Assembly: GCA_947499125.1 (NCBI GenBank)
Contig: CANMMP010000001.1
Coordinates: 310,001 to 374,000, forward strand
DNA from: an uncultured Pontibacter sp.
GTDB taxonomy: Bacteria > Bacteroidota > Bacteroidia > Cytophagales > Hymenobacteraceae
Direction of reading: 5' to 3'
DNA length: 64,000 bases
Shown here: positions 1 to 64,000 of the stretch, one piece after another
Layout of the letters: each line of letters begins with the position of its first letter
How positions within the stretch are numbered: position 1 is the first letter of the stretch
Notes under the pieces: generated by a model
Seen by the model: the letters and a program-made list of their open reading frames with translations, nothing else
What the model was told of the DNA's origin: nothing
The model's database searches: none
Program-made: the position numbers and the translations under genes

Positions 1-61
1 CTGCTCCTCTCCCCGATAGATCTTTGCTAAACCTGCTACGGCTTAAACGGAAAACGATCAT
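1..61 (-). CDS. RES-domain toxin, N-terminal 20 residues (cut by window edge)
   Basis: An ATG at 61-59 on the minus strand overlaps the TGA of the Xre antitoxin (ATGA), and the frame stays open to base 1. The visible start, MIVFRLSRSRF followed by DLSGRGA, matches the usual beginning of RES toxins, where the first conserved Arg sits in a V-[FY]-R-L-S context. RES toxins are known to degrade NAD+ and are neutralised by the Xre/MbcA/ParS antitoxin encoded just upstream. The conserved Glu and Ser lie outside the window, so integrity cannot be judged. The four-base overlap implies translational coupling with the antitoxin. Confidence 0.8.
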   Translation of the reverse strand, partial: MIVFRLSRSRFSKDLSGRGA

Positions 62-480
62 GCCAGTACGCCGTGTTCTATGCGGGTAAGTTCATCGCGC
101 AGCATACTAATACCAAAAGTACTATCCAGCAGTTCTTTGGGCTTGATGCCGCCTAAAGCTACATTCTTGGTTTCGAGCCAGGCATCAAAATTGGCCTGTT
201 CACCAAATACCTCCACCCCTTTGTTATACATGAGCGTTATCTCCAGTATCTTCTCAGAGTGCAATGGGTCAAAAGTGCGTTTCTCTTTTTTATAGCGCTG
301 GAAAGTACGCTCAGAAAGGTGCAGAAAGTTTGACCACTCCCCTATACTAAAAGGGCTTTTATCGGCTATCGTCTGGAAAGAGGCATATTTTATACCTTCG
401 CGCACCGTGCTGATGAGCATAAAGATATCCCGATCATCGATCAGGCTATAGTTGAGATTTTTTGTAAGTGAAGTTGCCAT
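58..480 (-). CDS. Xre/MbcA/ParS-type antitoxin of a RES/Xre toxin-antitoxin pair
   Basis: This is a 140-residue protein when started at MATSLTKNL. It has an N-terminal helix-turn-helix region (around FSIGEWSNFLHLSERTFQRYKK) and a C-terminal toxin-binding domain of the DUF2384 type, ending in a segment with LDSTFGISMLRDELTRIEHGVLA-like helices. Such proteins bind the RES toxin and repress their own operon. An upstream in-frame ATG at 516 would add 12 residues. A Bacteroidota -7 element (496-503) lies between the two ATGs, so the transcript should start downstream of 516 and the start at 480 is preferred. The stop overlaps the start codon of the RES toxin. Confidence 0.85.
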   Translation of the reverse strand: MATSLTKNLNYSLIDDRDIFMLISTVREGIKYASFQTIADKSPFSIGEWSNFLHLSERTFQRYKKEKRTFDPLHSEKILEITLMYNKGVEVFGEQANFDAWLETKNVALGGIKPKELLDSTFGISMLRDELTRIEHGVLA

Positions 481-495
481 AGTTAAAGCGTTTAT

Positions 496-536
496 CAAAT
501 ATACGAAAGTTGTCATAATATAATCGACATTTGTCG
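496..536 (-). promoter_or_regulatory. Promoter and candidate autoregulatory operator of the RES/Xre operon
   Basis: On the minus strand, TATATTTG (503-496) fits the Bacteroidota -7 consensus TAnnTTTG, 15 bases before the ATG at 480. Twenty-one bases upstream, about where the -33 box would be, lies CGACA-AA-TGTCG (525-536), a perfect 5-bp inverted repeat with a 2-bp spacer. A further TGTCA half-site sits at 511-515. Antitoxin binding here would block the -33 region. The operator role is inferred from position and symmetry. Confidence 0.55.
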
Positions 537-649
537 CTATTATTTTAACTATAGCTTCTTAAGTGCCGGAATTTGGTAAAACGGGTACAAAGTTTTATTT
601 TTAGGCAGAAACCAGCCGCTTGCCGGCGCCCTGTTACCTAACCTGTTTT

Positions 650-1360
650 ATGAAGAAGTTATTATTTACCATAGCTGCCTGCTTTATGGCCGCTACCTAT
701 AGTTTTGCGCAGCAGCAACCCGAAAATATCAATGTGCTGCCAATGTTTGGTAAAGTTGAGAAGACCGAAGCACAGCAACTCCGCGATCAAAAATTTTTAA
801 GCAGCTGTGATGCCAGTTTTACAACCCGCACCGAGGCCAGCAACTTTTTTGTAGAGCGTGGCTGGGAATACCTGAATGAAGGGCAGACCGATACTGCCAT
901 CTACCGTTTTAACCTTGCCTGGTTGCTTAACCCTGACAACAGCGATACTTACTGGGCATTTGGACTGATAACGAATGCACAGGGCAAACCACAGGATGCG
1001 ATCGGATTTTTTGAGAAAGCTCTGGCATTAAAACCAAACAACTCGATGATGCAAGCCGACCTGGCCTCCTGCTATGTAAACCTGTATCAGCAGAAACCTA
1101 AAAAGAAAACTATAAAAACAGCACTGAGCTACCTCGATAAAGCAATTGCTACCGACAGCCAGAACGCATTTGCCTACTATACCATGGCACAGGCTAAATA
1201 CCTGACCGGCGATTACAACGATGCCTGGACCTACCTGCACAAAGGCCGGGAACTGAACATGACCATGCTGGACTATAGCCAGGTAATAAAGCTGACAGAG
1301 AAAATGCCGGACCCGCAGGGCTTCTTTAAAACCGGCGATGTACCCACCGAAACGGAATAA
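650..1360 (+). CDS. Secreted tetratricopeptide-repeat protein
   Basis: This is a 236-residue protein starting at MKKLLFTIAACF, a clear signal peptide ending at SFAQ. An upstream in-frame ATG at 620 would put ten non-signal residues ahead of it, so 650 is preferred. The mature part carries about three TPR units (near residues 70-105, 105-140 and 165-200 of the mature form) with recurring A-L and L-P patterns such as FEKALALKPNN. TPR proteins of this sort act as periplasmic or outer-membrane scaffolds, but nothing here identifies a partner. The gene stands alone and is followed by a strong terminator. A near-consensus promoter (TTTG at 572, TATTTTTA at 596, 20-base spacer) lies upstream. Confidence 0.8.
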   Translation: MKKLLFTIAACFMAATYSFAQQQPENINVLPMFGKVEKTEAQQLRDQKFLSSCDASFTTRTEASNFFVERGWEYLNEGQTDTAIYRFNLAWLLNPDNSDTYWAFGLITNAQGKPQDAIGFFEKALALKPNNSMMQADLASCYVNLYQQKPKKKTIKTALSYLDKAIATDSQNAFAYYTMAQAKYLTGDYNDAWTYLHKGRELNMTMLDYSQVIKLTEKMPDPQGFFKTGDVPTETE

Positions 1361-1382
1361 GTAAACTATACCTGATAATATG

Positions 1383-1411
1383 AAAAGGCACCTGTAACGG
1401 GTGCCTTTTTT
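1383..1411 (+). terminator. Rho-independent terminator after the TPR gene
   Basis: The stem GGCACC (1387-1392) pairs with GGTGCC (1400-1405) across a 7-base loop. It is flanked by AAAA on the left and a T-run on the right. Confidence 0.85.
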
Positions 1412-1468
1412 ATTTAAGTAGCTAGGGATAAAATCAGGATTTGTGCTTCCGGGCTATGCATAATTTAC

Positions 1469-1476
1469 TATATTTG
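1469..1476 (+). promoter_or_regulatory. Bacteroidota -7 element upstream of the OmpA-family lipoprotein
   Basis: TATATTTG is an exact TAnnTTTG match 35 bases before the ATG. A TTTG at 1440-1443 lies 25 bases upstream, somewhat farther than usual for a -33 box. Confidence 0.55.
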
Positions 1477-1511
1477 TTCAGTTACCAAATCGAATTTTAT
1501 AGTTCAGAAAT

Positions 1512-2390
1512 ATGAAAAAACACTTTGTACGCGCCTCAGTATTTATGCTGGTTGCCAGCCTTTCCTTGTCATCGTGCGTTGTCGCCAAAAAAGATTACGA
1601 AGAATTAATGGCCCGCAAAAATGCCCTAGAAGAAGATAAAGCTTTGTTGGAGCAGCAAAAAACAGACCTGGAACAGCAGAAATCTACTTTAGAACAGCAA
1701 AAAGCACAACTAGAGCAGGAACGCGCCGAACTGGAACAGCAGAAAGCTGAATACCAGGCAAGCCTGGCCCAGGCACTGAAAGAAGGCAAGACCCTGGGTG
1801 AGAACCTGAACATGAGCAAATCGCAGATAGATAAGCTAAATGCCGATCTGAAAGTGCGCGAACAAAAGCTGGCTGAACTACAGCGTATATTAGATGAAAA
1901 AGAACGTGCTGTAAAAGAGCTTCGCAGCCGCGTGAGCAATGCCCTGCTTGGCTTTAACGACAAAGACCTGACCGTGCAAGTGCGTAACGGTAAAGTATAC
2001 GTATCGCTGGCGGAGCAATTGCTGTTTAACTCCGGCTCTACCAAAGTGGATCCTAAAGGTGTGGATGCCCTTAAAAAACTAGCCCAGGTACTTAAAGAGC
2101 AAAAGGATGTAAATGTGGTAGTAGAAGGCCATACAGATGATGTTCCGATCGCAAAAGGCACTGTGGGTATGCAGGATAACTGGGACCTTAGTGTACTTCG
2201 TGCCACTGAAATTACCCGTATACTTACAAATGCTGGTGTATCACCGGATCGTGTAACGCCATCAGGCCGCTCGCTGTATGTGCCACTCGACGAAGCTAAA
2301 ACAAAAGAAGCACGTCAGAAAAACAGAAGAACGGAAATTATACTTACTCCAAAATTAGACGAGCTTTTCCAAATACTGGAAGCGTCATAA
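1512..2390 (+). CDS. OmpA-family lipoprotein with long coiled coil (peptidoglycan-binding)
   Basis: This is a 292-residue protein. The signal peptide ends in a lipobox, SLSS-C22, so it should be a lipoprotein. Residues about 28-140 form a coiled coil built from tandem heptad-like LEQQK/LEQER units. The C-terminal OmpA domain (about 150-285) contains LFNSGSTKVDPKG, the signature EGHTDD and the R-x-x-E-I-x-R/NRRTE motifs that contact diaminopimelate of peptidoglycan. The expected role is tethering the outer membrane to the cell wall. It is monocistronic, with its own -7 element upstream and a very stable terminator downstream. Confidence 0.88.
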   Translation: MKKHFVRASVFMLVASLSLSSCVVAKKDYEELMARKNALEEDKALLEQQKTDLEQQKSTLEQQKAQLEQERAELEQQKAEYQASLAQALKEGKTLGENLNMSKSQIDKLNADLKVREQKLAELQRILDEKERAVKELRSRVSNALLGFNDKDLTVQVRNGKVYVSLAEQLLFNSGSTKVDPKGVDALKKLAQVLKEQKDVNVVVEGHTDDVPIAKGTVGMQDNWDLSVLRATEITRILTNAGVSPDRVTPSGRSLYVPLDEAKTKEARQKNRRTEIILTPKLDELFQILEAS

Positions 2391-2411
2391 CAAGTATAAA
2401 AGTATAGATCA

Positions 2412-2448
2412 AACGGCCGGCTCTGGAAAAAAGAGCCGGCCGTTTTTT
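2412..2448 (+). terminator. Strong rho-independent terminator after the OmpA-family gene
   Basis: The 13-bp perfect stem AACGGCCGGCTCT / AGAGCCGGCCGTT has a 7-base loop and is followed by six Ts. Confidence 0.92.
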
Positions 2449-2594
2449 ATTAAGTACTGTTCTCGCGGCTAACGACCAAAGAAACAGATAATCTATACTT
2501 AAAAAGCCAGCTCATTATCCGGACAAGTACAGAAAACAATAACAATTCACGTTGTACGCTACATGCCTTTTAGATATTTTTACGAGAAGTATAA

Positions 2595-4613
<2,019 letters not shown>

Positions 4614-4967
4614 AAAAAAGCAATAGCGCCACTTGTAGTACAGGTGGCGCTATTTGCATAAAACAAACAACAAACGAAAAATAGTGACCTGAGACGGTAT
4701 AAGTCAGAACTGCAGAATTCTGAGCCGCTTCAGGTTATCTCAAATAAACTATAAAATATTTAAGTTCAAAAAACATTATACCAACAGGCCCAAAGTATAG
4801 ACAAACTATAACTTTGCATCGGGCAATTGTTTCTGTACCATCTCCCCAAAAATAACAGTGTAAAACATGCGGCAAAAGCTATAGGTATACTGTACTAAAT
4901 TTATTTATCTTTATCCAGAAGTAAGGCTTTTTGCCGGCTTTTAAAAGTTAAATTAACCTGTAAGAAA
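4614..4967. other. Intergenic region with a hairpin, no gene seen
   Basis: The segment begins with an 11-bp perfect stem, AATAGCGCCAC (4622-4632) and GTGGCGCTATT (4644-4654). No T-run follows on the plus strand, but a run of eight Ts follows on the minus strand (complement of 4613-4620), so it is only terminator-like for ligA. The rest is AT-rich and holds several AAGTATA/AACTATA words and presumably the promoter of the LytS-type gene. No ORF or RNA was recognised. Confidence 0.5.
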
Positions 4968-6038
4968 TTGAGTGCCATTAGCTTTGTGTTCCCGGATATA
5001 ACTATAAAAAAACGCTACTCCCTGGCTATACATGTTGTGGTATGGTTAGCACTTGGCGCCTGGTTGCTATACTTTATCAGTGGTAACCGTGTGCTTACGC
5101 CACACCGGGTATTGGATGTGCTGGTAGGGCTAACTTTCTGGTTGCTGATATTTTACGCCAACTGGTTTTACCTGATCCCGAAATACCTGGCGAAGAACAG
5201 GCTGATGCTTTACATTGTAAATGTGCTGGCCCTGCTTATGCTTTATGGTTTGGTTGTGTCGCCCCTGGATTATTACGTGTTCAGGGAGTTTAACCCGAAC
5301 ATGGAGGCCGTTTATACAACAGAGCGCCTGCTGCAATATGGCTTAGGAGGATTAGTGCTGATCTTTATAAGTTCGGGCTTAAAGGTAACAGGCAATTACA
5401 TCCGGAACGAGCGCCGCAATAAAGAGCTCGAAAACCAGAAACTGGTAGCTGAACTGGCTTTCCTGAAATCGCAAGTGAACCCGCATTTTTTGTTTAACAC
5501 GCTCAACAATATTTACTCGCTGGCTTACAAGCAGTCGCCGGAAACGCCGGATGCTATTATGAAACTCTCGTTGCTGATGCGCTACATGTTGTATGAGAGT
5601 AACGACACGCTGGTGTGCCTCGAAAAGGAAGTTGAGCACCTGAATAACTTTATAGACCTGCAAAAGCTGCGCCTGCGCGAACAGACAAGTATAAAATTTA
5701 ATATTGAAGGCGATATAGAAGGTAAACAGATCGCGCCGATGCTGATGATGACGCTGGTTGAAAATGCTTTTAAACATGGCCTGGTGAGTAAGAACGAGAT
5801 CGGGATCCTGATAAACCTGACTGTTACGGATAACGAGTTGGAGTTTAGTACTGCCAATAACATCAGCACGCATAAAAAACGCGAATTTGGAGGCATTGGC
5901 CTTGAAAACCTGCGCCAGCGCCTGAGCCTGTTATACCCTAACCGGCACAAACTAACCTTCGAAGAAGAAGATGGCGTATTTTACGCTACCATGAAACTAT
6001 ACTTCCATACGACACACCAAAACACACCAAAACTATGA
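4968..6038 (+). CDS. LytS/YehU-type sensor histidine kinase
   Basis: This is a 356-residue protein with a TTG start at 4968. No in-frame ATG precedes the first membrane segment, and no SD sequence is visible. Four hydrophobic helices lie in residues 18-145. A short coiled linker follows (RNERRNKELENQ), then the His_kinase domain with the phospho-acceptor motif QVNPHFLFNTLNNIYSLA and a C-terminal HATPase region (VENAFKHGL and GGIGLENLRQRL). It overlaps the LytTR regulator by four bases (ATGA), so the two form one operon and a two-component system. The signal sensed is unknown. Confidence 0.9.
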   Translation: MSAISFVFPDITIKKRYSLAIHVVVWLALGAWLLYFISGNRVLTPHRVLDVLVGLTFWLLIFYANWFYLIPKYLAKNRLMLYIVNVLALLMLYGLVVSPLDYYVFREFNPNMEAVYTTERLLQYGLGGLVLIFISSGLKVTGNYIRNERRNKELENQKLVAELAFLKSQVNPHFLFNTLNNIYSLAYKQSPETPDAIMKLSLLMRYMLYESNDTLVCLEKEVEHLNNFIDLQKLRLREQTSIKFNIEGDIEGKQIAPMLMMTLVENAFKHGLVSKNEIGILINLTVTDNELEFSTANNISTHKKREFGGIGLENLRQRLSLLYPNRHKLTFEEEDGVFYATMKLYFHTTHQNTPKL

Positions 6039-6766
6039 CCATCCGCTGCATCGCCGTCGACGACGAACCACTTGCCTTAGACATCCTTGAAAGCTACATC
6101 AGTAAGCTGCCCTACCTGCAACTTGTGAAAACCTGCTCCAGCGCTACCGAAGCCATGCAGGTATTGCAGGAAGAACAGGTAGACCTCATGTTCCTGGATA
6201 TTGAAATGCCCGAACTGACAGGTATACAGTTCCTGAATATTTTGAAGAATCAGCCGTTGGTAATTTTCACGACGGCCTACCCCGAGTATGCTATGGAAGG
6301 TTTTAACCACGACGCTGTAGATTACCTGCTCAAGCCTATCCCCTACGACCGTTTCCTGAAGGCTGTAACCAAAGCCCAGGAACGTATGCAGCGCAACCCT
6401 AAACAAGCCGAGCAAACTATAGTTACGCAGGCCGCTGCCCCGGAGCAGGACTTTATGTTCGTGAAGGCCGACTATAAAACTATAAGAGTAGACTTTAAGG
6501 ATATACTTTGGATAGAAGGACTGAAGGATTATGTGATCATCCAAACAAAAGACCAGAAGATCATCACGCTGCTATCGATGAACAAGATGATGGAGAAGCT
6601 GCCGGACTCAAAGTTCCTGCGTGTGCACCGTTCCTTCATCGTTTCGCTGCAAAAGATCGACAGCATCGAGAAAAGCCGTATCCGCATCGGCCAAAAAGAA
6701 ATCCCGATTGGCGAAGTATACAAAGACCAGTTCCTGAAGTGGGTGGAAGAGAATAATATTATGTAA
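6035..6766 (+). CDS. LytTR-family response regulator
   Basis: This is a 243-residue protein. The receiver domain (1-120) has the acidic pair D9/D10, phospho-acceptor D55 in LMFLDIEMPE, and a conserved Lys in LLKPIPYDRF. A linker leads to a LytTR DNA-binding domain (about 140-243) with FVKADYKTIRVDF, the WIEGLKDY segment and FLRVHRSFIVS. Its start overlaps the kinase stop, the usual LytS-LytTR arrangement. The cassette-like array begins just over 100 bases downstream. Confidence 0.93.
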   Translation: MTIRCIAVDDEPLALDILESYISKLPYLQLVKTCSSATEAMQVLQEEQVDLMFLDIEMPELTGIQFLNILKNQPLVIFTTAYPEYAMEGFNHDAVDYLLKPIPYDRFLKAVTKAQERMQRNPKQAEQTIVTQAAAPEQDFMFVKADYKTIRVDFKDILWIEGLKDYVIIQTKDQKIITLLSMNKMMEKLPDSKFLRVHRSFIVSLQKIDSIEKSRIRIGQKEIPIGEVYKDQFLKWVEENNIM

Positions 6767-6843
6767 TTAGGAATTATCAATGGGTAATCAGCCGCCGCCC
6801 TTGCTACGTGTTTTCACCAGCAAGACATCGGGCAGAAGTATAA

Positions 6844-6867
6844 GTTGTTGGTGAGAACACCAACAAC
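6844..6867. repeat. Perfect 10-bp hairpin within a larger inverted structure
   Basis: GTTGTTGGTG (6844-6853) and CACCAACAAC (6858-6867) pair perfectly around the loop AGAA. Outside it, GCCGCC (6791-6796) can pair with GGCGGC (6868-6873), and CTTGCT (6800-6805) with AGCAAG (6819-6824). No T-run follows, so it is not a simple terminator. It lies between the LytTR gene and the first attC-like element and may mark the array boundary. Confidence 0.55.
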
Positions 6868-6873
6868 GGCGGC

Positions 6874-6933
6874 AAAACAACTTCGTCCATAATTCAGATA
6901 AGCGTATGTTTTCGTTTATACACTAGTTGTACA
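6874..6933 (+). repeat. attC-like element E0 (left end of cassette-like array)
   Basis: An inverse core AAAACAAC (6874-6881) and a core GTTGTACA (6926-6933) bracket an inner imperfect stem, ATAAGCG (6898-6904) and CGTTTAT (6913-6919). The core GTTGTACA opens the first cassette-like unit and is the exact reverse complement of the sequence closing that unit at 7593-7600. Confidence 0.5.
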
Positions 6934-6945
6934 AAATCCTAATTA

Positions 6946-7548
6946 ATGAAGAAATATTATATCATAACATACAGAGGGAGTACATCAGGCGAAAGTGGTG
7001 AACAATATGGAACGGAATATATTTTTGACAATGCCTGTGAAGCTTGCGGAACTGGTGCTGAATTGAAGAGCAACTTAAAAGTAAGAGGAATAGCCAAAAC
7101 TAAAAAAGACTTATTTGAAACTGTTAACGGTGATTGCCTAATATCTAAGAATTTAAAAGAGAGAATAGATGAAATCCTGCCAAATCTTGGATTAAAGCAA
7201 GTATATGACAAAAAGAATCAGCCTCTGAATTTTTACCACCTTTACACCAGATTGAATCTGCAAAGATTCAAGGAGACTTCATCTGGATATGTTACCGAAA
7301 ACCAATGTCCAGTTTGCATGCGGAATGGGTTTTACAATGATGTAACAATAGGCAACCCAACTACAGTAAAACCTTTGACTTTCATATATAACTACGAAGA
7401 CTTAGTGTTAATATCTAACGCAATTATCTTGAAAACTTGGGAGTGCAGCGGTCTATCCAACAAAGTTATATCTGGTATTAAGGTTGTAAGATTTGCTAGA
7501 CCTTGGATAGTAGTGAGAGAAGATTTGAAAGAAGTTTTAGAAAGCTAA
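6946..7548 (+). CDS. Hypothetical protein with two Cys-x-x-Cys motifs (cassette 1)
   Basis: This is a 200-residue soluble protein that I do not recognise. It has CEACG near residue 32 and CPVCMRNG near residue 122. Two knuckles of this kind usually bind one zinc ion, so a zinc-ribbon fold is possible. The N-terminus (KKYYIITYRG) is strand-like rather than a signal peptide, so the protein is probably cytoplasmic. The gene is AT-rich and the only one in a unit bounded by complementary core sequences at 6926 and 7593. Some immunity-type proteins look like this, but no toxin is adjacent and the function is open. Confidence 0.65.
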   Translation: MKKYYIITYRGSTSGESGEQYGTEYIFDNACEACGTGAELKSNLKVRGIAKTKKDLFETVNGDCLISKNLKERIDEILPNLGLKQVYDKKNQPLNFYHLYTRLNLQRFKETSSGYVTENQCPVCMRNGFYNDVTIGNPTTVKPLTFIYNYEDLVLISNAIILKTWECSGLSNKVISGIKVVRFARPWIVVREDLKEVLES

Positions 7549-7592
7549 AAGATTAAAAATATTCACTTTGAGCAAATAATAATAGAAGGATG

Positions 7593-7648
7593 TGTACAAC
7601 AAAACCTATAAGTTAGCTGCGTCACCTTATAGCAAAGACCGTTGTGCT
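7593..7648 (+). repeat. attC-like element E1
   Basis: Inverse core TGTACAAC (7593-7600) and core GTTGTGCT (7641-7648) enclose a perfect 7-bp inner stem, CTATAAG (7606-7612) and CTTATAG (7626-7632). The spacers are unequal (5 and 8 bases), an attC-like asymmetry. The apical loop reads TTAGCTGCGTCAC. Confidence 0.6.
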
Positions 7649-7673
7649 GCATACCCTTCAATTAAATTAAAAA

Positions 7674-7799
7674 ATGGTCAGGTGTTTATTCATTCACGCT
7701 GCAACTACAATAGCTGCCTTTATGATCTGGATAACCAGTACCAGTTTACTGGGGGGTGAAGTCGGAATGGCACCATTTATTTTAGGTTTGTGCTTCTAA
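7674..7799 (+). CDS. Small predicted membrane protein, 41 aa (cassette 2, first ORF)
   Basis: The ATG at 7674 opens a 41-codon frame, MVRCLFIHAATT..., mostly hydrophobic and able to form one or two membrane helices. It ends at a TAA (7797-7799) that overlaps the start region of the next ORF by ten bases in another frame. It may be a small partner of the downstream membrane protein. Alternatively it is the N-terminal part of a single four-helix protein split by a frameshift. It lies in the unit bounded by cores at 7641 and 8089. Confidence 0.4.
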   Translation: MVRCLFIHAATTIAAFMIWITSTSLLGGEVGMAPFILGLCF

Positions 7800-8077
7800 T
7801 TCAGTTATTTATTGGAATAGCGCTGGCGCTTGTTTTCAGAAAGTATCTCATAGAAAGAAGACAGAAAATAGTAGGGTTGACTATTCACTTTATTCTATAC
7901 GAACTGATATTTTTTGCAATAGATGGACAACTGTCAATAATTATCGCTTTTGGTAAAGGCTGGTCAAGTGAAGTTTATATTGCAAATTCCCTCTCATCAA
8001 TAATAGCTTATATTGTTGCTTTGACTATACTGTTAACAAAAGAACCAAAGGCTTCAGGAACATATTATAAGGATTAA
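7790..8077 (+). CDS. Hypothetical multi-pass membrane protein, 95 aa (cassette 2)
   Basis: This frame starts with a GTG at 7790. It contains about three hydrophobic segments (residues 2-16, 28-50 and 65-85) separated by basic loops such as RKYLIERRQK. The GTG lies inside the end of the preceding 41-codon ORF, so translation may be coupled, or the two may be one gene interrupted by a single-base frameshift near 7790-7799. I do not recognise a family. Confidence 0.5.
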   Translation: MLLIQLFIGIALALVFRKYLIERRQKIVGLTIHFILYELIFFAIDGQLSIIIAFGKGWSSEVYIANSLSSIIAYIVALTILLTKEPKASGTYYKD

Positions 8078-8088
8078 AAAAGCACGAT

Positions 8089-8156
8089 AGCACAACAAAG
8101 TTTATACCTTATACTTCAGCTACGCCTCGTTCACCTTTTTTACTAACCGTTGTGTT
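8089..8156 (+). repeat. attC-like element E2
   Basis: Inverse core AGCACAAC (8089-8096) and core GTTGTGTT (8149-8156) enclose a loop containing CAGCTACGCC and TTCACC, shared with E1 and E4. The last bases before the core, TACTAACC, are identical in E4. The inner stem is weak here. Confidence 0.55.
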
Positions 8157-8229
8157 CAATTTGCACGTAAATATAAAATAAACAATTTATTTTATTATTT
8201 TATATAGCACTATATAATTAAAGCACAAC

Positions 8230-9189
8230 ATGAAGACACTTAAGAAAATCAATCACCAGCATTTTGGAATCATTTTTTTAATGCTTTTTACAATTGCCTG
8301 TAAAACTGATAAAAAACAAGAAACACAAACAGAAACTGAAGAAATAGAAGACAATGTTATTGAAGTAATTACCAGAAGTATGGATTTCCAGACAGAAGAC
8401 ACCTTAAAATCTGGTTGGAATACCTTTGCTTATAAAAACCAGTCTGGTGAAGTTCATTTTTTCATAATGGATAAATTACCATCTGACTCCATTGCTGAGA
8501 GCGACATTAAGAACGATTTATTACCTCCATTTGATGATGGTCTGAAGTATTTAATGGAAGGGAAGGCAGATAGTGCAATGGCGGCATTTGGTGAAATACC
8601 TGACTGGTTTAATGAAGTAAAACGATATGGTGGTACTGGATTAATATCGCCAGGTAAAACAGCGGTCTCAAGTATAAATCTGGAACCTGGCAAGTATTTG
8701 ATGGAGTGTTATGTAAAGACTGCTAACGGCGAATGGCATACATCACATGGTATGTGGAAGTTTATAACCGTAGTTGACGAACCTACAAATTTTTCTCCAG
8801 ATGAAGCCCATCATACTATCAGTGTATCAAGTACGGATGGTTATACTTTTGATGCACAACCTAAATCAGGATTAAACAGATTTAAAGTAGAGTTTATTGA
8901 TCAAGTTCCTCATGAGCACTTTAATGGTCATGATGTTAATTTAATTAAATATGACGCATCAGCAAACATTGATTCTTTAGTTTACTGGATGAATTGGATG
9001 AACCCCACTGGATTAAGGACACCTACACCAGAAGGCTTTACTTTTTTGGGGGGAATGAATAATTGTGAAGCTGGCGAAATAGGTTATTTTGAAGCAAATT
9101 TAGAGTCCGGCAACTATCTTTTAATTTCCGAAACACCAAAAGCAGATGAAAAAGGAATGCTTAAAACCTTCGTTGTTAGTGATAAATAA
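8230..9189 (+). CDS. Predicted lipoprotein with an internal duplication (cassette 3)
   Basis: This is a 319-residue protein. The signal peptide ends in FTIA-C24, a lipobox, followed by an acidic Glu/Thr-rich linker. Two similar beta-rich modules follow, roughly residues 48-180 and 195-318. Each starts with a Ser-Gly-Trp/Leu-Asn-x-Phe turn (SGWNTFAYKN; SGLNRFKVEF) and ends with an L-E-x-G-[KN]-Y-L-[ML] strand (LEPGKYLMECYV; LESGNYLLISET). The pattern recalls cupredoxin-like or Ig-like surface domains, but no metal-ligand set is complete enough to claim. It is the sole gene of its cassette-like unit, and the AT-rich composition fits acquired DNA. Confidence 0.65.
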   Translation: MKTLKKINHQHFGIIFLMLFTIACKTDKKQETQTETEEIEDNVIEVITRSMDFQTEDTLKSGWNTFAYKNQSGEVHFFIMDKLPSDSIAESDIKNDLLPPFDDGLKYLMEGKADSAMAAFGEIPDWFNEVKRYGGTGLISPGKTAVSSINLEPGKYLMECYVKTANGEWHTSHGMWKFITVVDEPTNFSPDEAHHTISVSSTDGYTFDAQPKSGLNRFKVEFIDQVPHEHFNGHDVNLIKYDASANIDSLVYWMNWMNPTGLRTPTPEGFTFLGGMNNCEAGEIGYFEANLESGNYLLISETPKADEKGMLKTFVVSDK

Positions 9190-9196
9190 AAAACTG

Positions 9197-9278
9197 CAAA
9201 CAACATTGAATATAAGTTTAACAACTCCACTTATAAGGCCAATAACCGGAACAGCTCCTTATACAACATAGTTACCTG
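9197..9278 (+). repeat. attC-like element E3
   Basis: Inverse core CAAACAAC (9197-9204) and core GTTACCTG (9271-9278) enclose an inner pair, TATAAG (9211-9216) and CTTATA (9258-9263). A second CTTATA at 9230-9235 gives an alternative shorter stem. This is the longest and least regular element of the array. Confidence 0.45.
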
Positions 9279-9286
9279 TCATATTA

Positions 9287-9655
9287 ATGGATGAAGAAAT
9301 AATCTCCAATGAAGAAATGGCTACAAGGATTAGAAAATTGATTCTTGATGCTATTGAATTGTGGTCTTCGAAAGAAGAGCAACTGGAATATCAAAAAAAT
9401 GTTCCGTTTGTAGATGTGTCATCTGAATTATTTGGACATTGGGAAACAATTTATAATCCTAATGACAAGCTATTTAAAATGGCATTTAATGAATCAGAAT
9501 TAAAAATGTTAACTGATTTCCAAAATGTTGTAGACCGTGAGACTACGAGAGTGACTCCTTACCATGTGCCTGACATCGAACATTTCGTGTATACTTTAGA
9601 ATGGAGAGAAATCAATAATGCTGCGATTGAATTACTAAAAAAATTGAAAAATTAA
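9287..9655 (+). CDS. Hypothetical cytoplasmic protein, 122 aa (cassette 4)
   Basis: This is a 122-residue acidic, mainly helical protein with no signal peptide or membrane segment. It starts at ATG 9287 (MDEEIISNEEM). A central stretch with FGHWETIYNPNDKLFK and a C-terminal amphipathic helix ending in ELLKKLKN are the only notable features. I recognise no family. It is bounded by GTTACCTG at 9271 and CAGGTAAC at 9658, an exact inverted pair, so it forms the last unit of the cassette-like array. Confidence 0.6.
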   Translation: MDEEIISNEEMATRIRKLILDAIELWSSKEEQLEYQKNVPFVDVSSELFGHWETIYNPNDKLFKMAFNESELKMLTDFQNVVDRETTRVTPYHVPDIEHFVYTLEWREINNAAIELLKKLKN

Positions 9656-9657
9656 GT

Positions 9658-9725
9658 CAGGTAACAAAGCACAGGTATCATGTTCAGCTGGCGCTTCACC
9701 CGTTGCCTGTACTAACCGTTATAAA
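9658..9725 (+). repeat. attC-like element E4 (right end of array)
   Basis: Inverse core CAGGTAAC (9658-9665) and core GTTATAAA (9718-9725) enclose an inner stem, ACAGG (9671-9675) and CCTGT (9706-9710). The loop carries TTCAGCTGGCGC and TTCACC, as in E2. The closing core matches nothing downstream, as expected at the end of an array. Confidence 0.55.
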
Positions 9726-9785
9726 GCCAAAAAACTTGCACAAACCAATACATAATCAGAACTTCGTAGTTCTTACAATAAATAG

Positions 9786-10655
9786 ATGATTCAGGAAAGA
9801 TTAAAAGGAACGGGCGTAGCGTTGGTAACGCCTTTTACAAAAGACCTGGCTGTAGACTATAACGGCCTTGCCAAGCTGCTGGACTTTGTGCTGGATGGCG
9901 GCGTAGATTATATCGTAATTAATGGCACCACTGCCGAGTCGGTTACAACTACTGCCGACGAGAAAAAGCAGCTGCTGCAAACTATAAAGCAACACGTAAA
10001 CGGTCGCGTGCCATTGGTTTATGGTTTAGGTGGCAACAACACCCAGGAACTTCTGAATAGCTTTGCTACTACCGACCTGAATGGCATTGATGCCATACTT
10101 TCGGTTAGCCCATACTATAACAAGCCATCGCAGCAGGGCATTTACCAGCATTACTTGGCTGTGGCCGAAGCTTCGCCAGTGCCGGTTATACTTTACAATG
10201 TGCCGGGTCGCACAGGCAGCAACGTTACCGCCGAAACAACTATAAAACTGGCTTCTCACCCGAACATTATCGGTATAAAAGAAGCATCAGGTAACCTGGA
10301 GCAGTGTATGGCCATTGCCAAGCACAAACCAGCCGATTTCATGCTCATCTCCGGCGACGACCTGCTGACAATACCGATGATCTCGATTGGTGCGGTTGGC
10401 GTAATCTCGGTGCTCGCTAACGCTTTCCCCGAAAAATTCAGCAACACGATAGGCTTTGCTATGGAAGGCAACTATAAAAAAGCCTCAGAACTGCTGTATG
10501 ATTTTGTTGACCTTAACCCGCTGATGTACGAAGAAGGAAATCCGGTTGGCGTTAAAGCCCTTCTGGAGCGTTTTGGCGTGTGTGGTGCAGCTGTTCGTAT
10601 GCCTTTAATGGAAGCTTCAGCCGGCCTCCGCGACAGGTTATATAAACTGATCTAA
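9786..10655 (+). CDS. dapA: 4-hydroxy-tetrahydrodipicolinate synthase DapA
   Basis: This 289-residue TIM-barrel enzyme condenses pyruvate with aspartate semialdehyde in lysine and diaminopimelate synthesis. Visible catalytic residues are the Thr pair 48-49 in NGTTAES, Tyr137 in ILYNVPGRTG and the Schiff-base Lys165 in GIKEASGN. The length is normal. It stands alone between the cassette array and a terminator. The host-type AACTATA words return in this gene. Confidence 0.96.
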   Translation: MIQERLKGTGVALVTPFTKDLAVDYNGLAKLLDFVLDGGVDYIVINGTTAESVTTTADEKKQLLQTIKQHVNGRVPLVYGLGGNNTQELLNSFATTDLNGIDAILSVSPYYNKPSQQGIYQHYLAVAEASPVPVILYNVPGRTGSNVTAETTIKLASHPNIIGIKEASGNLEQCMAIAKHKPADFMLISGDDLLTIPMISIGAVGVISVLANAFPEKFSNTIGFAMEGNYKKASELLYDFVDLNPLMYEEGNPVGVKALLERFGVCGAAVRMPLMEASAGLRDRLYKLI

Positions 10656-10680
10656 CCTATAGCAACAACTATAAACCAGA

Positions 10681-10708
10681 AAAGCCAGGCAATGTACCTG
10701 GCTTTTCT
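10681..10708 (+). terminator. Rho-independent terminator after dapA
   Basis: AAAGCCAGG (10681-10689) pairs with CCTGGCTTT (10697-10705) around a 7-base loop, followed by a short T-rich tail. Confidence 0.85.
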
Positions 10709-10846
10709 GTTTTGAAATATCCTGGGATTAACCACTGCCCTCGCTCGCGTCCGGCGAGTGTGAGCTACAGGAGGCCTCCCGCTTCTTTAAAACTTTAATG
10801 TTATAGCAACTATAATTCAGCATCAGAATTTATAGTTGACTATAGT

Positions 10847-11422
10847 TTAATGCCCATGCCCGGCATGCGGGTCATCCTGAATGACTGATTTAGCTTCCAG
10901 AATTTGTTTCATGTTATTTAAGCCGCGCTCAAAATCTGCCCCTACATACTTATCCAGGAACATAATTCCAAAATACTTGTCAATCGGGTTCATGCCCATT
11001 TCAGATTCCATGGACCAGGTAATGCGGGTGCCGTTGGCGGTTTGGTCAAAGGCATAATGCGTAGTGGCTTTGTTATCGGGCCCGAACTGCATCTCGGCAT
11101 CTATAGTCTTATAAGGCTGCGTGCTGATAATCCTGAATCCGCCGTCGCCTACATCGGAATGTTTACTGAACCAGTTATAACTTGAGCCGGGGCCACCATC
11201 AGGGCCACTGTACGTTAAGATCATTTGCGGGTCAATTTTGTGCCACGGCGACCATTGTTCCCAGTTACGGAGTGTGTTTACCTGCTCAAAAGCAGCATCG
11301 GCAGGCACGCCCACTTCGATAGAGCGCTCCACCTTAAGTGTAGAGGAAATAAAGAGTGAACCAAAGGCCAGCAGGATAACCAGCCCAAGCAGGCTGATCC
11401 CGATCTTTTTTAGTAATTGCAT
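10847..11422 (-). CDS. SRPBCC (START-like) protein with N-terminal membrane anchor
   Basis: This is a 191-residue protein. A single hydrophobic segment at residues 5-26 is followed by a polyketide-cyclase/SRPBCC fold, visible in VERSIEVGVPADAAFEQVNTLRNWEQWSPW, the classic start of this family, and a C-terminal amphipathic helix (FERGLNNMKQILEAK). The last residues are His-rich (DPHAGHGH). SRPBCC domains bind hydrophobic ligands, and the ligand here is unknown. The gene has its own -7 element and is monocistronic. Confidence 0.82.
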   Translation of the reverse strand: MQLLKKIGISLLGLVILLAFGSLFISSTLKVERSIEVGVPADAAFEQVNTLRNWEQWSPWHKIDPQMILTYSGPDGGPGSSYNWFSKHSDVGDGGFRIISTQPYKTIDAEMQFGPDNKATTHYAFDQTANGTRITWSMESEMGMNPIDKYFGIMFLDKYVGADFERGLNNMKQILEAKSVIQDDPHAGHGH

Positions 11423-11447
11423 GTGTTTTAAGTGTAGAGTGTATCAC

Positions 11448-11455
11448 CAAATATA
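11448..11455 (-). promoter_or_regulatory. Bacteroidota -7 element for the SRPBCC gene
   Basis: The minus strand reads TATATTTG, 25 bases before the ATG. A TTG lies about 20 bases further upstream. Confidence 0.6.
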
Positions 11456-11501
11456 TTCAAGGTAAAACACTTACACAATAACCTGGCAGCTTGGGCAACA
11501 A

Positions 11502-11530
11502 AAAAGCCGCAGCTAATGCCGCGGCCTTTT
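11502..11530 (-). terminator. Terminator after the first disordered-protein gene
   Basis: GCCGC (11506-11510) pairs with GCGGC (11521-11525). It is flanked by A-runs and T-runs on both sides, so it can work for the minus-strand gene ending at 11593. Confidence 0.7.
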
Positions 11531-11592
11531 CTCAGATGGAAATTCAATACTAATGTACCTGCTTCTATACGTTAAAGTTGCAATAAAGTAAC

Positions 11593-12141
11593 TTAATAGC
11601 GGTCATAGTCCCGGAAACGGTTACTTTCGTTCGGGTTGCCATAATGGTCATTCCCGAAATCCCTGAATTCGTCCTCGTTACCATACGAAGCATCGTGGCG
11701 ATACCCATGGTTTCCCCGGCTATCAAAATCACGGTACATATCCCCTTCTTCCGGGTTATCGAAATTTGGGTTATACCCTAAGGTATAGTTATACTTACGG
11801 CGTTGGCCATACGGTCCTTCAGCCTGCGGATACATTGGCCGCATCGTCTCCAGGTCGTCTTCGGTGCCATGGTATAAACCATAATCGGCGGGGCGTGGCT
11901 GCCCTCCATAGTTGGCTGTGTCGTACATGGAGTTATAGTAATCTTGCTGGTTTGGCTCGTAATTGCCTCTTTGCCTGTCGTGGTTCTGCTGGCGGCGTTG
12001 CTGCTCCTCCGACATGCGGTGCCGGCCACCGGAGCGCTGCGTATATTCATCGCTCACAAAACGGTTATAATCATGCCATTCGCGGTTACGATCACCATCA
12101 TACAGGTTATCGTTCCAGTCTCTATCTCTGTTGTCTCTCAT
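11593..12141 (-). CDS. Arg/Asn/Asp/Tyr-rich intrinsically disordered protein (1 of 3)
   Basis: This 182-residue protein has no Cys, few aliphatic residues and strong enrichment in R, N, D, Y, G and Q (start MRDNRDRDWND, end RFRDYDRY). No folded domain, signal peptide or membrane segment is visible. Composition and style match the two neighbouring ORFs, so they form a local family. Proteins of this composition can bind nucleic acid or phase-separate, and in related bacteria similar ORFs are only known as hypotheticals. Function is not assignable. Confidence 0.7.
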   Translation of the reverse strand: MRDNRDRDWNDNLYDGDRNREWHDYNRFVSDEYTQRSGGRHRMSEEQQRRQQNHDRQRGNYEPNQQDYYNSMYDTANYGGQPRPADYGLYHGTEDDLETMRPMYPQAEGPYGQRRKYNYTLGYNPNFDNPEEGDMYRDFDSRGNHGYRHDASYGNEDEFRDFGNDHYGNPNESNRFRDYDRY

Positions 12142-12193
12142 AGTTTATAAAGTATAAAGCACCGCGCAAAACAGTGCTTTAGTTTAACATGAA

Positions 12194-12829
12194 TTAGCGG
12201 TTGCGGTTGTTGTTACGCCCCCTGTCCTGGCTGTTGTAACTTCTGTCTTCTCCGTACTGGGAGCTATCAGGAGTATAGTTTCGGCCTGCAAAGCCGCCAC
12301 TGTAGTCGTTGTCGTAGTTGCGGTTGCCGTATTCATGTCTTCTGTAAGATTCATAATCTCCGATAGATGAATGCCCCATGTAATTATCGTTTCTACGGCG
12401 GCGGCCTATATCATGCCCAAACATCTCATCACGATCGCGGCTAAAATCGCGCGGCTCTTCCTGGCGGCGCAGGTCGCTATAGTCTGAGTTGCGGTAATCG
12501 GCGCGTGCATCGTAGTGGCGACCTGAGTTGTAACCATCATCTTTGGTGTAGCTCATACCGTACATATTACCAGAATTGCGTCTTCTTGACTGAATGAAAT
12601 CCTCACCGGCATATTGCGCTCCACCTGACAAGTTTCGGCGTTCATCACTCGAGTTAAAAGAATTACTGTCCAGGTAATCTTCGTTGTACTCTCCCCTGCT
12701 TCGGTTAAAATGCGAGTCTACGGTATAGTTTCCCCGATCAGAATTTTCTCCCTGATGATGGCCATGCAGCCAACGTGGTTCTGCTTCTCTTCGGTTGTCG
12801 CGGTAGTCATTTTCTCGTCTGTTTCTCAT
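12194..12829 (-). CDS. Arg/Asn/Asp/Tyr-rich intrinsically disordered protein (2 of 3)
   Basis: This is a 211-residue protein counted from ATG 12829 (MRNRRENDYRDNRREAE). An upstream ATG at 12913 would prepend residues of quite different, Cys-containing composition, so it is rejected. The preferred ATG is preceded by CAAAAGCT, exactly the leader of the divergent third gene at 12961. The protein is full of RN, YR and DR pairs, lacks Cys, and ends in DRGRNNNRNR. Confidence 0.7.
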   Translation of the reverse strand: MRNRRENDYRDNRREAEPRWLHGHHQGENSDRGNYTVDSHFNRSRGEYNEDYLDSNSFNSSDERRNLSGGAQYAGEDFIQSRRRNSGNMYGMSYTKDDGYNSGRHYDARADYRNSDYSDLRRQEEPRDFSRDRDEMFGHDIGRRRRNDNYMGHSSIGDYESYRRHEYGNRNYDNDYSGGFAGRNYTPDSSQYGEDRSYNSQDRGRNNNRNR

Positions 12830-12960
12830 AGCTTTTGGATTAATTGATTTATAAGGTTTACGGCAGCCAACCCGGTTTAGGTTAATGCTACATAAGCAGG
12901 CAGGCTTAACCATAGCGCCGTTGTCGCGTTATATAGGTATAAATAACAGACACAAAAGCT

Positions 12961-13587
12961 ATGGAAAGAAACAACTGGAATAACAGAAGACCCGACTCTG
13001 ACTATAGGGAAAGAGACAAATATAGAGACGAACAGAACCGAATTGATGAGGACCGTTACCGTGGTGCCTACCGTTTAGATACAGACAGCCGCCACCATAA
13101 CGAGACCACCTATGATGGTTTTGATATGCGCGACCAGCAGTACAGCCAGCGCAACTCAGGAAGAGATCACGGAAGAGATCAGGAATATAACCGATCTGGC
13201 CAGAGTTACTACTATAACGAACCAGAATACCGCCAGAGTGGCTACTACAGTGCCCGCGAACAACGAGACAATGGGCCACAGCAAAGCTCTTACAGACGAG
13301 AAGATGGCTATCGTCGTGCAACTAATATTAGCGGAAATTTTGATGGCGATTACAGCCCGGACAGGTATAACTCCCGTAACAGTGATGAGAACTACGGCAA
13401 TATGGCCGGCTCATTAAGCTTTGGCTATGACGGCGACCGTAACTCCGACTTTACTGAGAACCGTAACTACGACCCGCTTACAGGACGCTCACGTAACCAT
13501 AATGGCAACTATAACAGCCGCTACTCCGAACGTGACGAAAACTATAGCCGCAACCGTGACCGCAGAAACGATCATAACCGTTATTAA
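12961..13587 (+). CDS. Arg/Asn/Asp/Tyr-rich intrinsically disordered protein (3 of 3)
   Basis: This is a 208-residue protein (start MERNNWNNRRPDSDYRERD, end NRDRRNDHNRY) with the same composition as the two genes on the opposite strand. It shares the CAAAAGCTATG start context with the divergent gene at 12829, which suggests duplication and possibly shared control from the 131-bp gap. The one less biased patch is around NMAGSLSFGYDGD. No domain is recognised. It is followed by another small disordered ORF. Confidence 0.7.
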   Translation: MERNNWNNRRPDSDYRERDKYRDEQNRIDEDRYRGAYRLDTDSRHHNETTYDGFDMRDQQYSQRNSGRDHGRDQEYNRSGQSYYYNEPEYRQSGYYSAREQRDNGPQQSSYRREDGYRRATNISGNFDGDYSPDRYNSRNSDENYGNMAGSLSFGYDGDRNSDFTENRNYDPLTGRSRNHNGNYNSRYSERDENYSRNRDRRNDHNRY

Positions 13588-13616
13588 TTACCGGCCATCT
13601 GGCCATTAACCTATAA

Positions 13617-13865
13617 ATGAGAACAAACATGAAAGATCAGAATAAAGGAAAAGACAAACTGAAGAACGAAGACCTGAATGAGACAGTTAACAAGGGAAAT
13701 AAAGTACCGAACATTAACCCAACAGGTCAGAAAGTAGATGTTGACAACGAAAAAATAATGAAAGGCAAAGTTGGCGGCGCCCCATCGCAGAAAAGCGGTA
13801 GCCGGGGCAGTGCCGACGTGCAGGATGGTGGTACCGATATAGGTAGCAGCGCCGGAAGCCATTAA
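13617..13865 (+). CDS. Small hydrophilic disordered protein, 82 aa
   Basis: This is an 82-residue Lys/Asn/Asp/Gly-rich protein with no hydrophobic core. It starts at 13617, or at the in-frame ATG 13629 (MKDQNKGKDKL). The first half is rich in K, N, D and E, and the second is Gly/Ser-rich and ends GSSAGSH. It lies 29 bases after the third R/N/Y-rich gene and before a terminator, so the two are probably cotranscribed. Composition resembles small stress-protection (hydrophilin-like) proteins, which is an inference only. Confidence 0.6.
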   Translation: MRTNMKDQNKGKDKLKNEDLNETVNKGNKVPNINPTGQKVDVDNEKIMKGKVGGAPSQKSGSRGSADVQDGGTDIGSSAGSH

Positions 13866-13883
13866 TCTTAAACTATAACAGCG

Positions 13884-13914
13884 AAGGCCGGGCAGTACTT
13901 GTCCGGCCTTTTTT
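13884..13914 (+). terminator. Rho-independent terminator after the disordered-protein genes
   Basis: AAGGCCGG (13884-13891) pairs with CCGGCCTT (13903-13910), followed by Ts. Confidence 0.9.
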
Positions 13915-13959
13915 GTGCTAGCAAGCTAAGTATAAACCTGTCATAAGGTAATTAAAGCG

Positions 13960-13967
13960 TATATTTG
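13960..13967 (+). promoter_or_regulatory. Bacteroidota -7 element for the FAD oxidoreductase operon
   Basis: TATATTTG lies 22 bases before the ATG at 13990. No clear -33 TTTG is at the expected distance. Confidence 0.55.
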
Positions 13968-13989
13968 AAGTATAAGGCCACCAGGTTAA

Positions 13990-15369
13990 ATGCAGCAAAA
14001 CGAAGAACATGTAGTTATTATCGGGAACGGAATTGCCGGCATCACGCTAGCGCAAAGGCTGAGAGCGCGGACTGCCAGCCCGGTAACTATTATTTCGGAT
14101 GAGGCTGCCAACCATTTCTCGCGTCCTGCGCTGATGTATGTATACATGGGCCACATGCGCTACCAGGATATCGTACCTTACCCCGAAAGCTACTGGCAGG
14201 AAAAACAGATCAGCCTCATTCATGACCGTGTGGTAAGTATAGATTTCGAGAACCGCACGCTTAATTTAAGGCAGGGCCAGCCAGTAAAGTATAGTAAACT
14301 TGTATTGGCAGTAGGCTCTTCGGCTGTATACTATAACTGGCCGGGCCAGAACTATAAAGGCGTACAATCGCTCATCACACTGCAGGACCTGGAGTTAATG
14401 CAACAGCAAACTATAGGTTTAAAAGAAGCGGTTATAGTTGGAGGCGGATTGATCGGGATTGAGATGGCGGAAATGCTGCAAAGCAAAGGTATAGCCGTTA
14501 CGGTAGTAGTGCGGGAGTCGCTCTACTGGCGCAGCAACCTGCCTACAGCTGAGGCCAGCCTGGTAACAGAACACATTCAGAATTGTGGTATAAAGCTACT
14601 TTTAAGTTCCGAACTGAAAGAAATAACCGGCGATGAAAAGGGTAATGTAACCGGTATAAGACTCACGGATGGCCGGGAAGTAAGATGTCAGTTCGTAGGT
14701 ATAGCTACAGGTGTAAAACCCAATACTGCTTTTTTAGAACAATCTGATATTGAAACAGATAAAGGTATACTTATAAACCATTACTTCGAGACAAGTATAC
14801 CAGATGTATACGCCATCGGAGATTGTGCCCAATTTAAAGAACCCGCTCCCGGAGAGCCTGCCCTGGAGCAACTCTGGTACACCGGCCGGCAGCACGCTGA
14901 AACACTAGCTGAAACCCTAACAGGCAAGCGAAAAAGATATGAACGCGGCCCTTGGTTTAACTCAGCTAAATTCCTGAACATGGAATACCAGACCTATGGT
15001 TTTGTGCCCCGCGCCTGGGATGAACAACAATACGATTCCCTATATTGGCAGCACTCTACTGCCTGCAAAGCCATACGCATCCTATACGAACAGCAAACCG
15101 GACAACTAAAGGGCATCAACCTGTTGGGCATTCGGTATCGCCACGACCTTTGTCATACCTGGCTGCAGCAAAAGTATACTATACACCAGGTAATGCAGGA
15201 ACTGAAAGCCGCTAATTTTGACCCTGAGTTCGCTAAACGTTACGAACCTGCGTTGCTTGAACAATACTATTTTAAATTCCCTGATCATAGTATAGAAAAG
15301 AAAGAAACCACCTGGTGGAAACTACGCAAGCTGATTCCCTCCATCTCTAAAACCACTGAAAACTGCTAA
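13990..15369 (+). CDS. FAD/NAD(P)-dependent pyridine-nucleotide oxidoreductase
   Basis: This is a 459-residue class of rubredoxin/nitrite-reductase-like flavoprotein. An N-terminal FAD-binding GxGxxG (VVIIGNGIAGITLA) is followed by the central NAD(P)-binding GxGxxG (AVIVGGGLIGIEMAEML), the FAD motif TSIPDVYAIGDCAQ and a C-terminal extension of about 120 residues that is longer than usual. The next gene starts two bases after the stop and encodes a membrane 4Fe-4S protein. The pair probably forms an electron-transfer unit from NAD(P)H to a membrane iron-sulfur chain. The partner acceptor is not evident. Confidence 0.85.
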   Translation: MQQNEEHVVIIGNGIAGITLAQRLRARTASPVTIISDEAANHFSRPALMYVYMGHMRYQDIVPYPESYWQEKQISLIHDRVVSIDFENRTLNLRQGQPVKYSKLVLAVGSSAVYYNWPGQNYKGVQSLITLQDLELMQQQTIGLKEAVIVGGGLIGIEMAEMLQSKGIAVTVVVRESLYWRSNLPTAEASLVTEHIQNCGIKLLLSSELKEITGDEKGNVTGIRLTDGREVRCQFVGIATGVKPNTAFLEQSDIETDKGILINHYFETSIPDVYAIGDCAQFKEPAPGEPALEQLWYTGRQHAETLAETLTGKRKRYERGPWFNSAKFLNMEYQTYGFVPRAWDEQQYDSLYWQHSTACKAIRILYEQQTGQLKGINLLGIRYRHDLCHTWLQQKYTIHQVMQELKAANFDPEFAKRYEPALLEQYYFKFPDHSIEKKETTWWKLRKLIPSISKTTENC

Positions 15370-15371
15370 GC

Positions 15372-16697
15372 ATGACAAAACCTAACAAGTTATACTTATA
15401 CTTTAGATCAGCTGGCTATACTATACTGGTAATAGGCTTGTTATGCCTTATGGTAACTTCTTTATTATTTCACTCTATCTCTCCGCAACTTTGGGGCTTA
15501 AGTGGTATTGCCCTTGTTACGTTGGGTAGCTTGATGGTTATAGTTCCGGATAGATTACAGCAGCATGTGGCACACCAGAACAACGAACTATGGCAAAATA
15601 ATGCAACATCAAGAGGGACATGGGCCTGGCTGCTGGGGGTAGTATTAACGGGTTTTTATGTGCTGCTCTACTGGTTTCCGGAAACGCTTCAGGGGCTTAT
15701 ACTTGCTGTGGAGCCGCTCAGCCAATTGCTCCGCAATAAACCTTCCGATCAGTGGTTCCTGTATGGTTTGTTCTATACATTGGCCGTTATAATTATGGGG
15801 GTTTATGCTTTGCTGAAGTACCGCAATAGCCGCTACCATCTTATCCGTACAGCCTCCGTTATTTTCTTCCAGTTAGGTTTTGCATTTATACTTCCGGGGC
15901 TGCTGCTCGCCTTCAATCAACGGGAATATTATTTCAGTTATTTCTGGCCATTAAAGTACGATTACCTTTTTCCGGGCACTGTATCTTACCTGGTTGATAA
16001 TGGCGCTGCCTTAGGGGTATTTATGGTTTTCTGGGGTGCGGTATTTTCTTTTCTGGCAACGCCGGTACTTACTTATTTTTATGGCAAACGCTGGTACTGC
16101 TCCTGGGTATGTGGTTGTGGCGGACTTGCAGAAACCGCCGGCGACCCATACCGCCATCTATCCGATAAAAGTAAAAAAGCGTGGCAATGGGAGGTAGCCA
16201 TTATCTACCCGGTTCTGGGCTTTATCATTATAACTACCGGGTTGCTGTGGCTTAACTCCTATATGGGTGGTAGTTTACTTGGTAGGTTTTCATCCGGCTT
16301 CTCCAGGTCCTATGGCTTTTTTATTGGTTCGCTTTTTTCGGGGGTTGTAGGTGTTGGCTTTTATCCGTTGATGGGTAACCGCGTATGGTGCCGCTATGGC
16401 TGTCCTATGGCTGCTTACCTTGGTCTGTTGCAGAAACATCTCTCCCGCTTCCGCATCACAACAAATGGCGGCCAGTGTATATCGTGTGGCAACTGCTCTA
16501 CTTACTGCGAAATGGGGATAGATGTACGTTGGTATGCCCAGCAGGGAGAACCGATCATCAGGGCTTCGTGTGTGGGCTGCGGGATATGTGCGCATGTTTG
16601 CCCTAGAGGTGTTCTGAAATTAGAGAATGGCCCGACCGAAGGAAGATACCAGGGCACCACACTTATCCAGCGCGATGATCTGAAAATATTGAACTGA
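15372..16697 (+). CDS. Polytopic membrane protein with two 4Fe-4S clusters (NapH/NosR/CcoG-like)
   Basis: This is a 441-residue protein with about six membrane helices, Cys-rich loops in the membrane part (WYCSWVCGCGG and RYGCPMAA, as in NapH/NosR/CcoG relatives) and a C-terminal ferredoxin domain with two CxxCxxCxxxC motifs (CISCGNCSTYC and CVGCGICAHVC). It forms an operon with the flavoprotein upstream. The family passes electrons across or along the membrane. Exact assignment to NapH, NosR or CcoG is not possible because flanking denitrification or oxidase genes are absent. Confidence 0.82.
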   Translation: MTKPNKLYLYFRSAGYTILVIGLLCLMVTSLLFHSISPQLWGLSGIALVTLGSLMVIVPDRLQQHVAHQNNELWQNNATSRGTWAWLLGVVLTGFYVLLYWFPETLQGLILAVEPLSQLLRNKPSDQWFLYGLFYTLAVIIMGVYALLKYRNSRYHLIRTASVIFFQLGFAFILPGLLLAFNQREYYFSYFWPLKYDYLFPGTVSYLVDNGAALGVFMVFWGAVFSFLATPVLTYFYGKRWYCSWVCGCGGLAETAGDPYRHLSDKSKKAWQWEVAIIYPVLGFIIITTGLLWLNSYMGGSLLGRFSSGFSRSYGFFIGSLFSGVVGVGFYPLMGNRVWCRYGCPMAAYLGLLQKHLSRFRITTNGGQCISCGNCSTYCEMGIDVRWYAQQGEPIIRASCVGCGICAHVCPRGVLKLENGPTEGRYQGTTLIQRDDLKILN

Positions 16698-16720
16698 GCT
16701 GCATAAGAAAAGGGCAATAA

Positions 16721-16751
16721 AAAAAAGCGACAACTATAGTAGTGTCGCTTT
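16721..16751 (-). terminator. Terminator between convergent genes (strong on minus strand)
   Basis: AAAGCGACA (16724-16732) pairs with TGTCGCTTT (16743-16751). The minus-strand reading is followed by eight Ts. Confidence 0.8.
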
Positions 16752-16794
16752 AAGATCTTTAGAAAACTAACTGATTGTAGTGGTTCGGGCGTAA

Positions 16795-17040
16795 TTACTG
16801 AAGTTCTTCCTGTTCCATGTACTCCCACATAGCATCTTCGTTTGCACCAGTTCTGGCAGCATAGATCAGCATCGTGGTATACACACCGATCAGCAAAAAG
16901 CTTAGCGGAATAGAAAATACAAACGACACAACCAGCGTTTTAACCGGGTCAGCTTTAGATTTCATCTTGGTAGAGGCATACCAGAAGAATAACACATTAA
17001 ATACACCTGACAGGGCAACAAAATTGAGTAAATCTAACAT
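16795..17040 (-). CDS. Small two-helix membrane protein, 81 aa
   Basis: This is an 81-residue protein with two hydrophobic helices (about residues 5-20 and 36-62), a basic loop KMKSKADP between them and an acidic C-terminal tail (ANEDAMWEYMEQEELQ). No family is recognised. It is convergent with the 4Fe-4S gene and shares the terminator at 16721-16751. Confidence 0.65.
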   Translation of the reverse strand: MLDLLNFVALSGVFNVLFFWYASTKMKSKADPVKTLVVSFVFSIPLSFLLIGVYTTMLIYAARTGANEDAMWEYMEQEELQ

Positions 17041-17396
17041 CGGCTAAAAGTTTAGTTTATCAGTATAAAACCAAGAAGTATGCCAACCTAAACTAATCTT
17101 TTGCAAGTATAATTCCAGCATAACAAAACTTCTTTGGAGGTTTAAAATCACTAAGAAAAATTTGATTATTTATTGATGATCTACTGCAATTTAAAATAGC
17201 ATAATTAAAATCGCAAGCATTAATCTCAAAATAATTACAAACATTCCAAACTCACTATATTCTAAAATAGCTATACGTAAGCCATTTAAGTATAGTTATG
17301 TAAAAGTATAGAAATAGAATTATACAGTAAAAACCCATTGCACTTGCAGCAAGTATAACTTTACTTAAAAAGAGCTCCAAAACCAGTACAATTCTG
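17041..17396. other. AT-rich intergenic region, no gene seen
   Basis: The segment is strongly AT-rich and lies between two divergently transcribed genes, so it should hold both promoters. It contains several AAGTATA words but no exact TAnnTTTG within 40 bases of either start. No ORF, hairpin or RNA was recognised. Confidence 0.5.
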
Positions 17397-18092
17397 ATGA
17401 AGAAGAAATTAGTAGTATTAACAGGTGCGGGAATCAGCGCAGAAAGCGGTGTTGCCACTTTTCGGGATGCCGATGGCCTTTGGGAAGGGCACGATATTAT
17501 GGAAGTGGCCTCTCCGCAGGGCTGGCGCAAGAACCCGGATGTGGTGCTTGACTTTTATAACAAGCGCCGCAAGAACGCTCACGAAGTGAAGCCAAATCCG
17601 GGTCACACGCAGCTGGTTGAGCTTGAAAAGCACTTTGACGTGCACATTATAACCCAAAACGTGGATGACCTGCATGAACGTGCCGGATCGGAAAATGTGA
17701 TGCACCTGCACGGCAAGCTATTCGAAAGCCGCAGCACCCTGGACGAGAAGCTGGTTTACCCCATAAAAGGCTGGGAGCTGAATAAAGGCGACAAATGCGA
17801 ACGCGGATCGCAGCTGCGGCCTAATATTGTATGGTTTGGTGAGCCTGTGCCCATGATGGAAAAAGCGGTTGAAGAAACCCTGCAGGCCGACATATTTATG
17901 GTGGTAGGTACGTCTTTAGTTGTTTACCCGGCAGCCGGACTGGTGGATCTGGTGCCAGACGATATACCGGTCATAGTAGTTGACCCTAAAATACCTCACG
18001 TCCGAAAACGCCCGAAACTGCATTTAATAGAAGATAAAGCCAGCACCGGCATGCTACAGGCTACCCAACTACTCCTGGAAAAGTATTTATAA
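17397..18092 (+). CDS. cobB: Sir2-family NAD+-dependent protein deacylase
   Basis: This is a 231-residue sirtuin. The NAD-binding GAGISAESGVATFR, TQNVDDLHERAG, catalytic His105 in HLHG and VVGTSLVVYPA are all present. Tyr54 and Arg57 form the Y-x-x-R pair of class III sirtuins, which prefer succinyl/malonyl-lysine. The zinc-binding Cys quartet is absent, since only one Cys remains in the small domain (KCERGSQLRP), as in many Bacteroidota homologues. It removes acyl groups from lysines using NAD+. It is convergent with menC. Confidence 0.9.
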   Translation: MKKKLVVLTGAGISAESGVATFRDADGLWEGHDIMEVASPQGWRKNPDVVLDFYNKRRKNAHEVKPNPGHTQLVELEKHFDVHIITQNVDDLHERAGSENVMHLHGKLFESRSTLDEKLVYPIKGWELNKGDKCERGSQLRPNIVWFGEPVPMMEKAVEETLQADIFMVVGTSLVVYPAAGLVDLVPDDIPVIVVDPKIPHVRKRPKLHLIEDKASTGMLQATQLLLEKYL

Positions 18093-18101
18093 CAGTACCA
18101 A

Positions 18102-19172
18102 TTACATACTACCCCACTCCTGCTCTGATTTATACCATAGTTCGCCCTGGTTTATTTGTAGCGGTGAGGTTATGTTGTTATGGTATAGCTGGCCTGTTCC
18201 CAAACCTTGCGGCATTGCTGTATTATAGTTGGCTGTAAACTGGGCGATGGCATTTAACCCAATATTAGACTCCAGAGCAGAGGTCATCCACCAGCCAATG
18301 TTTCTTTCTTCAGCTAATTTAATCCAGTCGGCGCTTGCCTGCAGGCCACCAACCAATGTTGGCTTTAAAATAATGTATTGTGGTTTTATGGTTTCCAGGA
18401 GCTGCAGCTGGGTTTCATAAGCAGTTACGCCTATCAGTTCTTCATCGAGGGCAATAGGTATTGGGGTATAGGCACACAGTTCGGCCATTTGCTTCCAATG
18501 CCCTTGTTTTATAGGTTGCTCTATGGAGTGTATAGTATACTTGCTCAGGCGTTCCAGCTTTTTATAGGCTTCTTCCGGGGTAAAGGCTCCGTTGGCATCT
18601 ACACGTATGGTTAGTTCGTTTGCTGATGCAGTTTCCCGGATGCGTTGCAGCAGTTCGAGTTCGGTTGTAAAATCGAGGCTACCGATCTTCAGTTTCAGGC
18701 AAGTATAGCCCTGCTCTAGTTTTGTTGTGATCTGCTCCTGCATGAAGGCCTTATCCCCCATCCAGACCAGACCGTTTATAGGTATACCAGCTTTCCCAGA
18801 GCTAAAATCGTTATGATAAAGCAGCTTTTGTCCTCCATTTTGCAGGTCAAGTAATGCGGTTTCGAGAGCAAAAAGGAGAGCCGGCCACTCCTGTAGTTTA
18901 AATGTATCGCTGAGTTGCTGCAGAGTTATACTTTCATGCTTTCCCTCATTCAGTCTTTGGCAAACTTCCGCTATCTTCTCTTCAAGGTCCGGCCTGTAGT
19001 CTATACTTAAACCCGCCAGCGGCGCACACTCACCTAAGCCAACTATACCTGGGTCTTCGTTTTGCCAGAGTTTCAGGTAATATACTTTGTGCTCCCGGAT
19101 GGCCCCCCGCGAGGTCCGGGCATCAAACTTAAACTGTAAAGTATGCGAAGTATACGTACACTGCAGCGCCAT
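18102..19172 (-). CDS. menC: o-Succinylbenzoate synthase MenC (enolase superfamily)
   Basis: This is a 356-residue protein counted from the second in-frame Met (MALQCTYTSHTLQFKF), with another ATG 24 bases upstream. Active-site residues of the MenC branch are visible: KxK in TCLKLKIG, metal ligands Asp in IRVDANGAF, Glu in SIEQP and Asp in ALDEEL, and the second catalytic Lys in IILKPTLVGG. It dehydrates SHCHC to o-succinylbenzoate in menaquinone synthesis. No other men gene lies nearby. Dipeptide epimerases share this fold, but the motif spacing favours MenC. Confidence 0.85.
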   Translation of the reverse strand: MALQCTYTSHTLQFKFDARTSRGAIREHKVYYLKLWQNEDPGIVGLGECAPLAGLSIDYRPDLEEKIAEVCQRLNEGKHESITLQQLSDTFKLQEWPALLFALETALLDLQNGGQKLLYHNDFSSGKAGIPINGLVWMGDKAFMQEQITTKLEQGYTCLKLKIGSLDFTTELELLQRIRETASANELTIRVDANGAFTPEEAYKKLERLSKYTIHSIEQPIKQGHWKQMAELCAYTPIPIALDEELIGVTAYETQLQLLETIKPQYIILKPTLVGGLQASADWIKLAEERNIGWWMTSALESNIGLNAIAQFTANYNTAMPQGLGTGQLYHNNITSPLQINQGELWYKSEQEWGSM

Positions 19173-19292
19173 AACATCAGGATAGGTTTGCTGCAAGATA
19201 AACCAAAGCAGGCAATTTTGTCGTAAGAAACATCAGAAGTTAGACCAGCACTGCCACCAGTTAAGCACGACTACATACTTATAGCAAATTTC

Positions 19293-20561
19293 ATGAAAGC
19301 AGATACCAGCACGACCACGCATATTTTACAACGTTTCCAGGCGATCAGGAGCCAGACCGAACGCATTTGCCAGCCCCTGGAGCCTGAAGATACCGTGGTA
19401 CAACCGATGCTGGATGTTAGTCCGCCGAAATGGCATATGGCGCATACAACCTGGTTTTTCGAGGAGTTTATACTTAAACCCCACCTGCCCGGCTACAAGC
19501 TTTTCCACCCAAACTATAGTTTCCTGTTTAACTCATACTATAACACGGTAGGCAATCGCGTGCAACGCAGCGAAAGAAGCACACTGACCCGACCGCCACT
19601 GCGCGATATTTATAGTTACCGCCAACATGTGAACGAGCATATGGCTAAGCTACTGCAAACTATAAACCCGGAAAAGATCGAGGCTATACTTCCCGTGCTG
19701 GAACTGGGCATGCAGCACGAGCAACAACACCAGGAGCTCCTGCTAACAGATATAAAGTATATCCTGAGCACAAACCCCTTGCTACCAGCTTACTCTGATC
19801 AAGCTCAAAAAAAGCAACCCGCAAAGCAAACCAAAGCAACTTACCTCGAAGTGCCGGGCGGCATTTATACGATCGGCTACCAGGGAGATGACTTCTGTTT
19901 TGATAATGAACTAGGCGTACATGAAGTGTTGATCCATGATTTCAGTATAAAGAACCTCCTTGTAACCAACCAAGAGTACCTCGAATTTATAGAGGATGGT
20001 GGCTACTCTGATTTCAGGCACTGGCTTGATGAAGGCTTTACGATGGTGAATACACTTAACTGGCAGGCACCGCTTTACTGGCTAAAAAACGAGGACAAAT
20101 GGCAGCGCTTTAGTATGTATGGCGTACAGGATATGGATATGGATGAGCCGGTAAGCCATATCAGTTTTTACGAAGCCAATGCCTATGCTGCCTGGGCCGG
20201 CAAGCGCCTGTTAACCGAATTTGAGTGGGAAGCAGCCAGCCAGGCATATCCTCCAGCAAAAGGCAACTTTGCCGATAACCAGGTCCTGGAACCAACTGCT
20301 GCAAATCCGGAAGACAACGAATTGCAGCAACTATACGGTGATACCTGGGAATGGACCTATAGCGCTTACCATCCGTACTTGGGTTTTTCTAAAGCGCCCG
20401 GAGCTATCGGAGAGTATAATGGCAAATTTATGATCAACCAGATGGTGCTGCGTGGAGGCTCCTGCGCTACTCCTTCCAACCATATCCGTACAACATACCG
20501 CAACTTTTTTCACCCTGATAAACGCTGGCAGTTTACTGGCATTCGCCTGGCTGCTTCTTAA
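19293..20561 (+). CDS. egtB: Ergothioneine biosynthesis sulfoxide synthase EgtB-like
   Basis: This is a 422-residue protein. The N-terminal DinB-type half has the iron ligands expected of EgtB: His51 in KWHMAHTTWFFE, and His142/His146 in QHEQQHQELL. The C-terminal half is an FGE-sulfatase fold (VPGGIYTIGY ... FEWEAASQ ... LRGGSC ... YRNFFHPDKRWQFTGIRLA). EgtB couples hercynine to cysteine or gamma-glutamylcysteine with O2. Six bases separate it from egtD, so they form an operon. No egtA or egtC is nearby, which favours direct use of cysteine (inference). OvoA is an alternative, but its C-terminal methyltransferase is missing. Confidence 0.88.
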   Translation: MKADTSTTTHILQRFQAIRSQTERICQPLEPEDTVVQPMLDVSPPKWHMAHTTWFFEEFILKPHLPGYKLFHPNYSFLFNSYYNTVGNRVQRSERSTLTRPPLRDIYSYRQHVNEHMAKLLQTINPEKIEAILPVLELGMQHEQQHQELLLTDIKYILSTNPLLPAYSDQAQKKQPAKQTKATYLEVPGGIYTIGYQGDDFCFDNELGVHEVLIHDFSIKNLLVTNQEYLEFIEDGGYSDFRHWLDEGFTMVNTLNWQAPLYWLKNEDKWQRFSMYGVQDMDMDEPVSHISFYEANAYAAWAGKRLLTEFEWEAASQAYPPAKGNFADNQVLEPTAANPEDNELQQLYGDTWEWTYSAYHPYLGFSKAPGAIGEYNGKFMINQMVLRGGSCATPSNHIRTTYRNFFHPDKRWQFTGIRLAAS

Positions 20562-20567
20562 AACTAC

Positions 20568-21578
20568 ATGAACCAAAACCTTTACACTGCACCTGCCCTC
20601 ACAGACCTGAGCGCCCCTGATTCCGGTAAAAATGCTTTGCAGCAATTTGCTGAAGACGTTATCAGCGGTTTAAGCCAATATCCTAAAACCTTGTCATCGA
20701 AGTATTTTTACGATGGCAAAGGCAGCCGCCTGTTTCAACAGATAATGGCTGTGCCGGAGTATTACCTGACGCAGAGCGAATTCGACGTTTTTGAAACACA
20801 TAAGCAAGCTATTGCCCAACACATAGCAGGCAGCGAGCCTTTTACTTTAGTTGACTTAGGAGCCGGAGATGCGACCAAAACGAAAGTTATACTTAAGGAA
20901 TTATTGCAACAGGATGCCCGCTTTGAGTATGTTCCCGTCGATATTTCGGGCGATGCCATGCAGGAACTGAACAGGAACCTGCAAAAGGAATTACCTGCTT
21001 TACAAACCCATGCTGTAGTAGGCACTTATTTTGATGCCCTGCCCTGGATAAACGCCCATAAACCCGGACCAAAAGTGCTCCTGTTCTTAGGGTCTAACAT
21101 TGGTAATTTCTTGCCGGAGTACCGTTCTTATTTTATAAAGGAAGTTAGAAAACACATGCAGCCCGGCGATAAACTACTGGTAGGCATGGATCTGCGTAAA
21201 GATCCGGAAACTATATTAAAAGCATATAACGATGCTTCAGGGGTTACTGCTGCCTTCAATCTAAACTTGCTTGACCGCATCAACTCAGAACTTGGTGGCA
21301 ATTTTATAGTTGATCAGTTCATGCATTATCCGCTGTACAATCCGCAGGAAGGTGTGATGAAGAGTTACCTTGTAAGTAAGAAAGCCCAGGAAGTAACTAT
21401 AAAAGCAACCGGTAAAAGCTTTAAATTCGAAGCCTGGGAAGCCATTCATACCGAAAGTTCCTATAAATTTACTTTGCAACAAGCCGAAACACTGGGACAG
21501 GAAGCCGGTTTAAAAACAGCCCAAGTCTTCCAGGATGAAAAAGCTTATTTCGCAGACCTGCTTTATATTGCTACCTGA
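20568..21578 (+). CDS. egtD: L-histidine N-alpha-methyltransferase EgtD
   Basis: This is a 336-residue SAM-dependent methyltransferase that makes hercynine from histidine. Family motifs include LSSKYFYDGKGSRLFQQI near the N-terminus, the SAM-binding LVDLGAGDATKT, VPVDISGDAMQE and LFLGSNIGNF, and the C-terminal FKFEAWEAIHTESSYK. The stop is one base before the ATG of the aminotransferase, so egtB, egtD and that gene are cotranscribed. Confidence 0.93.
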   Translation: MNQNLYTAPALTDLSAPDSGKNALQQFAEDVISGLSQYPKTLSSKYFYDGKGSRLFQQIMAVPEYYLTQSEFDVFETHKQAIAQHIAGSEPFTLVDLGAGDATKTKVILKELLQQDARFEYVPVDISGDAMQELNRNLQKELPALQTHAVVGTYFDALPWINAHKPGPKVLLFLGSNIGNFLPEYRSYFIKEVRKHMQPGDKLLVGMDLRKDPETILKAYNDASGVTAAFNLNLLDRINSELGGNFIVDQFMHYPLYNPQEGVMKSYLVSKKAQEVTIKATGKSFKFEAWEAIHTESSYKFTLQQAETLGQEAGLKTAQVFQDEKAYFADLLYIAT

Positions 21579-21579
21579 T

Positions 21580-22695
21580 ATGACTGAAATAAACCTGTCG
21601 CTGGGTTCCAGCAGCTTTAACAGCCCGGCTCCTGCGCTGCAGGCTGCCATTGATGCCCTGCAAAACAATAAAACATTTTATGGCCCAGCTGAGGGCACGG
21701 CAACGCTGCGGCAATCTATTGTTGATCGTTATACCCAGGAAGGTATAAGTATAAAACCGGAACAGGTATTGGTAACGCCCGGCACTAAACAGGCGCTGTT
21801 TAATTTGTTAAGCATATTACTGCAGCCCGGCGACGAAATTATAGTGCCAACACCGGCCTGGTTCGGTTTTCATGAGCTCATAAAGTATAGCCCGGGCAAG
21901 TTAGTGACTTTACCTACTACAGCTTCAGATAACTATAGTATCAACGAAGCCGACCTGCGCAAAGCCATTACCCCAAAAACCCGGCTTATACTTTTAACAA
22001 ACCCTGCTAACCCAACCGGCGGCTTATTCAGCAGAACAGAGATCGAAGCTATACTTCGCGTACTGGAGGAGCATCCTAACGTATACTTTATTTGTGATGA
22101 GATTTATGACCTTTATACTTACGACAGCACTTTTACTTCTGCCCTTGCCTGCACGGGGCCGCAGGAAAGAGTAATTGTAGTAAACGGCTTTTCCAAAACC
22201 TTTGCCATGTCCGGTTGGCGGGTAGGGTATATTATCGCTCCTGAAGATGTGATTAGTAAGGCAACAGCATTTCAGTCGGGTACTTACTCGGGGGTAAGCG
22301 TATTTATTCAGGATGCGGCTGAAGCAGCTATGCGCCACCGCGCTGAAGGGCTACAAATGATGCTCGCTACTTTAGAAAGTAGGAGGCAACTGACGCAGGA
22401 AAAGCTGCAAGCTATACCTAACATAGCTTTTAAACTGCCCGAAGGCGCTTACTATTTCTTCCCGGACCTTTCGTATTACATCGGCAGCACCACCACATCA
22501 GGCACAACTATAAACTCCACTGCTGACCTGTGCACTTACCTGCAAAACGAATATAAGCTTGTAGTTGCCAACGGCGATAACTTTGGAGGGAAAGGGCATG
22601 TGCGGATATCATTCGCTGTGGAGGAAACAGAATTGGTTGAAGCAATGCATCGCCTGAAAAATGCCTTAAGTAAACTTACAGTACGCGAAGTATAA
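21580..22695 (+). CDS. Class I/II PLP-dependent aminotransferase linked to egtBD
   Basis: This is a 371-residue protein counted from ATG 21580 (MTEINLSLGSSS), one base after the egtD stop. A longer frame from 21535 would lie inside egtD and is rejected. Fold-type I features are clear: TPGTKQALF, NPANPTGG, CDEIYD, the PLP lysine in FSKTFAMSGWRVGY and the C-terminal Arg in HVRISFA. It is most like aspartate-type aminotransferases. In this operon it could act as the C-S lyase step normally done by EgtE, since some class I PLP enzymes are beta-lyases, or be an unrelated passenger. Confidence 0.85.
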   Translation: MTEINLSLGSSSFNSPAPALQAAIDALQNNKTFYGPAEGTATLRQSIVDRYTQEGISIKPEQVLVTPGTKQALFNLLSILLQPGDEIIVPTPAWFGFHELIKYSPGKLVTLPTTASDNYSINEADLRKAITPKTRLILLTNPANPTGGLFSRTEIEAILRVLEEHPNVYFICDEIYDLYTYDSTFTSALACTGPQERVIVVNGFSKTFAMSGWRVGYIIAPEDVISKATAFQSGTYSGVSVFIQDAAEAAMRHRAEGLQMMLATLESRRQLTQEKLQAIPNIAFKLPEGAYYFFPDLSYYIGSTTTSGTTINSTADLCTYLQNEYKLVVANGDNFGGKGHVRISFAVEETELVEAMHRLKNALSKLTVREV

Positions 22696-22723
22696 GTTAT
22701 CGTAAAGTATAAGCTAAAAAAGC

Positions 22724-22731
22724 TACTTTTG
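22724..22731 (+). promoter_or_regulatory. Bacteroidota -7 element for the MATE gene
   Basis: TACTTTTG is an exact TAnnTTTG match ending 19 bases before the ATG at 22751. Confidence 0.5.
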
Positions 22732-22750
22732 CCTTTCGTTATACTTTGCC

Positions 22751-24118
22751 ATGCACACGCCTACCTATAAAGATCATTTTTCTAAAACATTTGCCCTGGC
22801 ATTCCCGGTTGTGCTCAGCCAGTTAGGTCATATTATGGTCAGTGTTTTTGATAGCCTTATGATCGGGCAGTTAGGTACGGTGCAGCTCGCAGCCGCATCG
22901 CTGGCCAACAGTATATTCATGATCGTGATGGTTTTTGGATTGGGCGTATCACTAAGTATAACCCCGATCATAGCCTCCGCCGAAGGCCGTAAAAACTACA
23001 CGCGCATCTCGTTGCTGCTCCTCAACGGACTGGTATCAAATATTATACTTGGCATTCTGCTCTTTATAGCCGGGTATTTCTTGTCGCCGGGCATCACCTT
23101 ATTAAATCAGCCTGAAGAAGTAGTAAAACTGGCTATACCGTTCATTAATGTCCTTTTCTTTTCGATGGTGCCTTTAATGGTATTTCAGGCTTTTAAGCAA
23201 TTTGCCGAGGGCTTGTCGTTTACGCGCCAGTCGATGTACATTACCGTATTTGCCAACCTGCTCAACATACTCCTGAATTACCTGCTTATCTGGGGAAAGT
23301 TCGGCTTCCCGGAAATGGGGATGTTAGGTGCTGCCTGGGCTACTTTTATTTCGAGAGTGGTAATGGCGCTGATGATGGCCGGGTGGGTGATGTACTCCAA
23401 ACGCTTCGAGCTATTCCGGCATTATCTGCGGTTACGGCATTTATCTGCGCTACACATGTATCGTATTTTTAAGCTGGGTTTACCAATATCCGGGCAGATG
23501 CTGTTTGAGATGGGCGCTTTCAGCTTTTCTGCGGTGATGATCGGTTGGCTGGGCACAAAAGAACTCGCAGCACACCAGATAGCGATAAACGTAGCCTCTG
23601 TTACCTATATGATGGCAAGCGGAGTGGCCGCAGCAGCCACTATACGTGTGGGTAACCAGAAAGGCCTCGGCAACTTCCGTGATATGCAGATGGCCGGTAA
23701 CAGTAGTTTTGTAATGGGCACCCTGTTTATGATAACCAGCGGCCTCTTCATGATACTGGGAAATAAATTTATACCTGAGCTATACATCGATGACCCTGAG
23801 GTAATTCAGCTGGCTTCTACCCTGCTTATTATTGCGGCGCTTTTCCAGATTTCGGATGGCGTGCAGGTGGTTGGTCTTGGTGCATTGCGCGGACTTGAGG
23901 ATGTGCGCGTGCCAGGCATCATTTCCCTGATAGCGTACTGGGTGATCGGGTTACCGGTAGGATACGTTTTAGGCTTTGTACTTGATTTTGGAGTTAACGG
24001 GGTATGGCTTGGCTTATTAACCGGTTTATCAGTTGCTGCCATATTACTATTTTTACGCTTTAAAAAGCTTAGCAATCAGTTGGTTACAACTAAAAATGCA
24101 ATTAAGGGCACTATTTAG
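22751..24118 (+). CDS. MATE-family efflux transporter (NorM/DinF type)
   Basis: This is a 455-residue protein with twelve predicted membrane helices in two homologous halves. The start, FAFPVVLSQLGH-like, and the segment GQLGTVQLAAASLANSIF are typical of MATE pumps, and the C-terminal half repeats the pattern (WLGTKELAAHQIAINV). These transporters export cationic drugs or metabolites using Na+ or H+ gradients. It has its own -7 element and follows the egt operon, so a link to ergothioneine export is possible but unsupported. Confidence 0.9.
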   Translation: MHTPTYKDHFSKTFALAFPVVLSQLGHIMVSVFDSLMIGQLGTVQLAAASLANSIFMIVMVFGLGVSLSITPIIASAEGRKNYTRISLLLLNGLVSNIILGILLFIAGYFLSPGITLLNQPEEVVKLAIPFINVLFFSMVPLMVFQAFKQFAEGLSFTRQSMYITVFANLLNILLNYLLIWGKFGFPEMGMLGAAWATFISRVVMALMMAGWVMYSKRFELFRHYLRLRHLSALHMYRIFKLGLPISGQMLFEMGAFSFSAVMIGWLGTKELAAHQIAINVASVTYMMASGVAAAATIRVGNQKGLGNFRDMQMAGNSSFVMGTLFMITSGLFMILGNKFIPELYIDDPEVIQLASTLLIIAALFQISDGVQVVGLGALRGLEDVRVPGIISLIAYWVIGLPVGYVLGFVLDFGVNGVWLGLLTGLSVAAILLFLRFKKLSNQLVTTKNAIKGTI

Positions 24119-24162
24119 GGAATAGTTGCTGTTAAGCAGGAAATATAAATCTTTTAGCCAAG

Positions 24163-24717
24163 ATGTTTTTTTTCACCCTCCTGCTTTCGCTGGTATCTAA
24201 TTACCTGGCGACCGCTCCTGTTGCTGCCTCAGCACCGGACAATACTATAGTTGACCAGATAACTTGGTCAGAAGAAAGGCGTTTAACCTGGGACGACTTC
24301 AGGGCGCTGCCTGATTCGCTTAATCCCCACCATGCTGTTACTGCTGCCAACCTGGCTGTAGACATTAAGTGCAGCGCTAACGAATTTAAGTATAACGTGC
24401 GGTGTATCTTTCTGCCAACGCAGTCGTGGTCTAAAAACAAACGCTCCGAAAAACTGCTGCATCACGAACAGCTCCACTTCGACCTGACCGAAGTGCACGC
24501 CCGCCAGCTTCGCAGGCAATTGCTGCAACTGGGTACCTCCTGCCCCGAAGCTAAAAAGAACCTGACCGAAACTGTAAACAAAGCTTTTGAGGTCTGGAAA
24601 GCCGAGCAGGATCAGTTTGATGAAGCATCGCGCCACGGCCTGGATCAGGAAGTATCGGCTAAGTGGGCTCAAAGTATAAACGGGCGCCTGAAGCTACTCG
24701 AAAAGTATAAAAGTTAA
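24163..24717 (+). CDS. DUF922-type predicted secreted zinc protease
   Basis: This is a 184-residue protein with an N-terminal signal peptide (to about residue 22), then ITWSEERRLTWDDFRALPD, a typical DUF922 opening. Further on is LLHHEQLHFDLTEVHARQLR, in which HEQLH is an HExxH zinc motif followed by a possible third ligand. The predicted role is periplasmic metallopeptidase. It is monocistronic, followed by a clean terminator. Confidence 0.8.
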   Translation: MFFFTLLLSLVSNYLATAPVAASAPDNTIVDQITWSEERRLTWDDFRALPDSLNPHHAVTAANLAVDIKCSANEFKYNVRCIFLPTQSWSKNKRSEKLLHHEQLHFDLTEVHARQLRRQLLQLGTSCPEAKKNLTETVNKAFEVWKAEQDQFDEASRHGLDQEVSAKWAQSINGRLKLLEKYKS

Positions 24718-24735
24718 GTTGGAAATAAATGGAAC

Positions 24736-24766
24736 AAAAAGAGCAGCCGTATAGCTGCTCTTTTTT
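24736..24766 (+). terminator. Bidirectional rho-independent terminator
   Basis: GAGCAGC (24741-24747) pairs with GCTGCTC (24754-24760), extended by A5/T6. It serves the converging genes on either side. Confidence 0.9.
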
Positions 24767-24785
24767 ATTTTTATAAGTATAGATC

Positions 24786-26318
24786 TTACTTTGGTGGCTC
24801 CAGGTCTTTTGTTGCTGGTCCGGTAATTACTTTGCCAAACGGGTCGAAACGTGAACCATGGCATGGGCAATCCCAGGAACTTTCCACTTTGTTCCAGCTT
24901 ACCACACAACCCAGGTGCGTGCAAATGGCCGAACACTCGTGCCGTACGCCATCCTGGTCGCAGTAAACTGCCACTTTAGAAGTACCTCTTCTTATAATTT
25001 TACCTGTGCCGGGCTCAACTTCCGATGGGTCTTTTACTTCACCACCAGTAACCAGGTCTGTATATTGAGCAGCCACGTTTAGGTTCTCTTTAAGGAACTC
25101 GCCAGTAGTTTTCAGGCTTTTGCGGGCGGGGTCGTAAATAGTAGCCCATTCGTTTCGGCGCCCCATAATCAGGTCGGTGATAAGTATACCGGCTATGGTC
25201 CCGTGCGTCATGCCATGTCCTGAATCGCCGGTGGCTATAAATACATTTTCACTATCGCCCGGGTTTTTACCAATAAAGGCAAGGCTATCTACAGGCTCCA
25301 GCACCTGCCCCGACCAGCGGTAAACCACTTCGCCGGCTTCCGGAAACTTCATGCGCATCCAATGCTCCAGGTTCTGGAAACGTAATGCCGGGTAGTCGTC
25401 CTGCCCTGTTTTATGGTCTTCGCCGCCAATTATAAGCAGGTCATCGCCATTTTCTTCCGTTGATTCCTGAATACGCACATAATGGTAAGGGTCTTTCATA
25501 TCCCAGTACAGGGCATCAGGCACCTGGCCTTTTCTCACACGCGCTCCAATAACGTAAGTTCTGTAAGGTGCCTGTTTGGTGTGCATGGTTACCATGTCGT
25601 TTACCGGCGAATTGGTAGCAACCACCAGGTGATTCGCTGAAACAGCATGGCCATTACCCGTAACAACAGTAGTAATTGAACCTGACCTGAACTCCACAGC
25701 TTTGCTGGAAGTATAAATGCGCACATCCTTTTCGAGAAGTACATTAGCCAGGCCGGCCATATAGTTTACAGCATGGAAGCGGCCCTGGTTAGGGAAATGC
25801 AGGCAAGGCAAATTAGTTAAAGAACCTACCGGGCAAGCCTTACGCAGCACCACATCACGCCATCCGATCTGCTGTGCTGCCTCCAGTTCTTTTGTAAGTT
25901 GTTGTTCTTCTTCAGGCGTATTGGCAAACATGTAGCCATCCACCCGCTTAAAGTCGCATTCTATACTTTCGTCTTTACAGATCTCTTCTATTTTATCGAT
26001 AGCCGCCATATGGCTTTGCACAGCAAGGCGTGTTCCATCGGTGCCAAACAACCTGATAAGTTCCGGGAAACCATCGTCGAGGGCGCTTGCCAGGTGGGCT
26101 GTGGTGCGGCTGGTCTCGCCACCGGCAATGGTATCTTTAGCTTCCAGTATCACCACCGATTTTCCTTCTTTAGCTAAAAGGTAAGCCGTTGTTAAGCCGG
26201 CAATGCCTGCTCCAACTATACATACATCGCAGGTTATATTTTCCTGCAGGTCGTGGGTGGCGGGCATACTGGCTCCGTCCATCCAAACCGATCTGCTTGC
26301 TCCTGATTCTTTTTTCAT
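24786..26318 (-). CDS. FAD-dependent oxidoreductase with C-terminal Rieske domain
   Basis: This is a 510-residue protein. The DAO-type FAD domain begins with [27 protein letters not shown] (GxGxxG). A second FAD contact, [14 protein letters not shown], is near residue 370. The last 90 residues are a Rieske 2Fe-2S domain with CTHLGC and CPCHGSRF, giving the CxH and CxxH ligand pairs. This matches the YhfW-like family. The substrate is unknown; glycine/amino-acid-oxidase relatives suggest an amine. No signal peptide, so cytoplasmic. Confidence 0.88.
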
Positions 26319-26457
26319 AGTTTATGATATGTGCGCGTCTGATTTAAACAGTATTAAACTGTAATTTTTAAATAGAAGATTGGTTGAATAGGATTACGGT
26401 GAGCCGTGCCTTATGTTGCTTTACAGGGGTTTAGCGCAAGCCTAAAGGGGTTTTTGC

Positions 26458-26465
26458 TATATTTG
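26458..26465 (+). promoter_or_regulatory. Bacteroidota -7 element for the CsaA-like gene
   Basis: TATATTTG lies 24 bases before ATG 26490 and inside the longer upstream-extended frame, which argues for the 26490 start. Confidence 0.6.
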
Positions 26466-26489
26466 AGGAAACAAAAAGAAACCGAACGC

Positions 26490-26846
26490 ATGTACGCACC
26501 CGAGCAGGAACAACCAATTATAAGCTGGCAGCAATTTGAACAGACCGACATACGCGTAGGCACTATTATAGAAGTAGCCCCATACCCGGAAGCGCGCAAA
26601 CCAGCCTACAAATTAACGATAGACCTGGGCCCATTGGGTATAAAAAAGTCGAGTGCGCAGGTAACGGCACATTACACGCCTGAAACCCTGACCGGCATGC
26701 AGGTATTGTGTGTTGTGAACCTGGGTAAAAAACAGATCGGGTCTTTTATGTCGGAGGTGTTGGTGACCGGATTCGAGGATGAGAACAAAGCCATTATACT
26801 TGCCCAGCCGGCTGGCAAAGTACCAAACGGCAGCAAGCTAATTTAA
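26490..26846 (+). CDS. csaA: tRNA-binding-domain protein, CsaA-like chaperone
   Basis: This is a 118-residue protein counted from MYAPEQEQPI. It is a single OB-fold tRNA-binding domain (PF01588 type), with DIRVGTIIEVAPYPEARKPAYKLTIDLG, SSAQVT, VLCVVNLGKKQIG and FMSEVLVTGF matching CsaA closely. CsaA binds tRNA or unfolded preproteins. An ATG at 26406 would add 28 residues, but the promoter -7 box falls within them. It converges on the next gene with a four-base overlap of stops. Confidence 0.85.
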   Translation: MYAPEQEQPIISWQQFEQTDIRVGTIIEVAPYPEARKPAYKLTIDLGPLGIKKSSAQVTAHYTPETLTGMQVLCVVNLGKKQIGSFMSEVLVTGFEDENKAIILAQPAGKVPNGSKLI

Positions 26847-27319
26847 TTTGAATACTCCAGCTCAGGTGAGGTTTTAAGCATTTCCAAGGAGCGCCTGTTC
26901 AAGTCAGGTCGTTTGGCTTTGTGCAACGAATCAAGCTTGGCTGTATTCACCTTCTGGTCAGTTTCAGCTGGCTTTGTGGTTTCCAGCCGTACTTCGCGCG
27001 AGGTTAGCGTATCCAGCACAGCTTCGTAGAGTTTGTCCATTGCCGGCAGGTTATCGCTATAGTATTCATAAGACTTATAAAAGTCTTCGCTGTCTACGTC
27101 ATACTTTTCTAGTATCAGTTTATGCTCGCGGTTATACACCATGGCAGCCGTGTCCGGGTAGTTCACATGGGCCTCGATCAAGGATTCCATCACATGAACA
27201 TCAGCCAGTATCTGGGCCATTTTGCTTTCAGGTACCAGGCCGTCAGGTCTGCTTACGTTATCCTGTTCGTTACAACCCAGCAGCGCAAGGCAAAAAAGTA
27301 TATAGAAAAGTCGTTTCAC
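26843..27319 (-). CDS. DUF4296 lipoprotein
   Basis: This is a 158-residue protein with a lipobox (LALLG-C16) and a helical DUF4296 region (LVPESKMAQILADVHVMESLIEA ... YDVDSEDFYKSYEYY). This family of unknown function is widespread in Bacteroidota and is often single-copy. The C-terminal third is charged and probably disordered. Confidence 0.82.
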   Translation of the reverse strand: MKRLFYILFCLALLGCNEQDNVSRPDGLVPESKMAQILADVHVMESLIEAHVNYPDTAAMVYNREHKLILEKYDVDSEDFYKSYEYYSDNLPAMDKLYEAVLDTLTSREVRLETTKPAETDQKVNTAKLDSLHKAKRPDLNRRSLEMLKTSPELEYSN

Positions 27320-27378
27320 GGGTGTAAATTACGGGAATATGTCCTAATTTTAAAATCTCACACCAGTACAACAACGGT

Positions 27379-28260
27379 ATGAAAGAGCTTGTTCAAAAGC
27401 TACGAAAGTACGAGATCCGGATCAGAAAGGCAATCACTACCCAGATGCAGGGCGATTTCCACTCGGTGTTTAAAGGTACCGGGCTGGAATTTGATGACGT
27501 GCGCGCCTACCAGTACGGCGACGATGTGCGTTCAATCGACTGGAATGTGAGTGCAAAAGGCCATGGCACCTTCGTAAAAACTTACCGCGAAGAAAAAGAA
27601 CAATCGGTTTTTTTGATGCTGGATGTGAGCGCTTCGCAAACGATTGGCACAGGCAAGCAGCAGAAAATAGATGTTGGCAAAGAGATATGCGGGGTACTGG
27701 CTATTTCAGCAGCACGGCAGCAAAGCCAGATCGGCATTATCTGTATCTCCGACCGAAAAGAGAAATATATAAAGCCAGCCAAAGGTATAGAACAAGCCTA
27801 TGCTATAATTAAAGCGCTACACGAACTGCAACCGCAATCAGCTAAAACCAACCTTGCCTCCGGCATTCGCCTTACATTAGATATCATCAAGCGCCGCAGT
27901 ATTATCCTGCTTATCTCCGATTTTATAGATGTAAACTACGAAAAGGAATTGCAGATGCTGGCCCGCCGCCACGACCTGATAGTAATACATTTGGTTGATG
28001 TGCGCGAACGCAAAATGCCAGGCATGGGAATTTTACCTGTGCTGGATAAAGAAACCGGCCGCACCGTTTGGCTGAATACATCAGGAGAAGAGTTTCAGAA
28101 GAAATATTTTGCCCAGTATAAGCAGAACCAGGAAAACGTGATACGCATCTGTCAGAAATACCAGGCCAATTACTTGGCAATACAGGCCAACGAAGATTAT
28201 GTACCGCAACTGGTAAACCTGTTCAGGCTACGAAACAAAACCACTAAGAAAAGTGCGTAA
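27379..28260 (+). CDS. DUF58-domain protein (Bat/MoxR-associated)
   Basis: This is a 293-residue cytoplasmic protein. The DUF58 signature GLEFDDVRAYQYGDDVRSIDWNVSA is followed by a VWA-like fold with a MIDAS-type FLMLDVSAS. Such proteins are linked to MoxR ATPases and Bat operons. Here it heads a three-gene overlapping operon (DUF58, membrane partner, VWA). The MoxR gene is not in the window. Confidence 0.9.
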   Translation: MKELVQKLRKYEIRIRKAITTQMQGDFHSVFKGTGLEFDDVRAYQYGDDVRSIDWNVSAKGHGTFVKTYREEKEQSVFLMLDVSASQTIGTGKQQKIDVGKEICGVLAISAARQQSQIGIICISDRKEKYIKPAKGIEQAYAIIKALHELQPQSAKTNLASGIRLTLDIIKRRSIILLISDFIDVNYEKELQMLARRHDLIVIHLVDVRERKMPGMGILPVLDKETGRTVWLNTSGEEFQKKYFAQYKQNQENVIRICQKYQANYLAIQANEDYVPQLVNLFRLRNKTTKKSA

Positions 28261-29206
28261 GGTTATTCTTTCTCTTCTTATTCTTTGGTGGCCGTTTTTG
28301 CTGCAAGCCCAGCAATTGCAACGGCCTGCAGGTTACTTTAGCCAGGATACTATAAAACTGGGACTGCCTGTAACGTATACGTTAGTGCATAAGCACCCGC
28401 ATACTACAGAAATTATACTTCCAGGCGAATCGTACAACTTCTCTCCTTTTGAGTTGGTGCGCCGCGACTTTTACCCAACCCGTACCCGCGACGGCATAAG
28501 TACCGACAGTGCCGTTTATACCTTGCGTACATTTGATCTAAAAGCAGCCCAGGCGCTGGCCTTACCTGTGTTCATCTTAAAAGGAAAAGACACCTTGCGC
28601 CTGCGTGCCGACAGTAGCCATGTGGTATTGCAACAGCAGGTAACCAAAGTTAATGCGCCGCTAACATTCCGATCAGACACGACATTGCAACCTGTAGAAG
28701 AGCGTTTTAACTGGCCGATTTTACTTCTTTGGGTCTCCTTTATAACTCTGCTCTCCACGTTGATCTGGTTGCTGTTCGGGCAAACTATAAAAACGAAGTA
28801 TAAACTATACCGCCTGCGTAAAGACCATCTATACTTTAACTCGCGCTTAAATGCCCACATCGACCGGTTCTTAAAATCCGGGTCAACGCAAAGTATGGAA
28901 AAGGCCGTCTCGCTCTGGAAAAACTACCTTACCAAACTCGAACGAAGTGCCATTAACTCTTTTACTACAAAAGAGATAGTGGAATATTACGACGACAACG
29001 AGGAGGTGAACAATGCCCTTCGCCTGTGCGACAAAACTATTTATGGCAACGTGCAGACCGAAGCCGATAACGAAACAAAATCTGCGATGCTGTTACTGCG
29101 CCGCTTTGCCAAAAGCCGCTATAAAGCCCAGCGCGAGATAACTAAAAATGCTAGAAGAAAAAGACAACCTGCTGGAATGGCTGAGCCTGGAATGGTTCAA
29201 TCTTAG
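28253..29206 (+). CDS. Single-pass membrane protein of a Bat-like operon
   Basis: This is a 317-residue protein. Its ATG overlaps the DUF58 stop by eight bases. It has a signal peptide (to QAQQ, about residue 20), a periplasmic beta-rich part (to about 155), one membrane helix near residues 160-180 (WPILLLWVSFITLLSTLIWLL) and a basic cytoplasmic helical domain. The layout resembles a short BatD-like protein. Its last 59 bases overlap the next gene. Confidence 0.75.
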   Translation: MRKVILSLLILWWPFLLQAQQLQRPAGYFSQDTIKLGLPVTYTLVHKHPHTTEIILPGESYNFSPFELVRRDFYPTRTRDGISTDSAVYTLRTFDLKAAQALALPVFILKGKDTLRLRADSSHVVLQQQVTKVNAPLTFRSDTTLQPVEERFNWPILLLWVSFITLLSTLIWLLFGQTIKTKYKLYRLRKDHLYFNSRLNAHIDRFLKSGSTQSMEKAVSLWKNYLTKLERSAINSFTTKEIVEYYDDNEEVNNALRLCDKTIYGNVQTEADNETKSAMLLLRRFAKSRYKAQREITKNARRKRQPAGMAEPGMVQS

Positions 29207-30200
29207 CACGCTCGGTTCCTACGACTGGGTTTTTCCGGCAGTGCTGTATGCGTTGCCGGTGGTGCCGCTGTTGTTCATACTTAAGTGGCTCTTCACCCTG
29301 AATACCCGCAACAAGCTGAACGTAGCCATGTTTGATGGCAAGCTAAGCTGGCAATGGACCAGCCTGCTGCGCTTTATCCCGGATATACTTTTTATACTTT
29401 TTATTATGCTGGTGCTGGTGGCGCTTGCCCGTCCGCAACGCATAAACGAACAGGTGGAGCTTACCGCCGAAGGCATCGATATTATACTTGCCCTTGATGT
29501 TTCGGGCTCGATGGAGTTGCAGGATATAAAACCCAACCGCCTGGATGCCGCCAAAGAAGTAGCCCTGGAATTTATAAACGGCCGTGTGCAGGACAGGATC
29601 GGACTGGTGGTTTTTGCTGGAGATGCTTACTCCCTGGCCCCGCTCACCACTGACTACGATATGCTCCGCGAAAGTATAAATTCCATCGGGTTTAAGATGA
29701 TCGAGAATGATGGTACGGCCATAGGTAGCGCCCTGGCTGTAGCAACAAACCGCATGCGCGGCTCCGAAGCAAAAAGCAAGGTAATTATACTTATAAGTGA
29801 TGGCGAAAATACCGCTGGCAGCTTAGACCCGCAAATGGCTGCGCAACTTGCCAGTGGCTTTAATTTAAAACTTTATAGTATCGGGATAGGTAAAGACGGA
29901 AAAGTGCCTTTTGCAGTAGATGACTCGGGCAAAACACTTTATGTAGAAACCAAGCTCGACGAAAGCAGCCTGCGCGATGTGGCAGATATAGGAAACGGCC
30001 AGTTTTACAGGGCCGATAGTAAGGACGCCCTGCAAGCTGTATTTAACAGTATAAACCAACTGGAGAAAACAGAAGTTAGCGAGAAACGCTTCCGAGATAC
30101 AAAAGATTATTACCAGGTATACTTAAAGTGGGCCCTGCTCCTGCTGCTATCCTGGATGCTGCTAAAAAACACTTTTATAACCAATGTGCTGGAAGACTAA
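29148..30200 (+). CDS. batA: VWA-domain membrane protein, BatA-like
   Basis: This is a 350-residue protein. The N-terminal region is EWFNLSTLGSYDWVFP followed by two helices (residues about 26-45 and 70-88), then a VWA domain with the MIDAS motif DVSGSMELQ, a second ligand Thr in LAPLTTDYD and Asp in LISDGENTAGS, and a C-terminal helix (WALLLLLSWMLL). It matches BatA. The start at 29148 lies 59 bases inside the previous gene, and the family's N-terminus begins there, so the overlap seems real. Confidence 0.88.
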   Translation: MLEEKDNLLEWLSLEWFNLSTLGSYDWVFPAVLYALPVVPLLFILKWLFTLNTRNKLNVAMFDGKLSWQWTSLLRFIPDILFILFIMLVLVALARPQRINEQVELTAEGIDIILALDVSGSMELQDIKPNRLDAAKEVALEFINGRVQDRIGLVVFAGDAYSLAPLTTDYDMLRESINSIGFKMIENDGTAIGSALAVATNRMRGSEAKSKVIILISDGENTAGSLDPQMAAQLASGFNLKLYSIGIGKDGKVPFAVDDSGKTLYVETKLDESSLRDVADIGNGQFYRADSKDALQAVFNSINQLEKTEVSEKRFRDTKDYYQVYLKWALLLLLSWMLLKNTFITNVLED

Positions 30201-30226
30201 AAGTATAGAAATTAATAACTCAAGAT

Positions 30227-30889
30227 ATGCGGTATTTCCTGCTTAGTTGGTTTTTGCTTTTTATACTTGTTGCCCCAACCCAGGCGCAGCAAACATACCA
30301 GGTTACTGGTCAGGTTAACGTATGCTATACCCAACAAAATGATGCTGAAAAGTCTACTCCGGAAATGTTGATCAGGTTAAGAGCCGTTGATAGCAACAGA
30401 GAGTATAGTACAACAATAGACCAAGCTGGAAATTTCGATTTTAATCAGGTACAGGAGGGCACTTATACATTAAGTACGGCAGCCTTACAATTCCCTGATA
30501 ATGATACACTGGTAACAGTAAACACTGACTTACAGGATTTAAGGTTTTGCATTGACAAAGTCTATAAACCTGCCCCTGACAAACTGATTGCGGAATACCA
30601 GGCCAAAGCACTTGCTGATATAAAAGCCGGAAACCCCAAAATATTGGAATGGACTGCCTTGTCGTTAACCGACGACCCGTTTCTTAAACTAAACCCGAAA
30701 ATCAAAAAGAAATATGGTTTTGAATATGAGATAATGAGCTGTGTAAGACCGGTAACCCGCGACGAAATTGTACAGGTAAAACTATGGGAGGCATATAATG
30801 AGGTGGTGTATCAGCATTTAGATGCACAGCTTGGCTCGGGCTGGATGAAAAACATAAAGCACGAGCGTAATAAGATGCGAAAACAGTAA
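30227..30889 (+). CDS. Secreted protein with a carboxypeptidase-regulatory-like beta domain
   Basis: This is a 220-residue protein with a signal peptide (to TQAQQ). Residues about 24-105 look like a small beta-sandwich of the CarboxypepD_reg/SpaA type (EMLIRLRAVD ... GNFDFNQVQEGTYTLS). The second half is helical and charged (KIKKKYGFEYEIMSC) with no recognised domain. It lies 26 bases after the Bat-like operon and may be cotranscribed. Confidence 0.6.
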   Translation: MRYFLLSWFLLFILVAPTQAQQTYQVTGQVNVCYTQQNDAEKSTPEMLIRLRAVDSNREYSTTIDQAGNFDFNQVQEGTYTLSTAALQFPDNDTLVTVNTDLQDLRFCIDKVYKPAPDKLIAEYQAKALADIKAGNPKILEWTALSLTDDPFLKLNPKIKKKYGFEYEIMSCVRPVTRDEIVQVKLWEAYNEVVYQHLDAQLGSGWMKNIKHERNKMRKQ

Positions 30890-31023
30890 CTACCAAAAAG
30901 AAAAAATAGGTTTGATAAAACCAGAACTATAGATTTATACTATAAGCATCCTGAAACTATGGTTGATTGATCTCAGATTAAAATTGATCACGCTACTACC
31001 CATTCAAAACTATACTTAGAACT

Positions 31024-31710
31024 ATGAGCCACATTGCAGATAACATACGCTACTTCGACGAACAGCTTAAAAACTCACCAGTAAGATTAGTGGCTGTGAC
31101 CAAAACCCACTCCGTAGAAACTATAAAAGAGGCTTACGATGCCGGCCACCGCATTTTTGGCGAAAATAAGGTGCAGGAAATGGTAGATAAATATGCCTTG
31201 CTCCCGCACGATATCGAATGGCACCTGATCGGGCATCTGCAGACAAACAAAGTAAAATATATTTCTGATTTTGTAGATACCATACAGTCCGTAGACAGCC
31301 TGAAACTGTTGATGGAAATTAATAAGCGCGCCGAGCAACGTAACCGCACTTTGCCCATAAACTGCATGCTGCAATTGTCCATCGCCGACGAAGAAACCAA
31401 GTATGGCATGAGCTACGAAGAGGCAACTGCCTTGCTTCAGTCGGAGGAATACCGTAACATGCACTATATTCGCATAACAGGCGTAATGGGCATAGCTACA
31501 AACACCGACGACCAGGACAAACTACGCCAGGAATTTCGGATGCTACGCTCGTACTTTGAACAGTTGAAAGAAACGTTCTTTTTTGCTAATTCCGATTTTA
31601 AAGAGATATCGATGGGCATGACTTCGGACTGGCAACTGGCCCTGGAAGAAGGCAGCACCATGATACGGGTTGGCAGCGGAATTTTCGGGGCGCGCAACTA
31701 TAACAAATAG
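31024..31710 (+). CDS. YggS/PLPBP-family pyridoxal phosphate homeostasis protein
   Basis: This is a 228-residue PLP-binding TIM-barrel protein. Lys27 in RLVAVTKTH is the PLP lysine. FGENKVQEM, WHLIGHLQTNK, MGIAT and the phosphate-binding SMGMTSDWQLALEEGSTMIRVGSGIFG are diagnostic. It buffers free PLP and has no known catalytic reaction. It is followed at 22 bases by the DUF2750 gene. Confidence 0.95.
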   Translation: MSHIADNIRYFDEQLKNSPVRLVAVTKTHSVETIKEAYDAGHRIFGENKVQEMVDKYALLPHDIEWHLIGHLQTNKVKYISDFVDTIQSVDSLKLLMEINKRAEQRNRTLPINCMLQLSIADEETKYGMSYEEATALLQSEEYRNMHYIRITGVMGIATNTDDQDKLRQEFRMLRSYFEQLKETFFFANSDFKEISMGMTSDWQLALEEGSTMIRVGSGIFGARNYNK

Positions 31711-31732
31711 ACACTAACTAAAACACGATAAC

Positions 31733-32188
31733 ATGCAAGAGCAAAATGCAAATCAGGAAGCCGGCTACCGCGAATTTATAAAGCAGGTAGTTGAAACTGA
31801 AAAGGTTTGGGGCTTGTCGGAAGGCGACATCTGGGCTACCTCTAACTCGAATGAGTATGAAGAAACCGAAGTGATCCTGTTCTGGTCTAATGAAGCAAGT
31901 GCAAAGGCTTGCGCTTCTGATGAATGGGAAGGCTACACAGCCGAATCGCTGCCGGTAGCCGAGTTCCTGGAGAACTGGTGTGTAGGTATGTACGACGACG
32001 GCCTGCTTGTTGGCCCTAACTGGACAACCGAACTACAAGGCCGCGAAATAGACCCGCTGGTAATAGCCCTGGAAGTTGTGCAGGAATTAAAGCACAGCAA
32101 CAAAGAGATCGAACTGGAACGCTACGAAAGCCTGAGCGACCTGGAAGAGCAGATCATAGATGCTCTGGAGGATGACGTTGAGGAATAG
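31733..32188 (+). CDS. DUF2750-domain protein
   Basis: This is a 151-residue acidic cytoplasmic protein with a DUF2750-type core (YREFIKQVVETEKVWGLSEGDIWA ... LFWSNEASAKACA ... WCVGMYDDGLLVGPNW). Function is unknown. It is probably cotranscribed with the YggS gene upstream. Confidence 0.8.
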   Translation: MQEQNANQEAGYREFIKQVVETEKVWGLSEGDIWATSNSNEYEETEVILFWSNEASAKACASDEWEGYTAESLPVAEFLENWCVGMYDDGLLVGPNWTTELQGREIDPLVIALEVVQELKHSNKEIELERYESLSDLEEQIIDALEDDVEE

Positions 32189-32220
32189 TTTTTTTAGCTA
32201 ACCTGCGTCTGGTTCACATC

Positions 32221-32658
32221 ATGCTAAAGTTTCCGACTAAAGTAGATAATAAGCTTATATTTGTTGCGCCTATACTTGTAGGAATTTACATGGCAGTTAT
32301 GGTTCCTCTATCAGGAGTTATTCTGGCTTTTATTTCTATAAAAGTAGGTGTAAGTATAGTCAATGACCATCCCGTCCTGACAGGATTCAGTTTGTTTATA
32401 TTATCTATTCCGTTGGCGATCTTCCTGAACAGACTATTGTTAAAGAGAAAGCAGACATATGATGAAAAACTTGTAGCTGGTCTTGTCTCAAATGTCGCAT
32501 TTAACTTAACTATAACGCTGATCTTATTTTTGATAAGCAGTGATCTGGTTTTATCATTCATCCTTTTTATAGTATTCGGTTTATTTGGATTCGTCATAGC
32601 AGCCCTTATAACTGTATTGATAGACAAATTTGAAACCCGGTACCATATATCGAATTAA
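32221..32658 (+). CDS. Hypothetical four-helix membrane protein
   Basis: This is a 145-residue protein with four hydrophobic segments (about 12-35, 55-70, 83-103 and 105-130), a basic loop LLLKRKQTYDEK and no recognised family. It lies between DUF2750 and DUF423 genes on the same strand with short gaps. Confidence 0.6.
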   Translation: MLKFPTKVDNKLIFVAPILVGIYMAVMVPLSGVILAFISIKVGVSIVNDHPVLTGFSLFILSIPLAIFLNRLLLKRKQTYDEKLVAGLVSNVAFNLTITLILFLISSDLVLSFILFIVFGLFGFVIAALITVLIDKFETRYHISN

Positions 32659-32667
32659 ACTTTACAC

Positions 32668-33045
32668 ATGACACAGAAAACCATACTCCTTTTGGCAAGT
32701 GCTTTAGGAGCTTTGTCTGTTATGATCGGTGCATTTGGGGCACATGCGCTTTCCGCTATGTTGCAGGCAACTAACCGCACCGAAACGTTTGAGACAGCCG
32801 TAAAATACCAGATGTACCATACTTTGGCTTTGCTTGCCGTGGGTTTGTTGCTTTTTAAAGTTGAGCACCCGGCACTGCAGGTAGCAGCATGGGCATTTTT
32901 TATAGGTATACTTATTTTTTCAGGTTCGCTTTATACTTTATGTATAACAGGAGTTACCTGGCTGGGCGCGATTACACCAATCGGTGGCACAGCGCTTATA
33001 GTTGGTTGGGCAGCCTTGTTTTATGCCATCCTGAAATCGCTGTAA
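32668..33045 (+). CDS. DUF423-family small membrane protein (YgdD-like)
   Basis: This is a 125-residue protein with four helices. The start GALSVMIGAFGAHAL and the segment YQMYHTLALLAVGL are the family signature, and ITPIGGTALIVGWAAL follows. The role is unknown. It ends just before a bidirectional terminator. Confidence 0.88.
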   Translation: MTQKTILLLASALGALSVMIGAFGAHALSAMLQATNRTETFETAVKYQMYHTLALLAVGLLLFKVEHPALQVAAWAFFIGILIFSGSLYTLCITGVTWLGAITPIGGTALIVGWAALFYAILKSL

Positions 33046-33077
33046 GTATAAACCATTCTGTCACCCTACTAAAAAAC

Positions 33078-33108
33078 AAAAGCCATCCTGTCCGGATGGC
33101 TTTTGCAT
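33078..33108. terminator. Bidirectional terminator between convergent genes
   Basis: AAAAGCCATCC (33078-33088) pairs with GGATGGCTTTT (33094-33104) around a 5-base loop. Confidence 0.9.
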
Positions 33109-33125
33109 TTGAGAAAGTTGGTAGC

Positions 33126-33569
33126 TTAGTTTTTAGCGCTGCTAGCCTGCTTCTCTTTTATATTTGTTTTGATGTACACTTGCACAGGCTCACCTGAATT
33201 TGAGTGTACAGTTATCGCTTTGCTTTGCTGGCCTAATCTGCCGGCGCTGTTATACTTGGCTACAACAGTACCAGTTTTACCTGGCATTACCGGCTCTTTT
33301 GTCCAGGCTGGTGTTGTGCAACCGCAGGTTACGTCTACGCGCTCAATTACAAGCGGCTGCGTACCTGTGTTCTTAAACGTGAAGGTGTGTTCCACCACAT
33401 CGCCCTGCGTTATGTCGCCAAAATTAAACTCAGACTCCGTAAAAGTAATGGCCGGGCCGGTTTTAGCCTGAACCTGTGGAGCAGATGCTTGTCTTACGGG
33501 CTGCTGCTGTGCCACTGCACCACCAGCTGCCAATGCTGCAATTGCAAACGATAGTATGATCTTTTTCAT
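33126..33569 (-). CDS. DUF1573-domain secreted protein
   Basis: This is a 147-residue protein with a signal peptide to AVAQQ. The mature part is one ASH-like Ig fold of the DUF1573 family (FNFGDITQGDVVEHTFTFKNTG ... VDVTCGCTTPAW ... PGKTGTVVAKYNSAGRLG). The conserved CGC may bind metal or form a disulfide. It is common in Bacteroidota envelopes, with unknown function. Confidence 0.9.
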   Translation of the reverse strand: MKKIILSFAIAALAAGGAVAQQQPVRQASAPQVQAKTGPAITFTESEFNFGDITQGDVVEHTFTFKNTGTQPLVIERVDVTCGCTTPAWTKEPVMPGKTGTVVAKYNSAGRLGQQSKAITVHSNSGEPVQVYIKTNIKEKQASSAKN

Positions 33570-33651
33570 GATAAGTGAAAGGGTTTTAACGGTGTTACGG
33601 CCTTCGCCTTTAATTTGTTTTTACAACGAGGCAATGTACTAATTTAGTTCG

Positions 33652-35058
33652 TTAACTGGCTAATAAATGGGTGTTAAAGTTTAAAAGATACAGCTCTTCT
33701 GACGAACGTGTCAGCGCAGTATAGAGCCAGCGGGCAAATTCGGCATTGACCATATCATCATTCAGATAGCCCTGCTCTACAAACACTGCTTTCCATTGGC
33801 CACCCTGCGCTTTGTGGCAGGTTAAAGCATAAGCAAACTTTACCTGCAGCGCATTTAAGTATGGGTTCTTTTTCAGCTCTTTGGCGCGTTCGCGTTTGTT
33901 GCCGATATCCATGTAATCCTGCAGCACTTCGTCGTACAGTTTCTTGTTCTGGTCAGTGGGCAGTGCCGGCGAATCGCTGTGCAGGGTGTCGAGCATTATC
34001 TTAACCTCCAGTTCTTCAGCTTCAGGGTAATCCACAAAACGGACCCGCACATCGGCAAACCTGAAACCATACATATCCTCCAGCTTAATGATCTTGGTGA
34101 TCTCCACGAAATCGCCATTCGCCATAAAACCGATCTCAGAATCCTTTGGTAACCAGAAGTAATTGTTCCGTACGATCATCAGGTAGTCGCCTACACCAAT
34201 CTCGTCTTCAGAAAAGAAAATACTGCGCCTGATGTGCTGGTTATACATGTTCGCCACTTTATTGGAACGGCAGATAACGATTGCATTTTCTACCCCGAAC
34301 TTACCATAAGCATAGCGCAAACCATCTTCCAGCTTTTCGCCGGTCATTTTATAGATGTCGCGCCAGCCTTTTGTGTATAGTTTTATATCGGGTTGCGCCT
34401 GCCCTAACTGAGAGCGCAGGTTAGTGGCATTCATCAATATACCTGAGGCCTCAGCCTGGCGCATTACCTGTTTCAACTCTATCTCATCTACTTTGCAGCG
34501 GAAATTATGTCGCAGGTAGGGAGCATCCAGCGAAGTGCTCAGCGCCTGCCCTACTGGTGGCAACTGAGCTGTATCACCTATCAACAACAGTTTGTTACTC
34601 TTCTTCTCGAACACATAACCCATCAGGTCCTGCAGCAGGCCATTTTGCCCAAAACCGCTGTCATCCGATATCATAGAAGCCTCATCAACTATAAAAAAAG
34701 TATTCTCCAGCTTATTTGGCATCCGGGTAAAGGCAAGTCCCTCAGAGTATGGGTTAGCCGTTTGGCGGTAAATTTTTTTATGGATGGTAAAAGCCTTTTT
34801 GCCGCTATAGGTACTCATTACTTTTGCCGCCCTACCGGTTGGCGCCAGCAACACATACTTGTAGCCAAACTTATTCAGGATCTTAACTAACGAGGTAACC
34901 ACTGTCGTTTTACCTGTACCGGCATAGCCTTTCAGCATAAATACCTCGCGCTCTTCCGATTTGGAAAGTATAAACTCATCCAGCTTGGCAAAGAGCTTCG
35001 CCTGGTCCTCGGTGGGCTCAAAAGGAAAATTCTGGCGTAAAACTTCTACCGGACGCAT
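33652..35058 (-). CDS. RecD-like ATP-dependent DNA helicase (SF1)
   Basis: This is a 468-residue protein. It has Walker A GYAGTGKTTVV (Lys50), motif Ia LAPTGRAAK, Walker B IVDEASMI, motif III LIGDTAQLPPVG, and the C-terminal UvrD_C_2 motif TCHKAQGGQWKAVFVE and YTALTRSSEELYL. It is short compared with RecD2 and lacks its N-terminal HhH region, as is usual for the single-domain Bacteroidota homologues. The role is repair or processing of 5' ends, by inference. Confidence 0.9.
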   Translation of the reverse strand: MRPVEVLRQNFPFEPTEDQAKLFAKLDEFILSKSEEREVFMLKGYAGTGKTTVVTSLVKILNKFGYKYVLLAPTGRAAKVMSTYSGKKAFTIHKKIYRQTANPYSEGLAFTRMPNKLENTFFIVDEASMISDDSGFGQNGLLQDLMGYVFEKKSNKLLLIGDTAQLPPVGQALSTSLDAPYLRHNFRCKVDEIELKQVMRQAEASGILMNATNLRSQLGQAQPDIKLYTKGWRDIYKMTGEKLEDGLRYAYGKFGVENAIVICRSNKVANMYNQHIRRSIFFSEDEIGVGDYLMIVRNNYFWLPKDSEIGFMANGDFVEITKIIKLEDMYGFRFADVRVRFVDYPEAEELEVKIMLDTLHSDSPALPTDQNKKLYDEVLQDYMDIGNKRERAKELKKNPYLNALQVKFAYALTCHKAQGGQWKAVFVEQGYLNDDMVNAEFARWLYTALTRSSEELYLLNFNTHLLAS

Positions 35059-35269
35059 GGTTTCTAGTGGATAATGATGAATAACGAATGATTAATATTC
35101 TAAATCTTCTTGTTGGCGCTGATTTGTAAACCGTGTCTTACTATGCTGTCGGATTTGCAACCCGACTGGGCCAGAGGGCCAACAATATTCGACACGAGCG
35201 CAGACAATCGTGCCATGTAACTTAACAACTTATACTATAGCTATAGTTTAGAGATCATCTGATAACTTA

Positions 35270-35289
35270 AGACGCAAAGTATTGCGTCT
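35270..35289. repeat. Dispersed mini-palindrome (AGACGCAA type)
   Basis: AGACGCAA (35270-35277) and TTGCGTCT (35282-35289) form a perfect 8-bp hairpin with a 4-base loop, followed by CTAC. Sequences of this form are frequent between genes in Bacteroidota genomes. The rest of the 35059-35306 gap contains no gene. Confidence 0.6.
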
Positions 35290-35306
35290 CTACAAGCATA
35301 AACCTT

Positions 35307-35771
35307 CTAACTTTTACTCTCTCTAAGTTTTAGATCATCAGGCGTTATAGTTGCCATACTTGTTGATGCTTTGGCTATAAGCAAAGGCTCGGCTTCGTCT
35401 TTTACCACGTAAACTTCGGCTTCGCAGAAATTGAGTTTGCGACCCTGCTTTATCACATATCCTTTCGCCAGCAATTTATCGCCCACTCCCGGGTGGAAAT
35501 AAGACACTTTTATTTCGGCAGTAACGACATGATGATCTTTGGGTACAAGGCTGACCGCAGCAAAACCGGCAACTATATCGGCAAGTGTGGCAATTACGCC
35601 TCCATGCGTAAAACCTTTGTGTTGTTTGTGGCGCTGCTCCAGTTTTAGCTCCCCTTCTATTCTTCCTGCCTCAATTTTTGTAACTTCGAAGCCCATTAGT
35701 TTCATAAACTCCTGGCGTTCCAGTTTTTCGCGGATGTCAGCTTCGAAATCGGGATTATATGTTTGGATCAT
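35307..35771 (-). CDS. PaaI-type hotdog-fold thioesterase
   Basis: This is a 154-residue hotdog protein. The core GRIEGELKLEQRHKQHKGFTHGGVIATLADIVAGFAA carries the HGG turn and the acidic residue used by PaaI thioesterases, and VVTAEIKVSYFHPGVGDKL follows. The acyl-CoA substrate is unknown. It is divergent from the NUDIX gene, with only 39 bp between the two start codons. Confidence 0.88.
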   Translation of the reverse strand: MIQTYNPDFEADIREKLERQEFMKLMGFEVTKIEAGRIEGELKLEQRHKQHKGFTHGGVIATLADIVAGFAAVSLVPKDHHVVTAEIKVSYFHPGVGDKLLAKGYVIKQGRKLNFCEAEVYVVKDEAEPLLIAKASTSMATITPDDLKLRESKS

Positions 35772-35810
35772 AAATACAAAAATACCACCAATACCACGCC
35801 TTTACAAACT

Positions 35811-36296
35811 ATGTCTGATTTAAACCCAAATGCTGCTGCCTACTCCGATAAAGTTCGGGTTCGGGTTTGCGGCATCTGCTTGCAAGACGATAAAATGCTG
35901 CTGGTGCGCCACCAGCCAACTATAAAAAATAAAGCGTTCTGGGCACCTCCGGGTGGTGGCCTGCAGTTTGGCGAAAGTATAGCCGATTGCCTGAAACGAG
36001 AAGTGCTGGAAGAAACCGGGCTGGAAGTTGAAGTGATCCGCTTTTTATTTGTGAATGAATTTATGCAGCCCCCACTACAAGCGATAGAATTGTTTTTTGA
36101 GATTCGGGTTATCGGCGGAAGTATAAAAAAAGGCCAGGATCCGGAAGCAGCCCCCGATAAACAACTGATCGAAGAAGTGACCTGGAAAACGAAGCACGAA
36201 GTACGAGAGATACCTTTAACTGATAAGCACCGCATACTGCATCACTTATACTCTTTCAACGACCTGATGAGCATGCCGCATCATTTCCTGAAGTAG
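35811..36296 (+). CDS. NUDIX hydrolase
   Basis: This is a 161-residue protein counted from MSDLNPNAAAYS. An ATG at 35763 would run into the divergent thioesterase gene and is not preferred. The Nudix box GGLQFGESIADCLKREVLEETGL fits Gx5Ex7REUxEExGU. The substrate, a nucleoside diphosphate derivative, is not predictable. Confidence 0.88.
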   Translation: MSDLNPNAAAYSDKVRVRVCGICLQDDKMLLVRHQPTIKNKAFWAPPGGGLQFGESIADCLKREVLEETGLEVEVIRFLFVNEFMQPPLQAIELFFEIRVIGGSIKKGQDPEAAPDKQLIEEVTWKTKHEVREIPLTDKHRILHHLYSFNDLMSMPHHFLK

Positions 36297-36362
36297 AAAT
36301 GCTATATTTTTTTTATACTTGCATAGCTCTTTGCTAGGGCTACAACTCACGAAACGTATACT

Positions 36363-37250
36363 TTGAACACGACCAGCACTAACTTCCGGCTTTCGCACAA
36401 AATTCAGGACGAAGCTTTTGCGCTTTCGGCTGCCGGCCATTGCCATTTATACCTGTCGCTTGCCCAAAAAAGCATCCGGCTGGCAGTAGTTGATGCCGAA
36501 CGCAATAAGTTTGTAGTGCTCGAAGATTATGAGCTGATCACTGTATTTACTCCCATTCAGGCGGCTGAGCAACTGCTTCTGATTGCCCAGTCAAACCCAT
36601 TATTACAGGAGCAGAACTGGAAAACAGTTCGTGTAGCTATCAGTAACCTGCATTTTACACTGGTCCCGGAGACATTATTCGACCCAACACATAAAACCGA
36701 TTACCTGCGCCTGCACAGCGACCTCAACCCGCAATTAGATGACGTGCTGGCTTACAAGCATACTTCGCTGGAAGCAGTCAATATTTTTGCGCTGCCAAAA
36801 GTGCTTCACAAAGCCATCGGGCAAACTTTCCCCGGCAGGCCGGTGCAATATGTTCACCAGACCAGTTCGCTCATAAAAAGTGTGCTGCACATACCCGGAC
36901 GAAGTGCCGAGCGAAAGATGTATATTTTTGTAGAACGGAGCTATGTAACAATACTTGTTACTGATAACCACGGACTTCAGTTCTGCAATATTTTCCAGTA
37001 CCATAGCCCCGAAGACTTTATCTACTACATTATTTTTGTAATGCAGGAGCAGAAAATGAACCCGGAGCAGGAAACTATAACGGTGTGGGGCGACATTTCG
37101 CATGATGCTACCCTGTTCACAATTTTGCAAAAATATATCCGCAACGTAAAGTTTGGCAAAAAGCCACAGGACATCGGCTACTCCTACAAATTCGACGACC
37201 TGTTCGAGCATCGTTACTTTGAGCTTTATAGTTTACACCTTTGCGAATGA
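36363..37250 (+). CDS. DUF3822 family protein next to coaD
   Basis: This is a 295-residue cytoplasmic protein with a predicted actin/ASKHA-like alternation of strands (YLSLAQKSIRLAVVDAE; MYIFVERSYVTILVTDN; ITVWGDIS). It corresponds to DUF3822, which in Bacteroidota is regularly adjacent to coaD. The frame has no ATG and TTG at 36363 is the first usable start, so the exact N-terminus is uncertain. Function unknown. Confidence 0.8.
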   Translation: MNTTSTNFRLSHKIQDEAFALSAAGHCHLYLSLAQKSIRLAVVDAERNKFVVLEDYELITVFTPIQAAEQLLLIAQSNPLLQEQNWKTVRVAISNLHFTLVPETLFDPTHKTDYLRLHSDLNPQLDDVLAYKHTSLEAVNIFALPKVLHKAIGQTFPGRPVQYVHQTSSLIKSVLHIPGRSAERKMYIFVERSYVTILVTDNHGLQFCNIFQYHSPEDFIYYIIFVMQEQKMNPEQETITVWGDISHDATLFTILQKYIRNVKFGKKPQDIGYSYKFDDLFEHRYFELYSLHLCE

Positions 37251-37359
37251 GTATTAATTTATCTTTTTAATTTGTCGCAAGGAGAAATCTGAATCAACTA
37301 TAGTTTTAAACTATAAATCTTACCCGCAGTAAAAGCATAAAATCAAAAACCCTACTTTA

Positions 37360-37842
37360 ATGACAAAGCGCATTGCCCTTTTCCCCGGTTCTTTTGACCC
37401 ATTTACAAACGGACACCTGGATGTGGTGATGCGTGGCACCCGGCTTTTTGATGAGATAATTATTGCTATAGGTAACAACAGCAGCAAGCAGCGCTATATA
37501 CCTGTAGATCAGATGGTTGAGATAATTGAAGGTGTATTTGAGAATACTCCGAATGTATCGGTTGCATCTTATAAAGGACTGACAGCAGAATATGCGCGGG
37601 AGGTTGGTGCTAAATTTTTACTGCGCGGCTTGCGCAACACGACCGACTTCGAATACGAAAACACCATTGCCCAGGCTAACCGCCACGTTAACACCGACCT
37701 GGAAACCGTTTTCCTGATCACGTCACCGCCGTTGGCAGCCATCAGTTCATCCATTATCCGCGAAATTCACCGTTTTGGCGGCGATGTGGCAGATTTTATA
37801 CCTTTCCCGACTTCAGCGATTGCAGATAATGGCGAACTATAA
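37360..37842 (+). CDS. coaD: Phosphopantetheine adenylyltransferase CoaD
   Basis: This is a 160-residue enzyme of coenzyme A synthesis that adenylates 4'-phosphopantetheine. The nucleotidyltransferase motif is FPGSFDPFTNGH (His19), followed by FLLRGLRNTTDFEYE, and ISSSIIREI closes the active site. The last 47 bases overlap the 3' end of the NUDIX gene on the other strand. Confidence 0.96.
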   Translation: MTKRIALFPGSFDPFTNGHLDVVMRGTRLFDEIIIAIGNNSSKQRYIPVDQMVEIIEGVFENTPNVSVASYKGLTAEYAREVGAKFLLRGLRNTTDFEYENTIAQANRHVNTDLETVFLITSPPLAAISSSIIREIHRFGGDVADFIPFPTSAIADNGEL

Positions 37843-38476
37843 AGGCTATAGAAGTATAAGCCTTTGGTAAAACCTCCATTGCCTGCTCCGGGGTCATCCA
37901 GCGAACTTCCTCAATAAATTCTTCAGCTTGCGGTTTCATCAGGCTATCGTCGGTGCAGTTCATTACGTACCACGATGTCTTCTTGAGTATCTTTTTGCCT
38001 TTAAAAGCATACGAGTGCCAGGTTTTAGGAAGTTTTTCAACCAACTCAACCGATATATTGCACTCCTCTTCCACTTCGCGCAAGGCACCTTCTTTTGCAC
38101 CTTCTTTCTTATTCAGTTTCCCTTTAGGCAGGTCCCAAACCCCGAGTCGGTAGATCATCAGTATCATACCGTCTTTTAGAACCAGTCCCCCGGCGGCTTT
38201 CACTATCTTGAACTGGTCTTTCAGGTGCTCGATGAGGCGCTTCTTTTTATGGGTAATTAATGTCAGCGATTTCAGCTTTTTAAGCTTTTTCACTTCCATC
38301 AGGCGTACGAGCCGGTCTATCAGCATCAGGTCCGCATCTTTTATCAGCACATCCCCCACCAGGTCTTTCGAAGTGAAGTGATCTTCGGCGTCCAAAACAA
38401 GGTCGTAGTGATGCCTGTAAACCTTTTCATTCGATCTTTTGAGGATAAGCGGTATATCGTTTATAAAAACGTTCAT
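37796..38476 (-). CDS. NUDIX hydrolase with N-terminal extension
   Basis: This is a 226-residue protein counted from MNVFINDIPLIL; an ATG 54 bases upstream is less likely. Residues 1-90 form an extension seen in Bacteroidota NUDIX proteins. The Nudix box is GKLNKKEGAKEGALREVEEEC, preceded by VWDLPKG as in diadenosine-polyphosphate type hydrolases. Its 3' end overlaps coaD by 47 bases in antisense. Confidence 0.88.
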   Translation of the reverse strand: MNVFINDIPLILKRSNEKVYRHHYDLVLDAEDHFTSKDLVGDVLIKDADLMLIDRLVRLMEVKKLKKLKSLTLITHKKKRLIEHLKDQFKIVKAAGGLVLKDGMILMIYRLGVWDLPKGKLNKKEGAKEGALREVEEECNISVELVEKLPKTWHSYAFKGKKILKKTSWYVMNCTDDSLMKPQAEEFIEEVRWMTPEQAMEVLPKAYTSIAFIVRHYLQSLKSGKV

Positions 38477-38583
38477 GCGGTAGAAGCTAATATGAAGGGT
38501 GAAATTTACACAAATGAATAAATAAATCAATTTAAAGAAAATACAGGGCCGTAAAAAGGCAAATAATTCTGTAATTTCGGCTC

Positions 38584-39222
38584 ATGGATACTACGACGAC
38601 AGCACACCAGGTAGCTTCGTTTCTGCTGGAAACCGAAGCCGTTAAGTTAAGCCCCGAACAACCATTTAAATGGAGTTCTGGCTGGAACTCGCCCATTTAC
38701 TGCGACAACCGTGTTACCCTTTCGTTTCCGCATATACGCAGCTTTATAAAACAACAGTTAGCGGAACTGATAAAAAATAATTTCCCGGATGCCGAGGCAA
38801 TTGCCGGTGTGGCCACTGCAGGTATAGCCCAGGGCGCCCTGGTAGCCGACCTTCTGGAGATGCCTTTTTTATATGTGCGACCGGAGCCAAAGAAACACGG
38901 CATGGGCAACCAGATAGAAGGAAAACTATTGGAAGGACAGAAAGTAGTGCTCGTAGAAGATCTCATTTCGACAGGTGGCAGCTCTCTGAAAGCAGCTGCA
39001 GCAGTTCGTGCCGCCGGTGCCGAAGTTGTAGGCATGGCCGCGATATTTACCTATGGATTTGCCCTCGCCGATGAAAACTTTTTAAATGCAGGTATAAACC
39101 TGCAATGCCTGAGCAACTATAGCGCCCTGACCGAGGCTGCTGTAGCAAATGGATATATCCAGCAATCTGCGATGGATGCATTGGCTGAATGGCGTAAGTC
39201 TCCGGAAACCTGGGGAGTTTGA
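38584..39222 (+). CDS. pyrE: Orotate phosphoribosyltransferase PyrE
   Basis: This is a 212-residue type I phosphoribosyltransferase of pyrimidine synthesis. The PRPP motif is VVLVEDLISTGGS, and FKWSSGWNSPIYCDNR, RPEPKKHG and the catalytic loop Lys are visible. TAATTTCG upstream is a one-mismatch -7 box. A terminator follows. Confidence 0.95.
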   Translation: MDTTTTAHQVASFLLETEAVKLSPEQPFKWSSGWNSPIYCDNRVTLSFPHIRSFIKQQLAELIKNNFPDAEAIAGVATAGIAQGALVADLLEMPFLYVRPEPKKHGMGNQIEGKLLEGQKVVLVEDLISTGGSSLKAAAAVRAAGAEVVGMAAIFTYGFALADENFLNAGINLQCLSNYSALTEAAVANGYIQQSAMDALAEWRKSPETWGV

Positions 39223-39250
39223 GTAAATGACTAATTTTTAATGAATAATG

Positions 39251-39286
39251 AAGGAGACGGGGTTTATACTTTGTCTCCTTTTTTGT
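39251..39286. terminator. Terminator between pyrE and the convergent GT61 gene
   Basis: AAGGAGAC (39251-39258) pairs with GTCTCCTT (39273-39280), followed by a T-run on the plus strand. Confidence 0.8.
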
Positions 39287-40378
39287 TTATAGTTGCTGCA
39301 GCCAATTCTCAACTTCCTGCGCATCTATAGTATAGTTTTCAGAAGCATCGCCTGCTGAACCAACTATAGCACTATAATTGAACCCTAAGCCTTTGCTAAG
39401 CAGTAAATAATGGGTTTTAATGAGATTAGCCGGATGAAATTCCAGCACCTTGCAATTCTCAGCGAACAATAAATTAGTTAAACCGGCTCCGTGAGGTGCA
39501 ATTAAGGCTTCGGTGTTGTAGAAAAGCTGTACCTGTTGCTGGTAAGTCAGTTCTTCTGCCCTGATCACCTCAAAGCCATAGTTAGCAAGCAAAGGCAGCA
39601 ATTGTTCTTCATTAATTATACGGCGGGTCTTCGTATTAGCCCTACTGATGTAAATCCTCTTTTTCTGGCTGTTTTTCTCGACATTATAGCCTTTCCAGAT
39701 ATTCTCGCGAAGCCAGCTACTGATGTTTTGAGTCAGGTAACCACTTTGCGAATTACTTACAAACGATGGAAGTATAAACTGCTCTGTCTCCCACTTCTCA
39801 TGTTTACCAATATACACCACTTTTGCCAGCGGATATGCAGCAAGTATAAACCGTAGCGTTTCGTGCTGGTAAGCAGGCAGATCCTGGCGCATAATGATAT
39901 TGATGGGCTGATCTGTAGTTTGCAGCACATAGTATAACCGCGGCAGGCAATCGAAAAACCAGTGGTAATTATTATTCTCAGCCCAGGGAAAATGAAGTAC
40001 CGAAGTATAAATGCCATTTTTATAGTTTGGTAACAGCAGTGCCGGGGCTTTAAAAGCAGGAGACTTTGCCAAGCGGCTTACATCAAAAACAGACTCCACT
40101 ACAACTTTGCCATCCTGAACTACAGCACCGGAATTGCCCAATATGGTAGCATTGCGCAAACTAACTAAATACTGCTCTTTTTGCCTGTAGCCCAAACTAT
40201 AATCTATACTATAGTTAAAGCTGGCTGCCGATCTTTCCAGGAAACTCTTCTCCTCTTCGTTAAAAAACAAAACCTGCGAAGGGGCCATTACCTGTTTGGA
40301 TGCATGATGCAGCACCGAAGTATAACGGAAATAATATCCGGCAGAATGGAGCAGTTTAAACAGCAGCTTTTTTATCAT
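39287..40378 (-). CDS. Glycosyltransferase family 61 (DUF563) protein
   Basis: This is a 363-residue protein. The GT61 core includes WAENNNYHWFFDCLPRLYYVL, a RIYISRANTKTRRIINEEQL segment and the conserved IAPHGAGLTNLLFAENCKVLEFHP. No signal peptide. It lies divergently next to the pseudaminic acid operon and likely belongs to the same surface-polysaccharide locus. The sugar transferred is unknown. Confidence 0.85.
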   Translation of the reverse strand: MIKKLLFKLLHSAGYYFRYTSVLHHASKQVMAPSQVLFFNEEEKSFLERSAASFNYSIDYSLGYRQKEQYLVSLRNATILGNSGAVVQDGKVVVESVFDVSRLAKSPAFKAPALLLPNYKNGIYTSVLHFPWAENNNYHWFFDCLPRLYYVLQTTDQPINIIMRQDLPAYQHETLRFILAAYPLAKVVYIGKHEKWETEQFILPSFVSNSQSGYLTQNISSWLRENIWKGYNVEKNSQKKRIYISRANTKTRRIINEEQLLPLLANYGFEVIRAEELTYQQQVQLFYNTEALIAPHGAGLTNLLFAENCKVLEFHPANLIKTHYLLLSKGLGFNYSAIVGSAGDASENYTIDAQEVENWLQQL

Positions 40379-40565
40379 ATTGGCTAAAGAATACCCCGAA
40401 AGTACGAATTATAGTTTATAGTTCGGAACCAGCCTGAACCAGTAAATTAAGTACAACTCACAATTAAACCACCCAACAATTAAATCATTCAGAGATTAAA
40501 TATATAAATTGCACCTTATGTCGGGTGACCGGAAGGTTCCCGCTGTATTAAGCAAAAAGCAACAC

Positions 40566-41585
40566 ATGGCATTAGACCTGAACAATAAATCAATACTGAT
40601 TACGGGCGGCACGGGCTCGTTTGGAAAGAAATTCGTGGAGATGGTATACGCCCGTTTCCCGGATGTGAAAAGACTGGTAATTTACTCCCGCGACGAGCTG
40701 AAGCAATTCGAAATGTCGCAGACATTTCCGCACAGCAAGTATAAATCTATCCGTTATTTTATTGGTGATGTGCGTGATGGAGACCGCTTTAAGCGTGCCT
40801 GTGAAGGTATCGATATCATCATTCATGCAGCTGCCATGAAGCAGGTGCCTGCTGCCGAGTATAACCCGATGGAATGTATCAAAACCAACGTATTGGGCGC
40901 TGAAAACATTATTAATGCAGCCCTTGATTGCGGTGTAAAAGATGTGGTTGCTCTCTCTACAGACAAAGCCGCAGCTCCTATAAATCTGTATGGTGCCACC
41001 AAACTATGCTCTGATAAGCTTTTTGTAGCGGCCAACAACATGAAGGGTAAGCGCGACATTAAATTCTCTGTGGTTCGTTACGGCAACGTAATTGGCTCCC
41101 GTGGTTCTGTGGTTCCGTTTTTCCTGAAGAAGCGTGAGGAAGGCGTACTGCCGATCACGCACCAGGACATGACCCGCTTTAATATTTCGCTGGAAGAAGG
41201 TGTAGAAATGGTTTTCCATGCGCTGGGAACGCATTGGGGCGGCGAGATCTTCGTGCCGAAAATTCCTTCTTATGTAATAACCGAACTGGCAAAAGCTATT
41301 GGTCCGGATTGTAAACAGGAGATTGTGGGCATCAGACCAGGTGAGAAACTGCATGAAGAAATGATAACCGAAACTGACTCGCTGAACACGGTTGAGTTGG
41401 ATAAATATTACGTGATACTACCATCTACCCCAACCTGGACAACAGAGGATTTTCTGAAGGCATTTAACGGTAAAATGGTAGAAATTGGCTTCAAATATAA
41501 CTCCGGCACCAACGACGAATGGCTGTCAGCAGAGCAGCTACGAGACCAGATCCGCCAGCACGTTGACCCAAGCTTTAGTGTGTAA
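40566..41585 (+). CDS. pseB: UDP-N-acetylglucosamine 4,6-dehydratase (inverting) PseB
   Basis: This is a 339-residue protein counted from MALDLNNKSIL; an ATG at 40509 would add an implausible basic leader. It is a short-chain dehydrogenase with ITGGTGSFGKKF, FIGDVRDGDR, the AAMKQVPAAEYNPMECIKTN segment and YGATK. It performs the first step of CMP-pseudaminic acid synthesis from UDP-GlcNAc. It heads the pse gene set. Confidence 0.93.
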   Translation: MALDLNNKSILITGGTGSFGKKFVEMVYARFPDVKRLVIYSRDELKQFEMSQTFPHSKYKSIRYFIGDVRDGDRFKRACEGIDIIIHAAAMKQVPAAEYNPMECIKTNVLGAENIINAALDCGVKDVVALSTDKAAAPINLYGATKLCSDKLFVAANNMKGKRDIKFSVVRYGNVIGSRGSVVPFFLKKREEGVLPITHQDMTRFNISLEEGVEMVFHALGTHWGGEIFVPKIPSYVITELAKAIGPDCKQEIVGIRPGEKLHEEMITETDSLNTVELDKYYVILPSTPTWTTEDFLKAFNGKMVEIGFKYNSGTNDEWLSAEQLRDQIRQHVDPSFSV

Positions 41586-41657
41586 TGATGAATGCCTACT
41601 TCTCATTTCATTATAACTGTATTACTCATTGATCATTCTTAATTATACTTTAAAACC

Positions 41658-42833
41658 ATGAACCCAATTCCGTACGGCAGGCAGCACATCACCCAGGATG
41701 ATATTGATGCGGTAGTAGCTACGTTGCAATCGGATTTCCTGACGCAGGGCCCGAAGGTAGCGGAGTTTGAACAGGCTTTTGCTAACTATGTGGGTTCTAA
41801 GTATGCGGTAGCTGTGAGCAACGGTACGGCAGCATTGCATTTGTGCGCCATGGCTTTGGGTGTAAATGAGGAATCGCGGGTAATTACCACGCCAATAACC
41901 TTTGTGGCTTCGGCCAATTGCGTGCGTTATTGTGGCGGAACTATAGAATTTGCTGACATTGACCCGGCTACTGCTCTGCTGGATATAAACAAGGTACGCG
42001 CGCTTTTAGAGAGCAAACCAAAAGGCTATTACACCGGCATCATTCCAGTTGATTTTGCAGGCAACACGGTGAACCTGGAAGAGTTCAAGAAGCTCGCGGA
42101 TGAATATTGTTTATGGATAATTGAAGATGCCTGCCATGCGCCGGGCGGTTATTTTACAGATAGTAAAGGCGAAAAGCAGCTTTGCGGAAACGGTAACTAT
42201 GCTGATCTGGCTATTTTCTCTTTCCACCCGGTAAAACACATTGCTACCGGCGAAGGCGGCATGATAACCACAAACGACGAAGCGCTTTACCAGAAACTAT
42301 TGCTTTACCGCACCCACGGCATTACCCGCGACCCTCAACTGCTGGAAGAAAACCACGGTGGCTGGTACATGGAAATGCAGGAACTGGGCTATAATTATAG
42401 AATTCCGGATATGCTGTGTGCTTTGGGTTTATCTCAGCTACAGCGCGCTGATGCCGGTCTGGCCAGACGAAGGGGAATTGCTAAAGTTTACGATGCCGCT
42501 TTTTCTGATGTAGATGGTATAGAAGTATTGCAGACTGCACCAGAAGCTTTGCAGGAGGATGGCGAAACTGGCCATGCCTATCATTTATATGTGATAAAAG
42601 TAGCCGACCGTAAAGGTTTATATGATTTCCTGCGTACGCACAACATTTTTGCACAGGTACACTACATTCCGGCCCACACCATGCCTTATTACCGAGGCTT
42701 AGGTTTTAAAAAAGGAGATTACCCCGAAGCAGAAGAATACTATAGCCAGTGTCTGAGTTTGCCAATGTACCCGAGCCTCACAGCTGAGGAGCAGGAATTT
42801 GTGATTGATAAGGTAAAGGAGTTTGTAGTTTGA
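41658..42833 (+). CDS. pseC: UDP-4-amino-4,6-dideoxy-N-acetyl-beta-L-altrosamine transaminase PseC
   Basis: This is a 391-residue DegT/DnrJ-type aminotransferase. The PLP lysine is in FSFHPVKHIATGEGGM, and SNGTAALHL and IIEDACHAPGG are also typical. It aminates the PseB product. Its stop overlaps the TTG start of pseF. Confidence 0.93.
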   Translation: MNPIPYGRQHITQDDIDAVVATLQSDFLTQGPKVAEFEQAFANYVGSKYAVAVSNGTAALHLCAMALGVNEESRVITTPITFVASANCVRYCGGTIEFADIDPATALLDINKVRALLESKPKGYYTGIIPVDFAGNTVNLEEFKKLADEYCLWIIEDACHAPGGYFTDSKGEKQLCGNGNYADLAIFSFHPVKHIATGEGGMITTNDEALYQKLLLYRTHGITRDPQLLEENHGGWYMEMQELGYNYRIPDMLCALGLSQLQRADAGLARRRGIAKVYDAAFSDVDGIEVLQTAPEALQEDGETGHAYHLYVIKVADRKGLYDFLRTHNIFAQVHYIPAHTMPYYRGLGFKKGDYPEAEEYYSQCLSLPMYPSLTAEEQEFVIDKVKEFVV

Positions 42834-43522
42834 AAAATATTGCCATCATACCGGCCAGAGGTGGCAGCAAACGCATCCCACGTAAAAACTTAAAGTCTTT
42901 TCTGGACAAGCCAATCATTGCTTACTCCATTGAAGCTGCTTTAAAAAGCGGGCTCTTTACTGAAGTGATGGTCTCTACGGATGATGCGGAGATTGCTGAA
43001 GTTGCCCGAAAGTATGGGGCACAGGTACCTTTTCTGCGTAGCCCCGAAACTTCCGACGACTTTGCCACTACAGCTGCAGTACTGTTGGAAGTGCTTGAGA
43101 ACTATAAAGTGCAGGGTAAGGATATTACGTATGCTTGCTGCATTTATCCTACTGCGCCTCTTCTTCAATCTGAAACACTAGCCCAGGGTTACGAATTAAT
43201 CCAGCATCAGAATTTCGACACTGTTTTTCCGGTACTAAAGTATAGCTATCCCATTTGGCGCAGCCTTAAAATAGAGGAAAGTAAAGCATTACTGAACTGG
43301 CCTGAAAACCTGACAAAGCGTTCGCAGGACTTACCGGATGCATATCATGATGCAGGACAGTTCTACTGGTTTAATACCCATGCTTTCTTAACCAAACAGG
43401 CACTTTTTACGGATAACTCAGGAGTAATAACGCTGGACGAGTTGGAGGCGCAGGATATTGATACGCTGACCGATTGGAAACTGGCAGAATTAAAGTATAA
43501 ACTGTTACATAACCTTGACTAG
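42830..43522 (+). CDS. pseF: Pseudaminic acid cytidylyltransferase PseF
   Basis: This is a 230-residue CMP-sugar synthetase. The N-terminal CTP-binding signature is IIPARGGSKRIPRKN, and LRSPETSDDFATT and the C-terminal DIDTLTDWKLAELKY follow. The start is TTG at 42830 inside TTGA, giving a four-base overlap with the pseC stop. It activates pseudaminic acid with CTP. Confidence 0.92.
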   Translation: MKNIAIIPARGGSKRIPRKNLKSFLDKPIIAYSIEAALKSGLFTEVMVSTDDAEIAEVARKYGAQVPFLRSPETSDDFATTAAVLLEVLENYKVQGKDITYACCIYPTAPLLQSETLAQGYELIQHQNFDTVFPVLKYSYPIWRSLKIEESKALLNWPENLTKRSQDLPDAYHDAGQFYWFNTHAFLTKQALFTDNSGVITLDELEAQDIDTLTDWKLAELKYKLLHNLD

Positions 43523-44990
43523 CAACCGTCGCATCATATTCCGGGCAGATGGCAACAGCCGTATTGGTTTGGGCCATGTGGTTCGTTCGCTGGCACTGGC
43601 TGCTATGCTGCGCGATGATTTTGAATGCGTGTTTGCGATACAAGAACCTGACGAAACGTTAAAAGAACAAATACTCCAGACCTGCCACGGCATCATCACT
43701 TTACCGATATGCAAACCCGATGAGGTCCGCTTCACCTATGAGTTAGCAGCTTATATTTCGGAAGAAGAGATCGTGGTGCTGGATGGCTATAATTTTGGCA
43801 CTGAATACCAGCAAACTATAAAATCGCGCGATGCGGTGTTGTTTTGCATTGATGATATCCACTCCTACCCTTTTGTAGCGGATGTTATCATAAACCAGGC
43901 AGGCGGCTTACAAGCATCCAACTATAAAACAGCGCCTTATACCAAACTGCTGCTCGGGCCAGAATATGCTTTGCTTCGCGAACCTTTCTTGAAAGCATCA
44001 AAAATTAAGAGAGGACTACCTAAAGGCAAGCTAAACATTCTGCTAAACATGGGCGGCGCCGACCCTGATAACTATACCTTACAGATAGCCAAAGAACTGG
44101 CTGAAACGCAAAGTACAGCAACTATACAGGTTATAGTTGGCAGCGCTTATAAACATTTACCGGAACTACAAGATTGGCTGTATCAGCTCAAAAACTATAA
44201 ACTGCACCAGAACCTGAGTGCAGAGGATATGCAGAAACTGATGAAACGCTGTGCCGTAGCCATTACCTCAGCCAGCGGCGTTGCTTACGAATATGCTGCC
44301 GTTGGTGGAGTGCTCTACATAAAGCAGACTGCCGATAACCAGTCAGGGCTTTTTAAATTTCTGACTGAAACTAGAATAGCTCAAAGTTATAGTACTGAAA
44401 CTATAAGCCAGGACTTAATAGATAAGTTTGATTCTCAGGTTGCAATACAACGTCAATATTTTGACGGGAAAAGCGACGAGCGATTAAGAAACATATTTAG
44501 CCAACTCAGCTTAATAACTAATCTCAAATTACGCCACGCAACTATAGCTGACCTACAACTTGTTTTCGACTGGAACAACGACCCTGAAGTTCGCAAGCGT
44601 TCTTTTAATCCGGAGCCGATCTTACTCGAAAACCATACCCGCTGGTACAAAGCGAAACTGGAAGATGCCAACGCTAAATTTTATATTGCAGAAGTAAACG
44701 GCAAACCAGCTGCCCAGATTCGGTTTGATGTGAACGCTGACACGGCAACTATTAGCTATCTAATCAGCGACGGTTTCAGGGGCAAAGGCCTTGGTCATAA
44801 CGTTTTACATAAAGGCATCAGCAAACTCAAGCGCGAAAATCAAACTATAAAGACTATAGTTGGGCTTGTGCAAGAGAATAATATGGCATCAGTAAGAGCA
44901 TTTGAAAAAGCTGGTTTTGCTTATGGTACAACAGATCCGCAGCACCCTAATGCACACCGTTTTGTGCTGGAGTTGCCTCAAAAAATATAG
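43515..44990 (+). CDS. pseG: PseG-PseH fusion: UDP-sugar hydrolase plus N-acetyltransferase
   Basis: This is a 491-residue protein. Residues 1 to about 330 are PseG, a GT-B-fold hydrolase (FRADGNSRIGLGHVVRSLALA, LNMGGADPDN, SASGVAYEYAAVG) that removes UDP. Residues about 335-490 are a GNAT acetyltransferase of the PseH type (LRHATIADLQLVFDWNNDPEVRKRSF ... YLISDGFRGKGLG). PseH acetylates the 4-amino group just before PseG acts, so the fusion joins consecutive steps. The TTG start at 43515 overlaps the pseF stop by eight bases. Confidence 0.92.
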   Translation: MTSNRRIIFRADGNSRIGLGHVVRSLALAAMLRDDFECVFAIQEPDETLKEQILQTCHGIITLPICKPDEVRFTYELAAYISEEEIVVLDGYNFGTEYQQTIKSRDAVLFCIDDIHSYPFVADVIINQAGGLQASNYKTAPYTKLLLGPEYALLREPFLKASKIKRGLPKGKLNILLNMGGADPDNYTLQIAKELAETQSTATIQVIVGSAYKHLPELQDWLYQLKNYKLHQNLSAEDMQKLMKRCAVAITSASGVAYEYAAVGGVLYIKQTADNQSGLFKFLTETRIAQSYSTETISQDLIDKFDSQVAIQRQYFDGKSDERLRNIFSQLSLITNLKLRHATIADLQLVFDWNNDPEVRKRSFNPEPILLENHTRWYKAKLEDANAKFYIAEVNGKPAAQIRFDVNADTATISYLISDGFRGKGLGHNVLHKGISKLKRENQTIKTIVGLVQENNMASVRAFEKAGFAYGTTDPQHPNAHRFVLELPQKI

Positions 44991-45002
44991 TTTAATAAGA
45001 TC

Positions 45003-46046
45003 ATGATCAACGATATAACTATAGCCGGCCGCATGGTTGGGCCAAACCATAAGCCTTTTATCATCGCCGAAATGTCGGGCAACCATAACCAGTCGCTGGA
45101 AAGGGCGCTGGATATAGTTGATGCCGCCGCCGACGCCGGTGCCGATGCCATAAAGCTGCAAACCTACACTGCCGACACCATGACGCTGCCCGGTGCTTTT
45201 ACCATTGAAGACGAAAATTCGCTGTGGAAAGGCCGCGAACTATACGATTTGTACAAAGAAGCTTATACGCCATGGGAATGGCATAAGCCCATATTCGAAA
45301 GAGCCAGAGAGCGTGGTATGATAGCTTTTTCATCTCCGTTTGATGAAACTGCCGTTAATTTTTTGGAAGAGTTGGGCGCACCGGTTCATAAGATCGCTTC
45401 GTTCGAAAATACCGACCACCCATTGTTGCGCAAAGTAGCTGCTACCGGAAAGCCCGTAATTATGAGCACAGGCGCTGCCACCGTGCAGGAAGTAGCCGAA
45501 GCCGTGCAGGTGTTACGTGATGCCGGTTGTAAGGAGTTAATACTTCTTAAATGTACCAGCACTTATCCATCTACCCCAGAAAACACAAACCTGCTGACCA
45601 TACCGCACATGCGCGAACTATACGGCTTACAAGTCGGCCTGTCAGACCATACGATGGGTGTAGGTGCTGCCGTGGCTGCTGTTGCGTTAGGGGCAACAGT
45701 TATAGAGAAACACTTTACGTTGCGACGTGCTGATGGTGGCGTAGATTCGGCTTTCTCGCTGGAGCCGGAAGAACTGAGAATGCTGGTATTAGAATCAGAA
45801 AGGGCATGGCTGGCAATGGGGCATGTGCAGTATGGTGTGCAAAAAGCCGAAGAAAAAAGTCGCTTGTTCAAGCGCTCCGTTTATGCAGCACAGGACATTA
45901 AAGCAGGCGAAACGCTGACCAAAGAAAACATTCGTGTTATTCGTCCGGGTTTAGGCCTTGCTCCGAAGCACTACGACGAGCTCTTAGGCAAGTCTGCTGC
46001 CACCGATATCAAAGCCGGAACGCCATTTACCTGGGACATGGTATAG
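45003..46046 (+). CDS. pseI: Pseudaminic acid synthase PseI
   Basis: This is a 347-residue NeuB-family enzyme. The TIM barrel begins FIIAEMSGNHNQSLERALDIVDAAADAGADAIKLQTY, and LLKCTSTYPS and GLSDHTMG follow. A C-terminal SAF/antifreeze-like domain starts near residue 285 (RSVYAAQDIKAGETLTKENI). It condenses the 6-deoxy sugar with phosphoenolpyruvate. Three bases separate it from the next gene. Confidence 0.93.
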   Translation: MINDITIAGRMVGPNHKPFIIAEMSGNHNQSLERALDIVDAAADAGADAIKLQTYTADTMTLPGAFTIEDENSLWKGRELYDLYKEAYTPWEWHKPIFERARERGMIAFSSPFDETAVNFLEELGAPVHKIASFENTDHPLLRKVAATGKPVIMSTGAATVQEVAEAVQVLRDAGCKELILLKCTSTYPSTPENTNLLTIPHMRELYGLQVGLSDHTMGVGAAVAAVALGATVIEKHFTLRRADGGVDSAFSLEPEELRMLVLESERAWLAMGHVQYGVQKAEEKSRLFKRSVYAAQDIKAGETLTKENIRVIRPGLGLAPKHYDELLGKSAATDIKAGTPFTWDMV

Positions 46047-46049
46047 CCC

Positions 46050-47327
46050 ATGAAAAAATGGTACACCCTCTATAACAACATCTTACACCTGCACTTTTCC
46101 GAAGGCTTTTATAGTTTACCGGAAAGCGCCAAGAATGCCGTATCGCCTACCCAACCTACAAAGCGCTTTTTAAAAGTAGCAGGCTATAGTCTGGTTAGGC
46201 TGATTGGTAATCTTTTTAAGCAAGTAGAGCAACCCGAAAAGCTTCAGGGAAAGGTGTGGTTGTATGTAGTAAGCCAAAATAATTACGACAGCCTTAAATT
46301 TATAGAAACCGGCTTGCCTGATGCTGTTTTTGTGGCCGGACAAAGTAAGAATGTCGGTAATTATAATACTATAGTTAATCGCTTGTCTTTGCGCAAAAAG
46401 CTATTTTACTACTATAAGTTTCTGCCACTTTTCCTGGAGTTTCTGAAGCATAAAAAAGAAAGCACCCTAAGGTTTTATGATGTGCTGTTTGATGCTGTCG
46501 GGTTTTATGAAGTGTACTTGCAGAAGTTGCACGAATACAAGCCAACAACTATAGTTTTCGCCAATGACCACAACCCTGATGCGCGGGCCATGTTACTGGC
46601 CGCCAAAGCTGTTGGCATAAAAACAGCCTACATTCAACATGCGAGTATCAGCCCCATTTTCCCGCCCCTGCAGTTTGACTTGAACATGCTGGAAGGCCAG
46701 GATGCGCTGGACAAGTATAAACTTTGCGGACCTGTAGAAGGCGGGGTGGAATTGATCGGGATGCCGAAATCCGATGCCTACGCCAACTATAGAAACAAAA
46801 ACCGGGAGATCAGAACTATAGGTATCGGCTGCAATCTGATGGATGATATTGTGGAAGTAGAAAAGTTGCTGCGCCAGCTAACTATAGACTTCCCAACTAT
46901 AAACTTTATACTTAGGCCCCACCCGCGCGATACACGCAACTATAAACCGCTTTTAACTATAAACTCCAACATCCACATTTCTGATGGCAGCACTGAGCCA
47001 ACTTTTGATTACCTGCGCCGAATAGATGTTCAGATAAGTGGCAACTCGGGCATTCACTTAGAGGCGACTTTGCTCAATGTGTGGTCTATCTTTTACAACA
47101 TGAATCCTCAGGAGAACCTGAACGATTACTATGGTTTTATAGAACATGGTTTGGTGGATGCTGCAGCAGACTATAACGACCTAAAAGATCTCCTACAAAA
47201 GCATCTGCATAACAAGCCAGATGTATACTATCGTGCTAAATATTATAATGCTACCGTGGGCACCGAATATGATGGCAGAAGTGGTGAGTTGGCCTTGCAA
47301 CATCTGCAAGAGTTTATCGCGCACTAA
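46050..47327 (+). CDS. Candidate GT-B-type glycosyltransferase of the pse locus
   Basis: This is a 425-residue cytoplasmic protein. The central and C-terminal parts resemble CDP-glycerol/capsule-type GT-B enzymes: AVGIKTAYIQHASISPIFPP, IGMPKSDAY, FILRPHPRDTRNY and ISGNSGIHLEA (the nucleotide-sugar contact region). No exact family is named with confidence. Position between pseI and a flippase suggests it transfers pseudaminic acid to a glycan or protein. The gene is unusually dense in AACTATA words. Confidence 0.6.
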   Translation: MKKWYTLYNNILHLHFSEGFYSLPESAKNAVSPTQPTKRFLKVAGYSLVRLIGNLFKQVEQPEKLQGKVWLYVVSQNNYDSLKFIETGLPDAVFVAGQSKNVGNYNTIVNRLSLRKKLFYYYKFLPLFLEFLKHKKESTLRFYDVLFDAVGFYEVYLQKLHEYKPTTIVFANDHNPDARAMLLAAKAVGIKTAYIQHASISPIFPPLQFDLNMLEGQDALDKYKLCGPVEGGVELIGMPKSDAYANYRNKNREIRTIGIGCNLMDDIVEVEKLLRQLTIDFPTINFILRPHPRDTRNYKPLLTINSNIHISDGSTEPTFDYLRRIDVQISGNSGIHLEATLLNVWSIFYNMNPQENLNDYYGFIEHGLVDAAADYNDLKDLLQKHLHNKPDVYYRAKYYNATVGTEYDGRSGELALQHLQEFIAH

Positions 47328-47347
47328 CCATATATCACCAAAACCTT

Positions 47348-47355
47348 TACCTTTG
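47348..47355 (+). promoter_or_regulatory. Bacteroidota -7 element before the flippase gene
   Basis: TACCTTTG is an exact TAnnTTTG match 17 bases before the ATG at 47373. It could give an internal promoter in the locus. Confidence 0.4.
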
Positions 47356-47372
47356 CTACCTGACTTTAGCCA

Positions 47373-48857
47373 ATGAGTAGAACTTTACAGCGCGAAGGTA
47401 TCTGGAACACCATTATCTCGTATGCCGGCATTGCCATCGGTTACGTGAATGTGATCCTGCTTTTCCCGAACATCCTGAACGAAGAACAGGTTGGCCTGAC
47501 GCGCCTATTGCTTACCATTTCCGAAATGTTTGCCCAGTTTGCGGCACTCGGTTTCGTGAATATGAGCGTACGCTACTTCCCTTATTTCCGCGACAAGGCA
47601 AAGCAACACCACGGTTTCCTGTTTCTGCTGCTCTCGGTGCCCATGCTGGGATTTGGTCTGATAACGATCCTGTTCCTGGTATTTAAGCCAACTATATCTG
47701 ACTATTATCGCGAAAACTCTAGCCTGCTGCTCGATTACTATTACTACATCATTCCGCTGGCCTTTTTCACGCTGCTGTTCAACCTGTTCACAGCTTACCT
47801 CAGGTCGCTTTTCAAAACAATCGTTTCGTCGTTTGTAAAAGATTTCCTGTCGCGCTTCCTTATTCTGGTGCTGCTGGTAGTGTATACCTTTGGAGTGATG
47901 GATTTCCATACGTTTGTACTGCTATATGTAGGCATTAACTCGGCTATAGCACTGGTACTGGTAGTGTATACTATGTGGCTGAAACAGTTTCATATCAGGC
48001 CGTCGCTGGCTATGGCTTCCGGTATTATTCCGCTACGTGAGCTGCTATTTTTCGGGCTCTTCACATTCATGGGAAACGTGTCGGTTACCATCATCAAAAC
48101 CGTAGACCAGGTCATGATCAGTGCGGTTAGCCTGGGAGCCAATGGTATCTATACAACTGCTTTTTTTATTACAAGCGCTATTGTTACACCAGCCTTAGCC
48201 ATCTATAAAATAGCATTCCCACAGGTAGCCGAGTTCTGGAAGGACAAGAACCTGCCCGGCCTCGGTAAATTTTACAAACAGATCACGCTCATCAACCTCA
48301 TCATCGGTTTACTGTTATTTATTGGTATCTGGGCGAATATTGATAACCTGTTCTCGTTTATGCCTGAAACTTACCGGCAAGGTAAGTATGTGGTCTTATT
48401 ATTAGCATTAGCACGTTTAGTTGACCTGGCAACCGGTATTAACGGCATCATCCTGGCCACTTCAGATAAATACCGCTGGGACCTGCTCTTTAACATTGTG
48501 CTGGCTGCCCTTACTATCTTCACGAACTATATTTTTATACCGCTGTATGGCATGAACGGCGCAGCTTTTGCCACCATGCTGTCACTGGTGTTCATTAACC
48601 TGTTGCGTATGTTCTTTGTGCTGTGGGTATATAAAATGCAGCCTTTTGCCTGGAGTTCGGTCGGTATAACACTCATTGCGGCTGTTGCGCTGGGTGTTTC
48701 TTACCTCATTCCTTACCTCGGAAATGTGTTCCTGGATATGGCCGTGCGCTCCACTGTCATAACTATAGTTTATGGTTCGTTGACCCTTGGTTTTAAAGTA
48801 TACCCGGAGCTAAATGACTGGGTGCGGAAGATCGTGAAGACTTATACTGGTTGGTAG
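47373..48857 (+). CDS. Polysaccharide flippase (Wzx/MOP superfamily)
   Basis: This is a 494-residue protein with twelve to fourteen membrane helices, beginning with WNTIISYAGIAIGYVNVILLFPNIL, a usual start for oligosaccharide flippases. VDQVMISAVSLGANGIYTTAFF matches the first-half repeat. It probably moves the pseudaminic-acid-containing lipid-linked glycan across the inner membrane. Confidence 0.88.
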   Translation: MSRTLQREGIWNTIISYAGIAIGYVNVILLFPNILNEEQVGLTRLLLTISEMFAQFAALGFVNMSVRYFPYFRDKAKQHHGFLFLLLSVPMLGFGLITILFLVFKPTISDYYRENSSLLLDYYYYIIPLAFFTLLFNLFTAYLRSLFKTIVSSFVKDFLSRFLILVLLVVYTFGVMDFHTFVLLYVGINSAIALVLVVYTMWLKQFHIRPSLAMASGIIPLRELLFFGLFTFMGNVSVTIIKTVDQVMISAVSLGANGIYTTAFFITSAIVTPALAIYKIAFPQVAEFWKDKNLPGLGKFYKQITLINLIIGLLLFIGIWANIDNLFSFMPETYRQGKYVVLLLALARLVDLATGINGIILATSDKYRWDLLFNIVLAALTIFTNYIFIPLYGMNGAAFATMLSLVFINLLRMFFVLWVYKMQPFAWSSVGITLIAAVALGVSYLIPYLGNVFLDMAVRSTVITIVYGSLTLGFKVYPELNDWVRKIVKTYTGW

Positions 48858-48880
48858 TGCAGAACCATAACCAATTAAAT

Positions 48881-48963
48881 GCCGCAAGTTTTCAACTTGT
48901 GGCTAACCATGGGGCTGGTTTGTAACTGGAGTGTTCCAGCAATATAGTTTCGGCAGTTACAAA
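48881..48963. repeat. Two adjacent inverted repeats in the spacer
   Basis: GCCGCAAGTT (48881-48890) pairs with AACTTGTGGC (48894-48903), 9 of 10 bases. TTTGTAACTG (48919-48928) pairs perfectly with CAGTTACAAA (48954-48963). Neither has a T-run. They resemble dispersed intergenic repeats rather than terminators. The 48858-49075 gap has no gene. Confidence 0.55.
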
Positions 48964-49075
48964 CTGCCTGCTATGCCCGGCCACCAGTTACCACTGCGCT
49001 CAAACTGGCGGCATGTTTATAGCCCCAACTATAACTATAGCAGGCGGCTCAAACTATAAATCCCGGGAAAAAAGC

Positions 49076-49789
49076 TTAGTAGTTGGCTGTAGTAAACGCG
49101 AAGGTTTCTTTGTTGGAGTCGAGCACCTTACCGCTTTCGCATTTCAGTACGCGTTTCGGGTATTTGTTGATGACCTCGTAGTTGTGCGTAGCCATTAGTA
49201 CAGCTGTTCCGCTGTTATTGATCTCCATAAAAAGCTGCATGATACCATCCGCCACGATCGGGTCGAGGTTTCCGGTAGGCTCATCGGCAATAAGTATAAC
49301 AGGCTCGTTCAATAGCGCACGGGCTACAACTATACGCTGTTGCTCGCCACCCGAAAGCTGGTGCGGCATTTTGTTCGCAGCCGAGTCAAGGCCTACACGC
49401 ATCAGCACTTCCGAAATGCGTTGCTTAATTTTGCTTTTATCTTTCCAGCCCGTTGCACGCAGCACAAAGCTCAGGTTCTCAGCAACACTTCTGTCAAACA
49501 ACAACTGGAAATCCTGAAAAATGATGCCAATTCGGCGACGCAGGAAGGGTACTTTTTTGCGTGGAAGTTTGCTCAGCGTAAAATCAGAAATGGAAGCTGA
49601 ACCTGTAAGCAAAGGCAGATCAGCATAAAGGGTTTTAAGTAACGAACTTTTTCCGCTGCCTGTGCGACCAACCAGGTACACAAACTCACCTTTTTCAATA
49701 TCAAAACTTACGCCACTCAAAATGGTATTGCTGTCCTGGTAAACAGCTACATCGCGAAGGGATACTATGGGTGAAGACGAAAAACTCAT
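49076..49789 (-). CDS. ftsE: Cell-division ABC transporter ATP-binding protein FtsE
   Basis: This is a 237-residue ABC ATPase. Walker A is GRTGSGKSS (Lys47), Q-loop IIFQDFQLLFDRSVAENL as in FtsE, signature LSGGEQQR, Walker B VILIADEPTGNLD, and switch His in MATHNYEVI. FtsE with FtsX controls peptidoglycan hydrolases at the septum. ftsX is not adjacent, as is common in Bacteroidota. Confidence 0.88.
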   Translation of the reverse strand: MSFSSSPIVSLRDVAVYQDSNTILSGVSFDIEKGEFVYLVGRTGSGKSSLLKTLYADLPLLTGSASISDFTLSKLPRKKVPFLRRRIGIIFQDFQLLFDRSVAENLSFVLRATGWKDKSKIKQRISEVLMRVGLDSAANKMPHQLSGGEQQRIVVARALLNEPVILIADEPTGNLDPIVADGIMQLFMEINNSGTAVLMATHNYEVINKYPKRVLKCESGKVLDSNKETFAFTTANY

Positions 49790-49803
49790 TTATACTTAAA
49801 AAC

Positions 49804-50007
49804 TTAAATCTCTAATTTCTGCAGTTTACCAAATTCCAACGACTCTATCAAAGCTGCCAGCGCATCTTCCTTCCCTTCCAAACCATAACGGTCCAGGTTT
49901 TTCAGCGGCCGGTCGGCCCGGAAATAAGCTATGAGCACGAAATTGGCATCGCGTAGCTGTATATAATCCGGAATTTTAGCCTTGCCTTTTACTTTGATGA
50001 TGTACAT
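49804..50007 (-). CDS. Small conserved-looking protein, 67 aa
   Basis: This is a 67-residue cytoplasmic protein counted from MYIIKVKGKAKIPDY. The longer frame from 50070 begins inside an AT-rich palindrome and is rejected. It has a compact alternating pattern (two or three strands, then a helix EDALAALIESLEFGKL), so it is probably folded. No family is recognised. It lies 14 bases upstream of ftsE on the same strand, so the two are likely cotranscribed. Confidence 0.65.
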   Translation of the reverse strand: MYIIKVKGKAKIPDYIQLRDANFVLIAYFRADRPLKNLDRYGLEGKEDALAALIESLEFGKLQKLEI

Positions 50008-50028
50008 GTGTCGGAATGAGTAATTAAT

Positions 50029-50078
50029 AATGTTTAATGAATAATAGAGCGTGTGTGCCCTATTATTCATTAAACATT
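50029..50078. repeat. Perfect 19-bp AT-rich inverted repeat
   Basis: AATGTTTAATGAATAATAG (50029-50047) is exactly complementary to 50060-50078, with the 12-base loop 50048-50059. It lies between the aldolase gene and the small protein gene on the same strand. It may act as a processing site or terminator, or be a dispersed palindrome; related AATGAATAATG words appear near 35075 and 39240. Confidence 0.75.
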
Positions 50079-50090
50079 ACTCATTAATAA

Positions 50091-50747
50091 TTATTTGTTG
50101 CCTTTCGCGTGGTCGGCTAAGAACTTAGACAAACCAATATCGGTAAGCGGGTGGTTCAGCAGGCTTGTAATCACATTAAGCGGGCAGGTTACCACATCAG
50201 CACCGATCTCAGCGCACTGTACCAGGTGCATTACATGGCGTACCGAAGCAGCCAGTACCTGTGTCTGGTAGCCATAGTTGCTATAGATCTGCACGATCTG
50301 GTCGATCAACTGCATACCGTCTGTAGAAACGTCATCTAAACGACCAACAAACGGAGATACATAGGTTGCTCCAGCTTTAGCAGCCAAAATAGCCTGACCA
50401 GCAGAGAATACCAGTGTACAGTTAGTTTTAATGCCTTTTTCGCTGAAATAACGGATCGCTTTCACACCGTCGCGAATCATTGGCACTTTCACCACGATGT
50501 TCGGGTGCAGCTCAGCTAAGAATTCGCCTTCTTTAATGATAGTTTCGTAATCCGTTGCGATCACTTCCGCACTGATGTCGCCATCTACAATTTCACAAAT
50601 TTTCTTGTAGTGTGCCATCACATTATCATGGCCGAAGATACCTTCTTTCGCCATCAGCGATGGGTTGGTTGTAACGCCGTCAAGCACGCCAAGATCGTGT
50701 GCTTCCTGAATTTCCTGCAGGTTTGCAGTATCGATAAAGAATTTCAT
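50091..50747 (-). CDS. fsa: Transaldolase / fructose-6-phosphate aldolase family protein
   Basis: This is a 218-residue short transaldolase-type barrel (TalC/FSA size). Opening [31 protein letters not shown] is diagnostic, Lys87 in VVKVPM is the Schiff-base residue, and [28 protein letters not shown] follows. Whether it is a transaldolase or an aldolase cannot be told from sequence alone. Confidence 0.92.
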
Positions 50748-50770
50748 AGGAGTTGGGATGATTATAGCTA

Positions 50771-50778
50771 CAAAGCTA
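50771..50778 (-). promoter_or_regulatory. Bacteroidota -7 element for the aldolase gene
   Basis: The minus strand reads TAGCTTTG, an exact TAnnTTTG match 23 bases before the ATG. Confidence 0.5.
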
Positions 50779-50852
50779 AACTATAAATCCTGAAAGCGGA
50801 AAGAATGCGGATATTTTTGAGGCTGGCTGCAAAGGAGCCTTGGGGTATGGGC

Positions 50853-50952
50853 AAAAAAAAGTGGCAAACCAACATCGCGCCGCTTCGACCGCCTACCCTT
50901 GCTACCTTCCGGTCCTGGGGGATTTGGCAGGAGCTGGCCGTGCCGATTTGCC
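50853..50952 (-). ncRNA. ffs: Signal recognition particle RNA (small bacterial type)
   Basis: On the minus strand the segment contains the SRP domain IV core AGGACCGGAAGGTAGCA, with the GGAA tetraloop (complement of 50905-50912), followed by AGGGTAGGCGG. The ends pair: 5' GGCAAA with 3' TTTGCC (50863-50868), closing a rod of about 90 bases. A run of eight Ts (complement of 50853-50860) ends the transcript. It pairs with Ffh to target membrane proteins. Exact ends are estimated. Confidence 0.88.
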
Positions 50953-50956
50953 GTTA

Positions 50957-50987
50957 CAAAAGTACGTAAATTCTGATGCAATGCAAA
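50957..50987 (-). promoter_or_regulatory. Complete Bacteroidota promoter of the SRP RNA
   Basis: On the minus strand, TTTG (50987-50984), a 19-base spacer, then TACTTTTG (50964-50957). This fits the -33/-7 consensus of the phylum exactly and places the start a few bases before the RNA's GGCAAA end. Confidence 0.85.
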
Positions 50988-50999
50988 CTTTATACTTCT

Positions 51000-51252
51000 A
51001 AAACATAGGTTATTTATTTGGCAGAAGTATAAAACGCACTACTTCAGGTTTTTCAGAACTAAGTTTTTTGGAATTTTACGAATTTTAGGTTTGGTTCATG
51101 CAAGTTGAGTAATAGCTTGGATGTTAACCAACCCCTGTCCCTCCTTAGAGGGGAACTTTGGCTGATGGTATAAATTAGTTTAAGTCCTATAGTTACCGCT
51201 ATCCGGTTGTTTGTCTTAATGTCCTTTGTCAAAAAAATCTTATGCCTTAATT
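51000..51252. other. Intergenic region with one dispersed-repeat fragment
   Basis: No gene seen. Around 51131-51165 a CCCCT ... CCTTAGAGGGGAACTTTG segment belongs to the same repeat family as 52863-52975. Short frames here are not convincing. Confidence 0.5.
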
Positions 51253-52302
51253 CTATACTTTGCCTTCTGCTACAATTGGGGCTTTTACAAGTATAGTTTT
51301 CAGGTTTAGCCGCACCAGGTCGCCCATGCACTTGCACTTCAGAAACTCTTTTGACTTATGGTGCTCACTTAGCTCCTGCTTTAGCTGCTCTATTTTTTCG
51401 GGAGTAGAGATCGTATCCCTTCGCATGCAATCTATCAGGTCTTTCAGGCGGTAACGTGCCGACTTTAACCTTCGGAACATGAGCGTGCGCTCTTCATTCT
51501 GGTACTGTTTTATAGTTTCGGGTTTCAGCAGCTTCATGACCAGGTCCACGATCACATTATTATCTTTAAAGAACTGTGGCAGGTACATGGTCTTTTTGCC
51601 TTCATAGCTCTGCTGGTCGAAGTCGATGGGGCGTACTCTGTACTGCTCGTCCTCAAAATCAGGAGTTATATCTACTACATAGTTATAAGAGCGCATATCG
51701 CCGAGCAAACGTACAAAACAACGTTCGTTAAATTTTACAAATTCCTTGGCAATACGCACCTTGTTCGTACCGGCACGCTCTACATACTGCTTTATAAAAA
51801 TATCCCCCGGAATGCCGGCAATATGTTCTTCTATCAGGGTATCAGCATCTACGAGGTAGTTAATGCGGCTCGGCGATAAAATGTGCTCCAGCTCCAGGCC
51901 ATAGATACGCGAGGCATCGGCGCGCTTCACGTAAAAGTAGTCGTAGTTATCGTTGAGCTGGTTCATGATCTGTACCCGGAACGGGTTTGAGTTACCGAAG
52001 GTGCAATAGTCTATCCGGGACACATACAAGTGCTCCATCACCGACATATCGCCATCAGTTTTCAGTAAGGCATAGATCATGGTCAGGCCATGGTTAAGTT
52101 CTTCCTGCGATTGCTGCTCATACATCACAGATTCCCAAAGCGTGTCCTCCCCTTTTTTATCGAAGTACGGAAACGAGTCGGCATAATGCAGTAGGTCGTC
52201 GTAGTGCACTGGCAGCTTAAAATTACGGCTATACTGGTGCAGGTATTTGCGCAAACCCCTGTTTACCGGGTAAAAGTGCTTCTTTTTAGATATTGTGTTC
52301 AC
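51253..52302 (-). CDS. Conserved-looking protein with kinase-like motifs, 349 aa
   Basis: I do not recognise the family. There is no signal peptide or membrane helix. The middle contains FVRLLGDMRSYNYVVDI followed about 20 residues later by RPIDFDQQSYEG. This spacing recalls the catalytic loop (D-x-R-x-x-N) and metal-binding DFD/DFG of atypical kinases such as HipA/APH relatives. A helical, charged C-terminal region follows (LKSARYRLKDLIDCM). The gene is alone, next to the repeat nest. The kinase reading is an inference. Confidence 0.6.
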   Translation of the reverse strand: MNTISKKKHFYPVNRGLRKYLHQYSRNFKLPVHYDDLLHYADSFPYFDKKGEDTLWESVMYEQQSQEELNHGLTMIYALLKTDGDMSVMEHLYVSRIDYCTFGNSNPFRVQIMNQLNDNYDYFYVKRADASRIYGLELEHILSPSRINYLVDADTLIEEHIAGIPGDIFIKQYVERAGTNKVRIAKEFVKFNERCFVRLLGDMRSYNYVVDITPDFEDEQYRVRPIDFDQQSYEGKKTMYLPQFFKDNNVIVDLVMKLLKPETIKQYQNEERTLMFRRLKSARYRLKDLIDCMRRDTISTPEKIEQLKQELSEHHKSKEFLKCKCMGDLVRLNLKTILVKAPIVAEGKV

Positions 52303-53103
52303 GGGTGTTCGGGTGATGATGAAAATGTGTTTGTAAGCAAGCTATCAACTATACTTTATTTTGGCGTCTATAGTTTGAGTTGTAAGATAAGTATAATGTG
52401 TAAGACCCGGCATAGTGCGTAGCTCCTGCGAGTTTCTGGTGTTACAGTATCTTAAATGTCATCCCGAGCACAGCCGAGGGATCTTAAGTGTCTGATAGTT
52501 TGAATTTATAGTTGATTGAAACAAGCTATAACTTTATAGTTACTTTTTATCCTGAGAGCTCTACTCACCTACAGTTTTATAGTCAGCTTGGCTCGCTCAC
52601 GGCCGCGAGGCCTCGTCTTCGGGCATCGCGCTGCTGCTTTCTTGCTATCCTTGTACCTCGGGTTGCCTTACGGCACCGCAACAAATCAAAGGCGCTCAAC
52701 CCAAAGACTGGAAAACTTCGCATAGCCACCGCTTAACTATAGCTAGATACTATAAGCTTCGACCTTTCTCGTGATAGTAATTCCGTAGGGACAGGTTGCG
52801 ACCTGTCCGCTCAATACCGTCAACTATAGAACTATAAAGAAATCTACAGCTATGACAGAACTGTCCCCTTGAGGGGACTATAGGGGTGTTTGCTCGCCAA
52901 AGTAAAACATCCCCCTACCCCCTTCAAAGGGGGACTTTGTTCAGCTAAAACTCCCCGCCTTAGATAAGGAGGGGTTAGGGGTGGTTGGATTTTGCGGACT
53001 ATGAAAATATAATACAACACACCCACAAAACCCTCCTTGTTTGCTTCCTTTTCTATTTTGGAGTAATTTCAGGCAATCAAACTTTAACTTCTAATATTAA
53101 CTC
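52303..53103. repeat. Gene-free nest of dispersed intergenic repeats
   Basis: About 800 bases without a credible gene. At least four palindromic repeat types occur: GTCATCCCGAGC ... GAGGGATCTT (52458-52485); a GC-rich segment with GGCCGCGAGGCC (52590-52720); GGACAGGT-TGCG-ACCTGTCC (52789-52808), a perfect 8-bp hairpin; and C/G-run hairpins at 52863-52878, 52918-52933 and 52952-52975. Such repeats are common in Bacteroidota spacers. The promoter of the S46 peptidase should lie near the right end. Confidence 0.7.
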
Positions 53104-55419
53104 ATGATCAGCAAACGCATTTTTGCTTTTATAGCAGCTGCCTGGCTGAGCATAGGTATAACTACGGCCCGCCCCGACGAAGGCATGTGGCTGCCTATGC
53201 TGCTAAAACAGCTCAACGAATCTGATATGCAGAAAAAGGGCCTGAAGCTCTCTGCCGAAGACATTTATAGTGTAAACCAGTCGAGCCTGAAAGATGCCAT
53301 CGTATCGTTTGGCGGATTTTGTACCGGCGAAATGATCTCTCCGGAAGGTTTGCTTCTGACCAACCACCACTGTGGTTATGGCCAGATACAGCAGCACAGT
53401 ACTGTAGAGAACGACTACCTGACCAAAGGTTTCTGGGCGATGGATAAGAGCCAGGAACTGCCAAACCCGGGTCTTACTGCCACTTTTATAGTGCGCATGG
53501 AGGATGTTACAAAGCAGATTTTAGCTGGTACGGAAGCTGCCAAAACAGAAGCTGCACGTGAAGAGATCATCCAGAAGAATATACAGAAAGTTGGCCAGCA
53601 GGCGGTAGCAGGTACGCATTATGGCGCTGTTATTCGTCCGTTCTTTTATGGCAACGAGTACTACATGTATGTTACCGAAACTTTTAAGGACATCCGTCTG
53701 GTTGGTGCTCCACCATCATCTATAGGTAAGTTTGGTGGCGACACCGACAACTGGATGTGGCCTCGCCATACCGGCGACTTTTCGTTGTTCCGCGTTTATG
53801 CCGGACCTAACAACGAACCGGCTGAGTACTCTCCGAACAACAAACCTTACAAGCCAAAGCATCACCTGCCTATCTCGCTGAGCGGCATAAAGGAAAATGA
53901 TTTTACGCTTGTGTTCGGTTTCCCGGGGCGCACCAACGAGTACCTTACATCACATGCCATAGAGGAAGTATACAATGTATCTAACCCTGCTAAAATAAAC
54001 ATCCGCGACACGAAGCTGCAGATCCTGGATAAGGACATGAAAGCTTCGGATGCAGTTCGTATACAGTATGCGGCCAAGTATGCCAGCATCGCCAACTACT
54101 GGAAAAAGTGGATCGGTGAGAACCGCGGCTTACGTAAGGCTAACGCCATTGAAAAGAAAAAGGAACTGGAGAACCAATTTGTGAACTGGGTAAATGCTGA
54201 CCCTACACGCAAGCAGGAATACGGTAAACTGATGGCTGAGTTTGAAAAGAACTATAAGGCACTGGATGGTGTGACCATTTCGCGCGACTACATTACCGAA
54301 GCGGCTTTTGGTGTAGAATTGCTGCGTTACGCTACCGGTTATGCTAAACTGCAGGAAATGCTGGAAGCCAAAGCGCCGCAGGCTGAGATTAACTCGCAGA
54401 TTGAGAGGTTGGAGCGTGGCATGCCGGGCTTCTACAAAAACTACAATGCCCCTACCGACCAGAAAGTATTTGCTGCTTTAATGAGCTTATACTATAACGA
54501 ACTGCACAAAAAATTACTGCCGGAAACCGTTAAGTCTGCTGCTACAAAGTATAAAGGCGACTTCGCTAAAATGGCAAAAGACATTTACAGCAAATCAGAT
54601 TTAACTTCAGAAGCTGGCGCTAAAAAACTACTGGCACAGGTAAAGGCCGGTAAATCAAATGCGCTTAAAAACGATCCTGCTTTTGCACTTGCCAATGGTA
54701 TAAACGAGCACTACCGTACGCAGGTATTGCCAACTTACACGGCAGTAAACGACAACCTGAACCTACTTTACAGAACTTACATTACGGGTCAGCGTGCCAT
54801 GCAGCAGGACAAGAAGTTTTACCCGGATGCTAACTCTACCCTGCGCGTAGCTTACGGTAAAGTAGAGCCTTATGAGCCGGTAGATGGCGTTACTTATAAC
54901 TACTACACCACCCTGGAAGGCATTATTGAAAAAGCAGCCATGACAGATGTAGAAGATTATGAGATGCCTGAAAAACTACGCGAACTATACGAGAAGAAGG
55001 ACTACGGACCTTATGGTGTGAACGGTGAAATGCCTGTTGGATTTATAGCATCAAACCACACAACGGGCGGTAACTCTGGCTCTCCGGTTATAAATGCTAA
55101 TGGCCAACTGATAGGTACCAACTTCGACCGTAACTGGGAAGGCACCATGAGCGACATTGCCTACAACCCGGACCAGGTGCGTAACATTGCAGTTGACGCT
55201 CGCTTTATGCTGTTTATAGTTGATAAGTTTGCAGGCGCCGGCCATCTTGTAAAAGAGATGACACTGGTAACTGACAACACTTCGGGACTGGCTCATGTGG
55301 ATGCACGCAAAACAGCTGAACCTGTTAAAGAGCTATCTAAAAGAGAAAAGCGCAAAGCTGAAAAAGCCGCAAAAAAAGCTGCTAAAAAGAAAGAAAAGGA
55401 AGCAGCTGAGGTGAATTAA
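53104..55419 (+). CDS. S46-family dipeptidyl-peptidase, DPP11-type (Asp/Glu-specific)
   Basis: This is a 771-residue secreted serine peptidase with a signal peptide to about residue 22. The catalytic His lies in LLTNHHCGYG (88-89), Asp in GGDTDNWMWPRHTGDF and Ser in TTGGNSGSPV. The residue 18 positions after the catalytic Ser is Arg (NFDRNWEG), the position that is Arg673 in DPP11 and Gly in DPP7, so acidic P1 specificity is expected. The last 40 residues are an unusual Lys/Ala/Glu-rich tail. It releases dipeptides for peptide-based growth. Confidence 0.88.
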   Translation: MISKRIFAFIAAAWLSIGITTARPDEGMWLPMLLKQLNESDMQKKGLKLSAEDIYSVNQSSLKDAIVSFGGFCTGEMISPEGLLLTNHHCGYGQIQQHSTVENDYLTKGFWAMDKSQELPNPGLTATFIVRMEDVTKQILAGTEAAKTEAAREEIIQKNIQKVGQQAVAGTHYGAVIRPFFYGNEYYMYVTETFKDIRLVGAPPSSIGKFGGDTDNWMWPRHTGDFSLFRVYAGPNNEPAEYSPNNKPYKPKHHLPISLSGIKENDFTLVFGFPGRTNEYLTSHAIEEVYNVSNPAKINIRDTKLQILDKDMKASDAVRIQYAAKYASIANYWKKWIGENRGLRKANAIEKKKELENQFVNWVNADPTRKQEYGKLMAEFEKNYKALDGVTISRDYITEAAFGVELLRYATGYAKLQEMLEAKAPQAEINSQIERLERGMPGFYKNYNAPTDQKVFAALMSLYYNELHKKLLPETVKSAATKYKGDFAKMAKDIYSKSDLTSEAGAKKLLAQVKAGKSNALKNDPAFALANGINEHYRTQVLPTYTAVNDNLNLLYRTYITGQRAMQQDKKFYPDANSTLRVAYGKVEPYEPVDGVTYNYYTTLEGIIEKAAMTDVEDYEMPEKLRELYEKKDYGPYGVNGEMPVGFIASNHTTGGNSGSPVINANGQLIGTNFDRNWEGTMSDIAYNPDQVRNIAVDARFMLFIVDKFAGAGHLVKEMTLVTDNTSGLAHVDARKTAEPVKELSKREKRKAEKAAKKAAKKKEKEAAEVN

Positions 55420-55444
55420 TCGCAGTTATAGTTCATGATTTTTT

Positions 55445-55478
55445 AAAGCCCTGCCTATACTTTAGGCGGGGCTTTTTT
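55445..55478 (+). terminator. Rho-independent terminator after the S46 peptidase gene
   Basis: AAAGCCCTGCCT (55445-55456) pairs with AGGCGGGGCTTT (55464-55475) with one T-G pair, followed by Ts. Confidence 0.88.
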
Positions 55479-55553
55479 GTGACATCATTTTTATAAACAA
55501 TATTTTATAGTTAATATTACATAAAGTGAATATTCAACCTTAACCTACCTTTT

Positions 55554-56675
55554 ATGTAAACCAGACTTTTATCTATCGTAATATTTTGTGCTGCCTCCCT
55601 TTTTAGCCTGCAGGCACTGGCCCAGGAAACTATAAAACTATACTATAACCAGCACTGGGAAGTAACATCTCCGGACAAAGCCACTTATTACCGGAACGCC
55701 ACCTATAACCTGGACACGTTTGTGCTGGACGGCCCGGTAAGCGATTATACCCTGGATGGCAAATTGCTGATGGAAGGCAATTATAGTATGGGCAAAAAAC
55801 AAGGCGAATTTCGTTTTTATTACCCCAATGGCAAGCCCGAAAGCAGCGGCAACTATAACGACACCAAAAGAAGAGGCGACTGGCGCTATTATTTCCCTGA
55901 TGGGTCGGTAAAAACTATAGCCAACTTTACCGGTCCGCAACCAGAGATGGATTTCTCGATATTGGAGCATTACGATGCAGTTGGCCGGCAAACTATAAAA
56001 GATGGTAACGGTACCTGGCAGATCGACACGGTTACAGTTAGTGTTTTTGATAAGGAAAGCACTAAAACGCTAAAAGGTACTTTTAAGAACGGTAAAAAAC
56101 ACGGCACCTGGACGCTGACCCGTAACACAGAAAGCAGGACTATACATACCGAGCAGTTTAAGAACGGAGAGTTTATAGTTGCACAGATCCTTGATCCTCA
56201 AAACAATTTTGGCAAGATGCGCTCTGAAACTATGGTAAAATTTGCCGATGCACATGCTACTAAATTCAGGAACACGGAAAGCTTTAGATTAGATAACACT
56301 ACTTACCCGGAGAGCCTGAAAGCGGAAGACGTAACAGCCATGTTGCAAACTATAACTGGTCAAACTTATTCCATCAAAAACAGACCAGCCTCCTACCCTG
56401 ACGGCGAATTTGCCCTGATGCAATACATAGGTATAAATGTAAAATACCCGGTACCGGCACTCCGCAAAAAAGAACAAGGAACCGTATATGTAAATGTAAC
56501 CATATCGCCGGAGGGCAAGGCAACAGCTGTCAATATCCTGAAAGGCATTAGCAAGGAGTTAGATGCAGAAGCTACCAGAGTGTTACAAACTATACCTACC
56601 TGGCTCCCCGAACTACAGGACAGCAAACCAATAAGCTCTACTATAACTATACCTGTAACTTTCAGGATGTTGTAA
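55554..56675 (+). pseudogene. TonB C-terminal/MORN-repeat secreted protein with a stop at codon 2
   Basis: The frame from ATG 55554 reads Met, then TAA (55557-55559), then a perfect signal peptide (TRLLSIVIFCAASLF ... ALAQ) and a continuous 370-residue protein. It contains MORN/YwqK-like repeats (LLMEGNYSMGKKQGEFRFYYPNG; GTFKNGKKHGTWTL) and a TonB_C-type domain (PVPALRKKEQGTVYVNVTISPEGKATAV). Changing the TAA to AAA would restore MKTRLLS. No ATG, GTG or TTG lies in frame before a GTG at 55722, which would lose the signal peptide. It is either a recent pseudogene, uses a rare start, or contains a sequencing error. Confidence 0.7.
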
Positions 56676-56828
56676 ACTGCGTGAAGCCGGTAAAACTATA
56701 GTTTATTTGCTTCATGCCTCTCCTTATTTTAGTTTATAGTTTACTTTAAATGGGTTTGTAAAGACATTTCATTTATAAGGCTGATAGGTGTATGTTTACT
56801 GTTATAAGGTAGTTGACATTAATAAAAA

Positions 56829-56933
56829 ATGATTGAAGAATATTTAACGAAAGAAGATTTTAAACGAAGCGGTGGAGGTCTGAGCGCAACCGTGTTCATC
56901 TCATTTTTTATATTGATGATTATATTAGTCTAG
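56829..56933 (+). CDS. Small membrane protein, 34 aa
   Basis: The ATG at 56829 opens a 34-codon frame, MIEEYLTKEDFKRSGGG then a hydrophobic helix (TVFISFFILMIILV), ending at TAG. The charged N-terminus followed by a C-terminal helix is a typical small inner-membrane protein layout. It lies 18 bases before the next ORF, probably as an operon. Confidence 0.45.
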   Translation: MIEEYLTKEDFKRSGGGLSATVFISFFILMIILV

Positions 56934-56951
56934 AATACTCAGACAAGATAT

Positions 56952-57473
56952 TTGATACCAATATTATTAATAGTGCCTTTTTTGTCTGCCCATGTTGTAT
57001 CGCACTTTGGGTACAGAAAGTGGAGAAGAGAGATGCTATCTACAGGGCACATTACGACAGAGCAATTTGACGAGCTTGCAAGAAAGTTCAGAGTTTCTTC
57101 ACGACAACTGTACACAATAAAAGGGCTTTTGTCTGTTGGAGTAGTTGCCTTTATCTTAACAGCTGTATCATTTCATTTGAGAAGCCAAGACATGGAGTTA
57201 AAGCTTTATGGCAAAGAAACAGTGGGTACTGTTGAAGAAATAAGACTAACGCTCAGCGGCAAGCATTCTAAAGTATTGATAGGCTATTTTGTAGAAGGGG
57301 AAAGGCATTTCACAACACTTAAAATAAATGGTAGCAGTTTAGGTGTAGCTGCTACTTATCAAATTAATGGCAATCCTGCTGTTCAACTAGGAGATACCAT
57401 TATTGTAAAGTATTCGACTGTTGACCCCACAAATAATGAAGTAATATTAGAAGGTCTGGAGAAAAATTTATAA
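56952..57473 (+). CDS. Hypothetical membrane protein (DUF3592-like), 173 aa
   Basis: This is a 173-residue frame with a TTG start. The first hydrophobic segment is residues 2-16, then a basic cytoplasmic part (GYRKWRREML), a second helix at about 52-68, and an external beta-rich part (ETVGTVEEIRLTL ... VLIGYFVEGERHFTTLKI ... LGDTIIVKYSTVDP). The last part resembles DUF3592-type domains. It is AT-rich and unlike its neighbours in composition, in line with a cassette origin. Confidence 0.55.
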   Translation: MIPILLIVPFLSAHVVSHFGYRKWRREMLSTGHITTEQFDELARKFRVSSRQLYTIKGLLSVGVVAFILTAVSFHLRSQDMELKLYGKETVGTVEEIRLTLSGKHSKVLIGYFVEGERHFTTLKINGSSLGVAATYQINGNPAVQLGDTIIVKYSTVDPTNNEVILEGLEKNL

Positions 57474-57528
57474 AGCCAACCAAACCTATAAGTTAACTAC
57501 ACCACTTTTTAGACAAGTCAGTTAGCAC
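57473..57528 (+). repeat. attC-like element E5
   Basis: Inverse core AAGCCAAC (57473-57480) and core GTTAGCAC (57521-57528) bracket CTATAAG (57486-57492) and CTTTTTAG (57505-57512), an imperfect inner stem. The sequence closely follows E1. Confidence 0.5.
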
Positions 57529-57535
57529 CTGTAAC

Positions 57536-58678
57536 TCACATCCCCTGCAGATCCAGTTCGTCGGTTGGAAGTATAGTTACCTGTTTGCCCATTTTCTTCT
57601 GGATGATCTTGAAGTGATGCGCGTCTTCGGGCGTAATTAAAGAGATTGCTTTACCAGATGATTCGGCACGGCCGGTGCGGCCAATGCGGTGCACATAATC
57701 TTTAGGCGAGCGTGGCAGCTCGTAGTTTATAACATAAGGCAGGAATTTAATATCAATGCCACGTGAGGCCAGGTCGGTAGCAACCAACACCCGAATATTA
57801 CCGGCCTTAAACTGCTTTAACGCTTCGGTGCGCGCTCCCTGGCTTTTATTGCCGTGCAATGCTGCTGCTTCTACCCCATTCTTCTTTAGCTTCCCAACCA
57901 CATTATCTGCCGTTCTGATGGACGATGCAAATACCAGCACCTGCTCCATGTTTTCCTGCTTAATAAGGTAACGTAGCAAAGGGCCTTTCTTTTCGGGGGT
58001 TACCTGGTAAGCTACCTGGTCTATCAGGTCAGGCACGGAGGCTTCGGCTTCAACAGCTATCGTAACCGGGTTGTGTAGCTGGGTGTCAACTATAGTTTTA
58101 ACATCACCGCCTAGTGTAGCCGAAAACAACAGGTTTTGGCGTTTAGCAGGCAACAAGGCGAATATCAGGTCCATTTCCTCTTTAAAACCCAGGTTCAGCA
58201 TTTTATCGGCTTCGTCCAGCACCAGCATCTCCACCTCCGATAGCTTTACAGCATTATGCTCTATCAGGTCCAGCAGGCGGCCGGGCGTTGCTACCAGCAC
58301 ATCGGTACCGCTCAGCTTCATCATCTGGGGGTTTATAGATACGCCGCCATACACCGCCATAGTCTTCACTTTCTTGGGCAGATGTATGCTAAGGTTATAA
58401 AAGGTTTCCTCTACCTGCACGGCAAGTTCGCGGGTAGGTACCAGCACCAGTGCTTTCACAAACCTGTTCTTAGAAGCAGGCGCTTTATGCAGCATCTCCA
58501 GTACAGGCAATGCAAAAGCAGCTGTTTTCCCGGAGCCGGTCTGGGCAATTCCCAGTACATCTTTCCGCTTAAGTATAGCAGGTATAGCCTGCTCCTGTAT
58601 CGGGTAAAACGAAGTATAACCTTGCTGTTGTATAGCTTTAAGCAGCGCCTGCGAAAGGCCTAACGAAGAAAACGACAT
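57536..58678 (-). CDS. DEAD-box RNA helicase (RhlE-like)
   Basis: This is a 380-residue protein, a minimal helicase core without a C-terminal tail. The Q motif is GYTSFYPIQEQAIP, Walker A AQTGSGKTAAF, DEAD box VLDEADKML, SAT LFSATL and motif VI HRIGRTGRA. It remodels RNA, probably in ribosome assembly or mRNA decay. A -7 element TATCTTTG (complement of 58702-58709) lies 23 bases upstream. Confidence 0.93.
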   Translation of the reverse strand: MSFSSLGLSQALLKAIQQQGYTSFYPIQEQAIPAILKRKDVLGIAQTGSGKTAAFALPVLEMLHKAPASKNRFVKALVLVPTRELAVQVEETFYNLSIHLPKKVKTMAVYGGVSINPQMMKLSGTDVLVATPGRLLDLIEHNAVKLSEVEMLVLDEADKMLNLGFKEEMDLIFALLPAKRQNLLFSATLGGDVKTIVDTQLHNPVTIAVEAEASVPDLIDQVAYQVTPEKKGPLLRYLIKQENMEQVLVFASSIRTADNVVGKLKKNGVEAAALHGNKSQGARTEALKQFKAGNIRVLVATDLASRGIDIKFLPYVINYELPRSPKDYVHRIGRTGRAESSGKAISLITPEDAHHFKIIQKKMGKQVTILPTDELDLQGM

Positions 58679-58701
58679 GAACTATAGTTTATTTATACCT
58701 G

Positions 58702-58709
58702 CAAAGATA
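58702..58709 (-). promoter_or_regulatory. Bacteroidota -7 element for the DEAD-box gene
   Basis: The minus strand reads TATCTTTG, an exact TAnnTTTG match 23 bases before the ATG. Confidence 0.55.
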
Positions 58710-58839
58710 CTACGCTAAAATTCTACGGAATGTATAAACTATAAATTAAAACTATACTTCAGGTATAAGGTGGGCAAAAACGGAAGCCTGCAGCAAGTAT
58801 AAACTAATTCGTGGTTGAGAGAAGAATTACGCTCCTGCC

Positions 58840-59751
58840 TTATCTTACTTTTGCGCGTTTTACGAGGTAACTATAAAGCACTTTATCAAAAGGTTCACTG
58901 ATATCTACAGGCACAAAATCGATCTTATACTGGCCACATTTAAGGGCAAGTTCTTTTTTATACTTCTCTACAGCAGTTTTATAGTGGTCGCGCACCTGCG
59001 ATGGTTGCAGTTTAAGCTCCTGCCCTGTTTCTACATCCACAAAAATGTAAGGGCGCTCGGCAAACTCAAAATCCTCTTCAGTGCGGCGATCCATCACGTG
59101 GAAGATGAGCACTTCATGTTTCTGATGCTTAAGATGTTGCAGCGCGGTAAAAGTGGCTTCCATTTCGTCGGTACGGCCCAACATATCACTAAAAATTATA
59201 ACGAGCGAGCGTTTAGGTATTTGCTGCGCGATCTGGTGTATAACGTCTGGCACTTCGGTAGTTGTTTTGGCAGGAGTTGCCTCCAGTTGCTGTTGCAGCA
59301 AAACTAAAAGTGTATGCAAATGCGAAGCCGTAGACCGAACCGGTGTTTGCATTTGTATGGTATCGGCGAAGGTAACCAGCCCCACTGCATCGCGTTGTTT
59401 ACGCAGCATGGTAGCAATGGCAGCAGCACAAAGTATACTGAATTTTATCTTCCCGTTCGATTCGAGGGGGTAATACATGGAAGGAGACACATCAAGCAGC
59501 AAATGGCACCGCAGGTTGGTTTCCTCTTCGTATCGTTTAACAAAAAGCTTATCGGTGCGGGCAAAAACTTTCCAGTCGATGTGGCGGGTACTTTCGCCGT
59601 TGTTATACAGGCGATGTTCCGAAAACTCAACCGAAAAACCGTGGTAAGGAGATTGGTGTAAGCCGGTAATAAAACCTTCCACCAATTGCTTTGCCAGAAA
59701 CTCCATGTTTTCAAATTTCTGAACATCGGCAAGGGTGATGGGTTGCTTCAT
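58840..59751 (-). CDS. Second DUF58-domain protein
   Basis: This is a 303-residue protein. The DUF58 signature GFSVEFSEHRLYNNGESTRHIDWKVFART and the MIDAS-like LLLDVSPSM are present. It differs clearly from the copy at 27379 and has no VWA or MoxR partner beside it. It lies nine bases from the RlpA gene and is probably cotranscribed with it. Confidence 0.88.
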   Translation of the reverse strand: MKQPITLADVQKFENMEFLAKQLVEGFITGLHQSPYHGFSVEFSEHRLYNNGESTRHIDWKVFARTDKLFVKRYEEETNLRCHLLLDVSPSMYYPLESNGKIKFSILCAAAIATMLRKQRDAVGLVTFADTIQMQTPVRSTASHLHTLLVLLQQQLEATPAKTTTEVPDVIHQIAQQIPKRSLVIIFSDMLGRTDEMEATFTALQHLKHQKHEVLIFHVMDRRTEEDFEFAERPYIFVDVETGQELKLQPSQVRDHYKTAVEKYKKELALKCGQYKIDFVPVDISEPFDKVLYSYLVKRAKVR

Positions 59752-59760
59752 AGCTACAGG

Positions 59761-60174
59761 TTACCGGGTCTTATCTGCTGGTACTTCCGTAACGGTAATT
59801 GGCTCGGCTTGTTGCGCAGCTTCTGGCAGCACTTCTTTTATAGTTACTTTGGCCACTCCGGCACGCAGCAGGTCTATTTCTTTGGCAGCAGCCCTCGACA
59901 GATCAATAATTGCGAGGCTGTTTTTAGGAAGGCGGTCATTCACTTTAACTATAACCGTTTTGCCATTGGTCAGGTTGGTTACCTCTACATAGGTATTAAA
60001 TGGCAGCGTGCGGTGTGCGGCAGTTAGTTGAGTTTTATTGTAGCGTTCGCCGCTGGCGGTGCGCTGCCCATGCAGGCGGTCGGCATAATAGGTTGCTTTA
60101 CCATTGGCTGTATAAAGCGCCTCGCCGTTTCCAAAACTGAACATGAAAAAGAGTAAAATCGAATAAAAATTCAT
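59761..60174 (-). CDS. rlpA: RlpA-family double-psi beta-barrel protein
   Basis: This is a 137-residue protein with a signal peptide (to about residue 17). The DPBB fold is GKATYYADRLHGQRTASGERYNKTQLTAAHRTLPFNTYVEVTNLTNGKTVIVKVNDR, with the conserved D in VNDR and H in AAHRTLPF. RlpA proteins are septal peptidoglycan lytic transglycosylases or binders. The C-terminal SPOR domain is absent, so this is a short form. Confidence 0.88.
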   Translation of the reverse strand: MNFYSILLFFMFSFGNGEALYTANGKATYYADRLHGQRTASGERYNKTQLTAAHRTLPFNTYVEVTNLTNGKTVIVKVNDRLPKNSLAIIDLSRAAAKEIDLLRAGVAKVTIKEVLPEAAQQAEPITVTEVPADKTR

Positions 60175-60305
60175 GATTTACTACGTTGGTTCAACCCCAA
60201 ATATAAGGTTAAATTTTAATTCAATTTTAAATTCAAAAATTTTTATATATCATTTCTATATATTACTTTTAGGTTCATTAAGTTGAATTTAACGTCTTAA
60301 ACACG

Positions 60306-60662
60306 GTGGAAGAGAACAACGAAAAAGCAGAAATTTATTCCCAGAGAGTAAGAGCCGGGAAGAGAACGTATTTCTTTGATGTGAAATCAACTCGCTCAAA
60401 CGACTTTTATGTGACCATTACGGAAAGCAAACGAAAGTTTAAAGATGAGGCCTTCTCTTACGAAAAGCACAAAATCTTTTTATACAAAGAGGATTTCGTG
60501 AAATTTATGGAAGCCCTGCAGAGCACAATAGACCATGTTAAGTCGGAGCTGCTAACCGAAGAGGCCCTTGCCTCGCTGGAAGCTGCTGCTACCGAAATGC
60601 CAGCTGTGCCGGTTACCGAACCAGCCACCGCAACTTTTGACGAAGAACTAAAGTGGGAATAA
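60306..60662 (+). CDS. DUF3276/PUR-alpha-like nucleic-acid-binding protein
   Basis: This is a 118-residue protein with a GTG start. One PUR repeat is visible (YSQRVRAGKRTYFFDVKSTRSNDFYVTITESKRKF ... KHKIFLYKEDFVKFMEAL). The family binds single-stranded DNA and RNA. The C-terminal 40 residues are Ala/Glu/Pro-rich and probably disordered. It is single-copy in most Bacteroidota. Confidence 0.9.
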   Translation: MEENNEKAEIYSQRVRAGKRTYFFDVKSTRSNDFYVTITESKRKFKDEAFSYEKHKIFLYKEDFVKFMEALQSTIDHVKSELLTEEALASLEAAATEMPAVPVTEPATATFDEELKWE

Positions 60663-60690
60663 CCCTCCTCCTTTATTAAAGTATAAACTG

Positions 60691-60724
60691 AGCCTGTAGT
60701 ATAACGCTGCAGGCTCTTTTTTTT
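60691..60724 (+). terminator. Rho-independent terminator after the PUR gene
   Basis: GAGCCTG (60691-60697) pairs with CAGGCTC (60711-60717), followed by eight Ts. Confidence 0.9.
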
Positions 60725-60800
60725 ATACTACAATTGCTTCAGCCGTATACATAAATTTAAAAGTGTTGGCAAAAACTATAAAACTGCCTTACCTTTACGC

Positions 60801-62330
60801 ATGCCAGAAAAAATTCTCATCCTCGATTTTGGCTCACAATATACCCAGCTTATAGCAAGACGGGTTCGCGAGCTTAATGTATACTGTGAGATCTATCCCT
60901 ACAACAACGTTCCTGCCCTCACAGACGAAGTAAAAGGTGTTATATTATCAGGTAGCCCCTGCTCGGTGCGCGATGCCGAACACCCAACCATAGACCTTGA
61001 TCAGTATTTAGGTAAATTACCTGTGCTGGGTGTGTGTTACGGTGCGCAGCTTATTGCTTACGAAAGCAAGGGCGAAGTTACGCCGTCTACCATCCGGGAA
61101 TATGGCCGCGCCAGGCTATCGGAACTGCACACCGCTAACCGCCTGATGAAAGAACTCACTCCGGGTTCTGTCGTTTGGATGTCGCATGGCGATACAATAA
61201 AAGAGGTGCCTGATAATTTCGAGATCATTGCCAGTACCGAAACGGTACGCGTGGCTGCTTATAAGCTCCGCGACCAGGAAACCTACGGCATACAATTCCA
61301 CCCCGAAGTAACCCACTCCGACGAAGGCAAAACCCTACTTCGCAACTTTGTAGTGCACATCTGTGGCTGCCAGCAGGATTGGACCTCTGAGCAATTTGTA
61401 GATGCTACTGTGGCTGAGCTAAAGGAGCAGTTAGGTGACGATAAAGTGGTACTTGGCCTGTCAGGTGGTGTAGATTCTAGTGTGGCTGCCATGTTGATTC
61501 ACCATGCTATTGGCAAAAACCTGTACTGCATTTTTGTTGACAACGGCCTGCTTCGTAAAGATGAGTTCGAGAACGTGCTCGACTCGTACAAGCACATGGG
61601 CTTGAACGTGAAAGGTGTTGACTCAAAAGATAAATTCTATACTGCGCTTGCCGGCTTAACGGACCCTGAAGCAAAACGCAAAGCCATTGGCCGCGTGTTT
61701 ATAGAGGTATTTGATGAAGAGGCGCATAAAATTGAAGACGTGAAGTGGCTTGCCCAGGGTACTATTTACCCGGACGTCATCGAGTCGCTGAGCGTGAAAG
61801 GCCCATCGGCAACTATAAAATCGCACCACAACGTAGGCGGCCTCCCCGACTTTATGAAATTGAAAGTAGTAGAGCCGCTAAAGACCTTATTTAAAGACGA
61901 AGTTCGCCTGGTAGGTAAAACCCTGCACATCGACGATGCTATACTTGGCCGCCACCCATTCCCTGGTCCTGGCCTGGCTATCCGTATACTTAGCGACATC
62001 ACCCCGGAAAAGGTACAGATATTGCAGCAGGTCGATCACATCTTTATCAGCAACCTTAAAAAGACAGGTTTATATGATGAGGTATGGCAGGCGGGCGCTA
62101 TACTTACGCCGGTTCAATCGGTGGGTGTTATGGGCGACGAGCGCACTTACGAAAATGTGGTTGCGTTGCGTGCCGTTACAAGTATAGATGGCATGACAGC
62201 CGACTGGAGCCGCTTACCGTATGAATTCCTGGCCGATGTATCGAACGAGATCATCAACAAAGTGAAAGGCGTTAACCGCGTAGTGTACGACATCAGTTCG
62301 AAGCCGCCGGCAACTATAGAGTGGGAGTAA
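60801..62330 (+). CDS. guaA: GMP synthase (glutamine-hydrolysing) GuaA
   Basis: This is a 509-residue enzyme converting XMP to GMP. The class I amidotransferase half has the Cys nucleophile in GVCYGAQL and the His-x-Glu pair in QFHPEVTHS. The ATP-PPase half has the P-loop [12 protein letters not shown] and the C-terminal dimerisation domain ([16 protein letters not shown], here [14 protein letters not shown], and the final KPPATIEWE). It is alone, with TACCTTTA just before the ATG. Confidence 0.97.
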
Positions 62331-62336
62331 TTAATT

Positions 62337-62399
62337 GTTGATGGTTGAATTGTTGAGATTATTAAAATTTTATTCAAGTTCAAAAACTTAACCATCAAC
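62337..62399. repeat. Inverted repeat between guaA and the next gene
   Basis: GTTGATGGTT (62337-62346) and AACCATCAAC (62390-62399) pair perfectly around a 43-base loop. No T-run, so it is probably a dispersed repeat. Confidence 0.6.
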
Positions 62400-62424
62400 C
62401 ATTTAACAATCAGCAATAAGGTTT

Positions 62425-64000
62425 ATGAATAAAAGCTTCTGTAAAAGTATAGTTGTGCTGGCGCTGGCGCTGGGTTTTCAGCCGGTTTTCGCGCAGCAGA
62501 ATAGCGAGGTAACTTATAATAACGGCAAGATACTGTTGGAGCAACAGCGCTACGACCTGGCCATGGCTGAGTTTAAACCTCTAACATCAACTGGTTCAGC
62601 TTACGCCCCCGAAGCCTCTTACTTTTATGCTTTAGCAGCTTTTAAAGCAGGCAAACACCAAGAAGCACTATTAATGTTGCAGCAACTTAAAATGCAGCAC
62701 CCGCAGTGGCGCCAAATGGATGACGCTACTTACCTGTTGGCAAACGTACTGCTGGAGCGTGGCAATTATGACGATGCTTTAACCCAACTACAGCAACTTC
62801 ATACTTCCGACCTGGCAAACGAAACCGCCCGCATGGAACGCTTTTACCTGCAGCGTTTAAACGATAAAGCCGCATTTGGCAAACTGGTACAGCGTTTCCC
62901 TAACGACAAAGTGCTGGCCCAGGCTTATGCCGATAAATTAATAAGTGGCTGGTACCGGACTGAAGACAGATCAATGCTCGAAAAACTGGTATCAAAACAT
63001 AACCTTGATCGCGATCGCTACTTAAACGCAGTGGCACGGGCAAAACAAGGTGTTAATGTAGCGGTGCTCCTACCCTTCCAGTTAAGCGGTAGCCTGAGCC
63101 AGAATGCCCGTAAAAATCAGTTTGTAAACGACCTATATGCCGGTATGCAGATCGCCCAGGATTCGCTGGAAGAACAGGGGCTGAAACTTAACCTGTTTGC
63201 CTACGACGCCACCAGCGACACGACTACGGTTAGCCGAATTCTAAAACAACCGGAAGTAAAACAAATGGACCTCGTGATCGGTCCCGTATACAAAAGTGCT
63301 GCTCCATTGGCAAACCGTTTTGCCCGTGCTACTGGTACCCCGGTTATAAATCCTTTGTCTCAGGACATTGATGTGGCGGAGCCGAACAGCAATGTATACT
63401 TGTTTGAGTCGTCGGTGGAAACGCAGGCACGCCAGGCGGCCGCTTATGCGTATAATACTTTCTCGCCTAAAACAGCTGTTATATTTTACGAGAACGCCCG
63501 AAACGATACTACCTTCGCCTATTACTACAAAGAGCAATTTAAAAAGCTGGGAGGCCGTGTAAAAACCTATAGAAGGATAAACTCGGGGCAACCGACAGCT
63601 TTAGCTAAAACTTTCCGTGAACTCAACCTGGAAGATGCCGGGCACCTGGCTGTGTTTTCTGATAAAATGACGGCAGCCGTAAATGCGACCAGTGCTCTGC
63701 AGGCAAACGCAGCTACACTTCCGCTCATGACCTATAACAGCTGGCTGAACATAAACCAGATAACCCTGCGTCAGCTGGATAACCTGGAAGTATACTTTAT
63801 TAGCCCGAAACACATTGATGCCGCTAACCCGGCTGTAAAAAGCTTTAAAAAGAAGTATATCAATCGCTATAACATAACGCCTTCAGTTTATGCCTATGCC
63901 GGCTTTGAGATGCTGTACTATTATGGCACGTTGCTGCAACAATACGGACCTAACCTGACGCAAGCCTTTATAGATAGTGGTATACGCCCGGGTGTGCTAT
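62425..64000 (+). CDS. TPR plus periplasmic-binding-protein-type secreted protein (cut by window end)
   Basis: From ATG 62425 the frame is open to the window end (525 codons). A signal peptide (KSIVVLALALGFQPVFAQQ) is followed by helical TPR-like repeats (residues about 25-200: YNNGKILLEQQRYDLAMAEF; YFYALAAFKAGKHQEALLML) and then a type 1 periplasmic-binding fold (from about residue 210: VNVAVLLPFQLSGS, LVIGPVYKSAAPLANRF, TPVINPLSQ). This combination is found in LpoA-like activators and in ABC-type amino-acid-receptor homologues of Bacteroidota. No ligand is predictable. Confidence 0.8.
   Translation, partial: MNKSFCKSIVVLALALGFQPVFAQQNSEVTYNNGKILLEQQRYDLAMAEFKPLTSTGSAYAPEASYFYALAAFKAGKHQEALLMLQQLKMQHPQWRQMDDATYLLANVLLERGNYDDALTQLQQLHTSDLANETARMERFYLQRLNDKAAFGKLVQRFPNDKVLAQAYADKLISGWYRTEDRSMLEKLVSKHNLDRDRYLNAVARAKQGVNVAVLLPFQLSGSLSQNARKNQFVNDLYAGMQIAQDSLEEQGLKLNLFAYDATSDTTTVSRILKQPEVKQMDLVIGPVYKSAAPLANRFARATGTPVINPLSQDIDVAEPNSNVYLFESSVETQARQAAAYAYNTFSPKTAVIFYENARNDTTFAYYYKEQFKKLGGRVKTYRRINSGQPTALAKTFRELNLEDAGHLAVFSDKMTAAVNATSALQANAATLPLMTYNSWLNINQITLRQLDNLEVYFISPKHIDAANPAVKSFKKKYINRYNITPSVYAYAGFEMLYYYGTLLQQYGPNLTQAFIDSGIRPGVL

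What the first reader, a model, noticed from the sequence alone, without database searches (positions are those of the whole stretch)
6874..9725. Integron-like cassette array with non-canonical cores and no integrase
Four consecutive plus-strand units each start with a GTT core and end with an inverse core. The inverse core matches the core that opens its own unit (8/8, 8/8, 6/8, 8/8 bases) better than the core immediately downstream in the same element (6/8, 7/8, 5/8, 4/8). Only insertion through a crossover inside the core explains that pattern. Each element also has unequal spacers and an inner stem, as attC sites do. The ORFs are AT-rich, unrelated to each other and unlike the flanks. The cores (GTTGTGC, GTTGTAC, GTTACCT) do not fit GTTRRRY, so standard attC models may miss the system. 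I know of no described integron of this type in this group.
Basis: partly seen in the sequence, partly recalled or inferred. Interest (0 to 1): 0.93.

Follow-up and report, generated by a model that had tools for sequence, protein, structure and literature searches.

The report
Overlooked patch-less integrons of Pontibacter
A row of four small gene units in this genome, likely a Pontibacter, is built like an integron, the device with which bacteria capture genes; its parts recur across the genus beside a recombinase that lacks the segment taken to define integron enzymes, so a separate lineage of integrons has likely been overlooked.

Summary
Window 6882-9729 is an integron-like cassette array between a LytTR regulator gene and dapA. 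Three attC-like sites (7589-7652, 8085-8160, 9654-9729) match a covariance model built without window sequence (45-50 bits). E0 and the right half of E3 are attI-like sites, not attC. Relatives of units 1 and 4 lie in other genomes with breakpoints at GTT; one cassette is identical over 452 bp in two species. In 166 consecutive site pairs the closing arm matches its own opening core better than the next in 149, worse in 5. 35 of 50 genus genomes carry a near-full-length tyrosine recombinase, the window genome one about 1.05 Mb away; an attI follows it in 49 of 54 loci read. It lacks the roughly 40-residue segment of IntI (motif spacing 64 against 106) and scores below the IntI cut-off. AttI-like sites also occur without integrase: nine in this genome, each followed by a cassette and attC. 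Recombination is untested. It works like an integron but is not an IntI integron: a new variant of a known kind.

The parts
6035..6766 (+). LytTR response regulator gene, left chromosomal neighbour
   Evidence: followed by dapA at 374 bp or less in 28 of 36 relatives measured
   Evidence: 40 of 47 positions to the attI of G020; motif 6897-6928 with 0 mismatches
6926..7640 (+). unit 1, opening core GTTGTACA
   Evidence: starts exactly where similarity to L060 starts
6946..7548 (+). ORF1, 200 aa, no known family
   Evidence: 9 further relatives besides itself at E 1e-3 or better
7589..7652 (+). attC E1, closing arm TGTACAAC, core at 7641
   Evidence: R2 44.9 bits
7641..8148 (+). unit 2, opening core GTTGTGCT; ORF2 apparently broken (open piece 7790-8077)
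8085..8160 (+). attC E2, closing arm AGCACAAC, core at 8149
   Evidence: R2 48.0 bits
8149..9235 (+). unit 3, opening core GTTGTGTT, ends in a truncated attC (about 9193-9235)
   Evidence: sequence, by eye; not found by R1 or R2
8230..9189 (+). ORF3, 319 aa, predicted lipoprotein-like start; weak Y_Y_Y match below cut-off
   Evidence: 32 of 38 positions to attI of L173, L174 and L177
9271..9717 (+). unit 4, opening core GTTACCTG
   Evidence: similarity to L054 and L056 starts at 9271
9287..9655 (+). ORF4, 122 aa, no known family
   Evidence: relatives in 5 of 49 other genus genomes
9654..9729 (+). attC E4, closing arm CAGGTAAC, last core at 9718
   Evidence: R2 50.2 bits
9786..10655 (+). dapA (dihydrodipicolinate synthase-like), right chromosomal neighbour
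   Evidence: name by sequence likeness, recalled
56768..56814 (+). decayed attI-like site of a second island in the window
   Evidence: 31 of 47 positions, second-best place in the window; by eye
57469..57532 (+). attC of the second island, next to a DEAD-box helicase gene
   Evidence: R2 26.8 bits; G030 has an intact platform at this locus

Best explanation
The window holds a row of gene cassettes of an integron-like system, most likely inserted one by one through a crossover inside the GTT core by a tyrosine recombinase of a patch-less family, of which one intact gene lies elsewhere in the same genome. Shown by sequence: cassettes begin at GTT right after an attI or attC, each closing arm matches the core that opens its own unit, the attC sites share a covarying hairpin, and in the genus the recombinase gene is followed by an attI and by cassettes on the same strand. 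Inferred: a circular cassette carries one attC made of its own two ends, the recombinase joins it to attI or attC at G|TT, and the next insertion separates the two halves. Also inferred: this locus is a former platform, or two in tandem (attI-A and attI-B), that lost its recombinase gene and kept attI and cassettes, which may still be served in trans.
For: Model-found attC sites without window training; covariation 85.5% of cells paired against 65.5% shuffled and 28-40% slid, 82.5% against 67.6% on 150 sites; own-core rule 149 against 5 with 12 ties in 166 pairs; cassette edges at GTT between genomes, 452 bp identical; recombinase, attI and arrays in order; 131 of 131 attC hits in 33 of 80 recombinase loci lie downstream on its strand; 24 of 34 first cassettes behind attI-like sites fit 8 of 8 and 32 of 34 at least 7, against 8% of mismatched pairs reaching 7. 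For loss of the recombinase: the same LytTR-dapA locus in G066 has an attI preceded by about 94 bp that resemble, by eye, the recombinase's 3' flank, with other cassettes; G030 keeps the intact platform at the locus of the window's second island.
Against: No recombination was shown. The window's attI-A and attI-B are of types other than the attI beside the genome's own intact recombinase. E3 is degenerate and ORF2 looks broken, so the array may be dead. The attI type at the second island differs from that of G030's platform at the same locus, so simple descent is not proved. How attI-like sites came to be dispersed is unexplained; no attI-like site without a cassette was identified, though 5 of 39 loci lacked a model hit (two of them at contig ends). 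The clade of patch-less recombinases has moderate support (87/85) and long branches lie nearby. Six of the seven longer LytTR-dapA loci scanned showed no attC (L040-L044, L052).
Confidence: 0.85

Rival explanations
1. It is an ordinary CALIN of a canonical IntI integron whose integrase was missed or is elsewhere.
For: AttC-like hairpins, same-strand cassettes and G|TT edges are those of integrons; canonical IntI is over the cut-off in 105 of 395 Bacteroidota genomes.
Against: The window genome has no match over the TIGR02249 cut-off and only one of the 105 is listed in its class. The recombinase beside the genus arrays lacks the IntI segment. CALINs as described carry no attI, whereas this array has two attI-like sites.
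Confidence: 0.06
2. The array was assembled and is kept in trans by the distant intact recombinase; dispersed attI-like sites are separate landing pads that never had their own recombinase.
For: The intact gene is in the genome; all nine own motif sites carry a cassette and attC; 25 of 31 orphan sites have a codirectional upstream gene, which would allow read-through expression; four pairs of loci share upstream genes but not cassettes.
Against: The own recombinase has another attI type; G032 has 15 motif sites and no recombinase match at 1e-30; G066 keeps recombinase-flank-like DNA at the window locus.
Confidence: 0.3
3. The hairpins are repeats (REP- or MITE-like) between genes, and units were shuffled by homologous recombination.
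For: Hairpins lie between genes and recur in one genome.
Against: Homologous exchange does not make the closing arm follow the opening core of its own unit while the two arms of one hairpin differ; edges are exact at GTT; the hairpins lie downstream of one recombinase family on one strand.
Confidence: 0.02

Closest known systems
Integrons with IntI (class 1 IntI1; Vibrio cholerae integrase, PDB 2a3v)
   Same: Tyrosine recombinase followed by attI and by same-strand cassettes; attC hairpins with inverse and direct GTT core; closing arm fits own opening core
   Different: Recombinase lacks the IntI segment (64 against 106 residues between motifs), has in Hymenobacteraceae about 200 extra N-terminal residues, forms another clade; attI with a central inverted repeat; attI-like sites dispersed
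CALIN (cluster of attC lacking an integrase)
   Same: Three or more attC-like sites and no recombinase at the locus
   Different: Begins with an attI-like site and contains a second one; the attC models of IntegronFinder were not run here
Complete integron of Salinibacter ruber M1 and In0 elements of Bacteroidetes (PMC9024848, passages)
   Same: Same phylum
   Different: Reported with IntI profiles; the family here scores below the TIGR02249 cut-off
Xer recombinases (XerA 5hxy, archaeal Xer 4a8e, XerD 1a0p)
   Different: The five Xer rows lie apart in the tree; the family here is linked to cassette arrays

Membership tests
IntI integron | Integrase with the IntI-specific additional domain around patch III (PMC9668308, passages) | tested here: not met
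   Residues 385-411 of the G020 recombinase face 179-248 of 2a3v; motif spacing 64 in 30 of 30 genus copies, 106 in 20 of 21 canonical IntI, one not measured; TIGR02249 194.6 bits, cut-off 265
IntI integron | Tyrosine recombinase with an intact catalytic set | tested here: met
   R344, K369, H433, R436, H459 and Y468 invariant in 16 rows (assignment of roles recalled)
IntI integron | attI directly beside the integrase gene | tested here: met
   49 of 54 recombinase loci read, by eye; not at the window locus, where attI has no recombinase
IntI integron | Array of same-strand cassettes, each with an attC hairpin | tested here: met
IntI integron | Core GTTRRRY | tested here: not met
   43 of 198 cores fit; none of the window's cores GTTGTAC, GTTGTGC, GTTGTGT, GTTACCT, GTTATAA
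IntI integron | Crossover at G|TT, seen as closing arm fitting own opening core and as edges between genomes | tested here: met
IntI integron | Recombination of the folded bottom strand | not testable with these tools
   Needs an assay
CALIN | At least two attC and no integrase at the locus | tested here: met
   Three attC by R2 and no recombinase between the LytTR gene and dapA; with own models, not IntegronFinder's
CALIN | No attI | tested here: not met
   attI-A and attI-B
Xer recombinases | Groups with Xer in a tree | tested here: not met
   Five Xer rows together (100/94) apart from 65 patch-less rows (87/85) (few Xer rows, long branches)

The most novel reading that the evidence does not exclude
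Much of Bacteroidota runs a second integron lineage whose patch-less recombinase captures cassettes without the IntI-specific domain, and in Pontibacter its attI sites are scattered over the chromosome as many occupied landing pads, so that cassette capture is distributed over the genome and may be served in trans by one recombinase.
Probability: 0.5. Interest if true: 0.93.

Novelty: new variant of a known kind. Interest (0 to 1): 0.88.

Why it matters
Integron surveys rest on IntI and attC profiles. If this family recombines attI and attC, a large stock of gene cassettes in a major phylum has been missed; the view that the IntI-specific domain is needed for cassette recombination becomes directly testable; and dispersed attI sites would add a way of scattering cassettes that the integron model does not have. 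The four cassette ORFs of the window have no family above a curated cut-off, so such arrays may also be a source of new small genes.

Tried and rejected
Viral contigs: no relative of ORF1. Rfam: one match in the window, outside the array; none in three and then five array loci. A first detector of attC pairs gave a weaker own-core signal (3.17 of 5 own, 2.61 next, 1.72 random; 58 pairs own above next, 36 below, 15 ties, of 109); by eye it often picked wrong pairs, and it was replaced by model-located sites. Simple pattern search of the own genome: 8 matches, 3 of them in this array, with 18 in the reversed control, so not used. Group II introns behind attI: no Rfam match. Reading E3 as one long attC was dropped. 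The structure lists covered mainly residues 205-470; the N-terminal repeats were not searched alone, so nothing is claimed about their fold. One orphan attI (C1:911811) was examined for an empty site: 6 of 50 genomes have gene B, own included, and of the five relatives only G065 shows gene A beside it, with an eroded attI and other content; no clean empty site was found. Integrase-loss as the source of every orphan site was not adopted: by eye only a few of 31 (such as L276 and L281) keep DNA like the recombinase flank.
Full report
Setting. The window is G000:C1:310001-374000 of an assembly of 3.98 Mb. Named homologues of two of its cassette proteins are from Pontibacter, and genome G021 has the recombinase at the same place as the Pontibacter kalidii plasmid NZ_CP111080.1, so the genus is taken to be Pontibacter (inferred). 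The array lies between a LytTR regulator gene (6035-6766) and dapA (9786-10655). The spacing could be measured in 36 of 36 genus relatives: 28 have at most 374 bp and 8 have 628-2487 bp (two of the long figures are inflated because dapA is reversed there). Seven of the eight were scanned with model R1 and only G032 (L039) showed an attC.

What the sites are. An alignment of 40 attC-like sites from Pontibacter arrays plus window E1 and E2 shows an arm ending in AAC, an inner stem and a core GTT. 85.5% of cells pair, against 65.5% shuffled and 28-40% when slid; 165 cells are changed on both sides against 67. Model R1 from it finds 213 sites at E up to 0.01 in 32 Pontibacter loci of 507 kb and 29 at E up to 1 in the window genome, in several clusters and as singles. 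Model R2, built from 150 of the 213 sites, none from the window, finds E4, E2 and E1 at 50.2, 48.0 and 44.9 bits and a fourth site at 57469-57532 with 26.8 bits. It does not find E3. E-values from these models are rough.

How units join. In 166 consecutive pairs the closing arm matches the core that opens its own unit at 0.95, 0.92, 0.92, 0.92 and 0.84 for positions 4 to 8; the next core gives 0.57, 0.40, 0.43, 0.30 and 0.30, close to random cores. Own exceeds next in 149, is below in 5 and ties in 12. Matching with the own core stays raised at positions 10 and 12 to 14 (0.58, 0.81, 0.78, 0.72) and is low at 9 and 11 (0.38, 0.07), so the paired arm reaches beyond the 7-base box. This is what a circular cassette opened at G|TT would leave (inference from the integron model).

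Mobility. ORF4 relatives lie in 5 of 49 other genus genomes. In the five loci the left edge is a GTT core; in four the right edge is one too, and in L054 the right core is not GTT. L055 (G017) and L056 (G028) are identical over 452 bp, from GTT to GTT plus three bases shared by the next cores, with unrelated flanks. The window's first cassette and L060 (G065) share 722 bp at 91.6%, starting at GTT, with attI before it in the window and attC before it in L060.

The recombinase. Directly before the ORF4 relative in G020 lies a gene for a 484-residue tyrosine recombinase, then an attI, then more than 20 same-strand ORFs, two of which look like transposase genes. 43 of 50 genus genomes have a match at E 1e-30, some of them fragments or other recombinases; 35 have a near-full-length copy (span of at least 440 residues, 64-100% identity), the window genome among them at C1:1367532-1368971. 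No NCBIfam model reaches its cut-off (TIGR02249 194.6 against 265; NF040815 205 against 220), and the plasmid annotation reads tyrosine-type recombinase/integrase. The segment that marks IntI is missing: the motif spacing is 64 in 30 of 30 genus copies, 64-65 in 29 of 30 phylum hits, 63-65 in 77 of 80 named loci (two not measured), 106 in 20 of 21 canonical IntI (one not measured), and 70-72 in two Xer proteins of the window genome. In a tree of 83 chosen rows 12 canonical IntI form one clade (100/100), 12 Hymenobacteraceae enzymes another (100/99), and 65 patch-less rows hold together at 87/85, apart from five Xer rows; long branches make the deeper order unsure. A predicted model (pLDDT 85, pTM 0.59) has two similar beta-alpha repeats before the usual recombinase core.

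Distribution. Of 395 Bacteroidota genomes 81 have a relative at E 1e-75 (49 of 171 genera); among the listed matches only the window's own spans the whole 485-position model. Canonical IntI is over the cut-off in 105 of the same 395, of which one is listed in the window's class. In 33 of these 80 model R1 found 131 attC sites at E up to 0.01, each downstream of the recombinase and on its strand; many of the other loci end soon after the gene. 20 of the hits, in 14 loci, lie outside the Hymenobacteraceae, for example in Roseivirga, Saprospirales, Maribellus, Fluviicola and a Neomarinimicrobiota bin. In a second set with 1.5 kb flanks, 7 of 29 loci had a hit at E up to 0.1. The Pontibacter kalidii plasmid, with transfer genes, carries recombinase, attI and six attC sites.

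Dispersed attI-like sites. The motif GATAASCGTATGTTNWCGTNTATNNNNTAGTT with up to 3 mismatches occurs in 44 of 50 genus genomes, up to 15 times (in G032, which has no recombinase match at 1e-30); the reversed pattern occurs in none. The window genome has nine, none beside its intact recombinase. Of 38 motif loci read, 7 have a recombinase motif within 1 kb upstream and 31 do not; the 31 share only about 18 bp upstream. 34 of 39 loci, all nine own ones among them, have an attC downstream at E up to 0.5; two of the five others end at a contig end. The first cassette's closing arm fits the core after attI at 8 of 8 in 24 loci and at 7 or more in 32 of 34, where 8% of mismatched pairs reach 7. The nearest upstream ORF is codirectional at 25 of 31 orphan sites, and four pairs of loci share upstream genes while their cassettes are unrelated. 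At the window locus, G066 (regulator 94.7%, dapA 89.6% identical) has an attI preceded by about 94 bp that look like the recombinase's 3' flank, and other cassettes. At the window's second island G030 has the intact platform between the same S46 peptidase (85%) and DEAD-box helicase (87.6%) genes, with the last attC ending just before the helicase gene as in the window, though the attI is of another type. I read orphan sites mainly as platforms that lost the recombinase; service in trans is the main rival.

Literature. Passages were seen of PMC9024848, PMC8138268, PMC8565304, PMC9668308, PMC8618304 and PMC7370490; none was read whole. PMC8138268 says that the IntI insertion is not fully conserved in its integron-like subgroup, so neighbours of IntI without it have been seen before. 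PMC9024848 reports In0 elements and one complete integron (Salinibacter ruber M1) for Bacteroidetes. Searches listed no paper that by title and abstract start describes such integrons in Pontibacter, Hymenobacter, Cytophagales or Bacteroidia; the library holds open-access papers only.

Verdict. It works like an integron and passes the junction and structure tests; it fails the IntI test. Recombination is not shown.

Noticed in passing
window 56768-57532: A second, decayed island in the same window: attI-like site, broken-looking ORF and attC beside a DEAD-box helicase gene; G030 has an intact platform at that locus.
   Followed up: partly
L103 3295 and 16021, L112, L116, L162, L168, L174, L313: A recurring stretch without an obvious ORF, beginning GTT(GGCC or AATCC) and holding GGGATTATTTTC, sits behind attI or attC in several Pontibacter genomes, twice in one array; no Rfam match in L103, L112 and L313.
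   Followed up: partly
window 6797-6865; also L039, L041, L097, L310: A hairpin pair (CCTTGCTACGTGTTTTCACCAGCAAG and TTGTTGGTGAGAACACCAACAA) stands between the regulator gene and attI and recurs elsewhere in the genus; seen by eye, perhaps a dispersed repeat or terminator.
   Followed up: no
L311 4320-4508 (G000:C4): A 63-residue C-terminal fragment of the recombinase (82.5% identical) with an attC downstream at 3680-3755: a second decayed platform in the window genome.
   Followed up: partly
L242, NZ_CP111080.1 26110-27564: The whole platform lies on a Pontibacter kalidii plasmid with transfer genes.
   Followed up: partly
L070, L101, L107, L163, L166: Contigs often end shortly after the recombinase gene or attI, which suggests that arrays break assemblies and are under-counted.
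   Followed up: no
L193, L209, L210, L211, L213, L226: Patch-less relatives of the recombinase occur in bins labelled Neomarinimicrobiota, Cloacimonadota (Tenebribacter), Spirochaetaceae, Fermentibacterota (Sabulitectum) and Armatimonadota; L193 and L213 have an attC hit.
   Followed up: partly
L091, L093, L110, L112, L114, L179: An S46 peptidase gene lies before the recombinase in several genus genomes, which suggests an old fixed position of the chromosomal platform.
   Followed up: partly
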